A DNA stretch of 64,000 bases from Methylosinus trichosporium OB3b (lineage in GTDB: Bacteria > Pseudomonadota > Alphaproteobacteria > Rhizobiales > Beijerinckiaceae). A program made the position numbers and the translations under genes. Below are positions 1 through 64,000 of the stretch, in pieces. How positions within the stretch are numbered: position 1 is the first letter of the stretch; each line of letters opens with the position of its first letter. A model generated the notes under the pieces. The model had not been told where the DNA came from. It saw only the letters and a list, made by a program, of their open reading frames with translations, and ran no database searches. The DNA is taken from the NCBI RefSeq assembly GCF_002752655.1, contig NZ_CP023737.1, positions 3,930,001-3,994,000 on the forward strand, given 5' to 3'.

Positions 1-76
1 GTTCCGTTGTCGAAAAGACCGCTTCCCTTTCTCCCGCAGGGCTAGACACGATCTGGAGAAGGTGGCCCCGCGAGCG

Positions 77-1379
77 GCACGGCTGTCCGGGGAAATAGTC
101 GATCGAGCGCGGGCGCATGCCTGGTACTTCCGAGGGTTTCGGGGTATTTTCCGGTTGTCGAGACTGGAAAATAGAGGACCAAGCATGCGCTTTCAGAATA
201 GCGTTTTTGTCGACTTGCTCAAGCCGATCGATCGTCGCGCCTTCGCCGGCATCGTCGCGCGCCACAAGGGCGACGCCTACGACAAATCCTTCAAGAGCTG
301 GGATCACCTCGTCGTGTTGATCTGCGCCCAGCTCGCCGGCGCGACCAGCCTGCGCGCCCTCGAGACCGCCTTCAACGCCAATGGCGGATTCCATTATCAC
401 CTCGGCTCCCGCCGGCTCGCCCGCTCCACCCTCGCCGAAGCCAACGCACGCCGGCCCGTCGGCGTCTTCGCCGATCTGTTCGCGCGCCTCTCCTGCGAAC
501 TCGACCGCAGAACCCGGCGCGACGGCGCAGAACTCCTGCGCCTCATCGATTCGACCCCCATTCCTCTGAGCAAGTTCCACGACTTCGCCCGCTCGAACGG
601 CCGCATCCACGGCATGAAGATGCACGTCGTCTACGATCCCGGGATCGATCGCCCCTTCTGCGTCGAGGTCACGCCCGCCAATGTCAATGATGTCGAGATC
701 GGCAAGAAGACGCCGATCGAGGCCGGCGCGACCTATGTCTTCGACAAGGGTTATTACGATTTCAAATGGTGGAGGGGCATTCACGAGGCCGGAGCTCTCT
801 TCGTCTCGCGTCCAAAGAGCAACACCCGCCTCGCCGACGTCGCGGAGCGGGAGATGCCGCAGACGCGCGGCGAAGGCTACACCGTGCTCAGGGATTGCGA
901 GGTCGAGCTCGCCAGCAAGGGCGACTCGAAACTGCCCATGCCGCTGCGTCGCCTTCATATTCAACGCGATGCGCTGAAGGACGGCAAGCCGCAGCTGATC
1001 GTCGTGATCACCAACGACATGACGCGTTCGGCGGTCGAGATCGCCGCGCTCTACAAGGCGCGCTGGGCCATAGAGCTGCTGTTCCGCTGGATCAAGCAGC
1101 ATCTCAACATCCGCAAGTTTCTCGGCGAAAACGAGAACGCCGTGCGGCTGCAGCTGATCGCGGCGATGATCGCTTTCGTGCTGCTGCGCATCGCCGCCCA
1201 CCGCCATGACGTCGACTTGCCGTGCCTGCGGTTTGCGGAACTCGCCGGCAGGTTCCTTTTCACGCGACGGCCGATCAGTCGACTTGATCGGCCGCCGTCC
1301 AAATATCAGGCCGCCCGGCGGCTGGCGTCCCCCAGGCAGCTGGTTCTGAACTATGCCTGACTTCCCCGGACAGCCGTGC
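77..1379 (+). mobile_element. Intact IS4-family insertion sequence
   Basis: The element is bounded by perfect 18-bp terminal inverted repeats at 77-94 and 1362-1379 and carries one full-length transposase gene. Just outside the ends lie CCGCGAGCG (68-76) and CCGCGAAGCG (1381-1390). These could be a target duplication that has since lost or gained one base, but this is weak. The transposase stop codon lies two bases before the right repeat begins, as expected for a compact IS. Family placement rests on the transposase motifs. Confidence 0.88.
185..1360 (+). CDS. IS4-family transposase
   Basis: This is the DDE transposase of the surrounding insertion sequence, 391 residues. The catalytic residues are visible: Asp122 in LIDSTP, Asp187 in FDKGYYDF, and Glu297 within the IS4 signature Y-x2-R-x3-E-x6-K (Tyr290, Arg293, Glu297, Lys304). 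The N-terminal 70 residues match the small domain common in IS4 transposases of this type. The ATG at 185 was chosen because AGAGGA lies at 173-178. A longer reading from a GTG at 62 would run through the left inverted repeat. There is no frameshift or truncation, so the gene could be active. Confidence 0.9.
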   Translation: MRFQNSVFVDLLKPIDRRAFAGIVARHKGDAYDKSFKSWDHLVVLICAQLAGATSLRALETAFNANGGFHYHLGSRRLARSTLAEANARRPVGVFADLFARLSCELDRRTRRDGAELLRLIDSTPIPLSKFHDFARSNGRIHGMKMHVVYDPGIDRPFCVEVTPANVNDVEIGKKTPIEAGATYVFDKGYYDFKWWRGIHEAGALFVSRPKSNTRLADVAEREMPQTRGEGYTVLRDCEVELASKGDSKLPMPLRRLHIQRDALKDGKPQLIVVITNDMTRSAVEIAALYKARWAIELLFRWIKQHLNIRKFLGENENAVRLQLIAAMIAFVLLRIAAHRHDVDLPCLRFAELAGRFLFTRRPISRLDRPPSKYQAARRLASPRQLVLNYA

Positions 1380-1469
1380 GCCGCGAAGCGGGGTCGGGAC
1401 GAGGGCCCTCCCGGATAAACCGGCTCGAAAGCAAAGCGCTGCGGAAAGTCGGGTGAGACCGAAGCGCCC

Positions 1470-1542
1470 TCATCCGACCCTCGCTAACGCGAGCGCCACC
1501 TCCCACGAGTGGGAGAAGGGGCGCGCGTCGAGAGTCGGCTTA
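1470..1542. repeat. Intergenic repeat with CTCCCAC palindrome
   Basis: The segment contains CTCCCACGAGTGGGAG (1500-1515), followed by AAGG, GCGC and GTCGAGAGTCGGC. The same arrangement, a CTCCC/GGGAG palindrome followed by AAGGAGCGC and GTCGAGAGTCGGC, occurs downstream of hemW at 55501-55542. Two copies in non-coding DNA indicate a dispersed element. Its function is unknown. Confidence 0.5.
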
Positions 1543-1599
1543 CAAACAGCTATTTCGATATCGCCACAGAGGCACGCTCTCCAGAGATTGCACGCGGCC

Positions 1600-1635
1600 C
1601 GTCATCGCGAGCGAAGCGAAGCGATCCAGAGCCGT
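1600..1635 (+). repeat. Dispersed palindromic repeat, copy 1
   Basis: This is a variant of the sequence CGTCATTGCGAGCGAAGCG followed by AAGCAATCCAGAGCC. Related copies occur in intergenic DNA near 9.4, 17.2, 21.1, 21.9 and 60.6 kb. It is a REP-like family with GAAGC/GCTTC self-complementarity. In this copy the usual CAATCC is CGATCC. Confidence 0.7.
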
Positions 1636-1677
1636 GGGGCGGCTCCTCACAAATGACTCCCGTGGCCACCGGCAGGC

Positions 1678-1711
1678 AAAAAAAGCCCGGCGGGGTTGCC
1701 GCCGGGCTTTT
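1678..1711 (-). terminator. Rho-independent terminator of ftsH
   Basis: Read on the minus strand this is AAAAGCCCGGCGGC, a short loop, GCCGGGC and a run of seven T. It has a perfect GC stem and a U-tract and lies 20 bp after the ftsH stop codon. The plus-strand version also ends in four T, so it may act in both directions. Confidence 0.9.
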
Positions 1712-1731
1712 CAATTCTCTCGTTTCTCGCC

Positions 1732-3657
<1,926 letters not shown>

Positions 3658-3719
3658 GTCGAACCTGCGAAAGACGTTACCGTCCGAGGCCATCCTCGGC
3701 GACGGACGCCGTTCCGAGT

Positions 3720-3748
3720 AATCTAGGCGCGTCGCGACCGATTGCCAA
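3720..3748 (-). promoter_or_regulatory. Candidate ftsH promoter
   Basis: On the minus strand there is TTGGCA (3748-3743), a 17-bp spacer and TAGATT (3725-3720), 63 bp upstream of the ftsH start. The elements match the sigma-70 consensus at 5 and 4 of 6 positions. Read one base out it is CTTGGC-N17-CTAGATT, which also resembles alphaproteobacterial heat-shock promoters, and ftsH is commonly under RpoH control. This is inference from sequence alone. Confidence 0.5.
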
Positions 3749-3814
3749 GAGAAGGGCAGGGGACGGCCAGAGGGGCGCTTCGGCCACGCGAGACGGCCGT
3801 TCGGGGGCGCATTT

Positions 3815-4855
3815 TCAGCGCTTTGTCATAGGATCCGCGCCGCATGGCTTTTTTACGGCCGGCGATCCGCGCCGCCGTGGCGGCTCCGGGCGGATCGTCA
3901 GCGCGTGTGTCGCGAGCGCGATCGTCACGCCGCCGAGCGTTGTTTTGAAGGAGGCGCCGGCCGCCAGCGCCTCATGGAGGCGCTCGCAGGCGCGCTCCTG
4001 CCGCTCGAGCCGCGGCTCCGCTCCGCCGATACGCATGACCTCCGCCGCGACAACGCGCCGCAGCAGCTCTCGCGGCAGCGCCGCCATCGGCGCCGCGGCC
4101 ACGCGAAACGTCGACGCGTCGCGCATCGCCGGCAGAGCGGCGGCGGCCTCCGCGGCGGCCTCGACGAGCGCCTCTTCGGCGCGCGCGGCGCGGGCGCTGA
4201 GACGCAGCAGCGCATCGACGCTGAGCCCTTGCTCGGCGAGCAGGGCGGAGAGGCTCCGCAGCCTGACGCGCGCATAGGCCGGGTTTTCGTTCGAGGGGTC
4301 GCGAAAAAAGGGTTGGCCGGCCGCTTCACATAGCGCCTCGAGCGCCTGCTTGCGCAGACCGAGTAGCGGCCGCAGCAGGGCGAGGCCGTCGAGGCGCGAC
4401 GCCGGCGCCATTCCGGCGAGGCCGGCGACGCCGCTGCCGCGCGTCAGTCGGAACAAGATCGTCTCCGCCTGATCGTCGGCGTGATGCGCGGCGACGATGG
4501 CCGACGCGCCGACCGTGCGCGCGCAGTCCGCGAGCAGGCGATAGCGCGCATCGCGCGCGCGCTCTTGAATGCGGCTGCGCGGCTTCTCGCCCTCCCAGCG
4601 CAGAATGTGATGCTCGAAGCCGAGAGCGCGCGCCCATTCGCCCACTCGACGCGCCTCCTCGGCGGCCTCGGGGCGCAATCCGTGATCGACCGTCGCGACG
4701 GCGATGCGCTTCGTCTCGCGCAGCGACCATCGCGCCGCCAGCAGCATCAGCGCCATTGAATCCGGTCCTCCGGAGACGGCGAGCAGGAGGGAGTCATGCG
4801 CGGCGAGCGGCGCCAGCGTGTGGTCGGCGTCGGGAAGGGGAATGTCAGCGGGCAT
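3815..4855 (-). CDS. tilS: tRNA(Ile)-lysidine synthase
   Basis: TilS uses ATP to attach lysine to C34 of the CAU-anticodon isoleucine tRNA, so that it reads AUA codons. The 346-residue protein carries the N-type ATP pyrophosphatase loop SGGPDS at residues 28-33, followed by the family segments VDHGLR and HHADDQAET. The first two-thirds are clearly TilS. The C-terminal part is divergent and shorter than in E. coli, as is common in alphaproteobacteria. It follows cpoB by 9 bp and precedes ftsH by 157 bp, the usual order in this class. Confidence 0.95.
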
Positions 4856-4864
4856 GACCGCCCG

Positions 4865-5893
4865 TCAGCACTGGTCCTTCCGGCTCTCGCGCTGCGCGGC
4901 CTCCTTCACGCGCGCCGGCGCGCCCGGATATTTCACGGCGATCTCGTTGAAGGAGGCGCAGGCCTGCTCCTTGGCGCCGATGGCGTGCAGCGATTGTCCG
5001 AGGCGCAGCATCGCTTCGGGAGCCTGCGGCGAGCTTGGAAATTTGGTCGAGATCTCGAGGAACTTCTCCGCCGCTTCGCGATGGCGCTCGCGCAGGAAGA
5101 AGCTCTCGCCGAGGTACAAGGTCGCCTGCGGGGCGAGCTTGCTCTTGGCGTTCTTCGCGAGAAAGCCGGAGAAGCCCTTCTCGGCCGCTTCATATTCGCC
5201 GAGACGCAGGCGCGAGAGCGCGACGTCGAACTCGTCGCGCGGCGACTGCGGCGCTGTCGGGAGGACGGCTGTCGCCGCGGCGGCGGGAGGCGGCGCGGCC
5301 GGAGCCGGCGCGACATTGGCATAGCCGTGCGTGAGATCGAGAGGCGCGCCGGGGGAGTGCAGATCCGAAGCCAGCGGCGCGCTCGGCGGCGTGGTTCCGA
5401 GCTGGCGCGGCGCCCCCGGCGCCGCCGGATCGCGGCTCGGATCGAAGGCGTCGCCGCGGCGCAGCGCGCCGCCGGTCGTGGCGGGGCCGGGCGCGGCGAG
5501 CGGGCCGGAGGGCTCGGCCGCCGCGCCGCGCGGAGGCGGCGGCAGAACGCCCTCGGCGGTACGGCGCAGCTGCTCTTCGAGACGGCGGACCTGATGCTGA
5601 AGCTCCTCGACCTGGCCGTTGAGCGAGCGGACGAGGCCTTCCAGCCGATCCATGCGCACGCCCGCCGCCGCGGCCTCGCGCGAGCCGGCCGGCTCTTCGT
5701 CGATGTCGCGCGGCCCGTGGTCGAAAAGCTGGGCGATGTCGAGCCGGCGGCCCAGCGACTGCAGCCCCTGGCCGAGCCGGCCGGCGCCGTCGGTTTCGGC
5801 GGCGGCCGCGGCGCCGGCGGAGAGGGAAGTCGCGGAGAGGGCGGCGGCGAGCGCCGCCAAGGCGAGCGAATTGCGCAAGAGCGGAGAGGCCAT
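4865..5893 (-). CDS. cpoB: Tol-Pal system protein CpoB (YbgF)
   Basis: CpoB is a periplasmic protein that coordinates peptidoglycan synthesis with outer-membrane constriction through the Tol-Pal system. The 342-residue protein begins with a Sec signal peptide (MASPLLRNSL followed by an Ala-rich hydrophobic core), then a coiled-coil stretch rich in Leu and Glu (about 75-120), a long Ala/Pro linker, and three C-terminal TPR units starting at DEFDVALSRL and ending in KYPGAPAR. The start at 5893 was preferred because the signal peptide begins there; the frame extends 24 codons further upstream. tol and pal genes are not in the window, since the gene lies at the head of this minus-strand group. 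Confidence 0.9.
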   Translation of the reverse strand: MASPLLRNSLALAALAAALSATSLSAGAAAAAETDGAGRLGQGLQSLGRRLDIAQLFDHGPRDIDEEPAGSREAAAAGVRMDRLEGLVRSLNGQVEELQHQVRRLEEQLRRTAEGVLPPPPRGAAAEPSGPLAAPGPATTGGALRRGDAFDPSRDPAAPGAPRQLGTTPPSAPLASDLHSPGAPLDLTHGYANVAPAPAAPPPAAAATAVLPTAPQSPRDEFDVALSRLRLGEYEAAEKGFSGFLAKNAKSKLAPQATLYLGESFFLRERHREAAEKFLEISTKFPSSPQAPEAMLRLGQSLHAIGAKEQACASFNEIAVKYPGAPARVKEAAQRESRKDQC

Positions 5894-6052
5894 GATCGAA
5901 ACCGCAGGCTGAGAGCAAAGGGCGACGCGCGCCGACGAATCTAGCATAGGCGGCGTTTCGGCCAAAATTGGGCGCGCGCCCGCCAGCGGCGCTTGCCGCG
6001 CGCGCTGCTCGAGGCATTATGCGCCGCTCATTCGTCGCGCGAGGCGTTTCTC

Positions 6053-6841
6053 ATGCGCAAAGGCCTTGTCGCGGCCGTTCTGGCGTTCGCCGTCTTTCTC
6101 GCTCCGGCGGCGCGGGGCGCGGAGCCGCCCTGCGCGATGGAGGAGGCGACGCCGGTGGAGATCGCCGCGGTCGGGGCCGATCTCGATCTCCTGACGCAGG
6201 ACGGGCGGCGCATCGCGCTCGCGGGTCTGGAGCTCCCCGCCGAGCCGTTCCGGGCGCGCCTGCGCGCGCTTCTCGAGGCGCGGCTCGCGGCGGGGCGTCT
6301 CGTGTTCCTCTCCGCGCCAGCGGCGCCGGACCGCTGGGGGCGGCTCGCCGGCGGACTTTATGTGGAGGGCGAGGGCGGCGAGGCGGCGCTCGTCTTTCTG
6401 GCCGAGACGCTGCTGCGGGAGGGGCTCGCGCGCTTTCGCCCCGATCCGGCCGCATTCCCTTGCCGCAATAGCCTGCTCGCGGCCGAGGCGGAGGCGCGTC
6501 GGAGCGGGCTTGGACTTTGGTCGGCGGGCGAGTATGTCGTCGTCGACGCCGGACGGCCCGACCGGCTGAAGGGGCGCAAGGGCATGGTGGTCGTCGAAGG
6601 CGTCGTCACGGGGATCGGCGAGGCCGGCGGTTCTCTCTACTTGAATTTCGGACCGAAACGATGGGCGGATTTCGCCGTCGTGATCTGGAAACGCAATCTC
6701 GAGACTTTCGAGCGGGAGGGGCTCCGCCCGCATCTTCTCTCGGGTCGGCGCGTGCGCGTGCGAGGCTTGATTGACACAGTTCACGGACCGCGCATGGAGC
6801 TCCTGGCTCCCGCGCAGATGGAGATCGTCGGCGCGCCCTGA
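6053..6841 (+). CDS. Thermonuclease-like (SNase-fold) secreted protein
   Basis: The 262-residue protein has a signal peptide (MRKGLVAAVLAFAVFLAPAARGA) and a body resembling the staphylococcal nuclease (TNase) fold: DGRRIALAGLELP at the start, DRWGRLAGGLYV in the middle, and LLREGLARF plus EAEARRSGLGLW typical of the fold's last helices. After this comes an OB-like C-terminal segment (VVVEGVVTGIGEAGGSLYLNF). The canonical catalytic Arg/Glu set is not obvious, so nuclease activity is uncertain. GAGG at 6041-6044 supports the start. The next gene overlaps its end by 71 bp. Confidence 0.75.
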   Translation: MRKGLVAAVLAFAVFLAPAARGAEPPCAMEEATPVEIAAVGADLDLLTQDGRRIALAGLELPAEPFRARLRALLEARLAAGRLVFLSAPAAPDRWGRLAGGLYVEGEGGEAALVFLAETLLREGLARFRPDPAAFPCRNSLLAAEAEARRSGLGLWSAGEYVVVDAGRPDRLKGRKGMVVVEGVVTGIGEAGGSLYLNFGPKRWADFAVVIWKRNLETFEREGLRPHLLSGRRVRVRGLIDTVHGPRMELLAPAQMEIVGAP

Positions 6842-8312
6842 CCGTCGCGGTCCGCGCGCCGCGCTCGCCGTGGCGCTCGCGCTCGCCGCCGGCGGCTGCG
6901 CGCAGCTCGAGCGCCAGGGCGAGATGCTCAACGCCGGCGCGGCCAATCTCGGCCGGCTTCCGGCCGCCGTGCCGCGCGTCGTCGGCGTCGAGACCCAGTC
7001 GAGCGTCGAGCACAAGGAGCTGGTGGCGCAGTTCGGCGGCGAATATCGCTTTCCCGCGGCCGAGCGCTACATCGACGATATTCTGGTCAAGCTCGCGCAG
7101 GCGAGCGACACGCCGAACCAGGCCGCCTATAAGGTCACCATTCTCAACACGCCCGTGGTCAACGCCTTCGCGCTGCCGAGCGGCAATCTCTATGTCACCC
7201 GCGGCCTGCTGGCGCTGGCCGGCGACGCCTCCGAGGCGGCGGCGGTGATGGCGCATGAGATCGCCCATGTGACCGCCCGCCACAGCTCGCTGCGCGCCGA
7301 GCGCGAGCGCGAGGCGGAGGTGATCAGCAAGGCCGCCGCCGTCATTCAGAGCAAGCAGAAGAGCGACGACGTGCGCGCCTCGCAGCGCCTCTCCTTCGCC
7401 AGCTTCTCGCGCCAGCAGGAGCTCGAGGCCGACGCCATCGGCGTGCGCGTCATCGCCAAGGCCGGCTTCGATCCTTACGGCGCGTCGCGCTTCCTCGCCG
7501 CGCTCGGCAAATCCGCCGATCTGCGCGCCGCGCTCTACGGCAAGAAGCAGAGCGCCGGCTTCGACATATTGGCGACGCATCCCTCGACGCCCGACCGCAT
7601 CGCCAAGGCCGTGGCGGCGGCGCGGCAGATCGGCGCGCCGGGCGTCGGCGTGCGCGACCGCGCCGGCTATCTCGCAGCGATCTCGGGTCTCGCCTATGGC
7701 GACGATCCGAACGAAGGCTTCGTGCGCGGACCCAAATTCACCCATCCGCGGCTGCGCTTCACCTTCACCGCTCCTGACGGCTTCCTGCTCGAGAATTCGA
7801 GCGAGGCGGTGTTCGGCGTGAAGGAGCACGACGACGAGGCGCTGCGGCTCGACAGCGTGCGCGCGCCGGCCGGCAAGACGCTCGAGGCCTATGTCGAATC
7901 GGGTTGGGTCGACGGGCTGCTGCGCTCGTCGGTGCGCCGCGTCGAGATCAACGGCCTGCCCGCCGTCATCGCCAATGCGCGCGCCGGCGAGTGGAACTTC
8001 AAGCTGGCCGTGATCCAGCTCGGCGACGAGCTCTACCGGCTGATCTTCGCCGTGCGTGCGCTCAATGACGACGCCGAGCGCCGCTTCATGGCGTCGGCGC
8101 AGAGCTTCCGGCGCCTCGGCTGGGAGGAGACGCTCGACGTGCGCGGCCTGCGCATCGCCATCGTGACCGCGAGCGCGCAGGACACGTCCGACACGCTCGC
8201 CGCCCGCATGGTGGCGCCCAATCGGCCGCTCGAATATTTTCTGCTGCTCAACGGCCTCGACCCGCAAGACCGGCTCGTTCCCGGCGAGCGCTATAAGCTC
8301 GTCGCCGAATAA
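6771..8312 (+). CDS. M48-family zinc metalloprotease, lipoprotein
   Basis: This periplasmic BepA/Oma1-like protease probably acts in quality control of outer-membrane proteins. From a TTG at 6771 the protein has 513 residues: a basic N-terminus, a short hydrophobic stretch and a lipobox-like LAAGGC (Cys43), then the M48 domain with HEIAH (162-166), the third zinc ligand in QELEADAIG, and a long C-terminal region ending in a LysM-like LVPGERYKLV. The start is unusual. No ATG or GTG gives a full signal peptide; the TTG has GAGG five bases upstream but lies inside the preceding gene. The alternative GTG at 6870 leaves only nine residues before the cysteine. Confidence 0.85.
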   Translation: MTQFTDRAWSSWLPRRWRSSARPDRRGPRAALAVALALAAGGCAQLERQGEMLNAGAANLGRLPAAVPRVVGVETQSSVEHKELVAQFGGEYRFPAAERYIDDILVKLAQASDTPNQAAYKVTILNTPVVNAFALPSGNLYVTRGLLALAGDASEAAAVMAHEIAHVTARHSSLRAEREREAEVISKAAAVIQSKQKSDDVRASQRLSFASFSRQQELEADAIGVRVIAKAGFDPYGASRFLAALGKSADLRAALYGKKQSAGFDILATHPSTPDRIAKAVAAARQIGAPGVGVRDRAGYLAAISGLAYGDDPNEGFVRGPKFTHPRLRFTFTAPDGFLLENSSEAVFGVKEHDDEALRLDSVRAPAGKTLEAYVESGWVDGLLRSSVRRVEINGLPAVIANARAGEWNFKLAVIQLGDELYRLIFAVRALNDDAERRFMASAQSFRRLGWEETLDVRGLRIAIVTASAQDTSDTLAARMVAPNRPLEYFLLLNGLDPQDRLVPGERYKLVAE

Positions 8313-8531
8313 GCGCCTGCGGGGCGAAAAACGCTGGCGCGGATGGAACCCCAGCGCCCAGGAAAACGTTGTCCAACCGCTAGAATTCTCACGGGTTGGG
8401 CGGGCCTCGGGGCTAGCGCGTCCGTCGAGATTTTCTTCGAGCCGAAAGTCGATAGCGCGGAAATTGTCGTCGGTCGATTGACTTTCGGTCGATTGCTTCG
8501 ACGCGCCTCGACAGGCCCCGCGGAGGCGTTG

Positions 8532-9401
8532 ATGGCGTATTTGCCCGGAGTTGGACGCGAGCTCGTGAAGGCCGCGATGGAAGCGCCTTTTCTCGAGCGC
8601 GAGGAAGAAAAGCAGCTGGCGATAGCCTGGAAGGACCGACGTGACGGCGTCGCGCTCCACAAGCTCGCCTCGGCGCATATGCGTCTCGTCATCGCCCTCG
8701 CGGTGCGCTTCCGTCATTACGGATTGCCCGTCGCCGATCTCGTTCAGGAAGGTCATGTCGGCCTGCTCGAGGCGGCGGCCCGCTTCGCGCCCGAGCGCGA
8801 CGTACGTTTCTCCACTTACGCCACCTGGTGGATTCGCGCCTCGATCCAGGACTATGTGCTGCGCAACTGGTCGATCGTGCGCGGCGGCACCAGCTCCTCG
8901 CAGAAAGCGCTGTTCTTCAATCTGCGCCGGCTGCGCGCCAAGCTCGCCCACGCTCCGCAGACGGCGGCCGAATCGGGCGACGCCTTCGACGCCATCGCCG
9001 GCGCGATCGGCGTCTCGCGCGCCGATGTCGAGCTCATGAACTCGCGGCTCGCCGGCTCCGACGTCTCGCTCAACAGCCAGCTGATCGAGGATGATTCGGC
9101 GAGTTCGGCGGAGCGCATGGATTTCCTCGTCGACGACCGGCCGCTGCCCGACGAGATCGTCGAGGATCGGCTCGACTCCGATCGCCGCGCGCGCTGGCTC
9201 GCCGACGCCCTGAAGCTTTTGTCCGAGCGCGAGCTGCGTATCGTCCAGGAGCGGCGCCTCAGCGAGAGCCTCGTCACTTTGGAATCGCTCGGCGATCGGC
9301 TCGGCATTTCCAAGGAGCGGGTCCGCCAGATCGAGAATCGCGCCCTGTGCAAATTGCGCAAGGCTCTGGTGCGCGCGCAGGATCAGGCTCCGGCCGAATA
9401 G
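8532..9401 (+). CDS. rpoH: RNA polymerase sigma factor RpoH-like (sigma-32)
   Basis: This 289-residue alternative sigma factor of the heat-shock/stress group has the region 2 core RFSTYATWWIRASIQDYVLR (92-111), the RpoH box QKALFFNLRR (124-133) that separates RpoH from housekeeping sigma factors, and a region 4 helix-turn-helix LGDRLGISKERVRQIENRAL near the C-terminus. The ATG at 8532 was chosen for its GGAGG five bases upstream and normal RpoH length; the frame is open 63 codons further. Alphaproteobacteria often have two RpoH paralogues and which one this is cannot be told here. Candidate targets include ftsH in this window. Confidence 0.93.
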   Translation: MAYLPGVGRELVKAAMEAPFLEREEEKQLAIAWKDRRDGVALHKLASAHMRLVIALAVRFRHYGLPVADLVQEGHVGLLEAAARFAPERDVRFSTYATWWIRASIQDYVLRNWSIVRGGTSSSQKALFFNLRRLRAKLAHAPQTAAESGDAFDAIAGAIGVSRADVELMNSRLAGSDVSLNSQLIEDDSASSAERMDFLVDDRPLPDEIVEDRLDSDRRARWLADALKLLSERELRIVQERRLSESLVTLESLGDRLGISKERVRQIENRALCKLRKALVRAQDQAPAE

Positions 9402-9416
9402 GCCGTCACTTACGCC

Positions 9417-9453
9417 CGTCATTGCGAGCGGAGCGAAGCAATCCAGAGCCGTG
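9417..9453 (+). repeat. Dispersed palindromic repeat, copy 2
   Basis: CGTCATTGCGAGCGGAGCG is followed by AAGCAATCCAGAGCCGTGAGGCG, 15 bp after the rpoH stop. It is close to the consensus of the family and lies in the convergent rpoH/carD spacer. Confidence 0.75.
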
Positions 9454-9516
9454 AGGCGACCTGGATAATTTGCTTTGTCGCTTCGCCCCGGCTGATCGGG
9501 ACGCGAATGACGCACG

Positions 9517-9549
9517 AAAAAAGCGCAGCCCCGTCAGGGCCGCGCTTTT
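9517..9549 (-). terminator. Terminator between rpoH and carD
   Basis: Plus strand reads AAAAAAGCGCAGCCC, a CGTCA loop, then GGGCCGCGCTTTT. The hairpin has one internal mismatch and is flanked by A and T runs, so it can end transcription from both convergent genes. The longer U-tract is on the minus strand, after carD. Confidence 0.75.
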
Positions 9550-9573
9550 CATTTCTCCCCGTCGGTTCCGCCC

Positions 9574-11214
9574 TCAGGCGGCGGCTTCGACGTCCTCGTC
9601 GCCGTCTTCGCCGTCGGTCGCCTCGTCGGAGGCGTCCTCGCTCTTCTGGCCACGGCGTGGGCTCTTCGCCAGGAAGGACTCGATCAGCTTCAGCGATTCG
9701 GAGTCGATCAGCTTGCGCACCGCCGCCACTTCCCGGGCCATGCGGTCGAGCGCGGCCTCGTAGAGCTGACGCTCGGAATAGGACTGCTCGGGCTGCGTGT
9801 CGGAGCGATAGAGGTCGCGGACCACCTCGGCGATGGTGACGAGATCTCCGGAATTGATCTTGGCCTCATATTCCTGCGCGCGCCGCGACCACATGGTGCG
9901 CTTGACGCGCGCCCGTCCGGTCAGCGTGCCGAGCGCCTTTTCGACGACGTCCGGCTCGGCGAGCTTGCGCATGCCGACGGCCGCGACCTTGCTGACCGGC
10001 ACCTTCAGCGTCATCTTGTCCTTGACGAAATGGACGACGAACAGCTCCAGGCTGAAGCCCGCCACCTCTTGCGTCTCTATGGCCATGATCTGACCGACGC
10101 CATGGGCCGGATAGACGATGAATTCATTCGTCTTGAATCCCAGCTTGGCGGCGGCGGGCGCCTTGGCCTTGGCGGGGGCGGCGGCTGCGGCGCGCGCCGC
10201 GACCATGGCCTTGGGCGAAAGGGCCGCGCTCGCGGAGACCGCCGGAGCGGGGGCCGCTGGTCTTTGCGCCGGCGAGGTTTTGGCGTTGATCGCCTTTCCT
10301 GGGGTCGTTTTTGCCACTGGAATGGTTTCGCTCGAAGCTGGAGTTGAAACGGGCGTCGCCGCCGCCGCGCTTTCGTTCGTCTCCACGCCGCTCGGGGCGA
10401 CGGACGAAACGGCGGCCGGCTGGACGACGGATGGGGTGGTCGAGTTGTCCCGCGCGGGTTTCGTTCGAGAACCCTCCTCTGTTGCGCCGGGCGTCGCCGC
10501 GGCGGGGAGCTGATCGCGGATCTCCGCGCGCGGCGTCGCAGCGCGCGTATCCGTGCGTGACTTGGCCGCGGCGCTCTTGCGCGCGGTCGTCTCTGCCTGT
10601 GCGACGGGCCGAGTTTCCGTCGTCGTCGCCTGCGCCGGGCGTTCGGCCTTTACGCGAATCTTTTCCGTCGCCGGCGTCTCGATCGCGGCCGATGCGCCGC
10701 GCGCCTTGTGGGCGGAGGCGGCGCTGCGAGCCGGCGCCGCCGTCCCGTGTCTCGTTCGCTCGGCGGGCTGCGCCGTCGCTCGCTCAGCGGCCTTCGATCT
10801 CGTCCGCGTCCGTTCCGTGGTCTGCGCCGCGCGCGCGGAGCTCGACTTGGTCTTCGCCGCCGTCCTGGCCGTGGACCGAGCCGTCGCCGACTTGACCGTC
10901 TCCGTTCTGGCGGCCGTTTCCGTTCTGGCCGACGTCTTGGAGGCGGCGGTCTTCGCCGTCTTGGCGGCGGCCGTCTTCATGGTCCGCTTTTCCGCGCCGG
11001 CCTTCGATTTGGCGCCGGCCCCTGCCTTGCTTGCGCTCGTCTTGCCTGCGTTCGTCTTGCCGATGCTCTTGCCGCCGACGCTTTTCGTGGCCGCGCTCTT
11101 GGCGGCGGCGCTCGCGGTCCGGGACCGGCTCGATTTGGCTTCCGCATCCCTCGCGCCGCGCGTCGCGCTCGCCGGCGCCTTGCGATTTTTCGCGGACTTC
11201 TTGCTGGAGGGCAT
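9574..11214 (-). CDS. carD: CarD-family regulator with long Lys/Ala-rich extension
   Basis: CarD/CdnL proteins bind RNA polymerase beta and stabilise open promoter complexes. The last ~190 of 546 residues are a typical alphaproteobacterial CarD: a Tudor-like RNAP-interacting part from KLGFKTNEFIVYPAHGVGQ (about 357) and a helical DNA-contacting part including RARVKRTMWSRRAQEY and SYSERQLYEAALDRM, ending in an acidic tail. The first ~356 residues are low-complexity Ala/Lys/Thr/Ser/Arg, resembling histone H1. CarD is usually 170-250 residues. An internal ATG at 10206 would give a near-normal 211-residue protein, but the long frame is uninterrupted. fdxA lies upstream on the same strand, a common pairing. 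Confidence 0.9.
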   Translation of the reverse strand: MPSSKKSAKNRKAPASATRGARDAEAKSSRSRTASAAAKSAATKSVGGKSIGKTNAGKTSASKAGAGAKSKAGAEKRTMKTAAAKTAKTAASKTSARTETAARTETVKSATARSTARTAAKTKSSSARAAQTTERTRTRSKAAERATAQPAERTRHGTAAPARSAASAHKARGASAAIETPATEKIRVKAERPAQATTTETRPVAQAETTARKSAAAKSRTDTRAATPRAEIRDQLPAAATPGATEEGSRTKPARDNSTTPSVVQPAAVSSVAPSGVETNESAAAATPVSTPASSETIPVAKTTPGKAINAKTSPAQRPAAPAPAVSASAALSPKAMVAARAAAAAPAKAKAPAAAKLGFKTNEFIVYPAHGVGQIMAIETQEVAGFSLELFVVHFVKDKMTLKVPVSKVAAVGMRKLAEPDVVEKALGTLTGRARVKRTMWSRRAQEYEAKINSGDLVTIAEVVRDLYRSDTQPEQSYSERQLYEAALDRMAREVAAVRKLIDSESLKLIESFLAKSPRRGQKSEDASDEATDGEDGDEDVEAAA

Positions 11215-11483
11215 ACGCGGGTACTCCTCATCTTGTCCCGCTGTGGAGACGGGACGGAAAGCCACGCGGCCAGGAAGCGAAGCCGCGCCCCGGCCAGGAT
11301 AGCGCCAACGACCGCGCATGCTTTGAACTGGCGAAAGCTCGACGCTTCACTCTTCGGAACCGACGCGACGCTCTCGGACATCGTCCCCGATCGGTTCCCG
11401 ACGCCACGGCGATTCGCGCGTTTTCCCGATCGGCAAAACGCGACCTTTGCGCCCCTGCGCCCGAACGCTATTCGTTAATGCTT

Positions 11484-11512
11484 TGTATATCACGCCGGAC
11501 GGCGAAAATCAA
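11484..11512 (-). promoter_or_regulatory. Candidate carD promoter
   Basis: On the minus strand TTGATT (11512-11507) is followed by a 17-bp spacer and TATACA (11489-11484). Each box matches sigma-70 consensus at 4 of 6 positions. It lies in an AT-richer part of the spacer and would transcribe carD with a long 5' leader. Confidence 0.4.
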
Positions 11513-11573
11513 AGGGAGCCCGCCGACGCTTTGCGGCATGGTTACCCTGGCCCGGCCGATCATGCTTGAAATT

Positions 11574-11596
11574 GCGAACGAATCCGATTCGTTCGC
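11574..11596 (-). terminator. Inverted repeat after fdxA, possible terminator
   Basis: GCGAACGAATC and GATTCGTTCGC are perfect 11-bp arms around one base, 7 bp beyond the fdxA stop codon. On the minus strand AATTTC follows, so it could be a weak terminator. A near-perfect palindrome could equally be a protein-binding site. Confidence 0.45.
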
Positions 11597-11603
11597 CGGC
11601 GCG

Positions 11604-11942
11604 TCAGTCGCCCTGGCCGGGCTCTGGCGAGAAGCCCGATTCGAGCTTGCCCGGCTTGCCGTCCCATTCCTTGGCGTCGGCCGGCGGATCGCGCTTGATC
11701 GTCACATTGGGCCAGACCTGCGCATATTCCGCGTTGAGCGCCATCCATTTCTCGAGGTCCGGCTCCGTGTCCGGCTTGATCGCCTCGGCCGGGCATTCGG
11801 GCTCGCACACGCCGCAGTCGATGCATTCGTCCGGATGGATGACCAGCATGTTGACGCCTTCATAGAAGCAGTCCACGGGACAAACTTCCACGCAATCCAT
11901 ATATTTGCACTTGATGCAGTTTTCCGTGACGACATAAGGCAT
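11604..11942 (-). CDS. fdxA: 7Fe ferredoxin FdxA
   Basis: This small cytosolic electron carrier holds one 3Fe-4S and one 4Fe-4S cluster. Nine cysteines occur at 9, 12, 17, 21, 25, 40, 43, 46 and 50 of 112 residues, in the [18 protein letters not shown] and [12 protein letters not shown] arrangement of FdxA. The C-terminal 50 residues ([19 protein letters not shown]) are the usual helical extension of the alphaproteobacterial form. Its redox partner is not evident. It lies upstream of carD on the same strand, as in many Hyphomicrobiales. Confidence 0.96.
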
Positions 11943-12074
11943 GGGGCGTCCTCGACCAGCGCGGGCTAGCTAGCGTTTTTGCCGCGATTGCGCAAGCGGC
12001 CTGTCACGCGCGAGGCCACTCGCCTCCTGCGCGCGCGGCATGATATCCTTAAGGGGATTGGAAGGGAATCGCTC

Positions 12075-12905
12075 ATGGCGGATTTGCAGCCGACGTCCGA
12101 ACTAGCCGCGCCGCCCGCGCTGCGCTGCGTGACGGCGCGCGCGCTGCTGCTCGGCGACCGAATCGACACGGGCGGGCTCGAGCGCGCCGATCTCGTCTCC
12201 ACCTCGCCGCTGGCCTTTCCCGCCGGCCAGTCCGGATTCGTCGTGCTCTACCGATTCGGCGTCGCGGTGCTGTTCGGCCTCACGCCGCTCGAGGAGGACG
12301 AGATCGTGGCGAGGGTCGGCGCGCGCGTCGCCGGCGCCGCCGAGCAGAGCGACGACGAGACGCTGGTGCTGGAGATTGCGCCCGAGAGCGACGATCGTCT
12401 GCTCGCCAACGGGCGCCTCGCCGTCAAGGACACATCGGGCGAGCGGCTGCTGGTCGTCGCCGACGCTTTGGCCAAGAGCGTGGCGCTGGCCCGCGACGAG
12501 CGGCGCGTCAACGCCGTGTTCGACACGATCGAGCCCTTCGCCGCCGAGCTCGCCAGCAAGGGCCGGCCGCCCTCCGGCCGCCGCGCCATGCTGGAGCTGA
12601 TCGGCCAGACGCTGCTGGTGCGGCATCGCGTCTCCGGGCGCGTCGCCGTCGACGACAAGCCCGATGTGCTGTGGGACCGGCCCGATCTCGAGCGCCTCTA
12701 CGCGCGCCTCGAGGACGAATATGAGCTCGAGGCGCGCGGCGAGACCCTGAAGGCGAAGATCGAGGTGATCGGCGAGACTGCGCGCGCTCTGACCGAGATC
12801 ATCGACGTTGACCGCTCGGTCCGGCTCGAGGCGACGATCATCGTGCTCATTCTGGCCGAGATCGTGCTGTCGCTGTTCCAAATCTTCATTCTGCGGGCGC
12901 ATTGA
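12075..12905 (+). CDS. RMND1/DUF155-family membrane protein
   Basis: This 276-residue protein is of the RMND1/Sif2 (DUF155) family. The mitochondrial member RMND1 supports mitochondrial translation; the bacterial role is unknown. Visible family features are the N-terminal domain with GFVVLYRFGVAVLFGLTPLEED, the segment DVLWDRPDLERLYARLEDEYEL, and one C-terminal transmembrane helix in the last 30 residues (TIIVLILAEIVLSLFQIFIL). The start at 12075 has GGAAGGGA just upstream; the frame is open earlier but without support. The MFS gene begins 10 bp after its stop. Confidence 0.85.
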   Translation: MADLQPTSELAAPPALRCVTARALLLGDRIDTGGLERADLVSTSPLAFPAGQSGFVVLYRFGVAVLFGLTPLEEDEIVARVGARVAGAAEQSDDETLVLEIAPESDDRLLANGRLAVKDTSGERLLVVADALAKSVALARDERRVNAVFDTIEPFAAELASKGRPPSGRRAMLELIGQTLLVRHRVSGRVAVDDKPDVLWDRPDLERLYARLEDEYELEARGETLKAKIEVIGETARALTEIIDVDRSVRLEATIIVLILAEIVLSLFQIFILRAH

Positions 12906-12915
12906 GAGCGCGCGC

Positions 12916-14142
12916 TTGACCCTCGGCCAGCTCGCGATCCTGGCGGCGGCGCTGTTCCTCGTCGGCTCGGCGGAGGTGGTCGCCGGGCCGCTGATGACCG
13001 CCATGGCGCCCGATTTCGGCGTCGCGCCGGCGGCGATCGCTTTTCTTCCCGCCGCCTATGGCCTCGCTTATGGCGGCTTCGCCATTCTCGCCGGGCCCCT
13101 GTCCGACCGGCTCGGGCGCAAACGGCCGTTGCAGGCCGGTCTCCTCGGCTTCGCCGCGCTCTCCGCGGCTCTGCCGAACGCGCCGGATCTCGCCGCGGCG
13201 GTCGCGCTCTCGGCCCTCTGCGGCCTCTGCGGAGCGGTCATTCAGCCCAATGCGCTGTCGCTCGTCGCCGATTCCGCCTCGGGGCGCGAGGTCGACAGAC
13301 TCACGGCGCGCGTCTTCGTCGGGCTGATGTCGGCCTTCGTGATCACGCCCTCGATCGCCGGCGCCGTCGCCGACCGCTTCGGCTGGCGATGGGCCTATTA
13401 TCTTCTCGCCCTTCTCGCGGCGCTCGCCTTTCTCGCGGTCACGGCCGCGTTTCGACCCGGCCACGCCCATGCGGCGTCCGGCTCGCTCGCCGCGACGCAC
13501 CGAGCGGCGCTGGCGACGCCGGGCGTGCTGCGGCGTCTCTCGGCCAGCTATTTCTGGCTCGGATGGGTCGCGGGCTTCGGCGTCGTCGTCGCCGATGTGG
13601 CGGCGCGCAAGCTCGCGCTCTCGCCCACCGACGCCGGCCTCCTGGCTGGCTTCTTCGGCCTCGTCACCATCGCCGGCAATCTCGCCGGCCCCTCCGTGCG
13701 AGACGCGCTGGCGGAGCGGGCCCTCCCGCTCGCCTGCTTCACCGCCTCGGCTGGCGTCCTCGCCTTCGCGCTGCCGGCGCATTCCGTCGTCGAGCTCGCG
13801 CTCATCGGATTGCCCTGGGCTTTCGGTTATGGCTGCGGCGGCCCGCTACATCATGCGCGCCTCAGCGGCATGTCGGCGCGGTTTCGCGGCACGATCAACT
13901 CCTATCATGCGAGCTTGCTGAACCTCGGCATCTGCTCGACGTCCTTTCTGTTCGGCGCGCTCGCGCCCCTCGCGCCGCTCGGCCTCTTCTACGCCCTCGT
14001 CGGCGGCGTCTCGCTTCTCGGCGCGGTCCAGCTCGTCCTCGCGGCGCGCAAGGACGGCTATGATGAAGCGCAAAAGCGCGCCGCCGCCAGGGTCGCCGCT
14101 TCCGTCTCGCCTGCGTCGATCCAGCGGAACGACGGCAGCTGA
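12916..14142 (+). CDS. MFS transporter
   Basis: This 408-residue permease of the major facilitator superfamily probably exports small molecules. About 12 hydrophobic segments are visible. The loop 2-3 signature [14 protein letters not shown] is conserved (DRxGRK), and a DHA1-like motif ([14 protein letters not shown]) follows. The TTG at 12916 was chosen because it starts right before the first membrane helix and avoids overlap with the preceding gene; no ATG is available nearby. The last 28 codons run antisense into miaA (14058-14142). The substrate cannot be told. Confidence 0.85.
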
Positions 14143-14981
14143 TGGCGGGCGAAGGTGAATTGCCGCTTCGAATAATGGCGGGTGTCGAGCTTGCCCTGCG
14201 CCGCCGCCGCCTCGAGCGACATCTCGCCGCGCATGAAGCGCATGAGATGCGGCGCGCCATGCGCGCGCATCGCCGGTAGTGCGGGATCGAGCGCGCGCGC
14301 GCCGAGCGCCCGCACCTCGTCGAGCGCGCCCTGCCGAAGCATCGCGTCGAAACGCGCGTCGATCCGCGCATGGAGCGCATCGCGCGGCGGCGCGAGAAAG
14401 AAGGCGAGGCAAGCGGCGGCGTCCAGCAGCGGCGCCGAGCGCGCGTTATGAAAGGAGGCGAGGGGGCGCCCTGTCGCCTCCAGCACCTCGAGCGCGCGCA
14501 AAATGCGCTGCGGGTCGGTCGGGCGCAGCCGCGCCGCCGTCTCGGGGTCGCGCTCGGCGAGGCGCGCGTGCAAAAACTCCGGCGCGCGTCCTTGCGCTTC
14601 GGCGCGGATTTTCTCGCGGATGGAGTCCGGCACGGGCGGAATGTCGGAGAGGCCGTAGAGCGCCGCCTTGAAATACATGCCGGTGCCGCCGGCGACGATC
14701 GGCGTCGCGCCCTCGCGCTCCAGCTCGTCGAGCACGCGGCGAAAATCCTCGAGCCAGCGGCCAACGGAATAATTCACGCCGGCGTCGACATGGCCGAACA
14801 GGAGATGGCGAACGCGTCCCTCCTCTTCCGGCGTCGGGCGGGCGGTGAGAATGCGCAGGTCGCGATAGACCTGCATCGAATCCGCGTTGACGATCACGCC
14901 GCCGATGCGTTGCGCGATGGCGAGCGCCAGAGCGGACTTGCCGCTGGCCGTCGGTCCTGCGATGAGAATGGAGCGCCTCAT
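14058..14981 (-). CDS. miaA: tRNA dimethylallyltransferase MiaA
   Basis: MiaA transfers dimethylallyl to N6 of A37 in tRNAs reading UNN codons. The 307-residue protein has the P-loop GPTASGKS (9-16), the [16 protein letters not shown] substrate loop, [11 protein letters not shown], and the C-terminal [14 protein letters not shown] motif with a final WID. The start at 14981 puts the P-loop at its usual distance; a start 12 codons upstream would run into the divergent serB start. Its 3' end overlaps the MFS gene by 85 bp in convergent orientation. Confidence 0.97.
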
Positions 14982-15010
14982 GGGGCCCTTCGCAACGCAA
15001 AACGAGCGAA

Positions 15011-15916
15011 ATGTCAAAAGCGCTCATCGACCATGTCGCCACCTTCATCGCCGCCGCGGACGGTCCGAGGCTCTCGGCCGAGGCGGTGATGGGCTGGTGC
15101 GCGGCCGTCGGCGCCGTCGCGATCGACTGGCTGGAGCCCGGCGTCGCCGCCGATGCGAGCTTTATGCTTGCGCCGCAGGCTCTGCCGCAGGCGCGCGCGG
15201 CGCTGCAGGCGGCGGCCGATGCGGCCGGCGTCGACGTCGTCGTGCAGGAGAAGGCGAAACGGCGCAAGCGACTCATCGTCGCCGACATGGATTCGACGAT
15301 GATCGCGCAGGAATGCGTCGACGAGCTCGCCGCTTACGCCGGGCTGCGCGAGCGCGTCGCGCCGATCACCGCCCGCGCCATGCGCGGCGAGCTCGATTTC
15401 GAATCGGCGCTGCGCGATCGCGTGGCCCTGCTCGCCGGGCTCGACGTCGCCATCGTCGAGACCATTCTGCGCGAGCGCGTGACGCCGACTCCCGGCGCCC
15501 GGACGCTTCTCGCCACCATGCGCGCAAACGGCGCCTATGCTGCGCTCGTCACCGGCGGCTTCACCTGTTTCGCCGAGCCCATTGCGGCGCGGCTCGGCTT
15601 TAACGAGGCGCGCGCCAACCTTCTGGAGACGCGCGACGGCCGTCTCACCGGCGCGGTGACGCCGCCGATCCGCGGCGCGAGCGCCAAGCGCGAGGCGCTG
15701 GAGGCGCTGCGCGCGCAATTGGGATTGCAGCCGGCGGAGACGCTCGCCGTGGGCGACGGCGCCAATGATCTCGACATGCTGGAGGCCGCCGGGCTCGGCG
15801 TCGCTTTTCATGCGAAGCCGAAGGTCGCCGCCGCCGCACACGCGCGCATAGACCGCGCCGATCTCACCGCTCTGCTGTTCGCGCAAGGCTATCGGCGCGC
15901 CGATTTCGTCGCGTGA
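15011..15916 (+). CDS. serB: Phosphoserine phosphatase
   Basis: SerB catalyses the last step of serine synthesis, hydrolysing phosphoserine; serine also feeds one-carbon metabolism. The 301-residue HAD-superfamily protein has motif I DMDST (92-96, nucleophile Asp92), motif II in LVTGGFT, motif III Lys in ASAKREAL and motif [12 protein letters not shown]. The N-terminal 85 residues are a shortened ACT-like region typical of alphaproteobacterial SerB. It is divergent from miaA with only 29 bp between the starts. Confidence 0.97.
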
Positions 15917-15925
15917 GGCTCGCGC

Positions 15926-17092
15926 TCACGCGCTCTTCGCCAGCGGCAGGCGCGCGGCGATCGAGCGGAAGCGCGCCCGCGACGCGCCCGCCGCCAGCCA
16001 GGCCGCGACGCCCGTGCCGACGAAATGGGCGAGCAGCAGAGCGAAATTGACGAGCAGAATGAAGACGTCGAGCGCGCGGATGATCTTCGACGGGTCGGTG
16101 ATGGCGATGCCGGGCGGCTGCGACACGGTCTTGGCGATCAGCAGAGAAATGCTCAGCGACAGTCCGATGAAGGAGATGAGCGTGCCGGCGAGGCCGATCG
16201 CGAGCCCGGCGGTGAGCAGCCAGGAGGCGTGTCCGCGCCCCTCATCGAAATAATCGGCGCGCGCCGCGACCCGTCGCGCGGCGCGTGTGTAGCAATAGGC
16301 GAGCGCGGTCGCGACGCAGAGCAGCAGGAAGGCGTAGAAGCTCCAATAGATCGCGTCGCCGAAGCCGGACACGCTGGGGCTGAAGGCGCGGCCCGAGGTG
16401 GAGAATTGCAGCAGCACGCCGCTCGCGAGCGCGATAGCGATCTGAATCCAGAACTGCGCCCAGCCGAGCAGGCGCATATGGCTCGCGAGGCCGGTGGCGC
16501 CCGGCGCGGGAGCGTCCGTCACGACCAGCGCGGCGGAAAGCGCCGCCCGCTGCGCCCGGAAGCGGCTCGGCGCGCCGGCCGCGAGATGCGCGATGATCGC
16601 CGCGGCCAGTAGGAAAGACAGCCAGCGATGGCCGGCGAGAAGCGCGTCCGACGTCGGCGTCGCGCCGACGTCGAAGGCGCGGGCGATGTCGCCGAGCGGA
16701 CCGAGCGCCTGCGCCAGCGGTGGGTCGGCGAGATCGGAAACCGGGAGCGGCGCGCCGAAGACATGCAGCGCGGCGCCGCTATAGGCCGCCCACAGCGCCC
16801 CGGTCGCGACGAGCCCGATGAGCGCGAGATAGATCAGCAGCTCCGATAAGCCGCCGATGGCGCGCCGCCAGCGTGGCCAATGCGCCGGATAGGGAGGAGG
16901 CGGCGCAACGATGCGCAGGACGATCGCCGCGAGCAGCGCCGCCGACGCCAGCACGCCGAGCGAGACGTGCAGGCCGTAGAGCGTCGCGCGCATCGGCGGC
17001 GACGATCCGGCGGCGAGCCAGCCGAGCGCCAGCAGCAGGATGCTGGTCAGCAGCAGCAGAACGAAAACGGCGCGGGCGATATTGGGGCGCAT
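15926..17092 (-). CDS. Cytochrome b561-type domain fused to DUF3611-like membrane domain
   Basis: This 388-residue membrane protein appears to be a fusion. Residues ~5-175 look like a bacterial cytochrome b561/b-type module, with histidines in LHVSLG and in GHRWLSFLLAAAIIAHLAAG that could bind heme. Residues ~205-375 resemble DUF3611: RLLGWAQFWIQIAIALASG, then IGLSLSISLLIAKTVSQPP and ITDPSKIIRALDVFILL. About eight to nine transmembrane segments are visible. A role in membrane electron transfer is plausible from the first half; DUF3611 has no known function. The 17092 start begins right before the first helix. It is convergent with serB (9-bp gap). Confidence 0.7.
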   Translation of the reverse strand: MRPNIARAVFVLLLLTSILLLALGWLAAGSSPPMRATLYGLHVSLGVLASAALLAAIVLRIVAPPPPYPAHWPRWRRAIGGLSELLIYLALIGLVATGALWAAYSGAALHVFGAPLPVSDLADPPLAQALGPLGDIARAFDVGATPTSDALLAGHRWLSFLLAAAIIAHLAAGAPSRFRAQRAALSAALVVTDAPAPGATGLASHMRLLGWAQFWIQIAIALASGVLLQFSTSGRAFSPSVSGFGDAIYWSFYAFLLLCVATALAYCYTRAARRVAARADYFDEGRGHASWLLTAGLAIGLAGTLISFIGLSLSISLLIAKTVSQPPGIAITDPSKIIRALDVFILLVNFALLLAHFVGTGVAAWLAAGASRARFRSIAARLPLAKSA

Positions 17093-17222
17093 TGCAAAAG
17101 ATCCGATCGCAATGCCGGCGTCGCGGCGGCGCTGGCGTTTGCGTCTCAGATAGATCGCCGCCGTCGCGATTCGAGGCCGCGCGGCGATAGATTCGCTCAG
17201 CAGGGAGTAGGCAGTAGGCGGT

Positions 17223-17306
17223 CCGTCATTGCGAGGAGCGAAGCGACGAAGCAATCCAGGAGTCGCCCCGCGGCACTGGATTGCTTCGCTTCGCTCGCAA
17301 TGACGG
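17223..17306. repeat. Dispersed palindromic repeat, head-to-head pair (copy 3)
   Basis: Two copies of the repeat face each other: CCGTCATTGCGAGGAGCG...GAAGCAATCCAG on the left, and CTGGATTGCTTCGC...CGCAATGACGG on the right, separated by a short GC-rich loop. An 84-nt transcript of this segment could fold into a long hairpin. It sits between the b561 fusion and GtrA genes. Confidence 0.8.
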
Positions 17307-17317
17307 CCGTCCGCAGC

Positions 17318-17710
17318 TTACTCGGCCGGACGAAACGTCCACAGCCGATTGGCGACGAAGGACCAGAAGAAGACGACGCCGGTCGTCGCCATTTGCGCCG
17401 GCAGATAAGGCGCGCCGAGCCGCGCGACGAAGACATCCATGAAGAGATAAGTGAGGCAGAAGCCGACGAAGGCGACGAGGGCGAAGCGCCATGTCGCCTC
17501 CTCATGCGGACGATCGCTCGCGAAAGTATGGCGGCGGTTGAGGCCATAGGAGACGATGCCGCCGACGACATAGCCGCAGAGAGCCGCCATCACCGGCGGG
17601 CGCTCGGCGAGCTCGACGAGGGCGATCAGCACGACATAATGAAGCAGCGTCGCGACGACGCCGACGAGCGCGAAAACGGTGATCTGACGACGCAACGACA
17701 TGCCCGTCAT
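17318..17710 (-). CDS. GtrA-family membrane protein
   Basis: The 130-residue protein has four transmembrane helices and the GtrA signature: an N-terminal LRRQITVFALVGVVATLLHY, then GYVVGGIVSYGLNRRHTF (conserved N-R-x-[WH]-TF) and a closing FFWSFVANRLWTFR. GtrA-like proteins help move polyprenyl-linked sugars across the inner membrane for surface glycan decoration. An alternative start three codons in (17701) is equally likely. No glycosyltransferase partner is adjacent, so its substrate is unknown. Confidence 0.88.
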   Translation of the reverse strand: MTGMSLRRQITVFALVGVVATLLHYVVLIALVELAERPPVMAALCGYVVGGIVSYGLNRRHTFASDRPHEEATWRFALVAFVGFCLTYLFMDVFVARLGAPYLPAQMATTGVVFFWSFVANRLWTFRPAE

Positions 17711-17740
17711 GTCGCATGTTTCGCGTCACAGGGCGAGGGG

Positions 17741-17758
17741 GCGAGCCTTCAGGCTCGC
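17741..17758 (-). terminator. Stem-loop after retropepsin-like gene
   Basis: GCGAGCC-TTCA-GGCTCGC forms a 7-bp GC stem with a tetraloop, 10 bp beyond the stop of the retropepsin-like gene. There is no U-tract, so termination is only possible. Confidence 0.4.
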
Positions 17759-17767
17759 ATCGCTTCG

Positions 17768-18307
17768 CTACTGTCGAAGCAGCATGCGGCCGGAGGCGGC
17801 CTCGAAATGCGACAGGCGCGAGAGGAAGGTCATGCCCAGCAGGCTCGCGCCCAGCGCGCCGCGATCGGCGACATAGGCGTCGACATTGTCGAGCGCGATC
17901 GCGCCGAGCCGCATCTGGCGCAGCCGCACGCGCGCCATGCGCGAGACGCCATTGGCGGTCTGCGCCGAGAATTTGAAGTCGCCCGGCCCGGGATAGAAGC
18001 CGGCGGCCGCGGCGTCGTCATAGGAGAGCACCACCGAGCTCGCGCCGGTGTCGACCAGCATGTGCACGGGCGCGCCATTGACCTCGACCTCGGTCGCATA
18101 TTGCCCGAGGCGATCGGCGGCGATCGTCGCCTCGCCGCGAAACGGCGTCGGCGCGGCGTAGGAGGCGCTGGGCGCGCGCATCGGCTGCGCGATCTGCGCC
18201 TCCGGGGACTTGCTGCGAGCGCGGGAGACGAATTGCATCGACAGCTGCGCGATGACGACCGCCGCGATGACGGCGCCGATCGCGGTTCTCAAGACGGATG
18301 CGAGCAT
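17768..18307 (-). CDS. Retropepsin-like aspartic protease (TIGR02281 type)
   Basis: The 179-residue protein is anchored by one N-terminal transmembrane helix (LRTAIGAVIAAVVIAQL) and has a periplasmic retropepsin-like domain. The active-site motif is VDTGASSVVLS, with a downstream hydrophobic-Gly flap partner in GASLLGMTFLSRL. Related clan AA proteases such as rickettsial APRc and Legionella LapB-like proteins are dimers, each chain giving one Asp. Its natural substrate is unknown. It reads toward GtrA on the same strand (57-bp gap). Confidence 0.88.
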   Translation of the reverse strand: MLASVLRTAIGAVIAAVVIAQLSMQFVSRARSKSPEAQIAQPMRAPSASYAAPTPFRGEATIAADRLGQYATEVEVNGAPVHMLVDTGASSVVLSYDDAAAAGFYPGPGDFKFSAQTANGVSRMARVRLRQMRLGAIALDNVDAYVADRGALGASLLGMTFLSRLSHFEAASGRMLLRQ

Positions 18308-18428
18308 GACGAAAGCCTCTGGCGGAGCGCGTCGAGGCGAGGAGGCTAAGGCGCAGAGCCTGCGCCTCCTTTAAGCGGAAGCTTCGAATTCTCCGCATTC
18401 CGCGAGATTGTGTCGCGAGCCTTGGCGC

Positions 18429-19058
18429 TCACCGCGTCAAAACGATGTCGGCGCCGTCGAGCACCGCGTAATCGAAGCGCGCGTCGGTCACGATCGCGGA
18501 GCCGAAGCGCGCCGATGTGAGCACGGCGTGGGTGAGGTTGGCGCGGGTGAGGTCGGCGCCGTCGAAATCCGCCTCGGGCAGCTCCGCCCGCACCGGGACC
18601 ATGCCCTGATTGGCCGGGTCGGCGCCGAGATCGGCGTCGACGAGCTTCGCCTTCACGAATTTGACGCCGCGTCCGCCGCCGATGATGCGCGCGCGCGTCA
18701 GATCGGCGCCGGAGAAATCGCATTTGTCGAGCAGCGCCGCATAGAGCGTCGCGCCGCGGAGATCGGCGCCGCGGAGATCGGCGTTCTGCAGATCGCTGCG
18801 GGTGAAATTCGCGCCGGCGAGGCGCGCGCCGGAGAGATCGGCGCCGGCGAGCCGCGCCGAGAAGAAATCGGCGCCGGACATATCGAGGCCATGGAGATCG
18901 GCGCCGGAGAGGTCGAGATCGGCGAAATCGGCCGCGCCCTTCTTGCCCTGCGCCAGCCGCTGCTCGATCTGCGGGCGCGTCAGCTCGGACGCGGCGGCGG
19001 CGCCGAGCATGAGCGGGAGACAGCAGCAGAGAAGGGCGAAACGCCTCGGAGCGAACAT
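18429..19058 (-). CDS. Secreted pentapeptide-repeat protein
   Basis: The 209-residue protein begins with a signal peptide (MFAPRRFALLCCCLPLMLGAAA). It then has about 20 pentapeptide repeats of the A(D/N)Lxx type, for example DLSGADLHGLDMSGADF and NADLRGADLRGATLY, which fold as a right-handed quadrilateral beta-helix. A small interruption (GGGRGVKFVKAKL) breaks the array. A periplasmic structural or binding role is the most that can be said. The start at 19058 was chosen for the signal peptide; the frame runs 81 codons further upstream in Arg-rich, non-family sequence. Confidence 0.85.
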   Translation of the reverse strand: MFAPRRFALLCCCLPLMLGAAAASELTRPQIEQRLAQGKKGAADFADLDLSGADLHGLDMSGADFFSARLAGADLSGARLAGANFTRSDLQNADLRGADLRGATLYAALLDKCDFSGADLTRARIIGGGRGVKFVKAKLVDADLGADPANQGMVPVRAELPEADFDGADLTRANLTHAVLTSARFGSAIVTDARFDYAVLDGADIVLTR

Positions 19059-19239
19059 TCGTGACCTTGGCCGGAGTGGGTCGAGGGGCGAGCATCTGCC
19101 GCCGGAACGAGGCGCGCAATGGGAGAGATTTTCCGGGCCGGCAGGAAAAACCGGAAGGGACGTCAGGCCGCCGCCCGCGCCGCCGCGTCGATGCGCCGCG
19201 CCGCATCCGCCCGGCGCGGCAGTGCCTGAAGACTCTCTC

Positions 19240-19623
19240 TTATTGGCGCGAGAGCGTCGGCGGCGCCGATTCGAGCAGCGCCGAGAGCCGCGTCGAGACA
19301 TCGGCGGCGACCTCGAGCGGCAGAGCGAAGCTCGCGCGATCGCCGTCGGGCGCGGTCAGCGTCAGCAGCACATGGTCGCCGAGCATCTCGCGGGCGAGCG
19401 TCGCCTCGCGGACCGGCGACGCCAGCACGGCCTCGACAGCGCCGCTCGCCGGCCGGCGGGCGGAAAGGCTCTTCTCGCGCAGCTCCAGCGCCGAACGCGT
19501 CAGCGAGAGAATATCGGCTGGCGTGAGAGGAATGCGGGTCGTCACGCCGTCGTCGCCGGTGCGGCTGAGGACGAAGCCCTCGCCGTCGGCGGCGAGGCTG
19601 AGGTCGAACGGCGCCTCGGACAT
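19240..19623 (-). CDS. Hypothetical protein
   Basis: The 127-residue product is not recognised. It is acidic, has no signal peptide or membrane helix, and alternates beta-like segments (FDLSLAADGEGFVLSRTG, DHVLLTLTAPDGDRASFALPL) with a helical middle (DILSLTRSALELREKSL). GAGGAG eight bases upstream supports the start at 19623, and codon use matches neighbouring genes. Upstream open sequence contains 12-bp tandem repeats and is not thought to be coding. Confidence 0.6.
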   Translation of the reverse strand: MSEAPFDLSLAADGEGFVLSRTGDDGVTTRIPLTPADILSLTRSALELREKSLSARRPASGAVEAVLASPVREATLAREMLGDHVLLTLTAPDGDRASFALPLEVAADVSTRLSALLESAPPTLSRQ

Positions 19624-19710
19624 GGGTTCTGCTCCTCGGCGCGACCATCTGCTCGCGGCTCGCCGCGCCTTTCTCCTCGAGCGATTTATGCCCAAATTCG
19701 CCTGCGGCCA

Positions 19711-19750
19711 AGTCCACGCGACAGTCCAGGCGACGGTCCACGCGCGCGTC
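19711..19750. repeat. Short degenerate 12-bp tandem repeat
   Basis: Three to four imperfect copies of AGTCCACGCGAC occur in the spacer between the hypothetical gene at 19.4 kb and NDUFA12. No function is evident. Confidence 0.5.
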
Positions 19751-19835
19751 CGGCGCATGTCCGAACGCCTCGCGACTGGACATCGCGCGCGAGTGACGCA
19801 ATAAGGGGCCACGCAATCTCGAGGACGCTCGCGAC

Positions 19836-20243
19836 ATGTCCTACATCATTCGCTTCTTCACCTGGTGGAACAAGGCGACGCTCAGCACCGGCCTGTGGAC
19901 GCTGCTCTATGGCGAGCGCGTCGGCTCGGACGAATTCGGCAATGTCTATTACCGGCGTCGGGGCGGCAAGAAGGACAAGGCGCTCGGCTTCGAGCGCCGC
20001 TGGGTGATCTACAAAGGCTATGCCGAGGGCTCGGCGACGCCGCCCGGCTGGTATGGCTGGCTCCATCACACGGTCGACACGCCGCCGACCGACGAGAAAT
20101 ACGAGCCGCGGGAGTGGGAGCTGCCGCATATGCCCAATCTGACCGGCACGCCCGCGGCCTATCGGCCGCCGGGATCGATTCTCGCCACGGGACGGCGCGC
20201 GCCGGCCGGCGGCGATTATCAGGCCTGGACGCCGGAAGGCTGA
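19836..20243 (+). CDS. NDUFA12-family complex I subunit
   Basis: This 135-residue protein is the bacterial counterpart of the mitochondrial accessory subunit NDUFA12 (B17.2), found in complex I of alphaproteobacteria. The family pattern is clear: GTLLYG-like WTLLYGERVGSDEFGNVYY, RRWVIYKG, the aromatic core PPGWYGWLHHTVDTPPT and a C-terminal H-P-N-L-T-G-T segment (PHMPNLTGTPAAYRPPGS). The nuo operon is not in this window; NDUFA12 is usually encoded separately next to DUF2155 and aat, as here. Confidence 0.95.
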   Translation: MSYIIRFFTWWNKATLSTGLWTLLYGERVGSDEFGNVYYRRRGGKKDKALGFERRWVIYKGYAEGSATPPGWYGWLHHTVDTPPTDEKYEPREWELPHMPNLTGTPAAYRPPGSILATGRRAPAGGDYQAWTPEG

Positions 20244-20360
20244 GCGCGACGCCGGCCAAATCGCGCGCGACCATCGATCCGCCACGCTTCTCATGCTCGT
20301 TGTCGGGCGCAAAAGGGTCGGGCGCTTCGCCCGGCTTCGAGATCGGAAGCCTTGCTCGAT

Positions 20361-21071
20361 ATGACGTTCCGCTCCAGCCTTCGCGCGATCCTGCGCCGCC
20401 TCCCGCTCGCCGGGGCCGCGGCCCTCGGCCTCTGCGCCGGCGCCGCCGCCGATCCGATCCGCCATCCGACCGCGGTCTTCGCCGGGCTCGACAAGACCAC
20501 CGGCCGCATCATCAATTTCGATGTGGCCATCGACGAGACCGTGCAGTTCGGCTCGCTCCAAATCACGCCGCGCGTCTGCAACACGCGGCCGCAGACCGAG
20601 GCGCCGCAGACGACCAGCTTCGTCGAGGTCGATGATCAGGACCCGGCCAAGAACGAGGCCAAGCGCATTTTCTCCGGCTGGATGTTCGCGGCGAGCCCGG
20701 GCCTGCATGGCGTCGAGCATTCGGTCTATGACGTGTGGCTGACCGACTGCAAGGGCGGCAAGGAGATCGTGCAGGCGCCGGCTTCGGCCGAGCCTGCGGC
20801 CGCCGATCCCGCCGCCGCCACGCCCGCCCCGGTCGAGAAGAAGCGCTCGCGCTCGCGCAAGGTCGAGCCGGTTGCGCCGACGCCGATCGAGGCCGCGCCC
20901 ATCGGTCCGCGCGATTCGGTCGCGCCCGAGGCGCCGATCGGCGAGGACGGCGCCGAGCCGCCGCCGGCGGCGCCGCCCGAAAAGAAGAAATCGAAAAAGA
21001 AGTCGCGAAACCAGCCGCCGCCTGCCGCGGAGCCGCGACAGAACGCGCCCTCGCCACTGTTTCCGTTCTGA
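20361..21071 (+). CDS. DUF2155-family secreted protein
   Basis: The 236-residue product has a signal peptide (LPLAGAAALGLCAGAAAD) and a DUF2155 core of about 95 residues: AVFAGLDKTTGRIINFDVAIDE, QFGSLQITPRVCNTRP and RIFSGWMFAASPGLHGVEH ending in VWLTDCK, with two conserved cysteines probably disulfide-bonded. The C-terminal ~95 residues are a Pro/Ala/Lys-rich linker with KKKSKKK, longer than usual. The start at 20361 (ATG) was preferred over a TTG three codons upstream. Function is unknown; it travels with NDUFA12 and aat in many relatives. Confidence 0.88.
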   Translation: MTFRSSLRAILRRLPLAGAAALGLCAGAAADPIRHPTAVFAGLDKTTGRIINFDVAIDETVQFGSLQITPRVCNTRPQTEAPQTTSFVEVDDQDPAKNEAKRIFSGWMFAASPGLHGVEHSVYDVWLTDCKGGKEIVQAPASAEPAAADPAAATPAPVEKKRSRSRKVEPVAPTPIEAAPIGPRDSVAPEAPIGEDGAEPPPAAPPEKKKSKKKSRNQPPPAAEPRQNAPSPLFPF

Positions 21072-21088
21072 GGCGCTCGCAGCGCGGA

Positions 21089-21126
21089 CGTCAGTGCGAG
21101 CGCAAGCGAAGCAATCCAGAGCCGCC
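21089..21126 (+). repeat. Dispersed palindromic repeat, copy 4
   Basis: CGTCAGTGCGAGCGCAAGCG followed by AAGCAATCCAGAGCCGC, in the 88-bp convergent spacer between the DUF2155 gene and aat. One base differs from the CGTCATTGCGAG core. Confidence 0.7.
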
Positions 21127-21159
21127 GCGCGCGGCCGAAGGATCGCGTCGCGCTCTCTG

Positions 21160-21825
21160 TTAAGTCAAAATCTCCAGAATATCGCGGCCGGAGAGGCGCA
21201 GTTCGTCGCGCCAGGGATCGGCGCGGGGCGGCGCAGCGAGCGCGTGCTCGAGCAGATCGTGATAGGCGTCGCGGCTGATCTCGATCGCCCCGAGCGAGGC
21301 GAGATGCGTCGTTATGAATTGTGTGTCGAGCAGGCGGAAGCCGCCGCTGCGCAGCCGCCCGACGAGATGCGCGAGCGCGACCTTGGAGGCGTCGGTCTCG
21401 CGGTGGAACATGCTCTCGCCGAAGAAAGCCGCGCGCATGGCGACGCCATAGAGCCCCCCGACCAAGGCCCCCTCTCGCCAGCATTCGACCGTATGGACGA
21501 AGCCGAGATTGAATAACTCACGGTAGAGACGGCGGATCTCGGCGTTGATCCAGGTGTTTTCGCGCTTGGGCGCCGAGGCCGCGCAGGCGTCGATGACGGC
21601 CTCGAAATCCTGGTCGATGCGCACCTCGAACCGATCGGAGCGGAGCGTCTTGGCGAGCGAGCGCGAGATCTTGAATGCGTCGAGCGGAAAGATCGCGCGC
21701 TCCTGCGGGTCGACCCAGAACAACTGGTCCTCCTCCGCGCTCTCGGCCATCGGAAACAGGCCGATCGAATAGGCGCGCAGGAGAATCTGCGGTGTGATCG
21801 CGTAGCTGGCGCTCGGGCGGGACAT
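21160..21825 (-). CDS. aat: Leucyl/phenylalanyl-tRNA-protein transferase
   Basis: Aat adds Leu or Phe to proteins with N-terminal Arg or Lys, marking them for ClpS/ClpAP degradation (N-end rule). The 221-residue protein shows the family pattern: YSIGLFPMAES near the start, the WVDPQERAIFPLD block, GFVHTVECWREGALVGGLYGVAM, FFGESMFHRETDASKVAL, and LLDTQFITTHLASLGAIEISR. All the core motifs are intact. Confidence 0.97.
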   Translation of the reverse strand: MSRPSASYAITPQILLRAYSIGLFPMAESAEEDQLFWVDPQERAIFPLDAFKISRSLAKTLRSDRFEVRIDQDFEAVIDACAASAPKRENTWINAEIRRLYRELFNLGFVHTVECWREGALVGGLYGVAMRAAFFGESMFHRETDASKVALAHLVGRLRSGGFRLLDTQFITTHLASLGAIEISRDAYHDLLEHALAAPPRADPWRDELRLSGRDILEILT

Positions 21826-21884
21826 CTTTCAGATTGTAGCGCAATGCGCGGGAGAATCGAGAGCGTCGATGGTCATGCCTTCGT

Positions 21885-21967
21885 CGTCATTGCGAGCGGC
21901 GGCGAGATTGCGAGCGGCGAAGCAATCCGCGTGCGGCGGCCCTGCTTCGCTGCGCTCGCAATAACGG
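21885..21967. repeat. Dispersed palindromic repeat pair (copy 5)
   Basis: The left arm CGTCATTGCGAGCGGCG and the right arm CTTCGCTGCGCTCGCAATAACGG face each other. The left half also contains an internal duplication of ATTGCGAGCGGCG. The segment lies in the aat/CoA-transferase spacer, immediately after the CoA-transferase stop. Confidence 0.75.
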
Positions 21968-21971
21968 AAGA

Positions 21972-23918
21972 TCAACCCTCCCCGATCACCTCGAGGAAGG
22001 TGTGCGCGTCCTCCTTGCGCTCGAACACATGGGGGGCGATGCCGCGCTTGCTCAGCGCCTCCTTCAGCTTCAGCCGCAGGAAGGCGCTGGTGGTGTAGCG
22101 CGTGGTCGTTAGATAATAGTTCTCCAGCATGTATTGGATCATCTCTGCATAGTAATCGTAGAGATGCTCGCTGATACGGAAGTTGTCGAGATTGACGACC
22201 TGATTGACGCGCTTGCCGATGGTCTGGCAGGCGTCGATCAGCATCTTGCGCAGATCATCGATGTCGCGCTTCGACCGCGCGCTCCAGCCCTCGAGATTGA
22301 GAAACTGGATGTTGCGATCGGCGTCATAGCTGACGCGATCCTGCAGATCGAGATTGAGCAGATCGGAGATGAGCCCCATGGGCTCGTCGATGAAGATCCG
22401 CTTGTCCATCGGGATCGGCTCTTTGATGATCGGCTTGAAATCCATATGCGCGAGGATGTCGCGCTCGATATCGATCCCCGGCGCGACCTCGATCAGCTCG
22501 AGTCCGTCCTTCTTCAGCTGGAACACGCAGCGCTCGGTCACATAGATCACCGGCTGCTCGCGCTTTTGCGCATATTTGCCGCTGAAGGTCACCTGCTCGA
22601 CGAATTTCAGGAATTTGCGCGCCCGGCCTTCCTTGAGGACCTTCACCTGGCCGTCCTCGATGGCGACGTCCAGCCCGCCGGCGGTGAAAGTGCCGGCGAA
22701 GACCACGCTACGCGCGTTCTGGCTGATGTTGATGAAGCCGCCGCAGCCGTTGAGGCGTCCGCCGAAGCGGCTGGTGTTCACATTGCCCTGCTCGTCGCAT
22801 TCGGCCATGCCGAGGCAGGTCATGTCGAGGCCGCCGCCGTCGTAGAAGTCGAACTGAGTGTTCTGGTCGATGATCGAGTCGGCGTTGGTGGCCGAGCCGA
22901 AGGAGGAGCCGGACGCCAGCACGCCGCCGATCGCCCCCGCCTCGGTGGTGAGCGTGATGAAGGGCGTGAGCTTCTCCTCATTGGCGACGGCGGCGATGCC
23001 CTCCGGCGCGCCGACGCCGAGATTGACGACGCCGTTCGGCGGCAGCTCGAAGGCGGCGCGCCGCGCGATGATCTTGCGCGCGTCGAGCGGCATTTTGGCC
23101 ATGCTCTCGACCGGCACGCGGATCTCGCCGGCGAGCGCCGGATTATAGATCACGCCGTAATTCATCCGGTGCATCTCGGGCGGGTCGGCGACGACCACAC
23201 AGTCGACGAGAATGCCCGGGACCTTCACGTCCTTGGGCCGGATCGAGCCGGAATCGACGATGCGCTCGACCTGGGCGATGCAGATCCCGCCATTATTGTG
23301 CGCCGCCATGGCCTGGGCCAGCACGTCGAGCGTCAGCGACTCCTTCTCCATGCTGATATTGCCGGAGGGATCGGCGCTGGTGCCGCGGATGAAGGCGACG
23401 TCGATCTTGGTGGCGGTGTAGAACAGCCACTCCTCGCCCTCGATCACGACATGCTTGACGATGTCGTCGGTGGTCACCTCATTGACGCGGCCGCCGCCGA
23501 AGCGCGGGTCCACGTAAGTGTAGAGGCCCACCTTGGAGAAGAGGCCCGGCTGGCCGGCGGCGCAGGCGCGGTAGAGCTGGGAAATGACGCCCTGCGGCAG
23601 GTTGTAGCCGAGGATCTTGTTTTCCTGCGCGGCCTGGGCGACCTTGGGCATGCGGCCGAAATTGCCGGCGATGACGCGGCGCAGCAATCCCTCGTGGTGC
23701 AGGCGGCCGGTGCCGAGCCCTTTGCTGTCGCCGGCGCCGGCGGTCATGATCAGCGTGAGGCCCTTGGGTCCTCCCGTCTCGACGAAGCGCTTCTCCAGCG
23801 CGGCGTGCAGCGCCTCGGGAATGCAGCTCTGGACGAAGCCGGTCGTGGTCAGAACGTCGTTCTCGCTGATCAGCGCAATCGCCTCGTCGGCGGTGATCAC
23901 CTTGTTGTTCTTGTTCAT
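21972..23918 (-). CDS. Acyl-CoA:acetate/3-ketoacid CoA-transferase with C-terminal extension
   Basis: This family I CoA-transferase moves CoA between short acyl groups, acetate and 3-keto acids. The 648-residue single chain carries both halves: the alpha-like half with GFVQSCIPEAL and RFGGGRVN, and the beta-like half with NGVVNLGVGAPEGIAAV and TTEAGAIGG, whose Glu is the expected catalytic residue forming the glutamyl-CoA intermediate. E. coli YdiF is about 530 residues. Here some 110 extra residues follow, containing DRNIQFLNLEGW, GKRVNQVVNLDNF and a Tyr-rich helix. The start at 23918 gives MNKNNKVITADEAI; the frame runs 74 codons further without support. The in vivo substrate is unknown. 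Confidence 0.88.
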   Translation of the reverse strand: MNKNNKVITADEAIALISENDVLTTTGFVQSCIPEALHAALEKRFVETGGPKGLTLIMTAGAGDSKGLGTGRLHHEGLLRRVIAGNFGRMPKVAQAAQENKILGYNLPQGVISQLYRACAAGQPGLFSKVGLYTYVDPRFGGGRVNEVTTDDIVKHVVIEGEEWLFYTATKIDVAFIRGTSADPSGNISMEKESLTLDVLAQAMAAHNNGGICIAQVERIVDSGSIRPKDVKVPGILVDCVVVADPPEMHRMNYGVIYNPALAGEIRVPVESMAKMPLDARKIIARRAAFELPPNGVVNLGVGAPEGIAAVANEEKLTPFITLTTEAGAIGGVLASGSSFGSATNADSIIDQNTQFDFYDGGGLDMTCLGMAECDEQGNVNTSRFGGRLNGCGGFINISQNARSVVFAGTFTAGGLDVAIEDGQVKVLKEGRARKFLKFVEQVTFSGKYAQKREQPVIYVTERCVFQLKKDGLELIEVAPGIDIERDILAHMDFKPIIKEPIPMDKRIFIDEPMGLISDLLNLDLQDRVSYDADRNIQFLNLEGWSARSKRDIDDLRKMLIDACQTIGKRVNQVVNLDNFRISEHLYDYYAEMIQYMLENYYLTTTRYTTSAFLRLKLKEALSKRGIAPHVFERKEDAHTFLEVIGEG

Positions 23919-24344
23919 TTCCTGCGCGTTTCCTCGTCGTCGTCCCCCCGCCCGGGCGAAGCGGAGGCGAGCTCTATTCCCCCCGTCGTCGTCTCGGGCG
24001 GCCGCCGGCTCGTTCGTTGCGATCGACACTAGAGTTCGCGTCTCTTTTTCGCAATAGCGTCGCAAGGACCCCGTCGCCGCAGGGCGGATCTCCCTCGGCG
24101 GGTCCGCGTGGAGAGGCTTCCGCCCAACAGAGTCAAGCATTAGCCCTTCGTTAAGGTTATCCCGTTAACTCTGACGCCAGCGCTATTCGTGCAGCAGCCA
24201 GTCGAGCAATCGTGTCGCTGGCGCTCCGAGCGCGTCGTTTCGGATAGGGCGAGCCGCCCAAGGCATGATGCCGCTTCCGTCGAGCCGGTGAAAAACCGGG
24301 ATGCCATTCGTCACAGGTTCCACCCATCCAGGGATCGATGAGTC
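23919..24344. other. Divergent spacer between CoA-transferase and flagellin
   Basis: This 426-bp spacer holds the promoter regions of two divergent genes and no supported gene. A candidate CoA-transferase promoter is at 24026-24054. On the flagellin side there is an AT-richer segment with TTAA elements 10 bp apart (24151-24168) and a small CCGGT/ACCGG hairpin in the leader, but no clear sigma-54 or sigma-28 promoter. Confidence 0.65.
24026..24054 (-). promoter_or_regulatory. Candidate CoA-transferase promoter
   Basis: On the minus strand TTGCGA (24054-24049) is followed by a 17-bp spacer and TAGTGT (24031-24026), about 108 bp upstream of the start. The boxes match consensus at 4 and 3 of 6 positions, so the call is weak. 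Confidence 0.35.
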
Positions 24345-25256
24345 ATGTCCAGTATTCTGACGAACTCCTCCGCCATTACCGCGCTCCAGTCGCTGCGCTC
24401 GACCCAGTCGTCGCTGGCGACGACGCAGAAGGAAATCTCTACCGGCCTCAAGATCTCCAGCGCCGCCGATAACGCCTCCACCTGGGGCATCGCGCAGACG
24501 ATGAAGTCGGACCAGGGCGTGCTGTCGACGATCAGCGATTCGTTGAACGTCAGCTCCTCGGTGCTCAACATCGCCTCGACCGCGATCACCAACACCATCT
24601 CGGTCATCAACAACATCAAGTCGCAGGTCGCGCAGGCGGCGCAGCCCGGCGCCGATCTCTCCAAGATCGGCACGACGCTCGAAGGCCTCAGCAGCCAGCT
24701 CTCCAGCATCGTCGCCTCGGCCAATTTCAACGGCCTCAACCTGCTCGACGGCTCGTCCGCGACGTTCAACTCCATCGCCTCCTATTCCGACGGCAAGGGC
24801 TCTGTGGGCTCGAGCCTCAACACGATCGACCTGAACGCGACCGCGTTGATCGGCGGCGGCGGCTCCTCGCCCGCGGTGGCGGCGGGCTCCGGCATTCTCG
24901 AGACCGAGCAGGCGACCGGCGCGAGCGCCGCGACCGACTTCACCGCTCTCGACGCGAACAGCGTCTCCAGCTCGACCAGCATCGCCGACACGCTGTCGAA
25001 CGCCGACAAGGCGATCGCCGACCTCACGCAATATTCCGCGCAGATCGGCGCCGTGCAGACCAGCGTCAGCGGCCAGGCGACCTTCATGAAGACGCTCAAC
25101 GAGGCGCTCACGAATGGCGTCAGCTCGCTCGTCGACGCCGATATGAACGAGGCGTCGACGCGCCTGCAGGCGTTGCAGACGCAGCAGCAGCTCGGCGTGC
25201 AGTCGCTGTCGATCGCCAACCAGAACAGCCAGATGATTCTCAAGCTGTTCCAGTAA
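24345..25256 (+). CDS. Flagellin
   Basis: This is the flagellar filament subunit, 303 residues. The conserved ends that form the D0/D1 coiled core are clear: SAITALQSLRSTQSSLATTQ and ISTGLKISSAADNAS at the N-terminus, and ADMNEASTRLQALQTQQQLG with SIANQNSQMILKLFQ at the C-terminus. The variable middle is short and Gly/Ser/Ala-rich, so the surface domains are small, as in rhizobial flagellins. It is the only flagellin gene in the window and stands alone upstream of fliF, with a strong hairpin after it. Confidence 0.96.
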   Translation: MSSILTNSSAITALQSLRSTQSSLATTQKEISTGLKISSAADNASTWGIAQTMKSDQGVLSTISDSLNVSSSVLNIASTAITNTISVINNIKSQVAQAAQPGADLSKIGTTLEGLSSQLSSIVASANFNGLNLLDGSSATFNSIASYSDGKGSVGSSLNTIDLNATALIGGGGSSPAVAAGSGILETEQATGASAATDFTALDANSVSSSTSIADTLSNADKAIADLTQYSAQIGAVQTSVSGQATFMKTLNEALTNGVSSLVDADMNEASTRLQALQTQQQLGVQSLSIANQNSQMILKLFQ

Positions 25257-25281
25257 GCGAAAAGCCTCGCCTTTCCGCCGG

Positions 25282-25311
25282 ACGGGCCGCGCCGAGAGGC
25301 GCGGCCCGTCG
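25282..25311 (+). terminator. Strong hairpin after flagellin
   Basis: GACGGGCCGCGCC-GAGA-GGCGCGGCCCGTC is a perfect 13-bp stem with a GNRA-type tetraloop, 26 bp beyond the flagellin stop. No U-tract follows, so it may protect the 3' end of the abundant flagellin mRNA, or terminate inefficiently before fliF. Confidence 0.65.
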
Positions 25312-25406
25312 CGCATTCGGCTCCGACGTTCGCCATCGCGAGGCTCGCACAAGCCAAGAGCGCAAAAGTCGGATTCCGCACTGCGCCACTCCGACGAAAT
25401 GCGCTC

Positions 25407-27062
25407 ATGGACCGCTTCAATCAGCTTCGCGACAATCTGATCGGGCTCGGACCGAGAAAGCTCTCCGCTCTCGCGCTCATCTTCACGCTGGTCCTGGCGA
25501 TCACCGGGCTCGGCGCCTATTACGTCTCGCGGCCCGATTTCGAGGTGCTCTATTCAGGGCTCGACCGCGAGGATGTGAGCCGCATCGGCGCCGTGCTCAA
25601 ATCCTCGGGCGTCGCCTTCGACATCAATCCGGAGGGCAACGCCGTGCTCGTGCGCTACGGGCAGACGGCGCAGGCGCGCATGCTGCTCGCCGAGCGCGGC
25701 CTGCCGCAGAGCGCCAACGCCGGCTATGAGCTGTTCGACAAGGTCGGCTCGCTCGGCCTCACGTCCTTCATGCAGGAGGTGACGCGCGTGCGCGCGCTCG
25801 AGGGCGAGCTCGCGCGCACCATCCAGCTCATCCGCGGCGTCAAGGCTGCGCGCGTGCATATCGTGCTGCCCGACGAAGGCTCGTTCCGCCGCGTGCGCCA
25901 GCCGCCCTCCGCCTCGGTGGTGATTCGCACCGAGAGCCCCGACGATTCGAAAGCGGCGCAGGCGATCCGCCATCTCGTCGCCGCCTCCATTCCCGGCATG
26001 ACGGTCGATCAGGTGACGGTGCTCAACACCGACGGCATGCTGCTCTCGGCCTCCGATGGCGATGCGACCGATGCGGCGCCGGCCAAGACGCTGACGCTCG
26101 AGAAGACAGTCTCCAAGGACATACAGGACAATATCCGCCGCACCCTCACCCCTTATCTGCGCCTCGCCAATTTCCAGGTCAGCGTGCGCGCGCGGATCAA
26201 CACCGACCGCAAGCAGACCAATGAGACGATCTTCGATCCGGAATCGCGCGTCGAGCGTTCGGTGCGTGTGGTGAAGGAGAACTCCACCTCGCAGAACAAC
26301 AGCACGAGCCAGGCCGCCAGCGTCGAGCGCAACGTCCCGCAGGAGAAGCCTCAGGCGGGCGGCGAGGGCAAGCAGTCGAACGACGAGAACAAGAAGAGCG
26401 AGGAGCTCACCAATTTCGAATTGTCCACGAAGACGGTCACCACGGTGAGCGGCGGCTACACGCTCGAGAATCTGTCGATCGCCGTTCTCGTCAATCGCGG
26501 GAGCCTCGCCGGCTCCGGCAAGGATGCGCCGAAGCCGGAGGCGCTCGAGCGCCAGCTCAAGGAGATCGAGCAGCTCGTCGCCTCCGCCGCCGGCGTGCGC
26601 AAGGACCGCGGCGACACGGTCAAAGTCTCGGCCGTCGATTTCGCCATCAACGAGAACGACCTCGCCCCGGTCGAGCCGGCGGGGTGGAGCGAGGCCCTCA
26701 CCCATCAGCTCGGCTCGGTGATCAACGCCGGCGCGCTGATCCTGGTCACGCTTCTTCTCGTCTTCTTCGGCCTGCGTCCGGCCTCGCGCGCTCTGCTCGC
26801 GGAGGCGCCGGCGCCGATGGAGACGGCGCTCGCCGATGATGTCGGGCCGCCGCTGCTCGGCGCCGAGCCCTCCATCGAGCTGCCGTTCGCGCCGATGGAG
26901 ATGCCGCAGTTCACGGGGCAGATGGACACAGGCCTCATCGAGGACATCGGCGGACGTGAGAAATTCAACCAGCAAAAGAAGCTCGAGCAGCTCATCGAGG
27001 CCGATGAGATGCAGGCTGCGGCGATATTGAAGCAATGGATGTATGCCGAAGGGAGCGTGTGA
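25407..27062 (+). CDS. fliF: Flagellar MS-ring protein FliF
   Basis: FliF builds the inner-membrane MS ring on which the flagellum assembles. The 551-residue protein has two transmembrane helices (about 20-42 and 433-452), the periplasmic YscJ-like ring-building motifs (VLYSGLDREDVSRI, AARVHIVLPDEGSF) and a cytoplasmic C-terminus that binds FliG. An Asn/Gln/Ser/Lys-rich loop (about 290-335) interrupts the periplasmic part. Its stop overlaps the next start (TGATG), suggesting translational coupling. Confidence 0.97.
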   Translation: MDRFNQLRDNLIGLGPRKLSALALIFTLVLAITGLGAYYVSRPDFEVLYSGLDREDVSRIGAVLKSSGVAFDINPEGNAVLVRYGQTAQARMLLAERGLPQSANAGYELFDKVGSLGLTSFMQEVTRVRALEGELARTIQLIRGVKAARVHIVLPDEGSFRRVRQPPSASVVIRTESPDDSKAAQAIRHLVAASIPGMTVDQVTVLNTDGMLLSASDGDATDAAPAKTLTLEKTVSKDIQDNIRRTLTPYLRLANFQVSVRARINTDRKQTNETIFDPESRVERSVRVVKENSTSQNNSTSQAASVERNVPQEKPQAGGEGKQSNDENKKSEELTNFELSTKTVTTVSGGYTLENLSIAVLVNRGSLAGSGKDAPKPEALERQLKEIEQLVASAAGVRKDRGDTVKVSAVDFAINENDLAPVEPAGWSEALTHQLGSVINAGALILVTLLLVFFGLRPASRALLAEAPAPMETALADDVGPPLLGAEPSIELPFAPMEMPQFTGQMDTGLIEDIGGREKFNQQKKLEQLIEADEMQAAAILKQWMYAEGSV

Positions 27063-27700
27063 TGGCCCGCTCCGTCGCCGATTTTCTGAGGCGCTTCGAC
27101 GAGCCGCGCGTCGTCGCGCCGCTCGCGCCCGAGCCCGTCGTCATCGATGAGCCTCTGATCGAGGCGGAGGAGACGGAGCCGCGGGAGCCGATCGTCGAGC
27201 TCACCGACGAGCTGCGCGACCAGCTCGTCGAGGAAGGACGCGCCGCCGCCAAGGAAGAATGCGAGGAGCTGATCGCGCGCGAGCGGGCGGCGTCGCTGCT
27301 GCGACTCGAGACCGAGCGGCGCAGCTGGGCGCGCGAGGAGGGAGAACGGCTCGGCGAGCAGTTCCGGTCCGCCTTCGATCGCTTCGTCGAGGAGACCGGC
27401 GCCGATGTCGGGCGCGTGCTCGAGCCCTTCGTGACCGGCGAGGTGCGCGAGCGCATGGTCGAGGCGCTCGTCGATCGCCTGCGCGTCATGATCGCCGACC
27501 GCGAACATCCGGTCGTGCGCCTCTGCGGGCCGACCGATCTGCTCGACTCGTTGTGCGAGAAGCTCGGCGGCGAAGGCGTCGCGACGCGCATCGAGGATGT
27601 TGGCGGCGTCGACGTCCGCGCGCGTCTCGACGCCACGACGATCGAGACGAGCCTCGAGGATTGGATGCGGGAGCTGCACGACGAGGATGGCGCGCAATGA
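27062..27700 (+). CDS. FliH-like flagellar export protein
   Basis: The 212-residue product is probably the FliH homologue, the regulator that links the FliI ATPase to the export gate and C-ring. Support comes from position (fliF - this gene - motB), a charged Glu/Arg-rich helical middle (ELRDQLVEEGRAAAKEECEELIARERAA) and a C-terminal alpha/beta segment (VEALVDRLRVMIADREHPVVRLCGP) resembling FliH/SctL. Primary sequence is poorly conserved in this family, so the symbol is withheld. It overlaps fliF by one base and motB by four. Confidence 0.65.
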   Translation: MARSVADFLRRFDEPRVVAPLAPEPVVIDEPLIEAEETEPREPIVELTDELRDQLVEEGRAAAKEECEELIARERAASLLRLETERRSWAREEGERLGEQFRSAFDRFVEETGADVGRVLEPFVTGEVRERMVEALVDRLRVMIADREHPVVRLCGPTDLLDSLCEKLGGEGVATRIEDVGGVDVRARLDATTIETSLEDWMRELHDEDGAQ

Positions 27701-28842
27701 GCGAGGAAAAAGAAGCCGAGATCATCTTCATCCGCAAGAACCACGGCGATCATGAAGAGGGACATCACGGCGGCGCCTGGAAAATCGCTTTCGCCGACTT
27801 CATGACCGCGATGATGGCCTTTTTTCTGGTGATGTGGATCATCAATTCCACGTCGAAGGAGACCAAGGCGGCGATCGTCCAATATTTCAATCCGGTGCAG
27901 CTCGTCGATTCCAATCCCGCGCACAAGGGACTGCGCGATCCCAAGGATGGAGGGCAGGGCAAGAGCGAGAAGCCGACGGCCGCAACGCAGAAAGAACATT
28001 CGGGGGCCGCCCCCGAGAGCGACAAGGACGCGCCGCAGCGCGAGGCGGCGTTGCTCTTCGATCCGATCACGACGCTCGACGAGATCGCCGGTCCCGGCAA
28101 CACGAAAGAGGGCCAGACGGAGCAGGCGCCGCCGATCTTCGGCGATCCCTTCGACCGCAGCGGGCGTGGCGTCGGCTATGTCGAGCCGCATGTCGAGGAG
28201 AGCGGCTCGCCCGACAAGGCGAGCGAGACGGAGCGGGCCGAGGAGCGCGCCAAGCCGGCGTCCTCGACGCCGCCGACGAGCGCCAAGACGATGACGCGCC
28301 AGCAGCGGCAGGCGGCGGCGACAGCCGCGGCCGACGAGAAGGCCAAAGCCGAGGAGAAGGCCAAGGCGGAAGCCGCGCAGCTCGCCGCGACGCGCGCCGC
28401 GGTCGACAGAATCGCCAAAGCGGAAAGCGCGAATGCGCAGCCGGGTCCGCATGTCGAGGTGACCGAGACCGCGGAAGGATTGCTGATCAGCCTCACCGAC
28501 GACGCGAATTTCTCCATGTTCGCGATCGGCTCGGTGAAGCCGAAGCCGCAGCTCGTGCGCATCGTCGGCCAGATCGCCGGCGTGCTCGCCAAGCAGCCCG
28601 GAGAGGTCGAGCTGCGCGGCCATACGGACGCGCGATCCTATAAATCCAAGGTCTACGACAATTGGCGCCTCTCGGCCGATCGCGCCAACATGGCCTATTA
28701 CATGCTGCTGCGCGGCGGCCTCGCCGAGAAGCGCGTCGTCAAGATCGCCGGCTACGCCGACCGCAATCTGAAGGCGCAGAAGGAGCCGCTCGCCGCCGTC
28801 AATCGACGCATCGAAATTCTCGTGCGCAAAGGCGGGGCGTGA
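27697..28842 (+). CDS. motB: Flagellar stator protein MotB
   Basis: MotB anchors the stator to peptidoglycan and carries the proton-binding aspartate of the motor. The 381-residue protein has a His-rich cytoplasmic start, one transmembrane helix with the essential Asp34 in AFADFMTAMMAFFLVMWII, a long Lys/Ala/Glu-rich linker (about 80-245, including an EKAKAEEKAKAEAA helix), and an OmpA-like peptidoglycan-binding domain with VELRGHTDAR and NWRLSADRANMAYYMLL. Its partner motA is 14 kb downstream in this window. ATGA overlap with the gene before and TGATG overlap with motC. Confidence 0.97.
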   Translation: MSEEKEAEIIFIRKNHGDHEEGHHGGAWKIAFADFMTAMMAFFLVMWIINSTSKETKAAIVQYFNPVQLVDSNPAHKGLRDPKDGGQGKSEKPTAATQKEHSGAAPESDKDAPQREAALLFDPITTLDEIAGPGNTKEGQTEQAPPIFGDPFDRSGRGVGYVEPHVEESGSPDKASETERAEERAKPASSTPPTSAKTMTRQQRQAAATAAADEKAKAEEKAKAEAAQLAATRAAVDRIAKAESANAQPGPHVEVTETAEGLLISLTDDANFSMFAIGSVKPKPQLVRIVGQIAGVLAKQPGEVELRGHTDARSYKSKVYDNWRLSADRANMAYYMLLRGGLAEKRVVKIAGYADRNLKAQKEPLAAVNRRIEILVRKGGA

Positions 28843-29975
28843 TGCGCGCCGCGTTGGGTCTCGCCGCGGCGCTGTCGCTGTGGAGCGGCGTCGTCTGCGC
28901 GCAGGCCGACGAGTTCGTCGATCTGGTGCGCAAGCTCACCGGCCTGCAGGACGGCATGGCGCGCGGCGCGGCGACCGCGCGCGCCGCGATACCGGCGCAG
29001 GTCGAGCGCATACAGACGGCGATCGCGACGGCCGAGGCCGACAGTTGGAAGGAGCGCGCCAACGGCCGCGCGGCGGCGACCTATCTCCTCGGCGGCGGCT
29101 CGCCGCGCGCCATTCGCAAGATCTTCGACGCGAATCTCTTCTCTGATGCGGACCGGCCGCTCATCGACGCCAGCCTCGCTTATGCGGAAGGGCGCAGCCG
29201 CGACGCCATGCCGATGTTCGCGCAGATCGATCCGAAGGAGCAGCCGGCGACGCTCGGCGGCCATCTCGCTCTGGTGCGCGGCGGGTTGTTGATCGGCTCC
29301 GACAATGCGCGGGCGCGCGAGCTGCTCGATCTCGCGCGACTGCTCATGCCGAGCTCGCTCGTCGAGGAGGCGGCGCTGCGGCGCGAGGTCGCGGTCGTCG
29401 ATCCGCTGCAGGACGCCGCCAAATTCCTTTTGCTGGCGCGCCGATATGTGGCGCAATATTCGCGCTCGCCCTTCGCGCGCAATTTCTGGGGCGAGGCGCG
29501 CGCGGCGACGATTCGCGTCGCATTGGACATCCCCGAGCGGCAGCTGGGCGAATTTCTGGCGCTGTTCGACGCGACGCCGGCTGCGACACGCTTCGATCTC
29601 CATATGACCATCGCGCAGAACGCCATCCTGCATGGACGCCCTGCGCTCGCGGCTCTCGAGACCGATCGCGCCGCGACGCTCGCCGACACCCATCAGGCCA
29701 AGGCGCGCGTCGCGCTCAACCGCGCGGCGCTGACGGCGCTCGGCGGCGATTTCGAAGCGGCGGCGAGCGAGTTCGCCGCGCTCGACGTCAGCTCTCTCGA
29801 GCGCGGCGACAAGGAGCTGCGCGCGGTCGTCGCCGGCGCGATCGATCATTTGCGGCTCTCACCGGAGGCCGCCGAAAAGACGATGTCCGCGCGCGACGAG
29901 CTGCCCGTCGAGCGAGCGGCGCGCCAGGCCCTCGACGATTCCGAAATACTGCTGCAAAAGACGGTGCAAAAATGA
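28842..29975 (+). CDS. motC: Chemotaxis protein MotC
   Basis: MotC is a periplasmic protein of rhizobial flagella that associates with MotB and is needed for motor rotation. The 377-residue product starts with a signal peptide (MRAALGLAAALSLWSGVVCAQA) and is otherwise helical, with segments typical of the family: AATYLLGGGSPRAIRKIF, ARRYVAQYSRSPFARNFWGE and IPERQLGEFLALFDATPA. Its position between motB and fliK is diagnostic. It overlaps motB by one base and fliK by four. Confidence 0.93.
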   Translation: MRAALGLAAALSLWSGVVCAQADEFVDLVRKLTGLQDGMARGAATARAAIPAQVERIQTAIATAEADSWKERANGRAAATYLLGGGSPRAIRKIFDANLFSDADRPLIDASLAYAEGRSRDAMPMFAQIDPKEQPATLGGHLALVRGGLLIGSDNARARELLDLARLLMPSSLVEEAALRREVAVVDPLQDAAKFLLLARRYVAQYSRSPFARNFWGEARAATIRVALDIPERQLGEFLALFDATPAATRFDLHMTIAQNAILHGRPALAALETDRAATLADTHQAKARVALNRAALTALGGDFEAAASEFAALDVSSLERGDKELRAVVAGAIDHLRLSPEAAEKTMSARDELPVERAARQALDDSEILLQKTVQK

Positions 29976-32900
29976 ATCTCGCTTCGTTGCTGTCGAGCGT
30001 CGCCGCCGATCAGCTCATGCGCGCTCGCGCATCCGGCTCGCCGCGCGGCGTTCTCGACGACAGCGCAGCGAGCGCATCCGACTTCGGCGCCGTGCTCTCC
30101 GGGCTCGATGAGACGGCGGGCGCCGCCGAGCCGCAGGCGCCCGCCGCACGGATCGACGGCGAAACGGAGGAGGGCGCCTCCGATGAGCCGATCGCCGCAA
30201 AGGACGCCGATCCGCCGGCCGCCGAGGCGGCGCCGACGTCTCCGCCGCTTGCGCTAGAGAGCGCGGGCGATCTCTCTTTTGTCTCGAGCGTGCTGGCGCC
30301 GACCTTCGCGCCGCCGCCGCCTGCCGCCGAACGGGACGCTCCGGCCTCGGCCTCGGCCTCCGCTTCCGCGGCCGAGACGCCGTCCCGTCGGTCCGCGCCC
30401 GCAGAGAAGACCGCTTACGCTTCGGTGTACGCATCCACATCCACATCCACATTCGCATCCGCCCGCGTCGAGCCGACGCCGCTCGCCGACGCCGAGGACT
30501 CGACGGCGCCCGCGCGCTTCGCGCCGCCCTCACGGCGAGAGGGCGCGCGCGCGACCCATGCGGACCCATCGGCGCCCGCATCCGAGACGCCGAGCACCGG
30601 CGAACCGCCCGCCGCTCGCTCCGTCCCTAGCGCGACAGTGGCCCGGAGCGCCGAGGCGAAGCCGCGTCAGGCGAAGCTCGAGGCCTCCGCCGTCGCCGCC
30701 GCGCCGCAGGGCCGCGCGACGACCGAAACGGCGCCGAGCTCCCGCGCCGCCGCCGCGCCCGTGGCCACGACGCGGCCCAGCGCCGCTTCGTCGGCGGCGA
30801 AGCCAAAGCAGAGCGCTGCTTCCGCGCCGAACCGAGTCGAGCAGAGCGTCCCCCCGACTCCGATCGCCGCCGCGACGCCGGCCGTCGAATCGGATCGTCC
30901 TGCGTCCACTGCGCGCGTCCGTTCGGCTCTCGCCGAGACGACCGCCCGCCCCGTCTCGGCGACGCCGAGCGCCAGGGCGACGGCCGCGGCCGTCGCGCCT
31001 GTCGCCGAGCGCTTCGCCGCGAGCGCGTCATCTTCCGCCGGGCGAACTCTTCCCGGCGTCACGGTCGTCGAGAATGCGTCGCCGAGCGCGGCCGCCCTCG
31101 AAACCTCGAACGTCGCCGCACCGTCCACGTCGCAGCGAGCGGGTCGCTCGACATCCACGGTCGCTCCCGCATCGGCGAACCCCGAACTCGTCGTGGCGTC
31201 GGCGCCGCGTGAAACGGAGGTCCGGACAGCATCCCCGACGCCGCCGCTCACGGTGGCGAGCGACGAGAGAGCCGAGCGGACGCCCGTGGTCGCATCATCA
31301 AAGGGATCGAGCATCGACGAGACGGCGCGCGCGAGCGCCCCCGTCGAGTCGCCGCCCGTCCCGTTCGAGGCTCCCGAAACGAGCGCGCCCTCCGCGGCGC
31401 CGGACTCGGCGCAGCCCTCTGCGCCGGAGCTGGACAAATTCGCGAGCGCCACGCAGCGCGTCGAGTCGCAGCGGGCGGTCGAGAACGGAACGCGCCCCGC
31501 TGAACGGCTTACCGCGCCGAGCGCCGCCGCTTCGTCCCTCAGCGCCCTGCAGGCCGGCGCGGACCGTCCGGTTTCCACGTCCCTCGATTCGCTGATCGCG
31601 ACAGGCTCCGCCGTGGTCGCCGGGGCCGCGTCGGAGCCAGCCAGCGCGCCCGCGCCGAGCGCCGCGTCGTCCCGCAGCGCCCCGCCGGCCGGCGCGGACC
31701 ATCCGGCTTCCACGTCCCTCGCCTCGACGGCGCGCTCCGACGCGGCCCCGGCGACCATGGCGGCGCCTCTCGCGATCAGCGACGTTCCGAGCGCGAGCGC
31801 GCCCGCGCCGAGCGCCTCCGCTGCGTCCCGCAGCGCCCAGCCCGCCGGCGCGGACCGTCCGGCTTCCACGTCCCTCGCCTCGACGGTTCGCTCCGACGCG
31901 GTCCCGGCGACCACGGCGGAGCCTGTCGCGATCAGCGACGTTCCGAGCGCGCCCGCGCCGAGCGCCGCCGCTACTTCCCGCAGCGCCCCGCCCGCCGGCG
32001 CGGATCGTCAGGTTTCCACGTCCCTCGCCTCGACGGCTGGCTCTGACGCGCCTCCGGCGACCACGGCGGGGTCTATCGCGATCAGCGACGTTCCGAGCGC
32101 GCCCGCGCCGAGCGCCGCTTCATCCCGCAGCGCCCCGCCGGCCGGCGGGGATCGTCCGGCCTCCACGTCCCTTGCCTCGACGGCTGGTTCTGACGCCGCC
32201 CCGGCGCCCACGGCGGAGCCGGTCGCGGTCAGCGAGGCTCCGCGGACAACCGCGGCGAGCGACGTTCCTTCGTCCCGCGGCGCGCCCTCCGGGGCGGATC
32301 GTTCCGTTTCCGCGTCCACTCCCACGTCGGCCTGGTCCGACGCCGCCCCGGCGCCCACGGCGGAGCCGGTCGCGGCCAGCGAGGCTCCGTGGACAACCGC
32401 GGCGAGCGACGTTCCTTCGTCCCGCGGCGCGCCCTCCGGGGCGGATCGTTCCGTTTCCGCGTCCACTCCCGCGCCGGCCTGGTCCGCCGCCGCCCCGGCG
32501 CCCACGGCGGAGCCGGTCGCGGTCAGCGAGGCTCCGCGGACAACCGCAGCGAGCGACGTTCCTTCGTCCCGCGGCGCGCCCCCCGGGACGGATCGTTCCC
32601 TTTCCGCATCCACTTCCGCGCCGGCCTGGTCCGACGCCGCCCCGGCGCCCACGGCGGAGCCGGTCGCGGTCAGCGAGGCTCCGCGCACAACCGCGGCGAG
32701 CGACGTTCCTTCGTCCCGCGGCGCGCCCTCCGGGGCGGATCGTTCCGTTTCCGCGTCCACTCCCACGTCGGCCTGGTCCGACGCCGCCCCGGCGCCCACG
32801 GCGGAGCCGGTCGCGGCCAGCGAGGCTCCGCGCACAACCGTGGCGAGCGACGTTCCTTCGTCCCGCGGCGCGCCCTCCGGGGCGGATCGTTCCGTTTCCG

Positions 32901-35900
32901 CGTCCACTCCCACGCCGGCCTGGTCCGACGCCGCCCCGGCGCCCACGGCGGAGCTGGTCGCGGCCAGCGAGGCTCCGCGCGCAACCGCAGCGAGCGACGT
33001 TCCTTCGTCCCGCGGCGCGCCCTCCGGCGCGGAACGCGTCGCTACCGTCCCCGTCGCCTCGACGGCTCGGATTGACGCCGCGCCTCCGAGCACGGTGGAG
33101 CCTGTCATGGTCCGGCAGGCCCCGATCTCCACCGCGCCGAGCGCGGCTTCGTCGTCCAGCGTGTCGCCCTCCGGCGCGGATCGTCCTGTTTCCGTGTCCA
33201 TCGTTCGGTCCGAGACTGTGAGCGCGGCGCAGCCGGCAGCGGTTCGAGAGGCTGCGAGCACGCCGGCGCAGGCTCCTCGACCGGATCGCGCCGAAGCGCC
33301 ATCGACGGCTCGCACTGCTGCAATCACCCCGGCCGCCGAGCCCAGCTACGCCGCCGAGGCGCCGCAGGAGCCGCCGGCTTCCGTCGACGCATCGTCGATT
33401 CGGGCCGCCGATCCGCCGATCCGAACGGAGACCAGCCGCCCGCGAGCGTCGGCCACGAGCTCGTCCGACATGCCGCCGAACGAGGACGCCCCGAAGACGA
33501 GCGCGACTCCGGCGCGCATTCCGGCCGAGCGTGACACCCCGCTCGCGGCCTCGATCGACTCGAAGCTTCCGCAACCGCCTGCCGCGACCAGCGAGCAGCC
33601 GAGACTTTCCGACCGGCCCGTCGCCACCGATTTCCGGTCAGCCTCGCGTTCCTCGACTTCGCCGACGGTCGACGCGAGCGCCACGCCGAACGTCGATGTT
33701 ACGCCTGCCGCGACGCGAGCGGCTGCGCCAGCCGAAATGCGAGCGCCCTCCGCGCCAGAGTCGGCCGTCCTCGCCGAAGCTTCGCCGCCAGCTGCCGAGG
33801 TCCCGTCGGCGCCGCGGGCGACCTTCGTCTCGAGGACGTCGCAACAGACCGCCGCAGCTGCGCCGCAGACGCAGGCAAAAGGTGCGGCGGAGACGATTTC
33901 TTCCGCGCCCCTCGATTCTTCCGCGCTACCAGAGCCGGTCGTCGAAGCGGCGGCCGCCGTTCCGCGGCAGTCGGCGGCTCCAGTTGTGAATCGCTCTGCC
34001 ATCGTCGACTCCGGCGCAGCGTTCGAGAGCCGTCCTGCGACGGTTGTGGAGAGCGCTCGTCCCGCGGCGAACCCGGCTGTCGCCGCGGCTCCGACCGCAG
34101 GGGCGCCAGCGAATGTGACGACCGAAGCGTCGGCTCCCGCCGCGCGCGAGGCGACGATCGATGTCGCGCCGCCGAGCGCTCCGCTGTCCGGTTCCGTGTC
34201 GAGCCCGGAGCCGCGCGCAACCGCGCCGCAGTCCGGAGAGAGCGCGCCGGCGAGCGAATTGCCGGCTCGTTCCACGGCCTCGCCACTGTGGCAGAATGCG
34301 ACCGCCTCCGTCTCGTCGCAGAATGCGCCGGCCGGGCCTTCCATGACCGCGGCGCCTTCTGCGGCCGTTGAGCCCGAAGCTCACACCGGCTCGACCGTGT
34401 TGGCGTCGACTCCCCGCCAGAGCGCCGCGCCTTCGACTATTTCCGAGGCGCGCCCCTCCGAGCCGGCCGCAACAATGTCCCGCGCGACCGCCGAGGCGCG
34501 GCCTGGGATCGACAGCGCCGCGCCGAGCGCCGTCGCCGCGTCGTCCACGGTCGTTCCTCCTTCCGTAGAGGTCCGCGCTTCTTCCGCGCCGGCTGAGAGC
34601 GCGCCGCCCGTTGTCGATCGCTCGCGACCTGTCGCCGCCGTTTCTCCGACAGCCACCGCCGCCGCCGTCGAGGCCGGGGATGCGGAGGCGACGATCGCCG
34701 CAGCGCGCACGCCTTCCAGCCGCGTCGATCCGCCGGCCATTGCGTCACGGCCGGCTGCGTCGTCGCAGGTCGATGTGACGAAGCAGGCGGAGCCTTCGGC
34801 CGCCGCGACGCCTCCGGCGGAGGTCGCTTCCATCGACGGGGCTCAGCCATCCGCCGCGCCCGAGCGATCAACCGCCACCACGCCCGCCCCGGCGGCTCCC
34901 CAGGCGACCCCCGCCCCGGCGGTTCCCCAGGCGCAGCCGAGCCAATCGCAGTCGAGCCGCGACGCCGAACCGGCGTCGCCCGTCGCTGCGGAAACCGTTC
35001 GACCGCGCGCCGCCGCTCTTGCCCAGCCGAAGGCCGAGGTGACGGAGCCTGCCACGGCGAACGCGGCGCCTCTCGTCGAGGCCGCCGCGACGCCGGCGTC
35101 GGCCAAAGCGAGCGACCCTGTCGCGAGTCCCGCGTCGGTCTCGTCTCCCTCCGCAACGGCGAGCGCGCCGGCGGCGACCGAGCCTGTCCATGACGACGGG
35201 CTGCTCGCGCTGCTGCGCTCGATCCCGGCCGGCCGGCTCGCAGCTCCCTCCACCGTCGCGCGACCGCAGAGCCGGGAGGATGCTTCGCGCTCCGCACGTC
35301 CTGCGGGCTCGGCCGGCGAGGCGGCGCGATCCTTCGACCTCGCCGCGGCGATTCCGTCGCTGATCAGCGACGCGCCACGGCCGTCCTCCGCCGCGAGCCC
35401 CGTCCTCGATCTGCCGCGCAGCGATGCGCCCGACGCCGACGACACGACATCGGCGCCGCCCCTCGAGGCCGCGGACTTCGCCGCGGTCTCCTCGACATCC
35501 CAGCCATCGGCCTCGCCGTCGCCCCGGCTGACCGAAGCGACTGGCGTGGCGTGGACGCTTCCCGCCGCGCTCGCCGCGTCGCGGTCCGTTCCTGCGTCCG
35601 CGGAGGTCGAAAGCTCGCCCGATGCGACGCCGAAAGAGGAGATCGTCGCTACGCCGCTCGGCCGCGTCGATCTCTCGGCGCCGACCGCGCAACCCGCTCC
35701 GGCGATGGCGGCGCTGCTGGTCCCGCAAGCGCGCAGCCTGCTCGCACAGGATCAAAGCGGGGCAGCGCCGGCGACAGCGACGCGGCGCGCCGCCGACGCC
35801 GCGCCGCGCGCAACGTCGAATGTCGTCAAGTCGATGACGATCGAGCTCGCGCCGGAATCGCTCGGCGCCGTCGTCGTGAAGATGAAGCTCGTGCATTCCG

Positions 35901-36247
35901 GCGTCGAGATGAAGATCAGCGTGCGCTCGTCGGAAGCGTTGAACGAGCTCGAATCCTCGCGCGACGCTCTGGTCGCGGCGATGCGGTCGGCCGGCTGCGC
36001 CATCGACGGCTGCACGATCCAAATCGCTGCGCCGGCCGCGGACGGCGCGCAAGCGCAGGCCGCTGGACAGAGTTTCGACTCGTCCGCCAATGGCGCGAAT
36101 AGCGAGCGACGCGACGTCGCAGGAGAAGGAGCGGGCGATGGCCAGGGGACCGGCGGACGACGACGCGAGAGCGAGCGCGACGACGGCGCGGCGGAGAGCG
36201 TGGCTCGGCGTTCTGTCGATCGTCGCAGCGGCGGCGTCTATCTCTGA
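29972..36247 (+). CDS. fliK: Giant hook-length control protein FliK (MotD)
   Basis: FliK is a secreted ruler that measures hook length and switches the export gate (FlhB) to filament substrates. In rhizobia the gene after motC, once called motD, was shown to be fliK. The C-terminal Flg_hook domain (about residues 1952-2035) is clear: SMTIELAPESLGAVVVKMKL, VEMKISVRSSEALNEL, ALVAAMRSAG. The protein has 2,091 residues, against roughly 400-700 in most bacteria. Nearly everything before the domain is Ala/Ser/Pro/Thr-rich, and residues ~545-1080 are tandem repeats, with six exact 49-residue periods at 741-1034. Codon phase and GC3 stay consistent with translation throughout. Its end overlaps the transglycosylase gene by 110 bp. 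Confidence 0.9.
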   Translation: MNLASLLSSVAADQLMRARASGSPRGVLDDSAASASDFGAVLSGLDETAGAAEPQAPAARIDGETEEGASDEPIAAKDADPPAAEAAPTSPPLALESAGDLSFVSSVLAPTFAPPPPAAERDAPASASASASAAETPSRRSAPAEKTAYASVYASTSTSTFASARVEPTPLADAEDSTAPARFAPPSRREGARATHADPSAPASETPSTGEPPAARSVPSATVARSAEAKPRQAKLEASAVAAAPQGRATTETAPSSRAAAAPVATTRPSAASSAAKPKQSAASAPNRVEQSVPPTPIAAATPAVESDRPASTARVRSALAETTARPVSATPSARATAAAVAPVAERFAASASSSAGRTLPGVTVVENASPSAAALETSNVAAPSTSQRAGRSTSTVAPASANPELVVASAPRETEVRTASPTPPLTVASDERAERTPVVASSKGSSIDETARASAPVESPPVPFEAPETSAPSAAPDSAQPSAPELDKFASATQRVESQRAVENGTRPAERLTAPSAAASSLSALQAGADRPVSTSLDSLIATGSAVVAGAASEPASAPAPSAASSRSAPPAGADHPASTSLASTARSDAAPATMAAPLAISDVPSASAPAPSASAASRSAQPAGADRPASTSLASTVRSDAVPATTAEPVAISDVPSAPAPSAAATSRSAPPAGADRQVSTSLASTAGSDAPPATTAGSIAISDVPSAPAPSAASSRSAPPAGGDRPASTSLASTAGSDAAPAPTAEPVAVSEAPRTTAASDVPSSRGAPSGADRSVSASTPTSAWSDAAPAPTAEPVAASEAPWTTAASDVPSSRGAPSGADRSVSASTPAPAWSAAAPAPTAEPVAVSEAPRTTAASDVPSSRGAPPGTDRSLSASTSAPAWSDAAPAPTAEPVAVSEAPRTTAASDVPSSRGAPSGADRSVSASTPTSAWSDAAPAPTAEPVAASEAPRTTVASDVPSSRGAPSGADRSVSASTPTPAWSDAAPAPTAELVAASEAPRATAASDVPSSRGAPSGAERVATVPVASTARIDAAPPSTVEPVMVRQAPISTAPSAASSSSVSPSGADRPVSVSIVRSETVSAAQPAAVREAASTPAQAPRPDRAEAPSTARTAAITPAAEPSYAAEAPQEPPASVDASSIRAADPPIRTETSRPRASATSSSDMPPNEDAPKTSATPARIPAERDTPLAASIDSKLPQPPAATSEQPRLSDRPVATDFRSASRSSTSPTVDASATPNVDVTPAATRAAAPAEMRAPSAPESAVLAEASPPAAEVPSAPRATFVSRTSQQTAAAAPQTQAKGAAETISSAPLDSSALPEPVVEAAAAVPRQSAAPVVNRSAIVDSGAAFESRPATVVESARPAANPAVAAAPTAGAPANVTTEASAPAAREATIDVAPPSAPLSGSVSSPEPRATAPQSGESAPASELPARSTASPLWQNATASVSSQNAPAGPSMTAAPSAAVEPEAHTGSTVLASTPRQSAAPSTISEARPSEPAATMSRATAEARPGIDSAAPSAVAASSTVVPPSVEVRASSAPAESAPPVVDRSRPVAAVSPTATAAAVEAGDAEATIAAARTPSSRVDPPAIASRPAASSQVDVTKQAEPSAAATPPAEVASIDGAQPSAAPERSTATTPAPAAPQATPAPAVPQAQPSQSQSSRDAEPASPVAAETVRPRAAALAQPKAEVTEPATANAAPLVEAAATPASAKASDPVASPASVSSPSATASAPAATEPVHDDGLLALLRSIPAGRLAAPSTVARPQSREDASRSARPAGSAGEAARSFDLAAAIPSLISDAPRPSSAASPVLDLPRSDAPDADDTTSAPPLEAADFAAVSSTSQPSASPSPRLTEATGVAWTLPAALAASRSVPASAEVESSPDATPKEEIVATPLGRVDLSAPTAQPAPAMAALLVPQARSLLAQDQSGAAPATATRRAADAAPRATSNVVKSMTIELAPESLGAVVVKMKLVHSGVEMKISVRSSEALNELESSRDALVAAMRSAGCAIDGCTIQIAAPAADGAQAQAAGQSFDSSANGANSERRDVAGEGAGDGQGTGGRRRESERDDGAAESVARRSVDRRSGGVYL
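31604..33220 (+). repeat. Tandem repeat array inside fliK
   Basis: Units begin at 31604, 31739, 31895, 32045, 32192, 32339, 32486, 32633, 32780, 32927 and 33074. The early ones are 135, 156, 150 and 147 bp and diverged; from 32192 to 33073 there are six copies of exactly 147 bp that are almost identical in DNA; the last (from 33074) is degenerate. Each 49-residue unit reads approximately SDAAPAPTAEPVA, SEAPRTTAASDVPSSRGAP, SGADRSVSASTP. All lengths are multiples of three, so the frame is kept. Confidence 0.93.
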
Positions 36248-36785
36248 CTCGCGCGCCGCCGGCGCGCCGCCACAGAACATCTGCGAGCGCGAGATGATCC
36301 ATGCGGCCAATGAGAACGCCGTGCCGCTCGCCGTGCTCTACGCCGTGGCGTTGACCGAGACCGGCCAGAGAGGCGCGCTCAACGCCTATGCGATGAATGT
36401 GCAGGGGCGCGCCGTGTTCAGCGCCGATCTGCGCGAGGCGCTGGAGCGCTTCGCGATGGCGCGGCGCGGCGGCGCCGTGCTGATCGACATCGGCTGCATG
36501 CAGGTCAATCACCATTATCACGGCGCTAAATTCGCGTCGGTGGAGGCGATGTTCGATCCGCGCCTCAATGTCGGCTATGCCGCTAAGTTCTTAAAGGCGC
36601 TGCGCGCCAGCGAAGGCAGCTGGACCAGCGCGGTCGCGCGCTATCATGCGGGTCCCGGCAATGCGCCGGCGCAGAAGACCTATGTATGCGCGGTGATCGC
36701 CAATATGGTGGCGAGCGGCTTCGGCTCCTGGACCGACGCGGCGCGAGATTTTTGTCGCCCGCGCGACCGCGCGGCGGCGCGTTGA
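36138..36785 (+). CDS. Flagellum-associated lytic transglycosylase
   Basis: The 215-residue protein has an N-terminal export signal (RRRAWLGVLSIVAAAASI) and an SLT-type lysozyme-like domain: the catalytic Glu is in YAVALTETG, followed by NAYAMNVQGRAV, the family motif IDIGCMQVNHHYH, FDPRLNVGYAAKFL and VARYHAGPGN. It probably cuts peptidoglycan so that the rod can cross the wall, as for the transglycosylases encoded beside flagellar genes in other alphaproteobacteria. The ATG at 36138 has AGGAGAAGGAG just upstream; another ATG at 36090 is possible. It overlaps fliK's end in a different frame. Confidence 0.88.
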   Translation: MARGPADDDARASATTARRRAWLGVLSIVAAAASISDSRAAGAPPQNICEREMIHAANENAVPLAVLYAVALTETGQRGALNAYAMNVQGRAVFSADLREALERFAMARRGGAVLIDIGCMQVNHHYHGAKFASVEAMFDPRLNVGYAAKFLKALRASEGSWTSAVARYHAGPGNAPAQKTYVCAVIANMVASGFGSWTDAARDFCRPRDRAAAR

Positions 36786-36836
36786 ACGAGAGCGAGCCCT
36801 AAGGCTAGAGGTCTGCTTCATCGACGCCGATGGGAT

Positions 36837-36868
36837 CCAAAGAGCGAGCCTTCGGGCTCGCTCTTTGG
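36837..36868. terminator. Bidirectional terminator
   Basis: CCAAAGAGCGAGCC-TTCG-GGCTCGCTCTTTGG is a perfect 14-bp stem capped by a stable UUCG loop, with an A run on one side and a T run on the other. It lies between the convergent transglycosylase and ATP-grasp genes and probably serves both. Confidence 0.85.
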
Positions 36869-36887
36869 ACATTCGATTCGATCCTTG

Positions 36888-38108
36888 TCAGGGCCGGCGC
36901 CTCTCCGCGCGCGAGCGACCCGCCGCCTGATAGAGATAGCCCGAAAAGGCGTCGAACATCTTGCGCATCTGCGACGGCCTGTAGGGAAAGACGTCGACGG
37001 GGTCCATGTCGTGGACGAGCAGCGTGTGATCGGCGCGAAACACCGCGAGCTCGCCCGAAAGGGTCTCCGCGCAATCGACGCCGAAATAAGCGAGGCCGAC
37101 GCGATCGATCAGCGCGTCGAACGTCTGCGCATGGCGTATGGCGAACTCCGTGTCGAAGGTCGCGAAGAACTGCTCCTCCTCCGCCCGGCTCGCAGCGTCG
37201 GCCTGCATGCGCGCGTCGACATGCGAGGCGTTCCAGCCGTCGGAGACGGCGAGATGGCAGGCGTAGGCGCGGCGATCGACGAAGATCACCCGGATCTTGC
37301 GATAGCGGTCGTCGGCGCCGCGGCAGTCGATGAAGGGCGCGACGCGGAACTGGGGGTCGTGGCGCCGCGCCAGCAAGGCGCCGAGCGCGTCTGGCCCGTC
37401 GATCTTCTCGGGCTCCCATTCGGCCGGAGCGACCGGCTTGACGACGAGCGGAAAGCAGCTGTCGCCGGGCGCGGCGAGCTGGTCGCGTCGCCGGCGCTCG
37501 AACAAGGGCGTGCGCAGCCCCGGCACATCGCGCAAATGATCGCCGAGATCGTCGGGCTCCAGCATCGACACGCGCGCCGGCAGATTGACCACCGGCGCCG
37601 GCCAGAATCGCAGGCGCTCCTCGAGGTCGGCGAGCAGACGTCGATTGCTCGGCGTCGCGGCGATGGCGACGAAGGCGAGATCATGATCGGGCAGATCATG
37701 GGGCAACGCGCGGCCCGGCAGCGCATAGGCCATGGTCAGCGCGATGTCGGAGCCCTCGAGCAGGAACTCGAGCGGCGTGTTGGCGCCGATATCGGCCGCG
37801 GCGAAGAAGGCGAGCACGCGCAGCCGTGGATTGGCGCCGCAGCAGGTGCTGTGGAACACGCGTTGCTGGCTCAGCGCCAGCGCCTGACGCTCGAGGCCGA
37901 TGACGACATCGCCGTTGAGCTGATCGATGACAGAGAGATCCATCAGCGCGCCCGCATGTGACGGGTCACGCTCGCACATGCCGCGCAGCCGTCCGGCGAT
38001 GCGGCCGAGATCGACGCCGGCGAAAGCCAGGCGCGTCAATTTCGCAAGACCGATCGGCAGAGCGTTGCGTTGGACCGAGGCATCGTCGACACGCATCGAA
38101 TTCACCAT
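36888..38108 (-). CDS. ATP-grasp-like protein of unknown substrate
   Basis: The 406-residue product has a helical, TPR-like N-terminus (about 20-85), a central alpha/beta region (RLRVLAFFAAADIGANTPLEFLLEG), and a C-terminal half resembling RimK/glutathione-synthetase ATP-grasp enzymes: FPLVVKPV (the nucleotide-binding Lys strand), RYRKIRVIFVDRRAYACHLAVS, and an acidic metal-binding-like strand (YFGVDCAETLSGELAVFRAD, VHDMDP). This suggests an ATP-dependent ligase, perhaps forming amide bonds, but the family is only inferred and some catalytic residues are not certain. A second ATG at 38096 is an alternative start. It lies inside the flagellar region but reads alone. Confidence 0.55.
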   Translation of the reverse strand: MVNSMRVDDASVQRNALPIGLAKLTRLAFAGVDLGRIAGRLRGMCERDPSHAGALMDLSVIDQLNGDVVIGLERQALALSQQRVFHSTCCGANPRLRVLAFFAAADIGANTPLEFLLEGSDIALTMAYALPGRALPHDLPDHDLAFVAIAATPSNRRLLADLEERLRFWPAPVVNLPARVSMLEPDDLGDHLRDVPGLRTPLFERRRRDQLAAPGDSCFPLVVKPVAPAEWEPEKIDGPDALGALLARRHDPQFRVAPFIDCRGADDRYRKIRVIFVDRRAYACHLAVSDGWNASHVDARMQADAASRAEEEQFFATFDTEFAIRHAQTFDALIDRVGLAYFGVDCAETLSGELAVFRADHTLLVHDMDPVDVFPYRPSQMRKMFDAFSGYLYQAAGRSRAERRRP

Positions 38109-38260
38109 CTAGAGGGTCGCCTCGACCCGAATGACGCTTGACGCGCACATTGCTATCTTTCAAACATTTCCCGAAGCTTGTCGTCTCTCGCGGCGCCGAT
38201 TTCTCTCGTCTTCGATTTGCGCTATCCATTCAATGATCGACCGATTCGGGAGATGATCGC

Positions 38261-38836
38261 ATGCGCAATGGGACGACACCGCGAACCGACGCTGCGCGAC
38301 GCGCGCCATCCGCGCCGGCGCCGGCGTTATTCGCCGAACGCCGCGGCTCGCCGCAATCGCACGCGCGGACCACCGGGGAAACCGTGGTGCGTTCAGTCGG
38401 AATCGGCCTCGCGGTCGCCTCCACCGCCTTTGCCGGCTATATGATCTCCGACAATGAGCGCAGCCCGCAATTCGCCGGTATCGAGCATTTGTCTATCTAC
38501 AGCCGGCCCGCGACTCTGGCGGCGCAGCGCGCGCAGATGCAGATCGCTCAGACGCAGCCGCAGACGCAATCGGAGTCTCGGCCTCAGCTGCAAGCGCAAG
38601 CGAAGGTCGACTATGCGCCGGTCGGCTCGATCGGCGAATCGCCGCAGACGCCGACGATCACGGGATTCCATCTGCTCGAGGTGCGCGGCGGCGCGGCGCT
38701 GCTGGAGACGCCGAACGCGATCGTGCGCGTATCGCCCGGCGACGTCGTCGCCGGATTGGGACGCATCACCGCCTTCGAGCGTCGCGGCGACAAATGGGTG
38801 CTGGTGACGCCGAGCGGAATCGTCGCTGGCAATTGA
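38261..38836 (+). CDS. Membrane-anchored protein in flagellar cluster
   Basis: The 191-residue product is not assigned to a family. It has a basic cytoplasmic N-terminus, one transmembrane helix (VGIGLAVASTAFAGYMI, about 46-62), a Gln-rich linker, and a C-terminal beta domain of about 55 residues (FHLLEVRGGAALLETPNAIV, RVSPGDVVAGLGRITAFERRG, WVLVTPSGIV). The C-terminal pattern is reminiscent of the small beta domains of GspC/PilP-like envelope proteins, which is only a resemblance. It is divergent from the ATP-grasp gene and convergent with the J-domain-like gene. Confidence 0.65.
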   Translation: MRNGTTPRTDAARRAPSAPAPALFAERRGSPQSHARTTGETVVRSVGIGLAVASTAFAGYMISDNERSPQFAGIEHLSIYSRPATLAAQRAQMQIAQTQPQTQSESRPQLQAQAKVDYAPVGSIGESPQTPTITGFHLLEVRGGAALLETPNAIVRVSPGDVVAGLGRITAFERRGDKWVLVTPSGIVAGN

Positions 38837-38857
38837 ACGGGGAGCGCGGCGCTCGCT

Positions 38858-39310
38858 CTATCGTCGCGACGCGCCGCCGTGACGCAGCTTCTGCCACGGC
38901 GCGCGAGCGACAGCGGCGTCGATCTGCGCGTTGAACTCCGCGAGCAGGCGTTCCGCCTGACGCGCGCCGGACTTCTCGCGGCGATCGGGATGACAGAGCC
39001 AGGCGATGCGACGCCGCAGCGCGCGCAATTCGTGCAAGGAGCCTTCGGCGCGGCGCAGCTCGGCAAAAAACGCCTCCCGGTCGGGAAGGGGTTGGCTGCG
39101 CTCCGCATCGGCGCGCGGCGCCGGCGGCTCGGAGGAAGCGCCATAGACGCGCGAAGCCAGCGACGCGCGCTCCTTATCCGAGGACTTCGGCGTCGCCGTG
39201 TCGAGACGCGCGAACACCTCGAGGAGCGAGGCGAGCGACGGGTCGCTCTTGCGCTCGTCGGAGCGGGGCGTCTCCTCGAGCCGCGTCAAGATTGTCGCGA
39301 AATCGTCCAT
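38858..39310 (-). CDS. J-domain-like protein next to fliI
   Basis: The 150-residue cytosolic protein has a disordered first half and a C-terminal helix-HPD-helix unit: AEGSLHELRALRRRIAWLCHPDRREKSG... read in pieces as LHELRALRRRIAWL, HPD, then RQAERLLAEFNAQIDAAV. The HPD tripeptide and flanking helices match helices II-III of DnaJ J domains, which stimulate Hsp70 ATPase. Helix I is not evident. It is the last gene of the minus-strand group flgF-fliI, 74 bp after fliI. GAGG five bases upstream favours the ATG at 39310 over 39319. Its role in flagella is unknown. Confidence 0.65.
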   Translation of the reverse strand: MDDFATILTRLEETPRSDERKSDPSLASLLEVFARLDTATPKSSDKERASLASRVYGASSEPPAPRADAERSQPLPDREAFFAELRRAEGSLHELRALRRRIAWLCHPDRREKSGARQAERLLAEFNAQIDAAVARAPWQKLRHGGASRR

Positions 39311-39384
39311 GGGCCTCATCCGCCGGTGTGACGGACTGAATCATGCCCAGGAAGGAATGAAAGATTGGTTCATGACGGAAGACG

Positions 39385-40725
39385 TCAGCCCTGCGCCGAG
39401 GCCTGCTGCAGACGATCCGCGACCTCGCGGAACGGGTCCATGCTGGGCGGCGATTGCGGCGACTGGCACACCGCCTCATATAATTTCGGCACGAGCAGCA
39501 CCGACTGGTCGAGTTCCGGATCGCTTCCCTTCTGATAGCCGCCGAGCATGCGCAGATCGCGCGTATCCTCGAATCGCGACACCAGAGCGCGCAACTTCTG
39601 GATGAGATGCCGCTGCTCCGGTCGCCACGCGTGATGCGCGAGACGCGAGATCGAGGTCTTGAGATCGATGGCCGGATAGCGTCCCTGCTCGGCGATGGCG
39701 CGATCGAGCACGATGTGCCCGTCGAGCGTGCCGCGCACGCAATCGGCGATCGGATCATTGTGATTATCGCCGTCGACGAGCACCGAGAAGACGCCGGTGA
39801 TCGTGCCCTTGCCTTCCTCGCCGGGTCCAGCGCGCTCCAGCAGGCGCGGAATATCGGCGAACACGCTCGGCGTGTAGCCATGCGCGACCGGCGGCTCGCC
39901 GGCGGCGAGCGCCACCTCGCGCGAGGCGTGGGCGAAGCGCGTCACCGAATCGACGATGAGCAGCACATTGCGGCCGCAGTCGCGGAAATATTCGGCGACG
40001 GTCGTCGCCGTCAGCGGCGCGAGGCGGCGCATCATCGGGCTTTCGTCGCCGGTCGCGACGATAGTGATGGAGTCGCGCGCATGCGCGCCCGCCAAAGCCT
40101 CCTCGAGGAACTCGCGCACCTCGCGTCCGCGTTCGCCGACGAGGCAGACGACCGCGAGATCGAAGCCCGGCGCGCGCGCCAGCATGCCGAGCAGAGTGGA
40201 TTTGCCGACGCCGGAGCCGGCGAACACGCCGATGCGCTGACCCGCGCAGATCGGCGTGAAGCAATCGACCGCCTTGACGCCCGTGCGCACCGGCGTCGTC
40301 ACGCGCGCCCGGCGCATCGCCAGCGGCGCGCTGGCGTCGACCTGCAGCGACGCGTCCCCGCGCGAAACGGCGCCGCGATCGTCGACCGGGCGGCCGAAAG
40401 CGTCGAGCACGCGGCCGATCCAATCGGGGTGCGGCGCGATCTCGATGGGGCCGGCGCGAAAGGCCGGCGTGTTGAGGCCGATGCGCGCGCGATCGTCGAA
40501 GCATTTGACGATCGCGCCGTCCTTCGCGACCTTCACCACCTGGCCGAGCCGCTCGTCTGTCGGCGCGCCGAAGCGCACGCATTCGCCGAGCTCGACGAAA
40601 TCCGAAAGACCCAGGACGCGGCAATGCGAGGCGGCGACCTCGGTTACGAGGCCGGAAACGCGTGCGAGATCCTTGTTGCGCTGATGGCGCGAGACCGCCT
40701 CGCGCAGACGTTGGAGCGACGCCAT
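39385..40725 (-). CDS. fliI: Flagellar export ATPase FliI
   Basis: FliI is the F1-beta-like ATPase that feeds substrates into the flagellar type III export gate. The 446-residue protein has an N-terminal barrel domain, Walker A GSGVGKST, the downstream VGERGREVREFLEEAL block, Walker B VLLIVDSVTRFAHA and the family segment YTPSVFADIPRLLERAG. The start codon overlaps the flgF stop (shared base 40725), so the two are probably co-translated. The last ~30 residues are Gln/Pro-rich. Confidence 0.97.
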   Translation of the reverse strand: MASLQRLREAVSRHQRNKDLARVSGLVTEVAASHCRVLGLSDFVELGECVRFGAPTDERLGQVVKVAKDGAIVKCFDDRARIGLNTPAFRAGPIEIAPHPDWIGRVLDAFGRPVDDRGAVSRGDASLQVDASAPLAMRRARVTTPVRTGVKAVDCFTPICAGQRIGVFAGSGVGKSTLLGMLARAPGFDLAVVCLVGERGREVREFLEEALAGAHARDSITIVATGDESPMMRRLAPLTATTVAEYFRDCGRNVLLIVDSVTRFAHASREVALAAGEPPVAHGYTPSVFADIPRLLERAGPGEEGKGTITGVFSVLVDGDNHNDPIADCVRGTLDGHIVLDRAIAEQGRYPAIDLKTSISRLAHHAWRPEQRHLIQKLRALVSRFEDTRDLRMLGGYQKGSDPELDQSVLLVPKLYEAVCQSPQSPPSMDPFREVADRLQQASAQG

Positions 40726-41447
40726 CAGCCGCCGCCGATCGTGCGAATCGCGTCGCGTTGCGAGCTGTCGAGCAGATCATTCATCGAGCTGACGCTCTCG
40801 AAGGCGCGCGAGGCGGAGATGAGCTTCACCATCTCGCGAACCGGATTGACATTGGCGGTTTCGACGACGCCCTGCTCGACGCCGTTGCGCCCGAAGTCGA
40901 GAACCGCTGTCGCCGGCTTATCCGGGATGACGCTGGCGCCGGGGCCGCGCGACAGCTTGACGTCGCCGTCGATCATGAACAGGCCTATCGCGCCGATCTG
41001 GCGGCCGGCTTGGTTGATCATGCCGTCGCGCGAGATCATCGGCGGTCCGGCGGTCGGGTCGAGCACGACCGCGGAATTGCCGGCGTCGAGGATCGGATAT
41101 CCGCCGACCGTCTGCAGATCGCCGGTTTCGGTCATCTTCATGCGGCCGTCGCGCGTGTATGCCACGCCATCCGGCGTGCGAATGGCGAAGAAGGCGCGCC
41201 GGACGACGGCGACGTCGAACGGATCGCCGGTGCGCTGCATGTCGCCGGCGACGCGGGAGACATAGTCGCGCCCCGCCGAGGCATAGGCGACCGCGTCGGC
41301 CCCCGTCTTCGTAACGACGCTCTCGAAGCTGACGCCATCGGCGCGATAGCCGGCGGTGGCGGCGTTGGCGATGTTGTTGGCGATCGTCTCCATGCGCTTG
41401 TCGATCGACAGCTGCGCGGAGAGCGAGACATAGAAGGCCGATTGCAT
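40725..41447 (-). CDS. flgF: Flagellar proximal rod protein FlgF
   Basis: FlgF is a subunit of the periplasmic rod. The 240-residue protein has the N-terminal rod motif ANNIANAATAGYRADGVSF, the central DGDVKLSRGP-type region and the C-terminal rod motif VNPVREMVKLISASRAFES. There is no cleavable signal peptide; export is through the flagellar gate. The start at 41447 was chosen because the family N-terminus begins MQSAFYVSLS; the frame extends upstream across the motA promoter region without support. Confidence 0.95.
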   Translation of the reverse strand: MQSAFYVSLSAQLSIDKRMETIANNIANAATAGYRADGVSFESVVTKTGADAVAYASAGRDYVSRVAGDMQRTGDPFDVAVVRRAFFAIRTPDGVAYTRDGRMKMTETGDLQTVGGYPILDAGNSAVVLDPTAGPPMISRDGMINQAGRQIGAIGLFMIDGDVKLSRGPGASVIPDKPATAVLDFGRNGVEQGVVETANVNPVREMVKLISASRAFESVSSMNDLLDSSQRDAIRTIGGG

Positions 41448-41518
41448 GTTCGAAGCGATCCGTCGTGGCGCAGCCGCGGCGTGCGGCGCTTCCTTATGCT
41501 GCAAGCGCCGGCTTGTGT

Positions 41519-41544
41519 GAGGCTGAAAGCTCAATGTCAGCCTC
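41519..41544. promoter_or_regulatory. Inverted repeat in flgF/motA divergent region
   Basis: GAGGCTGA and TCAGCCTC (8-bp arms, 10-bp loop) lie about midway between the divergent flgF and motA starts. It could be an operator acting on both transcription units or a leader hairpin of motA. No clear -35/-10 pair was identified. Confidence 0.45.
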
Positions 41545-41604
41545 GCGCAAGCGAATAAACCTAATTCCAAGCAAGTAGATTTCCCCTCGGGAGAGACCAT
41601 CGTC

Positions 41605-42474
41605 ATGGGATTCTTCGTCGGACTGATCATTACGATGGGATGCATGTTCGGTGGATTCGCCGCGCTCGGCGGACATCTCGTCGTGCTCTGGCAGCCTTGG
41701 GAGTTCGTGATCATCATGGGCTCTTCTCTCGGCACTTTCGTCATCGCCAATCCGACGAAGGTCATTATCGATTCCGGCAAGGCCATCGGCCAGGCGATCA
41801 TGGGCAAGGGCCCCAAGCATCGCGATTATCTCGATGTGCTGGGGCTGCTGCACGCCTTGATGCGCGAATTGCGCAGCAAGCCGCGCAACGAGGTCGAGGC
41901 GCATGTCGACAATCCAGCCGAATCGAAAATCTTCACCGCCTTTCCGAAGGTTCTCGAGAACAAGGAGATGACGGCGTTCATCTGCGATTATTGCCGGCTG
42001 TTCATCATCGGCAATGTGCGCACCTTCGAGATCGAGGCGCTGATGGACGAGGAGATCGCGGCGATCCGCTATGACCGGCTGAAGCCCTATCACGCGCTGA
42101 CCTCGGTCGGCGACGGCTTGCCGGCGCTCGGCATCGTCGCCGCGGTGCTCGGCGTCATCAAGGCGATGGGCGCGCTCGACCAGTCTCCGGAGCTGCTCGG
42201 CGGCCTCATCGGCGCCGCGATGGTGGGCACTTTCGCGGGGATTTTCGTCTCCTATGGCGTCATCACGCCGCTCGCCTTCAAGATCAAGGTGGCGCGCACC
42301 AAGGAGTGCCATCTCTACGTCATCATCAAGCAGACGCTGCTCGCCTTCATGAATGGCGGTATGCCGCAGGTGGCGGTGGAGCACGGCCGCAAGTCGATCC
42401 CGTCCTACGAGCGTCCGACCATCGACGAGGTCGAGAACGAGACCTTGTCGGGCGGCGCGGCGGAGGCTGCGTGA
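41605..42474 (+). CDS. motA: Flagellar stator protein MotA
   Basis: MotA forms the proton channel of the stator with MotB and pushes on FliG. The 289-residue protein has four transmembrane helices (two at the N-terminus, two at about 170-225) and a large cytoplasmic loop with conserved charged residues (IGNVRTFEIEALMDEEIAAIRYDR). The helix-3 proline region LTSVGDGLPALGIVAAVLGVIKAMG is conserved. A GGGAGAG ribosome site lies upstream of the ATG. It heads the operon motA-fliM-fliN-fliG-flhB. Confidence 0.97.
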   Translation: MGFFVGLIITMGCMFGGFAALGGHLVVLWQPWEFVIIMGSSLGTFVIANPTKVIIDSGKAIGQAIMGKGPKHRDYLDVLGLLHALMRELRSKPRNEVEAHVDNPAESKIFTAFPKVLENKEMTAFICDYCRLFIIGNVRTFEIEALMDEEIAAIRYDRLKPYHALTSVGDGLPALGIVAAVLGVIKAMGALDQSPELLGGLIGAAMVGTFAGIFVSYGVITPLAFKIKVARTKECHLYVIIKQTLLAFMNGGMPQVAVEHGRKSIPSYERPTIDEVENETLSGGAAEAA

Positions 42475-42475
42475 G

Positions 42476-43495
42476 ATGACCGCCGGAGAGGTCGCCGAGG
42501 CGCCCGCGCGCGGGTCGAAGGGCAAGCGTCCCGCCGCGCCTGCGGCGCCGAAGAAGAAACGCGACGACGCGCCGGACGCGCCCGGCGTCGCGGTGAGAGA
42601 AAGGCTGCTCGCCGGCGGCGGGCTGTCGCCGGATCGTCTGCCGATGCTGCGCGTCGCGCTCGACGAGGCCGCTCTCGGCTTCGAGGAGATGCTGCGCAAG
42701 CTCGGCTTCGTGTCGCCGCAAGTGGCGGTGGAGAGCGTCGCGGCGACGCGCGCCGCCGAGGCGCAGAACGCGCTCGACGCTCTGGCCATCACCGCCACGT
42801 ATGGCGGCGCCGAGCCCGATGCGCGCGTCACGCTCGGCGCCGAGCGCAAATTCGTCTTCGCCATGGTCGAGGGATTGTTCGGCGCCGACGGCTCCGAGCC
42901 GTTCTACGAGGAGGAGCGCGCGCTCACCAGCGTCGAGATCCGGCTCGCGCGGCTCGTGCTCGATCGTCTCGCCAAGGCGCTGCAGATCTCCTTCGCCTCG
43001 ACGGCGGGCGCCGCTCTCGCGCTCGATCCCGTGGAGCCGAAGCCGGAGCCCGCGGGCGCCGCGCGGCGCAGCGGATCGGCCCTGATTTGTCGCTTTCGAT
43101 TGACGGCCTTCGGCGCCGAGAGCGAGGCGCTCGTCACATTTCCGCAAGGCGTTCTCGATCCGCTGCGCGAGGCGCTCGCGGCCGACCCCGCGACGACGAT
43201 ACAGTCGGCCGATCCGCTGTGGGCGCAGCGGATGAAGGACCGCATCACGGCGACCGAGGTGTCGCTCACCGCGGTGATGGAGCGACGCGACCTGACGCTC
43301 GGCGACGTCGCACGCTTCGAGGTCGGTCAGATCGTCGAGCTGCCGGTCTCGCCGACCGGACTCATCGCGCTCGAATGCGAGGGGCAGACGCTGTTCTGGT
43401 GCGAGATCGGCCAGAAGGACGGCGCCTACACCATCCGCATCGCGGATTTCGTCGACAAGGAGCAGGAATTCATCGACGACATGCTCGGCGCATGA
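42476..43495 (+). CDS. fliM: Flagellar motor switch protein FliM
   Basis: FliM forms the wall of the C-ring and binds CheY-P to change rotation. The 339-residue protein follows the divergent rhizobial pattern: an N-terminal Lys/Pro/Ala-rich segment in place of the usual CheY-binding motif, a CheC-like middle domain (FVFAMVEGLFGADGSEP), and a C-terminal SpoA domain (TLGDVARFEVGQIVELPV... ending DFVDKEQEFIDDMLGA). It starts one base after motA ends. The missing canonical CheY-binding motif is notable but common in these relatives. Confidence 0.9.
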   Translation: MTAGEVAEAPARGSKGKRPAAPAAPKKKRDDAPDAPGVAVRERLLAGGGLSPDRLPMLRVALDEAALGFEEMLRKLGFVSPQVAVESVAATRAAEAQNALDALAITATYGGAEPDARVTLGAERKFVFAMVEGLFGADGSEPFYEEERALTSVEIRLARLVLDRLAKALQISFASTAGAALALDPVEPKPEPAGAARRSGSALICRFRLTAFGAESEALVTFPQGVLDPLREALAADPATTIQSADPLWAQRMKDRITATEVSLTAVMERRDLTLGDVARFEVGQIVELPVSPTGLIALECEGQTLFWCEIGQKDGAYTIRIADFVDKEQEFIDDMLGA

Positions 43496-43544
43496 GAGCG
43501 CCGAAGCCCGTCTCGATGGCGCAGCCATCTGGGAGAAATCGAGC

Positions 43545-43916
43545 ATGGAAGGCTCAAAGAGCGAGGAACTCGAGCGGCTGATCGGCGGTGGTCCGCGCAT
43601 AGATGCGGGACTTGCGAGCGAGGAGCCGCGGGCGGGAATGGACGTCGATTCACGCAAGCTCGAATCGATCCTGCGCATTCCGGTCGTCATGCAGGTGATC
43701 GTCGGGTCGGTCACCATGCCGGTGTCGAATCTGATGAAGCTCGGGCGTGGGGCGATCGTGCCGCTCGATCAGAAGATCGGCGAGCCGGTCGACGTCGTGG
43801 TCAATGGTCGGTTGATCGCGCGCGGAGAGGTGGTGGTCGTCGAGGACGACAACACGCGCTTCGGCGTTTCGCTGACGGAAATCATCGAGCCGCGGAACGC
43901 CGAAAGGCGAGCGTGA
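43545..43916 (+). CDS. fliN: Flagellar motor switch protein FliN
   Basis: FliN forms the base of the C-ring and docks the export ATPase through FliH. The 123-residue protein consists of a variable N-terminus and one SpoA domain: LESILRIPVVMQVIVGSVTM, LMKLGRGAIVPLDQKIGEPVDV and VNGRLIARGEVVVVEDDNTR, ending in TEIIEP. GGGAGAA lies upstream of the ATG. Confidence 0.96.
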   Translation: MEGSKSEELERLIGGGPRIDAGLASEEPRAGMDVDSRKLESILRIPVVMQVIVGSVTMPVSNLMKLGRGAIVPLDQKIGEPVDVVVNGRLIARGEVVVVEDDNTRFGVSLTEIIEPRNAERRA

Positions 43917-43934
43917 CGGCGGCGAAGGGCTGCG

Positions 43935-44957
43935 ATGACGAGCGCAATGACCACAGAGCAAACACGCGTGCTCAACGGCCCCGAAAAGGTCGCCGCTCTG
44001 CTGCTGTCCGTCGATAAATTCGTCGCGCAGCGCGTGCTGAAGCATTTCGATCAGAGCGAGCTGCGGCAGATCACCAAATTCGCCGCGGGTCTCGGCTCCG
44101 TGCCGGCGAGCGCGATCGAGCCGCTGATCGAAGAGTTCATGAGCGAGCTCTCGAGCGGCGGCGGCGATCTGCGCGGCACCGTTGGAGAGGCCGAGCAGCT
44201 CATCACGGGAGTCGTGCCGCCGGATCAGGTGGCCGAGATCATGTCCGAGGTGCGCGGCAGCCCCAATGGGCTGGTGTGGGAGCGCGTCGGCGACGCGCCA
44301 GAAGGCGCCTTTACCGAATTCGTCGCCAAGGAACATCCGCAGACGGTGGCGCTGATGCTCTCGCGCATCGATCCGGCGCGCGCGGCGCGGACGCTCAACG
44401 CGGTGCCGCAGGCGCTGCGCGACGAGGTCGTGCGCCGCATGCTGGGGGCGCGCAATGTCGCCGATGAGACGTTGCGCCTGCTCGAATCCGTGCTGCAGGT
44501 CGAGCTCCTGCAGAACACAGAGCTCACCGCTTCGGCCGCCAAGAACGCCAAGCTCGCGTCGATCATCAACAAGATGGAGCGCGATCAGGCCGAGGGCGCG
44601 CTGCGCAGCCTCTCGGAGCGGCGTCCGCGCGACGCCGAGGCGCTCAAGAGCATGCTGTTCACCTTCGAGGACGTCACGCGCCTCAACGTTCGCGCCCGCA
44701 TGATTTTGTTCGACACCGTGCCAACCGATCGCGTCGTGCTGGCGCTGCGCGGCGCCGAAGTGGATATTCGCGACTTCATCCTCGCCGCACTGTCCTCGCG
44801 CATGCGCCGCATGGTCGAGAGCGAGCTCGCGACCGGCTCGTCGCCGCCGCGGCGTGACATTCTCGAGGCTCGCCGCCTCATCGCCGACACGGTGCTGAAG
44901 CTCGCGGAGCAGGGCAAGATCGATCTCTCGAGCCCGGCGGAGGGCATCCCGGAGTGA
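43935..44957 (+). CDS. fliG: Flagellar motor switch protein FliG
   Basis: FliG links the MS ring to the C-ring and carries the charged residues that interact with MotA. The 340-residue protein has the N-terminal FliF-binding domain (GPEKVAALLLSVDKFVAQRVLKHF), the middle EHPQTVALMLSRIDPARAARTL (EHPQ motif that binds FliM) and the C-terminal torque domain with RMILFDTVPTDRVVLALRGA and SSRMRRMVESEL. A second in-frame ATG four codons in is an alternative start. Confidence 0.97.
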   Translation: MTSAMTTEQTRVLNGPEKVAALLLSVDKFVAQRVLKHFDQSELRQITKFAAGLGSVPASAIEPLIEEFMSELSSGGGDLRGTVGEAEQLITGVVPPDQVAEIMSEVRGSPNGLVWERVGDAPEGAFTEFVAKEHPQTVALMLSRIDPARAARTLNAVPQALRDEVVRRMLGARNVADETLRLLESVLQVELLQNTELTASAAKNAKLASIINKMERDQAEGALRSLSERRPRDAEALKSMLFTFEDVTRLNVRARMILFDTVPTDRVVLALRGAEVDIRDFILAALSSRMRRMVESELATGSSPPRRDILEARRLIADTVLKLAEQGKIDLSSPAEGIPE

Positions 44958-44970
44958 GCGCGACCGCGCC

Positions 44971-46047
44971 ATGAGCGAGTCGGAAGACGACGACTCTCGA
45001 ACAGAAGAAGCGAGCGAGAAAAAAATTCTCGACGCGCTGGAGCAAGGCAAGACGCCTGTCGCGCGGGATGTCGCGGTCGCCGTCTTGTTCCTCGGATTTC
45101 TCCTCTGCGTCAGCTTCGTCATCGAGACGGTGGGGCCACGCCTCGCTCTTTCGATGGAGCTGATGCTCTCCAATGTCGGGCAATTCTCGCTGGCCAATGG
45201 CGCCGACGCGTTCATGCAGTCGCGCGCCGTCGCCGAGGAGATCGGCCGCTTCCTCGCGCCGATGCTGTCGATCTTCATGATCACCGGACTGCTCTCCGCG
45301 GCGATGCAGGGCGCGCCGCGCCTCGTCTTCAAGCGCATCGAGCCCGATCTCTCGCGCATCTCGCCGCAGCAGGGATTGAAGCGCATCTTCGGCGTCACTG
45401 GAGTGGTCGAGCTCGTGAAGTCGATCGCTAAGATCGCCGTCATCGGCGGCGCGGTCGTGTTCTCGCTCACCGTCGATCGCGACCTCATCATCGATGCGAT
45501 GCGGATGGAGCCCGCGCATCTGCCGTCGCTGCTGCTGAAGCTGATCATTCGGCTCACCAGCGTCGTCTGCATACCGGTCGTGCTGATCGCGCTCGCCGAT
45601 CTCGCATGGTCGAAATTCAAATGGCGGCGCGACATGCGCATGAGCCGACAGGAGATGAAGGAGGAGCACAAGCAGTCCGAAGGCGATCCTCTCGTCAAAG
45701 CCCGCATGCGCTCTCTGGCGCTCGAGCGCTCCCGCAAGCGTATGATGGCGCAGGTACCGCAGGCGACGATGGTGATCGCCAACCCGACTCATTACGCGAT
45801 CGCGCTGCGCTATGTGCGTACGGAAGGCGGCGCGCCAACGGTCGTCGCCAAGGGAAAGGATCTCGTCGCCCTCAAGATAAGGGAGATCGCCGAGGCCCAT
45901 GGCGTGCCGGTGCTCGAGCGTCCGGAGCTCGCACGCGCGATGTATAATCATGTCGAGGTCGACCAGATGATTCCCTCGGAGTTCTATCGCCCCGTCGCCG
46001 AGCTCATCCACTTCCTGCAGAGCACTCGCGGCTCATCCGCGCGTTGA
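44971..46047 (+). CDS. flhB: Flagellar export gate protein FlhB
   Basis: FlhB is the export-gate component that switches substrate specificity after contact with FliK. The 358-residue protein has four transmembrane helices (about 35-55, 90-110, 145-165, 185-205) and a cytoplasmic domain with the autocleavage motif NPTH in VIANPTHYAIALRY, followed by GKDLVALKIREIAEAHGVPV. The unusually large FliK in this window is its expected partner. Confidence 0.97.
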   Translation: MSESEDDDSRTEEASEKKILDALEQGKTPVARDVAVAVLFLGFLLCVSFVIETVGPRLALSMELMLSNVGQFSLANGADAFMQSRAVAEEIGRFLAPMLSIFMITGLLSAAMQGAPRLVFKRIEPDLSRISPQQGLKRIFGVTGVVELVKSIAKIAVIGGAVVFSLTVDRDLIIDAMRMEPAHLPSLLLKLIIRLTSVVCIPVVLIALADLAWSKFKWRRDMRMSRQEMKEEHKQSEGDPLVKARMRSLALERSRKRMMAQVPQATMVIANPTHYAIALRYVRTEGGAPTVVAKGKDLVALKIREIAEAHGVPVLERPELARAMYNHVEVDQMIPSEFYRPVAELIHFLQSTRGSSAR

Positions 46048-46118
46048 CGTTTTCGTCGTCCAGCCTGACGCAAGACCAAGCGCGTAGGACAAACGGACGA
46101 AGGATCATGTGAGGACCC

Positions 46119-46502
46119 ATGGTCGAGCCTGTTTATCTCTTCGATCTCGTCGAGCGCCAGCGCAGCTATCTCTCCGCGCGGCAGGCGCTCGTCGCGCAGA
46201 ACGTCGCCAACGCCAATTCTCCCGGCTATCGCGCCGTTGATCTCGCGCCTTTCACCAAGGTGCTGGATCAGAGCGGACTGCAGATGAGCGAGACGAACAG
46301 CCTGCATGTGCAGTCCGCCGCCTTCGATCCGCAAGCCGCGTCTCCGAAGGAGCGAACTGCTTGGGAGACGACCGTCTCGGGCAATTCGGTCAGCCTCGAG
46401 CAGGAGATGATCAAGGCCGGCGAGATTCGCGGCGCGTTCTCGATCGACACAAGCATTCTGAAGGCCTTCCACGGAATGTGGATGGCGACGTTGAAGGGAT
46501 AG
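46119..46502 (+). CDS. flgB: Flagellar proximal rod protein FlgB
   Basis: FlgB is the most proximal rod subunit. The 127-residue protein has the family N-terminus [32 protein letters not shown] and a C-terminal helix. GTGAGG sits upstream of the start. It heads the rod-gene series flgB-flgC-fliE, 71 bp after flhB. Confidence 0.95.
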
Positions 46503-46506
46503 CGAG

Positions 46507-46926
46507 ATGGACCCGCTGCAGGCCTCGATGAAGATCGCCGGCTCCGGCCTCTCGGCGCAATCGGCGCGTCTGCGTGTCGTCGCCGAGAACATGGCCAATG
46601 CGCAATCGGTCGCCAAGACCGCGGGCGGCGCGCCTTATTCGCGCAAGACGATCAGCTTTCAGAGCGAGGTCGACCGCGCGTCGGGCGCGTCGCTCGTGCA
46701 GGTCGGCCCCATCGGCGTCGACCGCGCGCCCTTCCGCGTCGAGCACGATCCGGGCAATCCGGCCGCCGACACCGACGGCTATGTGAAATACCCCAACGTC
46801 AATCTGATGACCGAGGTCGCGGATATGCGCGAGGCCAATCGCTCCTACGAGGCCAATGTGCAGGTGATGAAGCAGACGCGCGAGTTGTTCTCGATGACGA
46901 TCGATCTTTTGAAGGGAAGCCAATGA
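46507..46926 (+). CDS. flgC: Flagellar proximal rod protein FlgC
   Basis: FlgC is a proximal rod subunit. The 139-residue protein has the N-terminal motif [22 protein letters not shown] and the C-terminal [24 protein letters not shown] motif of rod proteins. It starts 4 bp after flgB and overlaps fliE by four bases. Confidence 0.96.
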
Positions 46927-47246
46927 TTCCGCTCGCTACCGGCATCGTTTCCTCCGTCGCGGCCGACCTCGGCGTCTCGGCGCTCCAGGGGATCACGGGA
47001 AAATCCACGCTCACGCCGAAAGTCGACGGCCCCTCCTTTTCCGAGGTGCTCGGCCAGCTGACGACGGATGCGGTCGACACGCTGAAATCGAGCGAGGCGA
47101 CGTCGATCGCCGCCGTGCAGGGCAAGGCCTCCGTGCAGCAGGTCGTCGATCAGGTGATGACGGCCGAGCGCACGTTGCAGACCGCGATCGCTGTGCGCGA
47201 CAAGGCGGTCGGCGCCTATCAGGAAATCAGCCGAATGACGATTTGA
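46923..47246 (+). CDS. fliE: Flagellar hook-basal body protein FliE
   Basis: FliE joins the MS ring to the rod. The 107-residue protein has the conserved C-terminal half: [12 protein letters not shown] [54 protein letters not shown] and a final short MTI. The N-terminus is variable as usual. Confidence 0.94.
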
Positions 47247-47264
47247 AAAAGGACTCGTGAGATC

Positions 47265-48053
47265 ATGAGAGCTCTTGCGATCGCCGCGACGGGCATGAAC
47301 GCCCAGCAGCAGAATATCGAAGTCATCTCCAACAACATCGCCAACATCAACACCACCGCGTTCAAGCGCTCGCGCGCGGAGTTCACCGATCTCCTCTATC
47401 AGGCGGATCGTCTCCAGGGCGTCTCCAACCGCGGCCGCGACGCGACCGTTCCGGAAGGCGCGCAGACCGGCCTCGGCGTGCGCCTCACGGCCATCCGCAG
47501 CTTGCAGACGCAAGGCTCGCTCGCGCAGACCGGCAACCAGCTCGATCTGGCGCTCAACGGGCGCGGCTGGTTTCAGGTCACCGGGCCGGACAGCGAGATA
47601 CTATACACGCGCTCGGGCTCCTTCAGCACCAACGCCAATGGGCAGCTGGTGACCGGCGACGGCTATCTGGTGAGCCCGACGATCATCATTCCCAACAATG
47701 CGGTCAGCGTCTCGGTCAGCCAGTCGGGCCTCGTGACGGCGGTCATCGGCGGTCAGACGAATCCACAGCAACTCGGTCAGCTGACCATCGCCAATTTCGC
47801 CAACGAGTCCGGCCTCGAGGCGCTGGGCGGCAATCTGTTCCGCCAAAATCAGGCCTCCGGGACGCCGGTCGTCGGCGTGCCGGGCGATCCCGGCTATGGC
47901 GTCATCAGCCAATATTATCTCGAGAGCTCGAATGTCGATTCGGTGAAGGAGCTCGTCAATCTGATCGCCGCGCAGCGCGCCTTCGAGCTCAACTCCAAGG
48001 TCATCAGCGCGGTCGACGAGATGGCCGGCACCGTCTCCAAGGGCATCAGATGA
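47265..48053 (+). CDS. flgG: Flagellar distal rod protein FlgG
   Basis: FlgG forms the distal rod that passes through the P and L rings. The 262-residue protein has [20 protein letters not shown] and [25 protein letters not shown] at the N-terminus, the central [24 protein letters not shown] block, and the C-terminal [27 protein letters not shown] motif. It overlaps flgA by four bases. Confidence 0.97.
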
Positions 48054-48499
48054 GACGCGCGCTCGCCTTTGTCATCGCCGCCTTCGTCGCCTGCCCGGTT
48101 GTGGCCGGCGCGCAGGAGCGGATGCTGCCGACGCCGCGCGTGGTCATCTATCCCGGCGAGGCGATACGCGACGACATGCTGGCCGAGCGCGCCTTCAACG
48201 GCGGCGCGGCGGGAGTGGTCGTCGAGACGCGGAGCGCGCTCATCGGCAAGGTCGCGCGCCGCACTTTGCTGCCCGACCGTCCGATTCCGGTCATGGCCGT
48301 CGATTCGCCGCGGATCGTCGCCGTCAATGCGCAGGTGAAGATCGTGTTCGAGGTGACGGGCCTGACGATCGTCGCCTATGGAGCGGCGCTGCAGGCGGGC
48401 GGCGTCGGCGATTTCATTCGCGTGCGCAATCAGGACAGTGGGCTCGTCGTCACCGGCCGCGTGCAGCCGGATGGCTCGATCAGGGTGAGCGAGGGATGA
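48050..48499 (+). CDS. flgA: P-ring assembly chaperone FlgA
   Basis: FlgA is a periplasmic chaperone for P-ring formation. The 149-residue product has a signal peptide ([22 protein letters not shown]) and SAF/FlgA-type beta domain segments ([63 protein letters not shown]). It is short but typical of rhizobial FlgA, sits between flgG and flgI and overlaps both by four bases. Confidence 0.93.
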
Positions 48500-49596
48500 T
48501 GCGCCGTCTCGTCGTCGCGGTCCTGCTCCTGCTCGGCTGCGCGCCGGCGCTCGCTTCCGTTCGCATCAAGGACATCGTCTCGGTGCGCGGGCTGAGGGAA
48601 TATCAGCTCGTCGGCTATGGGCTGGTCGTCGGCCTGCAGGGCACGGGCGACACTTTGCGCAATACGCCGTTCACCGAGCAATCGGTTGCCTCCATGCTCA
48701 GCCGCATGGGCGTCAATGTGCCCAACACGCAGCTACGCACGCGCAATCTCGCCGCGGTGATGGTGACGGCCTCGCTGCCGCCCTTCGTCGGCTGGGGATC
48801 GTCGATCGACATCACGGTCTCGGCCATGGGCGACGCCTCCTCGCTGATGGGCGGAACCTTGATCCTCACGACGCTCACCGGCGTCGACGGCAATGTCTAT
48901 GCGCTCGCGCAGGGGCCGATCGCCGTTTCCGGCTTCGCAGTGTCGGGACAGAATGAATCGCTGACGCATGGCGTCGCCACCGTGGGCCGCGTGCCCAATG
49001 GCGCGACCATCGAGCGTGAGGCGCCGCGGCCGTCGGGCGACAGCGGCGCGCTGGTGCTGGAGCTGCGCAATCCCGATTTTCAGACGGCGGTGCGCGTCGC
49101 CGATGCGATCAATGCGTTCACACGCGAGCGCTACGGCCAGCGTCTCGCGCGCGAGCGCGACAATCGCAGCGTCGCGGTGCGCGGCGCGCCGAACATGGGC
49201 GCGACGCGCCTGCTCGCGGAGATCGGCGAATTGCGCGTCGATCCGACGACGCCGGCGCGCGTTGTCATAGACGAGCGCACGGGAACCGTGGTCATCGGCC
49301 AGGATGTGCAGATATTGCCGGTGGCGGTGACGCAGGGCGGGCTCACCGTGCGCATCAACGAGACGCCGGAAGTGTCGCAGCCGGGGCCCTTCTCCAATGG
49401 GCAGACGACGGTGACCTCGCAGACGCGCATCACCGCGACCGAGCAGGTGGGGCAGGTCGGCACGCTCGAAGGGGCGACGTTGAAGACGCTGGTGCGCGGC
49501 CTCAATCAGATCGGCCTCAAGCCGACCGGCATCATCTCCATTCTCCAGGCGATCAAGACCGCGGGCGCGTTGCAGGCCGATCTCGTCATTCAATGA
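48496..49596 (+). CDS. flgI: Flagellar P-ring protein FlgI
   Basis: FlgI forms the periplasmic P ring around the rod. The 366-residue protein has a Sec signal peptide (LVVAVLLLLGCAPALA) and strongly conserved blocks: RIKDIVSVRGLREYQLVGYGLVVGLQGTGD, NLAAVMVTASLPPF and VVIGQDVQILPVAVTQGGLTV. It is the last flagellar gene here; motE, flgH, fliL and fliP, which follow it in many rhizobia, are not in the window. Confidence 0.97.
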   Translation: MMRRLVVAVLLLLGCAPALASVRIKDIVSVRGLREYQLVGYGLVVGLQGTGDTLRNTPFTEQSVASMLSRMGVNVPNTQLRTRNLAAVMVTASLPPFVGWGSSIDITVSAMGDASSLMGGTLILTTLTGVDGNVYALAQGPIAVSGFAVSGQNESLTHGVATVGRVPNGATIEREAPRPSGDSGALVLELRNPDFQTAVRVADAINAFTRERYGQRLARERDNRSVAVRGAPNMGATRLLAEIGELRVDPTTPARVVIDERTGTVVIGQDVQILPVAVTQGGLTVRINETPEVSQPGPFSNGQTTVTSQTRITATEQVGQVGTLEGATLKTLVRGLNQIGLKPTGIISILQAIKTAGALQADLVIQ

Positions 49597-49612
49597 CGAG
49601 ACGGCGCAGCGC

Positions 49613-49662
49613 CCGGTTCGCGCGATGCGGAGGCGCCGCGCTTCCCCTGCCGCGCGAACCGG
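49613..49662. promoter_or_regulatory. Inverted repeat upstream of rph
   Basis: CCGGTTCGCGCG (49613-49624) and CGCGCGAACCGG (49651-49662) are perfect 12-bp arms with a 26-bp loop, between flgI and rph. It may terminate the flagellar operon (TTTAG follows, a poor U-tract) or be a binding site for rph control. Confidence 0.5.
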
Positions 49663-49752
49663 TTTAGAAACGCTCCTTCGCGAACCCGGTCGACCGGCCC
49701 GCGGAGCGAACGGAGGTTCGACTCGGCCGGAGACGTTTTTTTTGGAGTCTCC

Positions 49753-50466
49753 ATGCGTCCGAGCAAACGCGCGCCAGACGAAATGCGTCCCGTCAGCTTC
49801 GAGAGAGGCGTCGCCCGCTATGCCGAGGGGTCGTGCCTCGTCAAATTCGGCAACACGCATGTTCTGTGCGCGGCCTCGCTCGAGGACAAGCCGCCGCCAT
49901 GGCTGCGCGGCCAGGGGCGCGGCTGGGTGACCGCCGAATATGCGATGCTGCCGCGCGCGACGCATACGCGCACGCGCCGCGAGTCGAGCTCCGGCAAGCC
50001 GTCCGGCCGCACGCAGGAGATCCAGCGGCTGATCGGCCGCTCGCTGCGCGCGGTCACGCATCTGCCGGCGCTGGGCGAGCGGCAGGTGGTCGTCGACTGC
50101 GACGTTCTTCAGGCCGACGGCGGCACGCGCACCGCTGCGATCTCGGGCGCCTGGCTGGCGCTGCACGATTGCTTCCAATGGATGCGCTCGCGCTCGATCA
50201 TCAAAGAGAATCCGCTGCGCGATCATGTCGCGGCTGTCTCCTGCGGCGTCTGCGACGCCGGACCGGTAATCGATCTCGATTATGGCGAGGATTCGACCGC
50301 CAAGACCGACGCCAATTTCGTCATCACCGGCGGAGGCGGTCTCGTCGAGGTGCAGTCGACGGCGGAGGCGGCGGTGTTTACCGAGGCGGATCTCTCCGCC
50401 ATGCTGTCGCTGGCGCGCGCCGGGATCGGCAAGCTCATCGAGATGCAGAAGGCGGCGATCGCGTGA
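49753..50466 (+). CDS. rph: Ribonuclease PH
   Basis: RNase PH trims tRNA 3' ends by phosphorolysis. The 237-residue protein shows the family blocks: [52 protein letters not shown] (phosphate-binding Arg residues), [17 protein letters not shown] and [20 protein letters not shown], plus DANFVITG near the end. It overlaps rdgB by four bases (GTGA). Confidence 0.97.
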
Positions 50467-51092
50467 GCGCGCGCAAGATCGAGGGCCGTCTCGTCATCGC
50501 GACGCATAATCCGGGCAAGCTGTGGGAGCTGCGGCAATTGCTGGAGCCGCATGGCGTCGATGCGGTCTCGGCGGGCGAGCTCGGCGTGACCGAGCCGGAG
50601 GAGACGGAGACGAGCTTCGCCGGCAATGCGCTGCTGAAGGCGCGCGCCTCCTGCGCGGCGACGGGGCTGCCCGCCTTCGCCGACGATTCCGGGCTCTGCG
50701 TCGACGCGCTGGACGGCGCCCCTGGCGTCTATTCGGCGCGCTGGGGCGGCGACAATCGCGATTTCGCTGCAGCGATCCGTCGCGTCGAGCGCGAGCTCGC
50801 CGAGCGCGGCGCGACGGCTCCGTTTCCCGCCCATTTCGTCTGCGCGCTGGCGGTGGCCTGGCCGGACGGACATGTCGAGGAGTTCGAGGGGCGGGTCGAC
50901 GGCGTGCTGGTTTTCCCGCCACGCGGGGAACAAGGCTTCGGCTATGACCCGATTTTTCTTCCCGACGGGCTCAGCCGCACCTTCGGCGAGATGATGTCGG
51001 CGGAAAAGCACGCTCTGCCTGGCGACGGCTCGCGCGCGCTCTCGCACCGCGCGCGCGCCTTCCAGGCGCTGGCGCGGGCGTGTCTCGTCTGA
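50463..51092 (+). CDS. rdgB: dITP/XTP pyrophosphatase (RdgB/HAM1)
   Basis: RdgB hydrolyses dITP, ITP and XTP to keep deaminated purines out of nucleic acids. The 209-residue protein has the family motifs [51 protein letters not shown] and [21 protein letters not shown], with SHRARAF near the end. The GTG start at 50463 overlaps the rph stop. In most alphaproteobacteria hemW follows directly; here it is 3.2 kb away. Confidence 0.97.
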
Positions 51093-51103
51093 GCTGTCGC
51101 GAA

Positions 51104-52216
51104 CTATCTCACCCCGAACTCGATACGGTTCTCCGCGCGCGCCGGCGAGCGCGCTTCGGCGTTGACGAGCCGGTCACGGCCGACGCCCATGCGGCCGAGA
51201 TAATCGGCGACGGCTCGGGAGCGGCGCAGGGACAGGCGGCGGTTCTTCGCGGCTTTTCCGAGCGTGTCGGCGGCGCCCCTGATCTCGAGGGCCGCCTGCG
51301 GGCACTGCTTCAGCTGCTCGGCGAAACGGGTCAGCAGCTGTTGCGACTCACTGTCCAGCGCCGCGCTCGCTCGGGCGAAGCGGATGGCGCGGCCGTCGGC
51401 GAGCGTGGCGAGCGCGGCCATGCAAGCCGGCGGCTCGGCCGGCTCAGAAGCTTTTGGCTCGGGCTCCAGCGTCGCCGTCGACGGCAGGGTCGGATCGCGC
51501 GGCGGCGCCCACACCAGTGGCGCGCGAGCGGCGGGCGCGCCTGTTGAGGAGCTGCGCCGCTCCTGCGGGGCCGGAAGTGCGGCTTGCCGACGTTCCCATT
51601 CGGCGAGCGCCGCTCGATCCTGCGCGGCTCGCGCCGCCGCTTCCGCGAGGGCGCGCTCGCGCAGCGCCGCGGCCGGCGGCGACAGCGTGTCTACGGTCCA
51701 GACCGCGCGCACGCCCGCGGCGCGCTCGAGCCGCGCGGCGAGCGTCGCATGGCCGGGCGTTTCGCTCGGCAGCAGGACGTCCCGCCCGCTGACCTCGAAG
51801 CTCAGCGGATCGTCGCCGTCGCGCGCGAGCAGCGAGCCGAGGCGGTGGCGCAGGTCCGATTCGAGACTGCGCGCCGATTCGAGATTGGCGAGGGCGCAGG
51901 TGACGGCGAGCCCGCAGGCGCCGACGCGCCAGGTCAGCCGGTCGCGCGCGAGCGGCCCGAATATCGCCGCGACCGCGCCGAAGCCGGCGAGGCAGGCCGC
52001 GAGCAGCAGCAGGGCGCCGTCGAAATAGAGGGAGATGCGGCCGAGCGTCACCTGCGCCACGGCGAGGGCGAGGCAGAGCCAGATCGCGATCGTGTGATCG
52101 CCGCGGCGCAGCAGGCCGCCCGCGGCCGCGGGGCCGCGGCTGGCGAAGGCGACGAGTGCGCCGAGGAGAAAGGCGATCGCCGCGAACAAGCCATAATGGG
52201 TCAGGAGATCGATCAT
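51104..52216 (-). CDS. Membrane protein with BON-like and OmpA-like domains
   Basis: The 370-residue product has three to four N-terminal transmembrane helices (about 5-25, 43-60, 65-88, 95-110), a BON-like segment (about 120-180: LESDLRHRLGSLL, LSFEVSGRDVLLPS, LERAAGVRAVWTVDTL), a Pro/Ala-rich linker, and a C-terminal OmpA-like peptidoglycan-binding domain (IRFARASAALDSESQQLLTRFAEQL, LEIRGAADTLGKAAKNRRLSLRRS). It probably links the inner membrane to the cell wall. It is transcribed against its neighbours rdgB and the histidine kinase, and is unusual inside the rph-rdgB-hemW neighbourhood. Confidence 0.75.
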   Translation of the reverse strand: MIDLLTHYGLFAAIAFLLGALVAFASRGPAAAGGLLRRGDHTIAIWLCLALAVAQVTLGRISLYFDGALLLLAACLAGFGAVAAIFGPLARDRLTWRVGACGLAVTCALANLESARSLESDLRHRLGSLLARDGDDPLSFEVSGRDVLLPSETPGHATLAARLERAAGVRAVWTVDTLSPPAAALRERALAEAAARAAQDRAALAEWERRQAALPAPQERRSSSTGAPAARAPLVWAPPRDPTLPSTATLEPEPKASEPAEPPACMAALATLADGRAIRFARASAALDSESQQLLTRFAEQLKQCPQAALEIRGAADTLGKAAKNRRLSLRRSRAVADYLGRMGVGRDRLVNAEARSPARAENRIEFGVR

Positions 52217-52444
52217 GCCTCGGGGAGCGCGTCGGCTGAGCTGCGGGGCGCGACGAAGGGCGGATCCGCCGCCGACGCGCTCGGGCAATTAACGTCGAAT
52301 GAGCGGGTTTCAAGCGCGCAGCGCGGGCCCGGCCGCTGGCGAACCAGCGCGGCCGAACGGCGAATCGGCGCATTCGGGCGTCGCGCGAGGCGCGCCACTA
52401 GCGGATTATACTTAGTTGCGATTCCTCGAAGCCGCCTTGATCCG

Positions 52445-52453
52445 TGGTATGAT
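52445..52453 (+). promoter_or_regulatory. Extended -10 promoter candidate for the histidine kinase
   Basis: TG-G-TATGAT matches an extended -10 element, with TATGAT matching the consensus at 5 of 6 positions. No good -35 is present. Transcription would begin near 52460, which supports the downstream ATG at 52534 as the kinase start. Confidence 0.45.
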
Positions 52454-52533
52454 TGGATATGGAATCGGCCCCGTTCGAATGGCCTGTTTCGACAATCAAC
52501 GCGTTTCGACACCGAGGAATTTCCAACACCTCC

Positions 52534-54264
52534 ATGAACCGACATTGCAGCGCTGCGAAGGTCGCCGTCGCGCCGACGGCCGCCGATCGCCCATCAACGA
52601 CGCCGTCCGGAATCAAAGGGATCGACAATCTTTCCTGGGGCGCGCATCTTTGCCAATTCTACGCGGACGACGATGAGCTGCTCGAGGTGCTCGCGCCTTA
52701 TTTCGCCGCGGGCCTCGCAGCCGGCGAGTTCTGCGTGTGGATCACCTCCGGGCGGATCGGCGTCTTGCGAGCGAAGGAGGCGCTGGAGGCGGCCGCGCCG
52801 GATCTGCCGCGGCGCATCGAGCGGGGACAGATCGAAATTCTCGATTATCGCGCCTGGTACAAGACCGCCGGTCGTTTCGACGCGAGCCGAGTGTGCCGCG
52901 CCTGGTCGGCTCGATATGCGCAGGCGCTGGCGCGCGGCTACGCGGGAATGCGCGTCTCGGGCGACACCTCCTGGGTGAGCGAGGACGAATGGGATGATTT
53001 CGTCCGCTATGAAGCGCAGGTCGATCCGCTGATCCATTCGTCGCGGATCATCGCGCTCTGCACCTATCCGCTCGCCGACCACGCCGCGACGAGGGCCTGC
53101 GACGTACTGGGCGCGCATGAGCTGACGCTGCTGCGGCGCGGCGGGCAATGGCGCGCGGTCGAGAGCTATGGACGCGGCCGGGCCCAGCAGGCCCTGCGCC
53201 AGAGCGAGGCGCGGCTCCGCGCGACGATCGAGAGCGCGACCGACGGCATCGTCACGGTCGATGAGGATGGCGTGGTGATCTCCGCCAATCCGGCCGCTGC
53301 GGCGATGTTCGGCTACGCCCTCGGCGATCTCGTCGGCGAGACGATCGACTCGCTGGTCGATCGCGGCCGCCGTGAGCGGCGGCCGCGCGACCTGCTGGCG
53401 ATCGTGGATCGCGGCTATTTTCGCCGCCGCCGGGAATTGCGCGGGCGCCGCCGGGACGGCGCGATCGTGCCGATCGATTGCGCGGTCAGCGAGATCGGCT
53501 TCGCTCATCCGCGCCGACTGTTCGCCGTCTGCCTGCAGGATCTCAGCGAGCGTCGGCGCGCCGAAGCGCGCATCCGGCGCCTCGACAGCGACCGGCTGCT
53601 GGCGATGGGCGGAGTCGCGCGCACGCTGGCGCATGAGATCAACCAGCCCTTGACCGCGACAGCCGCTTATCTCAAGGCCGCCAAGCGCATGGTGGCGAAG
53701 GGGAGCGAGTGCCGCGCGAAGGAGGCCGAGGAGGCGCTGGACCGGGCCTGCGAGCAGGTGCTGCGGGCCGGCGACATCATCCGCCGCCTGCGTGAATGCA
53801 TCGCGCATCGCGAGCCGGACAAGACCTGCGTGCGCCTGCATCGCCTGATCGCGGAGGTCTGCGAGCGCATGGCGCGCGGCGGGGACGTCGAGCTCGTCCT
53901 TCGGCTCGGCGCTCGCGACGATCTCGTCATCGCCGATGCGGAGCAGATCGAGCGGGTGATGACGAATCTGATCGGCAATGCGATCGAGGCGCTCCAAAAG
54001 GCGGAGCGGCGCCGGCTCTGCGTCTCGACCGCGGCCGTCGCCGCAAAGATGATCCGGATCGATGTCGCGGACAGCGGTCCGGGCCTCTCGGAGACGGCGA
54101 GCGCGCGCTTGTTCGAGCCATTCGAGAGCACCAAGCCGCGTGGCCTCGGCGTCGGCCTCTCGCTGTCGCGCTCGATTGTCGAGGCGCATTATGGGCGGAT
54201 CTGGGCGGAGCCCAATGAGGGGGGTGGAACCGTCTTCAGCTTCACCCTGCCGCTGGCGGAGTGA
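52534..54264 (+). CDS. Orphan sensor histidine kinase with MEDS and PAS domains
   Basis: The 576-residue cytosolic kinase has an N-terminal MEDS-type sensory domain (about 34-205: WGAHLCQFYADDDELLEVLAPYFAAGLAAGE, AWYKTAGRFD, VDPLIHSSRIIALCTYPL), a PAS domain (about 223-340), the HisKA H-box with His367 in TLAHEINQPL, and HATPase N, G1 and G2 boxes (VMTNLIGNAIEAL, DSGPGL, GLGVGLSLS). MEDS is named from methanogens and methylotrophs (DcmR). There are no membrane helices and no response regulator nearby. An ATG at 52459 and a TTG at 52453 are alternative starts, but third-position GC there is low and a promoter-like element overlaps. Confidence 0.85.
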   Translation: MNRHCSAAKVAVAPTAADRPSTTPSGIKGIDNLSWGAHLCQFYADDDELLEVLAPYFAAGLAAGEFCVWITSGRIGVLRAKEALEAAAPDLPRRIERGQIEILDYRAWYKTAGRFDASRVCRAWSARYAQALARGYAGMRVSGDTSWVSEDEWDDFVRYEAQVDPLIHSSRIIALCTYPLADHAATRACDVLGAHELTLLRRGGQWRAVESYGRGRAQQALRQSEARLRATIESATDGIVTVDEDGVVISANPAAAAMFGYALGDLVGETIDSLVDRGRRERRPRDLLAIVDRGYFRRRRELRGRRRDGAIVPIDCAVSEIGFAHPRRLFAVCLQDLSERRRAEARIRRLDSDRLLAMGGVARTLAHEINQPLTATAAYLKAAKRMVAKGSECRAKEAEEALDRACEQVLRAGDIIRRLRECIAHREPDKTCVRLHRLIAEVCERMARGGDVELVLRLGARDDLVIADAEQIERVMTNLIGNAIEALQKAERRRLCVSTAAVAAKMIRIDVADSGPGLSETASARLFEPFESTKPRGLGVGLSLSRSIVEAHYGRIWAEPNEGGGTVFSFTLPLAE

Positions 54265-54319
54265 AAACGGGCCTCCCTTACAGCGTGACCTTCTCGGCCC
54301 GTCATGGCATAAGGGTTTC

Positions 54320-55489
54320 ATGGCTGCGACGATTCGAAACGCGTTCGACCCCGGCTTCGGCGTCTATGTGCATTGGCCGTTCTGCCTGTCGAAATGCCCC
54401 TATTGCGACTTCAACAGCCACGTCCGCAAGGGCGAGGTCGATGAAGATCGCTTCGTCGACGCCTTCCGCACGGAGTTGAGGCACAGGGCCGCGCTCGCGC
54501 CGGGACGCGAGACGCGTTCGGTGTTCTTCGGCGGCGGCACGCCCTCGCTGATGTCCGCCTCGACGGTCGAGGCCATATTGCGCGAGATCGGCGATTGCTG
54601 GCCGCTCGCACCGGATGTCGAGGTCACGCTCGAAGCCAATCCCACCAGCGTCGAGGCGTCGCGCTTCCGCAGCTTCAAGGCCGCCGGCGTCAATCGCGTC
54701 TCGCTCGGCGTGCAAGCGCTCAACGACATCGAGCTGCGCGCGCTCGGCCGCCAGCATACGGTGGCGGAGGCGCTGGCGGCGCTCGACGTCGCCAATAAGG
54801 TGTTCGAGCGCACCTCCTTCGATCTCATCTACGCCCGCCCGCAGCAGACTCCCGCCGCCTGGCGCAAGGAGCTGGAGCTGGCGCTCGCCCGCGTCACCGA
54901 GCATGTCTCGCTCTATCAGCTGACGATCGAGCCCGAGACCATGTTCGAGCGGATGTACGAGGCCGGCAAGCTCGAGGTTCCCGACACCGACACGCAACGC
55001 GCGCTGTGGGACGTGACCCAGGAGATGACGGCGCGCGCCGGACTGCCGGCCTATGAGGTCTCCAACCACGCCCGGCCGGGCGGCGAGTGCCGGCACAATC
55101 TCGTCTATTGGCGCTATGGGGAATATGCCGGCGTCGGTCCCGGCGCCCATGGCCGGCTGATCACGCCGCGCGGCCGCCGCGCTCAGGCGACCGAGCGCCA
55201 TCCGGAAATGTGGCTCACCGTCGTCGAATCGGAGGGGCACGGCCTCGTCGAGGACGAACTGCTCTCCGCCGAGCAGGAGGGCGACGAGTTCCTGCTGATG
55301 GGCCTGCGCCTGCGCGAAGGCATCGACCCCGGCCGGTTCTTCGCGCTCACCGGCAAGAAGCTGTCGCAATCGCGGGTCTCGGAGCTGGTCGGCGACGGGC
55401 TCGTCGAGCTGACGCGCGACAATCGCCTGCGGGTCAGCTCCGAAGGCTTTCCGGTGCTCGACGCCGTGGTCGCCGATCTCGCCGCCTGA
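54320..55489 (+). CDS. hemW: Radical SAM protein HemW
   Basis: HemW is a heme-binding radical SAM protein proposed as a heme chaperone for respiratory enzymes; it lacks the residues of true coproporphyrinogen dehydrogenase. The 389-residue protein has VHWPFCLSKCPYCDFNSH with the cluster cysteines 22, 26 and 29, FFGGGTPSLM, RVSLGVQALND, the AYEVSNHARPGGECRHNLVYW block and GVGPGAHGR. It is preceded by AAGGG. It usually follows rdgB, but two genes intervene here. Confidence 0.95.
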   Translation: MAATIRNAFDPGFGVYVHWPFCLSKCPYCDFNSHVRKGEVDEDRFVDAFRTELRHRAALAPGRETRSVFFGGGTPSLMSASTVEAILREIGDCWPLAPDVEVTLEANPTSVEASRFRSFKAAGVNRVSLGVQALNDIELRALGRQHTVAEALAALDVANKVFERTSFDLIYARPQQTPAAWRKELELALARVTEHVSLYQLTIEPETMFERMYEAGKLEVPDTDTQRALWDVTQEMTARAGLPAYEVSNHARPGGECRHNLVYWRYGEYAGVGPGAHGRLITPRGRRAQATERHPEMWLTVVESEGHGLVEDELLSAEQEGDEFLLMGLRLREGIDPGRFFALTGKKLSQSRVSELVGDGLVELTRDNRLRVSSEGFPVLDAVVADLAA

Positions 55490-55500
55490 GGCGCTCCCTC

Positions 55501-55542
55501 CTCCCGCGCGCGGGAGAAGGAGCGCAGGGTCGAGAGTCGGCG
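55501..55542. repeat. Repeat with CTCCCGCGCGCGGGAG palindrome
   Basis: A perfect 16-bp palindrome (55501-55516), then AAGGAGCGC and GTCGAGAGTCGGC, related to the segment at 1500-1542. It lies just after hemW and could end transcription, although no T run follows. Confidence 0.5.
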
Positions 55543-55549
55543 AAAGATG

Positions 55550-55870
55550 CTAACGCGCGACGCGATATTCGTCGGAAAGGCCGCCGCGCCGCAGCGTGAC
55601 GATCTTCTCGCCACCCCCGCGCGCGAGCCAGCGCGCATGGCAGATCTGCGGGCCGCATAGCACTTCGGGAAAGCGATAGAGCGGCTTGCCGGAGGCGACC
55701 TTGAGGCCGTAATTGGCGTCCGGCGTCCATCCCTCCGCCAGCAGCGAGCGGCGGAAGGCCGAATAGGGCGGCAGATCGGATTGGTCGGCGTCCTCCTGCG
55801 CGCGCGGCGCGTGAGGGGCGATAAGGCAGGCGAGGCCGATCAGCGCGGCGGCGGCGCGGAGCGCGGTCAT
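55550..55870 (-). CDS. Small secreted hypothetical protein
   Basis: The 106-residue product has a signal peptide (LRAAAALIGLACLIAPHAPRAQ) and a short mature domain with two cysteines (VLCGPQICHARW) and aromatic residues (PPYSAFRRSLLAEGWTPDANYG). The pattern suggests a small disulfide-bonded periplasmic protein. I do not recognise a family with a known function. It lies between hemW and the methyltransferase gene, on the minus strand. Confidence 0.7.
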   Translation of the reverse strand: MTALRAAAALIGLACLIAPHAPRAQEDADQSDLPPYSAFRRSLLAEGWTPDANYGLKVASGKPLYRFPEVLCGPQICHARWLARGGGEKIVTLRRGGLSDEYRVAR

Positions 55871-55941
55871 TGATCTCTTCTCCCGTCGGTGGAGAGAGAA
55901 TCATTAGCTCGGTCCGAGCCGCGTTCCCACAGCTTTTTGCG

Positions 55942-56745
55942 TCACCAGGGCAGGGAGCCGTCGCCACGTGCGAGCGCCTCGGCCTCGCGCGTGAAGGCGC
56001 CGTCCGCCTCGTGCAGCACGAGCGGCGCCAGCAGCGCCAGCGGCGCCTTGGAGCCTTTGACGCCGCGCAGCAGAATGCGGGTCGCCGGCTCTCCCGCGCG
56101 CGGGGCGACCGGCAGGATGCGCAAGCCGCCCAGCCTTGCGCCGAGTCCCGCGAGGCAGTCCGTTAGCGCGTCGGCGCGATGGATCAGCGCCAGCTCGCCG
56201 CCGGGCCGCAGCAGAGCGAGGCAGGCGCGCAGCCAGGGCTCGAGCCCGCCGGCGGCGACATGGGCGAGCGCCCGCCGCGGATCGGGCGAGACGCGCGAGC
56301 GGGCGGGATCGAGAAACGGCGGATTGGTGAGGACGAGATCGGCGGCCTCGTCGACGATCCCGGCGGCGCGGCGGGAGGCGGGCGAGAGGAGATCGGCTTC
56401 ACAGAGCCGCACGCGCGTCGCGTCATTTTCGGCGATGTTGGCGCGGGCGAGCGCCGCCGCCTCGGGATCGATCTCGACCAGCGCGACCTCCGCCGTGGCC
56501 GCGCGCAGCGCCGCGGCGAGGCCGACGGCGCCGGTTCCGGCGCCCGCATCGATCACGAGGCCGCGGCGCTCGGCCGTGACGGCCGCGGCGAGCAGCACGG
56601 CGTCGGTTCCCGCCCGATGGCCGCGCGGCGTCTGCCGCAGGCGCAGCCGTCCCGCGAGAAAAAGGTCGTGCGTCGGCGCGGGCTGCTCCGAGCTCGGCGG
56701 AACGTTCGTCGCTCGGTGGACGTTCATCGGCTGCGAAAATGTCAT
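55942..56745 (-). CDS. TrmN6-like methyltransferase
   Basis: This SAM-dependent methyltransferase resembles TrmN6 (YfiC), which methylates N6 of A37 in tRNA1(Val). The 267-residue protein has the SAM-binding loop DAGAGTGAVGLAAALR, the acidic VALVEIDPEAAALARANI strand and the catalytic-site NPPF typical of adenine N6 methyltransferases, followed by LDPARSRVSPDPRRALAH. GRLRLRQTPRGHRAGTDAVLLAA near the start is characteristic of the YfiC group. An ATG at 56727 is an alternative start. Target specificity is inferred. Confidence 0.85.
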   Translation of the reverse strand: MTFSQPMNVHRATNVPPSSEQPAPTHDLFLAGRLRLRQTPRGHRAGTDAVLLAAAVTAERRGLVIDAGAGTGAVGLAAALRAATAEVALVEIDPEAAALARANIAENDATRVRLCEADLLSPASRRAAGIVDEAADLVLTNPPFLDPARSRVSPDPRRALAHVAAGGLEPWLRACLALLRPGGELALIHRADALTDCLAGLGARLGGLRILPVAPRAGEPATRILLRGVKGSKAPLALLAPLVLHEADGAFTREAEALARGDGSLPW

Positions 56746-56803
56746 AGCGCCGCCGGTCCGACAAGCGTCGGTCACATGCGAACGCAAACAGGGAGAACCC
56801 GAT

Positions 56804-57097
56804 ATGACATCCACCAGCGATATCGTTCGGCTCGTCGCCGCGGCGGCGGTTCTGTCCGGCGTTGCGGCGATCGGCGCGCCGACGCCGGCGGGCGCGCAGC
56901 CGGCGCGCGGGTTCTCCTGCGAGCAGCTCTGGCGGCAGCGCAACGCGATCTACGCGCGCGCCGGCCATTGCTTCACCACCGATCGCGGCCGCGCGACCTT
57001 CGGCGAAGGCTGCTCGCCGCCCTATGGCCGGCTGAGCGGCGCCGAGAGCCGCGAGGTGCAGCGCATTCGCCGGTTGGAGCGCGCGAACGGCTGCTGA
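56804..57097 (+). CDS. Secreted YARHG-domain protein
   Basis: The 97-residue product has a signal peptide (IVRLVAAAAVLSGVAAIGAPTPAGAQ) and one YARHG domain: FSCEQLWRQRNAIYARAGHCF, then FGEGCSPPYGRLSGAE. The domain is a small extracellular module, here with four cysteines that may pair. GGGAGAA upstream supports the start. The function is unknown. It is divergent from the methyltransferase gene with a 58-bp gap. Confidence 0.8.
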   Translation: MTSTSDIVRLVAAAAVLSGVAAIGAPTPAGAQPARGFSCEQLWRQRNAIYARAGHCFTTDRGRATFGEGCSPPYGRLSGAESREVQRIRRLERANGC

Positions 57098-57316
57098 GGG
57101 CGTCGGCCGCGGTCACGCCTACGCGCGCGTCGACGTCACGGTCTCCTATCGCCTGCCGACGGCTCGCGCTGCGGATGGGGGACGGCGCAGGCTGGGCCGG
57201 GCGGCCGCCCCCGCATTTTCCGCGGTCGGCCGTCCCGGACAGGGGCCGGCTTGCCGCACGCCTCGCAAAGCCTTAAGTTCCCGTCGCAATCTAAAGAAAG
57301 CAGGCGAGGGGGCTAC

Positions 57317-58333
57317 GTGGGTATCGTCATTCCGCTGGAAGAAAGAGAAGAGAAAGCCGCCGGCCTCGACAGTCTGCTCGCGCTCATCGGCCCCGATCTG
57401 CAGCGCGTCAATCAGTTGATCCTGCAGCGCACCGGGTCGGATGTGACGACCATTCCCGAGGTCGCCAACCACCTCATATCGGCGGGCGGCAAGAGGCTGC
57501 GGCCGATGCTGGTGCTCGCCACCGCCGGCATGTGCGGCTATCGTGGCGACGGCCACATCAAATTCGCCGCCGGCATCGAGTTCATGCATACGGCCACTCT
57601 GCTGCATGACGATGTCGTCGACGAGAGCGACATGCGCCGCGGCAAGATCGCCGCGCGCATGCTGTGGGGCAATGAGACCTGCGTGCTGGTCGGCGACTTC
57701 CTGCTCGGCCACGCCTTCAAGATGATGGTGGAGCCCGGCGTGCTGCCCTGCCTCTCCGTCGTCTCGCAGGCGGCGGCGGTGATCGCCGAGGGCGAGATCC
57801 TGCAGCTCAATTCCGCCAAGGACACGCAGACGACCGAGGACGCCTATATGGCGGTGATCCGCTCCAAGACCGCGGAGCTGTTCGCCGCGGCGGCGGAGGT
57901 CGGGCCCATGCTCTCGGGCCGTCCCAAGGCCGACGAGGCGGCCTGCCGCTCCTATGGAATGAATCTCGGCATCGCCTTCCAGCTGATCGACGACGCGCTC
58001 GATTACGGGGGCCAGTCGGCCAAGCTCGGCAAGAATGTCGGCGACGACTTCCGCGAGGGCAAGATCACTCTGCCCGTCGTCCTCGCCTTCCGTCGCGGAA
58101 GCGAGAACGAGCGGGAGTTCTGGCGGCGCACCTTGGAGAAGGGCGAGATCGCCGACGGCGACGTCGAGACCGCCTGCGCCTTGATGAAGAAGCACGACGC
58201 GCTGAAGGACACGGTCGAGCGCGCGAGCCATTATGGCGCCATCGCCCGCGACGCTCTGGAGATTTTCCCGGCCTCGCCGTGGAAGTCCGCGCTGCTCGAG
58301 GTCGTCGACTTCTGCGTGCAGCGCGCTTATTAG
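57317..58333 (+). CDS. ispB: Polyprenyl diphosphate synthase (IspB-like)
   Basis: This trans-prenyltransferase makes the long isoprenoid tail of ubiquinone. The 338-residue protein has the first Asp-rich motif DDVVD (98-102) in TLLHDDVVDESDMRRG, the GGKRLRP substrate loop (58-64), and the second Asp-rich motif in FQLIDDALDYGG. Chain length cannot be read with certainty; decaprenyl (Q-10) is usual in this group. The GTG at 57317 is preceded by GAGGGG six bases upstream; a longer frame to 57251 lacks support. Confidence 0.93.
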   Translation: MGIVIPLEEREEKAAGLDSLLALIGPDLQRVNQLILQRTGSDVTTIPEVANHLISAGGKRLRPMLVLATAGMCGYRGDGHIKFAAGIEFMHTATLLHDDVVDESDMRRGKIAARMLWGNETCVLVGDFLLGHAFKMMVEPGVLPCLSVVSQAAAVIAEGEILQLNSAKDTQTTEDAYMAVIRSKTAELFAAAAEVGPMLSGRPKADEAACRSYGMNLGIAFQLIDDALDYGGQSAKLGKNVGDDFREGKITLPVVLAFRRGSENEREFWRRTLEKGEIADGDVETACALMKKHDALKDTVERASHYGAIARDALEIFPASPWKSALLEVVDFCVQRAY

Positions 58334-58387
58334 AGCGCTTTCCGATCGTCGATCGATCAGAGTTTGCTCAAACACAGAGTGCTTGGA

Positions 58388-58414
58388 GCGCTCCTCGCGC
58401 TTGGCGAGGAGCGC
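58388..58414. terminator. Stem-loop between ispB and LTXXQ gene
   Basis: GCGCTCCTCGC-GCTTG-GCGAGGAGCGC is a perfect 11-bp stem between two convergent genes. No clear U-tract follows on either strand. Confidence 0.5.
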
Positions 58415-58426
58415 CGCATTCAGCCG

Positions 58427-58942
58427 TCAGTGCGACTCGCTGCTGTCGTGGTCCGACGACTCCATGTCGTGCTCGCCATGTCCCCAGTGATGCATATGAC
58501 CGCGCGCGATCTTGTGCAGCAGCAGGGAGAAGCGGCGCTTCTGCGATTCGTCGAGGCTGTCGTAGAGCGGCTTGGCGGCGTCGGCGAGCTTCTCCGCCTC
58601 CTGTGAACGGGCGGCCAGCGCCTTGGAGCGGAACTGCAGGCCCTCGATGACGCTGCGATGCTCCTGCATGTTCTTGAACTTCTCCTTCGCCTCGGCGAAG
58701 CGCGCGGCGCGCGATTTGCCGATGTCGCGCAGCGCGGTTTCGACCGCGGGCCAGTTCTTCTCCTGCGCGGGCGTCAGCTTCAAGCCGGCTTTCAACGCTG
58801 CGATCTTGGCGTCGAGGAAGGCCGCATGATCCTCGGCCGTCATTTCCTGATGGCCCATCCGCGGCTCGGCTGAGACGCTGGTCGCGAGGGACGGGACGGC
58901 GAGAGCGAGCGCAGTCGCCGTAATGAGAAGATAGTTTTTCAT
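58427..58942 (-). CDS. Periplasmic LTXXQ-family protein, His-rich tail
   Basis: This protein resembles Spy/CpxP chaperones of the LTXXQ family. The 171-residue product has a signal peptide (LLITATALALAVPSLATSVSA), a helical body with KLTPAQEKNWPAV (the LTxxQ motif) and a second helix pair (LYDSLDESQKRRFSLLL). The last 30 residues are rich in His, Asp and Ser (HMHHWGHGEHDMES), which could bind metal. Spy-like proteins respond to envelope and metal stress. No two-component system is adjacent. Confidence 0.82.
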   Translation of the reverse strand: MKNYLLITATALALAVPSLATSVSAEPRMGHQEMTAEDHAAFLDAKIAALKAGLKLTPAQEKNWPAVETALRDIGKSRAARFAEAKEKFKNMQEHRSVIEGLQFRSKALAARSQEAEKLADAAKPLYDSLDESQKRRFSLLLHKIARGHMHHWGHGEHDMESSDHDSSESH

Positions 58943-59136
58943 GTTTTGTCACCGGATTGTTGAGGAGACGCTGACAAATCTCGTTCACCTGCGCCAAAAA
59001 TCAACTTAATGTTCGGTAATGTCCAAGCCGGAAACAGGGCATTCATAACATTTCTAAATTTTCAGGTCGCCGCTATTGTGACGCTCCTGTCTGCACGATC
59101 GCCACAAGACTTGTAATCGACATCTGGGAGTCGAAA

Positions 59137-60123
59137 ATGAGCGCTTTCCGAGCCATTCGCATCGATAAGGACGAGGCCGGCTATCGCGCCGCCTATGCCG
59201 AGCTCGGCGAGGCCGATTTGATGGAGGGCGACGTCGACGTCGCCGTCACCCACAGCACGATCAACTATAAGGACGGGCTCGCCGTCACCGGCAAGGCGCC
59301 GGTGGTGCGCCGCTTCCCGATGATCCCAGGCGTCGATTTCGCCGGCCGCGTGACACGCTCGGCGCATCCTGATTTTCGCATCGGCGACACGGTGATCGCC
59401 GGCGGCTGCGGGCTCGGCGAGGTCCATCTCGGCGGCCTGGCCGAGCGCGCGCGCGTCAGCGGCCATTGGCTCGTGCCGCTGCCGGAGGGGCTCACCGCCG
59501 CGCAGGCGATGGCGATCGGCAGCGCCGGCTACACGTCGATGCTCTGCGTGCTGGCGCTGGAGCGCCACGGTCTGGAGCCGGCGAAGGGTCCGGTGGTGGT
59601 GACGGGCGCGGCCGGCGGGGTCGGCTCGGTCGCTGTGGCGCTGCTGGCGGGGCTCGGATGGCATGTCGTCGCATCGACTGGACGCCCCGAGGAAAACGCC
59701 TATCTGAAATCTCTGGGCGCCGCCGAGATCATCGATCGCGCCGAATTGTCGGCGCCGGGCAAGCCGCTGCAGAAGCAGCAGTTCGCCGCGGGCGTCGACA
59801 CGGTCGGCTCGGTCACGCTCGCCAATGTTCTGGCCCGCACCATGTGGGACGGCGCGGTGGCGGCCTGCGGCAATGCGCAGGGCATGGAGCTGCCGGCGAC
59901 GGTCGCGCCATTCATTCTGCGCGGCGTGTCGCTGATCGGCGTCGAAAGCGTGCGGCCCTGTATTCCTCTGCGCCGGAGAGCCTGGGAGCGTCTCGCGCGC
60001 GACCTCGACAAGGGAACGCTCGCGGCGATGACGGAGACGGCGCCCTTCGACGCGGCGCTGGAGCGGGCGCGATCGATCGTCAGCGGAAAGATTCGCGGCC
60101 GGCTGGTGATCGAAATCGGTTGA
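59137..60123 (+). CDS. acuI: Acrylyl-CoA reductase AcuI / YhdH-type oxidoreductase
   Basis: AcuI is an NADPH-dependent medium-chain reductase that converts toxic acrylyl-CoA to propionyl-CoA. The 328-residue protein matches the YhdH/AcuI group: VTHSTINYKDGLAVTGKAPVVRRFPMIPGVDFAG, the Rossmann loop VVVTGAAGGVGSVAV, and VARTMWDGAVAACGNAQG-like LARTMWDGAVAACGN followed by LPATVAPFILRGVSLIG. There is no zinc-binding cysteine set, as expected. Physiological substrate is inferred from the family. Confidence 0.9.
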   Translation: MSAFRAIRIDKDEAGYRAAYAELGEADLMEGDVDVAVTHSTINYKDGLAVTGKAPVVRRFPMIPGVDFAGRVTRSAHPDFRIGDTVIAGGCGLGEVHLGGLAERARVSGHWLVPLPEGLTAAQAMAIGSAGYTSMLCVLALERHGLEPAKGPVVVTGAAGGVGSVAVALLAGLGWHVVASTGRPEENAYLKSLGAAEIIDRAELSAPGKPLQKQQFAAGVDTVGSVTLANVLARTMWDGAVAACGNAQGMELPATVAPFILRGVSLIGVESVRPCIPLRRRAWERLARDLDKGTLAAMTETAPFDAALERARSIVSGKIRGRLVIEIG

Positions 60124-60153
60124 AAAACAACGAACGCGCATCACGGGGGAAAT

Positions 60154-60621
60154 ATGAGCGGAGCTTTCACGAAAGAGCAGGACGACGACGAGCTGCGCGA
60201 GGAGCTGCCGGATCGTCCGATCAGCCCGCACCGCAATCTGGTCACGCCCGAGGGGCTCGCGCAGATCGAGGCCGAGCTCGCGCGGCTGCAGTCCGAATTG
60301 GACGCCGCGCAGCAGGGCGACGACAAGCATGTGCTCGCCCGCGTGACGCGCGATCTGCGTTATTGGAACGCGCGCCGCGCCAGCGCCGAGCTGGTTCACG
60401 CCATCGCCGATGTGGGGCAGGTGCGCTTCGGTCACCGCGTCGTCGTCGAGGACGAGAAGGGTCAGCGCAGGAGCTATCGCCTCGTCGGCGAGGACGAGGC
60501 CGATCCGTCGAAGGGCCTCATCCCCTATGTCGCGCCTCTCGCCAAGGAGCTGCTGGGCAAGAGCGTCGGCGACAGCGCCGAGGTCGGACGCCACAGCGCG
60601 ACGATCCTCGACATCGCCTGA
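60154..60621 (+). CDS. GreA/GreB-family transcription factor
   Basis: The 155-residue protein resembles GreB-type factors that rescue backtracked RNA polymerase. It has an N-terminal coiled coil (LVTPEGLAQIEAELARLQSEL, then DLRYWNARRASAELVH) and a C-terminal FKBP-like domain (VRFGHRVVVEDEKGQRRSYRLVGEDEADP, YVAPLAKELLGKSVGD). The order LxxL-G-x-S-V-G-D is typical. The tip acidic residues (DAAQQGDDKH) are less clear than in E. coli GreB, so cleavage activity is uncertain. It follows acuI by 30 bp. Confidence 0.87.
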   Translation: MSGAFTKEQDDDELREELPDRPISPHRNLVTPEGLAQIEAELARLQSELDAAQQGDDKHVLARVTRDLRYWNARRASAELVHAIADVGQVRFGHRVVVEDEKGQRRSYRLVGEDEADPSKGLIPYVAPLAKELLGKSVGDSAEVGRHSATILDIA

Positions 60622-60624
60622 ACG

Positions 60625-60690
60625 CGGAAGCGAAGCAATCCATCAGCCGCGTGGCGGAAGCTGGATTGCGTCGCCCGCGCTCGCGCCGGC
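60625..60690. repeat. Degenerate dispersed repeat pair (copy 6)
   Basis: GCGGAAGCGAAGCAATCCA and GCTGGATTGCGTCGC face each other in the convergent spacer between the Gre factor and parA. The CGTCATTGCGAG outer part is missing, so this is a decayed or partial copy. Confidence 0.5.
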
Positions 60691-60696
60691 GTCGGG

Positions 60697-61575
60697 TCAC
60701 GCCGCCTTCTTGACGGCGGGCTTGGCCTGCGGCTTCGCGGCAGGTTTCTCGGCGGCGGGCTTCTCGGCGGCGGCCGGCGCGGCGGCCTCCTTCGGCGCCT
60801 CGGGCTTGGCCTCCGGCTTCGGCTCCGCCTTGACGATGACCTTGGCGGCCTTCACGGTCGCTTTCGCCTCCGCCTTGGCCGGCGCCTTCGTCTCGGGCTT
60901 GGCTTTCGCCTCGGGCTCGGCTTCGGCCTTCACAGGCTTGGCCGGCGCGGCCCCCTTCTTCAGTCGCTTCTTGATCGACGCCCACAGGTCGCGCATCTCC
61001 TGCGCCGCGACGCCGTCGGGATGCAGCTCGCTGACCCCGAGACCGAGGCGCGCCGCCTCCTGATAGTCGACGCGCGAGGAGATGAGCGGCGTCAGCAGCG
61101 CGCCCATCTCCTGCAGAGTCGCGACACCCTGCTCGACGCGCGAGTTCTGCTGCGCCGGCGGGCATTGATTGAGCAGGAAGGCGTATTCTTTCTTCTTGTC
61201 CTTGATGCTCGCGCGGGTGAGCTCGCTCGCCCACAGATCGAAGACATTGGGACGCGCCGGGATGATGCAGAGATCGGCGGCGCGAATGGCGGCGTCGGAA
61301 TTTTCCGAATCGGCGCCGGGCGCGTCGATGACCACCAGCGTCACGCCCTTCTTCTCGAGCGCGGCGAGCGCCTTGCCGAGCTTGGCGGGCGGCACATGCT
61401 CGACCGGCACGTCCGCGGCCTCGCGAGCCTGCGACCATTTGACCAATGATTGCAGCGGATCCAAATCAATGATGAAAACGCGTTCTCCCGCCCGACGGGC
61501 GGCGACGGCGATGCTGCTGGCGAGCGTGCTCTTTCCGGCTCCGCCCTTTTGCGTGACGAATGCGATGGTGCGCAT
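60697..61575 (-). CDS. ParA-family ATPase with Lys/Ala/Pro-rich tail
   Basis: The protein has 292 residues. Residues 1-205 are a ParA/MinD-type ATPase: deviant Walker A KGGAGKST (10-17), DLDPLQSLVKWSQ (A'), and TLVVIDAPGAD (Walker B region). The tail (~206-292) is a low-complexity Lys/Ala/Pro/Glu repeat (KAEAEPEAKAKPETKAPAKAE). There is no ParB partner or parS-like cluster nearby, so this is an orphan that may position some other cargo. It is divergent from rarA across a region with a CtrA-like site. Confidence 0.87.
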   Translation of the reverse strand: MRTIAFVTQKGGAGKSTLASSIAVAARRAGERVFIIDLDPLQSLVKWSQAREAADVPVEHVPPAKLGKALAALEKKGVTLVVIDAPGADSENSDAAIRAADLCIIPARPNVFDLWASELTRASIKDKKKEYAFLLNQCPPAQQNSRVEQGVATLQEMGALLTPLISSRVDYQEAARLGLGVSELHPDGVAAQEMRDLWASIKKRLKKGAAPAKPVKAEAEPEAKAKPETKAPAKAEAKATVKAAKVIVKAEPKPEAKPEAPKEAAAPAAAEKPAAEKPAAKPQAKPAVKKAA

Positions 61576-61665
61576 GCGAGTTGACCTGTGTTGAAAGTTG
61601 GGCTCCTACGCAGCCGGGGACGCCACGCAACACAAGGGAGGATCGTGAAATATTAACGCTTCTTC

Positions 61666-61684
61666 TTAACCTGCGAAAGGTTAA
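61666..61684. promoter_or_regulatory. TTAACCT inverted repeat upstream of parA
   Basis: TTAACCT and AGGTTAA (7-bp arms, 5-bp spacer) lie in the parA/rarA divergent region and share the TTAA with the CtrA-like site. It may be an operator or a second partial CtrA site. Confidence 0.4.
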
Positions 61685-61695
61685 TCCCCAGTTAA
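61681..61695. promoter_or_regulatory. Candidate CtrA-binding site
   Basis: TTAA-TCCCCAG-TTAA fits the alphaproteobacterial CtrA consensus TTAA-N7-TTAA. It lies 106 bp upstream of parA and 110 bp upstream of rarA. Such sites control cell-cycle and motility genes. Confidence 0.55.
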
Positions 61696-61804
61696 TCGCC
61701 TCCGACCATGGTTAAGGTTCCGCAAAGGGGCGGGGATACGAACGACCGCGGCGCCGCCCTTGCGGGCGGGCGGCGCAATTGCGCGAGGAGCTTATGATAG
61801 CGCC

Positions 61805-63115
61805 ATGACCGATCTCTTTTCCGCCGCGCCGGGCCGCGACACGCCTCATCCGCTCGCCGATCGTCTGCGGCCGCGGCGCCTCGACGAGGTGGCCGGCCAG
61901 GAGCGCCTCGTCGGCCCCGACGGTGCGCTGACGCGAATGATTCGTTCCGGGTCGATCGGCTCGCTGATCTTCTGGGGGCCGCCCGGCACCGGCAAGACGA
62001 CGGTGGCGCGCCTGCTCGCCCATGAGACCGATCTCGCCTTCGTTCAGATCTCCGCCATCTTCACCGGCGTCGCCGATTTGAAGAAGACCTTCGAGGCGGC
62101 GCGCGCGCGCCGCGCCGTGGGCCAGGGGACGCTGCTGTTCGTCGACGAGATTCATCGCTTCAATCGCGCCCAGCAGGATTCCTTCCTGCCGGTGATGGAG
62201 GATGGCGCGGTCACGCTGATCGGCGCGACGACGGAGAATCCCTCGTTCGAGCTCAACGCCGCGCTTCTCTCTCGCGCGCGCGTGCTGACGTTCGAGCGAT
62301 TGGACGCCGCGGCGATCGAGAAGCTTTTGGCGCGCGCCGAGCAGACGGAGAATCGGCCGCTGCCGCTCGACGCCGAGGCGCGCGCAGCGCTGATCGCCAT
62401 GGCCGACGGCGACGGGCGCGCCGCTCTGACGCTCGCCGAGGACATCTGGCGCGCGGCGGGGGAGGGGGAAGTCTTCGACCGCGCGCGGCTCGCCGAGGTC
62501 GTGCAGCGGCGCGCGCCGCTCTACGACAAGGCGCAGGAGGGGCATTACAATCTCATCAGCGCGCTGCACAAATGCGTGCGCGGCTCGGACCCGGACGCGG
62601 CGCTCTACTATTTCGCGCGCATGCTCGACGCGGGCGAGGACCCGCTGTTTTTGGCGCGGCGCATCGTGCGCATGGCGGTGGAGGATATCGGGCTCGCCGA
62701 TCCGCAGGCGCTCGTCGTCGCCAACGCCGCCAAGGACGCCTATGATTTTCTCGGCAGCCCCGAGGGCGAACTGGCGCTGGCCCAGGCGGTGATCTATGTC
62801 GCCACTGCGCCCAAATCCAACGCCGGCTATGTGGCCTACAAGGCGGCGCGCCGCGTCGCCGCGGCGGCCGGCTCGCTCATGCCGCCCAAGGTCATTCTCA
62901 ACGCCCCGACCAAATTGATGAAGGGCGAAGGCTATGGCGATGGCTACGCCTATGACCATGACGAGCCAGAGGCGTTTTCCGGCCAGGATTATTGGCCCGA
63001 GAAGCTCGGCCGCCAGACATTCTACCGGCCGGTGGAGCGCGGCTTCGAGCGTGAGATCGGCAAGCGGCTGGACTATTGGGAGCGCCTGCGCCGAGAGCGG
63101 CGGAAGCCTCGATGA
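61805..63115 (+). CDS. rarA: Replication-associated recombination ATPase RarA
   Basis: RarA (MgsA) is an AAA+ clamp-loader-like ATPase that acts at stalled replication forks. The 436-residue protein has LADRLRPRRLDEVAGQERLVG, Walker A GPPGTGKT (58-65), Walker B FVDEIHRFNRAQQDSFLPVMEDG, sensor 1 LIGATTENPSFE, and the C-terminal tetramerisation region (GSDPDAALYYFARMLDAGEDP). The start at 61805 follows the usual family N-terminus MTDLFSAA; the frame is open 15 codons more. Confidence 0.96.
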   Translation: MTDLFSAAPGRDTPHPLADRLRPRRLDEVAGQERLVGPDGALTRMIRSGSIGSLIFWGPPGTGKTTVARLLAHETDLAFVQISAIFTGVADLKKTFEAARARRAVGQGTLLFVDEIHRFNRAQQDSFLPVMEDGAVTLIGATTENPSFELNAALLSRARVLTFERLDAAAIEKLLARAEQTENRPLPLDAEARAALIAMADGDGRAALTLAEDIWRAAGEGEVFDRARLAEVVQRRAPLYDKAQEGHYNLISALHKCVRGSDPDAALYYFARMLDAGEDPLFLARRIVRMAVEDIGLADPQALVVANAAKDAYDFLGSPEGELALAQAVIYVATAPKSNAGYVAYKAARRVAAAAGSLMPPKVILNAPTKLMKGEGYGDGYAYDHDEPEAFSGQDYWPEKLGRQTFYRPVERGFEREIGKRLDYWERLRRERRKPR

Positions 63116-63226
63116 CAGATCACTCGAAAAAACGTGAGTAGATCGGAGGTTAGATTTTTGCCTCGTCTCTGTGCGGGGCGACCTGAGCGCCTGCGCTCGG
63201 TTATGGTGTGAATTCAAATCAATAAT

Positions 63227-63238
63227 GTGAATATTCAC
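63227..63238. promoter_or_regulatory. Palindrome GTGAATATTCAC upstream of outer-membrane gene
   Basis: A perfect 12-bp palindrome lies in an AT-rich spacer, preceded by a related TGTGAATTCA at 63208-63217. The pair suggests an operator for a dimeric regulator, 165 bp upstream of the beta-barrel gene. Confidence 0.45.
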
Positions 63239-63403
63239 TGTAGCAGAATTGCCACAACTGGGCGCGAAATCATCCCCAAGGCGAGTATCGCGGCTGTAGA
63301 GCGTTGACGTAGCCGTTGGCCGGGCGTACTCCGCGTCGGATCGATGAAACGCCGAGTGGCTGATTGATTCGCTTGTCGCGCCGCTCCGATAATGGAGGGA
63401 ATT

Positions 63404-64000
63404 ATGAAAACGCTGTCTGCTCTCAGCATGATCACGCTGGGTTTCGCCGTCTCGTCGGCCTCTGCCGCCGACCTTCCGTCCGCGAAAGCTCCGGTCGCTT
63501 TTGTCGAGCCGGCTCCCGCGTTCACCTGGACCGGCGTCTATGCGGGTTTGAATATCGGCTATGGTTGGAGCGAGAAGCAGTCGATCGCCGGCACGGTGAG
63601 CGCCGCAGGAACTCCGATCGCCTTTTGGTCCTTTCCGTCGAGCGCGGTCGACGGCGTCCTCGGCGGAGGCCAGATCGGCTATAATCGCCAGTTTGCGGGA
63701 ACCAGTTTCGTCGTCGGCCTCGAAGCAGATTTCCGCGGCGCTGGCGTGAACGGCTATTCGAACGGCTTCGGCCCGACAAATCAATTCGGCTACACGCCGT
63801 TCGTCAACGCGCGGCAGCAGCTCGATTGGTTCGGCACCGTTCGCGGCCGCTTGGGCTACGCGGTCGCGCCCACTCTGCTCGTCTATGGCACGGGCGGCTT
63901 CGCATATGGCGGCTATCGCGCCACTTATTCCGGCGGCGCGGTGGGCGTCCCGGTGACCGTCTCTGTTTCCAACAGCGATGTGCGCACCGGCTGGACGGCC
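63404..64000 (+). CDS. Outer-membrane beta-barrel protein, 3' end cut by window
   Basis: The first 199 codons are present and the frame is still open at the window end. The product has a signal peptide (MKTLSALSMITLGFAVSSASA) and the Omp25/Omp31 (RopB-like) pattern of rhizobial outer-membrane proteins: FTWTGVYAGLNIGYGWSEKQ, GVLGGGQIGYNRQFAGTSFVVGLEADFRG, LDWFGTVRGRLGYAVAPTLLVYGTGGFAYGG. GGAGG upstream (AATGGAGGGAATT) supports the start. It probably forms an 8-stranded barrel and is normally 220-290 residues long. Confidence 0.88.
   Translation, partial: MKTLSALSMITLGFAVSSASAADLPSAKAPVAFVEPAPAFTWTGVYAGLNIGYGWSEKQSIAGTVSAAGTPIAFWSFPSSAVDGVLGGGQIGYNRQFAGTSFVVGLEADFRGAGVNGYSNGFGPTNQFGYTPFVNARQQLDWFGTVRGRLGYAVAPTLLVYGTGGFAYGGYRATYSGGAVGVPVTVSVSNSDVRTGWTA

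Follow-up and report, generated by a model that had tools for sequence, protein, structure and literature searches.

Does a FliK hook-length ruler of 2,091 residues still measure the flagellar hook, and how long would such a hook be? The question is raised by a flagellar gene cluster in a 64,000-nucleotide stretch of Methylosinus trichosporium OB3b DNA (the window). In engineered Salmonella, tests of the ruler rule are reported to have gone up to 785 residues and hooks of 135 nm (PMC6126814). The genus offers a natural FliK series: its nine complete proteins run from 472 to 2,091 aa, with a near-constant hook subunit (412–415 aa). This series bears on whether the rule reaches about three-fold further, on whether a ruler can be made of a disordered, Pro-rich chain and on the longest hook in a swimming cell, long hooks being expected to buckle or misbehave. 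If the hooks were normal, the ruler rule would have a limit, which would be equally informative.

A single giant FliK in the flagellar cluster

The fliK gene is flanked upstream by fliF, motB-like and motC-like genes and downstream by fliI, motA, fliM, fliN, fliG and flhB (Table 1), and its ATG overlaps the stop codon of the motC-like gene (29972/29975; ATGA). The initial annotation, made from the letters of the window, had described a FliK of about 2,091 residues after motC, with an ordinary Flg_hook domain at its end and a hugely expanded Ala/Ser/Pro-rich ruler part, and this description was confirmed. The frame is open and starts on the motC stop, the Flg_hook domain scores 36.4 bits against a curated Pfam cut-off of 29.8 (E = 4.7e-9), and the middle of the protein (residues 61–1877) consists of 26% Ala, 16% Ser and 14% Pro. 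A profile search of the whole genome returned one Flg_hook match, the giant protein itself, and the genome holds one FliF copy; thus, no second FliK was found for switching. An NCBIfam search with the whole protein matched no FliK model, and a single-sequence search of the PDB matched no FliK chain. The giant protein is the organism's only FliK, with both ends in place, and is almost certainly a real FliK with a duplicated ruler.

The best NCBIfam match of the motC-like gene is a ‘chemotaxis protein’ model at 224.7 bits, and the model named MotC scores 151.8 bits, all of these matches being below cut-offs. The longest frame of the transglycosylase gene starts inside fliK, in another frame; its crossing of the fliK stop was judged by eye. 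FlhB works together with FliK in the export switch. As the initial annotation had stated, no other flagellar gene is enlarged, a result that holds by frame length for the genes scored, namely those within the window plus FlgE alone from outside it. The frame lengths are FliF 551, FliI 446, MotA 289, FliM 380, FliN 123, FliG 340, FlhB 358, FlgB 127, FlgC 139, FliE 107, FlgG 262, FlgA 149, FlgI 366 and flagellin 303, and FlgE, located away from the window cluster, has 413. Counted from the earliest start that is possible, the MotB frame has 527 codons; MotB_plug begins only at residue 159, and the entire stop-to-stop frame in the genome G006 has 387 codons, so that the real start is probably further in.

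Table 1 Features of fliK and its flagellar neighbourhood (window coordinates)
Feature	Position	Strand	Basis or description
fliF	25407..27062	+	Pfam YscJ_FliF; ordinary size (551 aa)
motC-like gene	28662..29975	+	NCBIfam PRK12798 models, below cut-offs; no Pfam match
fliK	29972..36247	+	single open frame of 2,091 codons plus stop; 2,091 aa, ~204 kDa
conserved N-terminal segment, residues 1–60	29972..30151	+	aligns across nine congeneric FliKs
expanded ruler, residues 61–1877	30152..35602	+	Ala/Ser/Pro-rich, predicted disordered
tandem array, twelve tiles, mostly 49 aa (147 bp)	31553..33316	+	TRF and tile-by-tile DNA comparison
Flg_hook switch domain, residues 1949–2019	35816..36028	+	Pfam PF02120
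Gly/Arg-rich tail ending V-Y-L	36029..36244	+	congeneric alignment
transglycosylase SLT gene	36090..36785	+	Pfam SLT, 33.1 bits
flhB	44971..46047	+	Pfam Bac_export_2, 366.8 bits; ordinary size (358 aa)

Conserved ends and a duplicated middle

The N-terminal segment carries the motif M-x(4)-L ... F-x-x-[LV]-L-S-x-[LV]-D in nine congeneric FliKs and is 60% identical between the genomes G000 and G009, compared with 37% in the middle. None of the family models covers this segment, which probably contains the export signal and the contact with hook and cap.

The middle matches no Pfam domain. Within the expanded ruler region, runs of at least 12 residues free of Pro and Gly hold 16% of the residues. 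The AlphaFold model of residues 724–1066, computed from a single sequence and weak evidence as such, has a pLDDT of 39 and lacks secondary structure. TRF detected a period of 147 at 31709–33200, within an array whose core is made up of six 49-aa copies (32141–33022) that are 85–98% identical in DNA. Tiles 2–4 are 69–79% identical to the core and 83–89% to each other, and tiles 1, 11 and 12 are 46–69% identical to all other tiles. This gradient, from the core to the outermost tiles, is that of an expanding array, and the comparisons indicate that the middle grew through in-frame tandem duplication followed by fast drift while the ends were conserved. The array inside the ruler had not been mentioned in the initial annotation.

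At the other end, the Flg_hook region keeps E-L-x-P-x-x-L-G in nine congeneric genes, and the proteins end in V/L-Y-L in 9 of 9, the last five residues here being GGVYL. The AlphaFold model of the C-terminal domain, based on two sequences only, has a pLDDT of 46 and is too poor to confirm the fold; none of its 457 PDB matches reached E ≤ 0.001, and the best were not FliK. The FliK of Caulobacter (formerly split with MotD), likewise alphaproteobacterial, is described as carrying Flg_hook at its C terminus; its last five residues, LDIRI in contrast to GGVYL, are implicated in function and degradation (PMC8545394).

The reading frame is kept open across the genus

Across the middles of nine congeneric fliK genes, that of the window included, frame +1 contains no stop in 9,610 codons, compared with about 104 expected from dinucleotide shuffles, whereas none of the other five frames is free of stops in any of the nine genes. 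A chance open frame in GC-rich DNA was rejected on these counts. Frame-blind DNA alignment of G002 and G005 placed 24 of 24 gaps in multiples of three, which, together with the lack of stops, argues that the long chain stays open to translation. The corresponding counts were 17 of 22 for G002 and G008, 35 of 38 for G005 and G008, and 42 of 85 for G000 and G009, whose DNA is too diverged to align. Differences between the G002 and G005 middles number 300, 291 and 395 at codon positions 1, 2 and 3; as this third-position excess is mild, the coding case draws on the open frame and the stop counts instead of on purifying selection.

Great size as a trait of the lineage

The nine complete FliKs of the genus measure 472, 931, 981, 1309, 1372, 1448, 1526, 1946 and 2091 aa. 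A comparison of FliK length with relatedness, proposed in the initial annotation, showed that great size is common to eight of the nine, the exception being G007 (472 aa). Judged from these genomes, great size is a lineage trait and not a single freak gene. In the family sample (143 rows), no other genus exceeds 1,141 aa, counted from stop to stop, which overstates protein length. Wider match tables leave out their weakest matches, where giant FliKs tend to fall, and the FliK of G000 itself is absent among the matches listed, so that rarity outside the family is less certain; the family sample and the genome-wide Flg_hook listing show no sign of such a limit.

The middles diverge far faster than FliF, with identities of 37% compared with 91% between G000 and G009, and of 50% compared with 96% between G002 and G005. 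Between the two main clades they are no more alike than shuffles (G000 and G008 score 595 versus 578 ± 21), and the repeat units elsewhere differ in length (165 bp in G009, 144 bp in G008). As shared ancestry of the middles is not detectable between the clades, one expansion followed by scrambling, or two expansions, are both possible; the FliF tree, with 2 of 11 inner branches fully supported, does not settle between them.

A proposed secreted ruler and its predicted hook

The 2,091-aa FliK is an extreme form of a known kind of protein, about five-fold oversized. As reported, Salmonella FliK (405 aa; hook 55 nm; PMC6972891, PMC6126814) likewise has a Flg_hook-kind C-terminal domain behind a separate N-terminal region, whereas the middle of the giant FliK is Pro-rich and predicted to be disordered. 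As an ordinary secreted ruler, the protein would be exported now and then during hook growth. Its N-terminal segment would hold the export signal and make contact with hook and cap, and its C-terminal domain would act on FlhB so that export changes over from hook to filament. The middle, enlarged to about 1,800 residues through in-frame tandem duplication with fast drift afterwards, would be a disordered chain that, confined in the narrow channel, spans about 0.2 nm per residue, and the C-terminal domain would dwell at FlhB long enough only once rod and hook together approached the span of the chain.

Treated as a disordered polymer inside a 2-nm channel, a chain was estimated to span 0.18–0.24 nm per residue, with assumed Kuhn lengths of 0.7–1.1 nm. 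Hooks of Salmonella are reported to gain 0.2 nm per inserted residue, with tight control for FliK of 363–785 aa and hooks of 42–135 nm (PMC6126814). By extrapolation of this calibration, the hook here would be about 390 nm, and those of the genus about 70 to 390 nm, although length may be decoupled from the ruler. With FlgE at 412–415 aa in all ten genomes, only the number of hook subunits would change. On this analysis, the case for a secreted giant ruler that sets a hook of a few hundred nanometres is evenly balanced, and a hook longer than about 200 nm is a close call, leaning slightly against.

The engineered Salmonella series (310–785 aa) is described as altering ruler length with both ends kept (PMC6126814), as in the genus, where the series is natural and its top is 2.7 times the longest engineered FliK. 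In YscP of Yersinia enterocolitica (452–538 aa), ruler length changes through the number of internal repeats (14, 25 and 46 aa), and scaling of the needle is reported (PMC3469391); YscP, however, belongs to an injectisome and not a flagellum, is far smaller and varies within one species, whereas Methylosinus FliK varies across a genus. Species of Methylosinus are reported to be flagellated and motile (PMC7285482), and the giant FliK therefore coexists with working flagella. The literature search found no hook measurement in these bacteria.

Several observations count against a long hook. The chain is Pro-rich, whereas the Salmonella calibration is reported to have used helical inserts and stops at 785 aa (PMC6126814). 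Swimming of Salmonella is reportedly impaired with hooks above about 75 nm (PMC6126814), and a FliK linker extended by 40 aa gave worse switching (PMC6972891). The rulers of G002 and G008 differ by 154 aa while their FliF proteins are 97.3% identical, which implies either a hook difference of about 30 nm between near relatives or weak selection on length. The FliK of G007 has only 472 aa, the C-terminal model is too poor to confirm the fold, and neither the PDB nor the NCBIfam search matched a FliK. The broader proposal, that Methylosinus naturally builds hooks of hundreds of nanometres (about 0.4 µm here), that hook length is a fast-evolving trait and that the ruler is a confined disordered chain, is put forward tentatively, as somewhat less probable than its denial. 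If it is true, the ruler measures through the span of a confined chain and not as a folded or helical rod, it conserves only frame, composition and chain length, and the hooks of sister species differ by tens of nanometres owing to nothing but the number of repeat copies.

Alternative readings of the giant ruler

The middle might instead be a tolerated, nearly neutral spacer between the two ends that matter, with an ordinary or moderate hook whose length is set by timing, hook-protein supply or N-terminal binding to the hook, a reading that we consider quite possible although doubtful on balance. The low identity of the middles beside that of FliF, their shuffle-like scores between clades and the quick shifts of FliK length between close species favour it. 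GC-rich Ala/Pro repeats can, moreover, build up by slippage, and among eight congeneric fliK genes the lowest G+C (0.610) is that of the shortest. Yet the eight long genes keep frame, hydrophobic scarcity and composition. Excluded volume alone makes the whole 204-kDa chain occupy about 79 nm of an assumed 2-nm channel, so that, provided the two ends have to reach across the channel, compaction could shorten its span greatly, though only down to a limit. Changes of the Salmonella (PMC6126814) and Yersinia (PMC3469391) rulers are also reportedly read out linearly, and some lineage would be expected to have shortened a costly 2,091-aa export substrate if it had no effect. The 472-aa FliK of G007 could be such shrinkage, or the ancestral state.

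It is very unlikely that a short FliK, made by cutting the full-length product or by internal initiation, is the working form. Proteases would be expected to attack a disordered chain readily, and Caulobacter FliK is reported to be a Lon substrate (PMC8545394), but sequence support for processing was not found, the frame is kept open throughout, the switch domain and the segment presumed to direct export lie at opposite, conserved ends, and a cut product could not measure. More improbable still is a second job, in which the exported Ala/Ser/Pro chain would have an extracellular role (at the surface, in rosettes or at the spore stage) and be selected for length there: Methylosinus is reported to form rosettes and motile daughter cells (PMC7285482) and the composition seems to resemble extracellular spacer regions, but nothing ties the middle, with its lack of a Pfam domain and little sequence conservation, to another process.

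An artefact, either a misassembly or non-coding GC-rich DNA called as a gene, is extremely improbable and, taken as a whole, is already refuted by the sequences of the relatives: some copies in the array could be misassembled, and antisense open frames of 415, 439 and 484 codons are also present at the locus, but total loss of the tiled array (588 of 2,091 residues) would still leave about 1,500 aa, and the frame is open in assemblies of eight further species, seven of them at 931–1,946 aa.

A giant FliK in another family

A FliK of similar size is encoded in G034, from another family of the order (locus L029, 4533–10679). It has about 2,048 aa, an Ala/Pro/Thr-rich middle, 117-bp repeats and no in-frame stops, and its gene is followed by a flgD-like gene, recognized by eye. 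The coding evidence is weaker than in Methylosinus, as two antisense frames contain one stop each and 1,836 codons are open in one frame of the antisense strand. Because both repeat unit and lineage differ from those of Methylosinus FliK, the G034 protein most likely represents an independent expansion.

A giant FliK encoded by one open frame

The initial annotation described a FliK hook-length ruler of about 2,091 residues with an ordinary Flg_hook domain near its C-terminal end, and both points hold. The gene runs without interruption for 2,091 codons before its stop, and its ATG shares bases with the stop codon of the motC-like gene ahead of it. Flg_hook, the sole Pfam domain found in the protein, occupies residues 1949–2019 and scores 36.4 bits (cut-off 29.8). 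The 5.18-Mb genome of Methylosinus trichosporium OB3b (G000), in which the window occupies G000:C1:3930001–3994000, contains one Flg_hook match and one FliF; the product is a genuine FliK, the only one found in this genome.

Features of the fliK locus and the hook subunit gene
Feature	Position	Strand	Remarks
motC-like gene	28662–29975		NCBIfam PRK12798 models, each below its cut-off
fliK	29972–36247	+	single open frame; Flg_hook domain
Tandem array in fliK	31553–33316 (residues 528–1115)		twelve tiles, mostly 49 aa; TRF period 147
FlgE (hook subunit)	G000:C1:4171470–4172708		outside the window

The expanded Ala/Ser/Pro-rich middle between the conserved ends of FliK is coding. Stops were counted in six frames over the middles of nine congeneric fliK genes, that of OB3b included: the +1 frame has 0 in 9,610 codons, against approximately 104 expected from dinucleotide-preserving shuffles. 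In all nine genes, stops interrupt every one of the remaining five frames, so no antisense frame stays open through the middle. The open frames of 415, 439 and 484 codons on the antisense strand of fliK in OB3b are as expected of G+C-rich DNA. In frame-blind DNA alignments, gaps are multiples of three in 24 of 24 cases between congeners G002 and G005, 35 of 38 between G005 and G008, 17 of 22 between G002 and G008, and 42 of 85 between OB3b and G009, a pair with DNA too divergent for this test to apply.

An SLT (transglycosylase) gene seemingly begins within the 3′ end of fliK (36090–36247), with a probable signal peptide in another frame, so that the fliK tail would be doubly constrained; a similar overlap was judged by eye in the congener G006 (first 700 bases of L024). 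A two-sequence AlphaFold model of the FliK C-terminal domain has a pLDDT of 46, and none of its 457 PDB matches reached E ≤ 0.001, so this comparison did not confirm the fold; a sequence search of the PDB found no FliK chain.

FliK length across the genus and beyond

Great FliK size is a trait of the lineage, as emerged from the comparison with relatives that the initial annotation had proposed. With the start placed at the ATG of the conserved N-terminal motif, the nine genus members with a complete gene have proteins of 2,091 (OB3b), 1,946 (G009), 1,526 (G008), 1,448 (G003), 1,372 (G002), 1,309 (G005), 981 (G001), 931 (G004) and 472 (G007) residues. The original observation is confirmed and widened: FliK of OB3b lies at the extreme of its kind, with a natural length series around it, and any consequence for hook length is easy to test. 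In the tenth genome, G006, fliK is cut, one contig (L081) stopping and another (L024) starting within the gene, and both ends carry the same twenty residues, part of a repeat. By eye, the repeat unit at this break is different and longer, roughly 120 residues; the protein would have about 538 residues if the shared twenty are one copy, and more otherwise.

In a sample of 149 family genomes, 115 of them with a match, the 143 matches from outside the genus reach at most 1,141 codons from stop to stop, the median being 568. An initial sample of 100 relatives includes one further giant, in a genome from another family of the order (G034; L029 4533–10679), of about 2,048 residues with an Ala/Pro/Thr-rich middle and a 117-bp repeat, which is probably an independent expansion. 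It has no in-frame stops. With antisense frames almost equally open, the frame test carries less weight there; a flgD-like gene, recognized by eye, lies behind it. A further Flg_hook frame in that genome measures 746 codons. Larger samples covered 169 genomes of the order, 385 of the class and 170 of the phylum; apart from G034, no frame above 1,324 codons occurs among the matches listed for them, which are the strongest ones and do not include OB3b itself. Intermediate stop-to-stop Flg_hook frames in other genera (G651:C39, 1,324 codons; G581:C96, 1,156; G488:C18, 1,141; G593:C2, 1,101) are possible further expanded rulers.

Repeats and drift in the middle

Within the tandem array of OB3b, the six central copies share 85–98% DNA identity; tiles 2–4 are 83–89% identical among themselves and 69–79% to this core, and tiles 1, 11 and 12 are 46–69% identical to all others, a gradient typical of an array expanding centrally and decaying at its edges. 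Repeat units are 165 bp in G009 and 144 bp in G008; G005 has short-period repeats only, and fliK of G001, G002, G003, G004 and G007 has none above threshold.

The middle drifts fast: it is 37% identical between OB3b and G009 and 50% between G002 and G005, the last 215 residues being 67% and 88% identical, and FliF 91% and 96%, in the same pairs. Between the two main clades, the four pairs compared (OB3b or G009 with G008 or G001) showed no likeness of middles above shuffles; all within-clade pairs tested exceed every shuffle, save G008/G001. Conservation across all nine proteins covers roughly 60 residues at the N-terminus and, at the C-terminus, most of the final 165. With conserved ends and a drifting middle, frame, composition and great length are thus kept, and sequence is not.

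Expected hook length

In Salmonella, FliK of 363–785 residues is reported to give tightly controlled hooks of 42–135 nm, at 0.2 nm per inserted residue, with swimming impaired by long hooks (PMC6126814). The Yersinia ruler YscP varies in length through internal repeats, and needle length is reported to follow (PMC3469391). In a published model, FliK is exported intermittently and its C-terminal domain acts on FlhB at an export pause, at full hook length (PMC13344023). If ruler length likewise sets hook length in this genus, extrapolating the Salmonella calibration would give 392 nm for OB3b and 68–392 nm over the genus. A polymer estimate for a disordered chain in a 1.5–2.5-nm channel, with assumed channel width and Kuhn length, gives 322–612 nm for the whole chain, or 0.15–0.29 nm for each residue, a range that includes the measured 0.2.

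The main rival explanation is that FliK length is no longer read out as hook length. The fast drift in both sequence and length favours it: FliK differs by 154 residues between G002 and G008, whose FliF proteins are 97.3% identical. Even perfect packing of the 204-kDa chain in a 2-nm channel requires 79 nm, so if the two ends have to touch tip and base at the same time, a short hook of ordinary length would call for an almost completely packed chain. Among the papers listed by literature searches that covered few subscription journals, no title or abstract opening describes giant FliKs, or how long the hooks of these bacteria are.

Other flagellar genes

Those other flagellar proteins of the window that were scored are of normal size, in agreement with the initial annotation that no other flagellar gene in the cluster is enlarged. 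The FlgE match is 412–415 codons long in each of the ten genomes of the genus that were searched. From the first start it could use, the MotB frame is 527 codons long; its real start is probably further in, because the plug domain begins only at residue 159. Methylosinus species are reported to be flagellated and motile (PMC7285482). For Methylosinus sporium 5, a promoter motif has been reported in front of flagellar genes, fliF and flgE among them (PMC12403871). FlgE of OB3b shares 92% identity with its G009 counterpart but only 59–69% with those of the other eight congeners (L088–L097, ten genomes); for FliF, identity to the same eight is 75–81%. On these identities, the hook subunit diverges faster than FliF.
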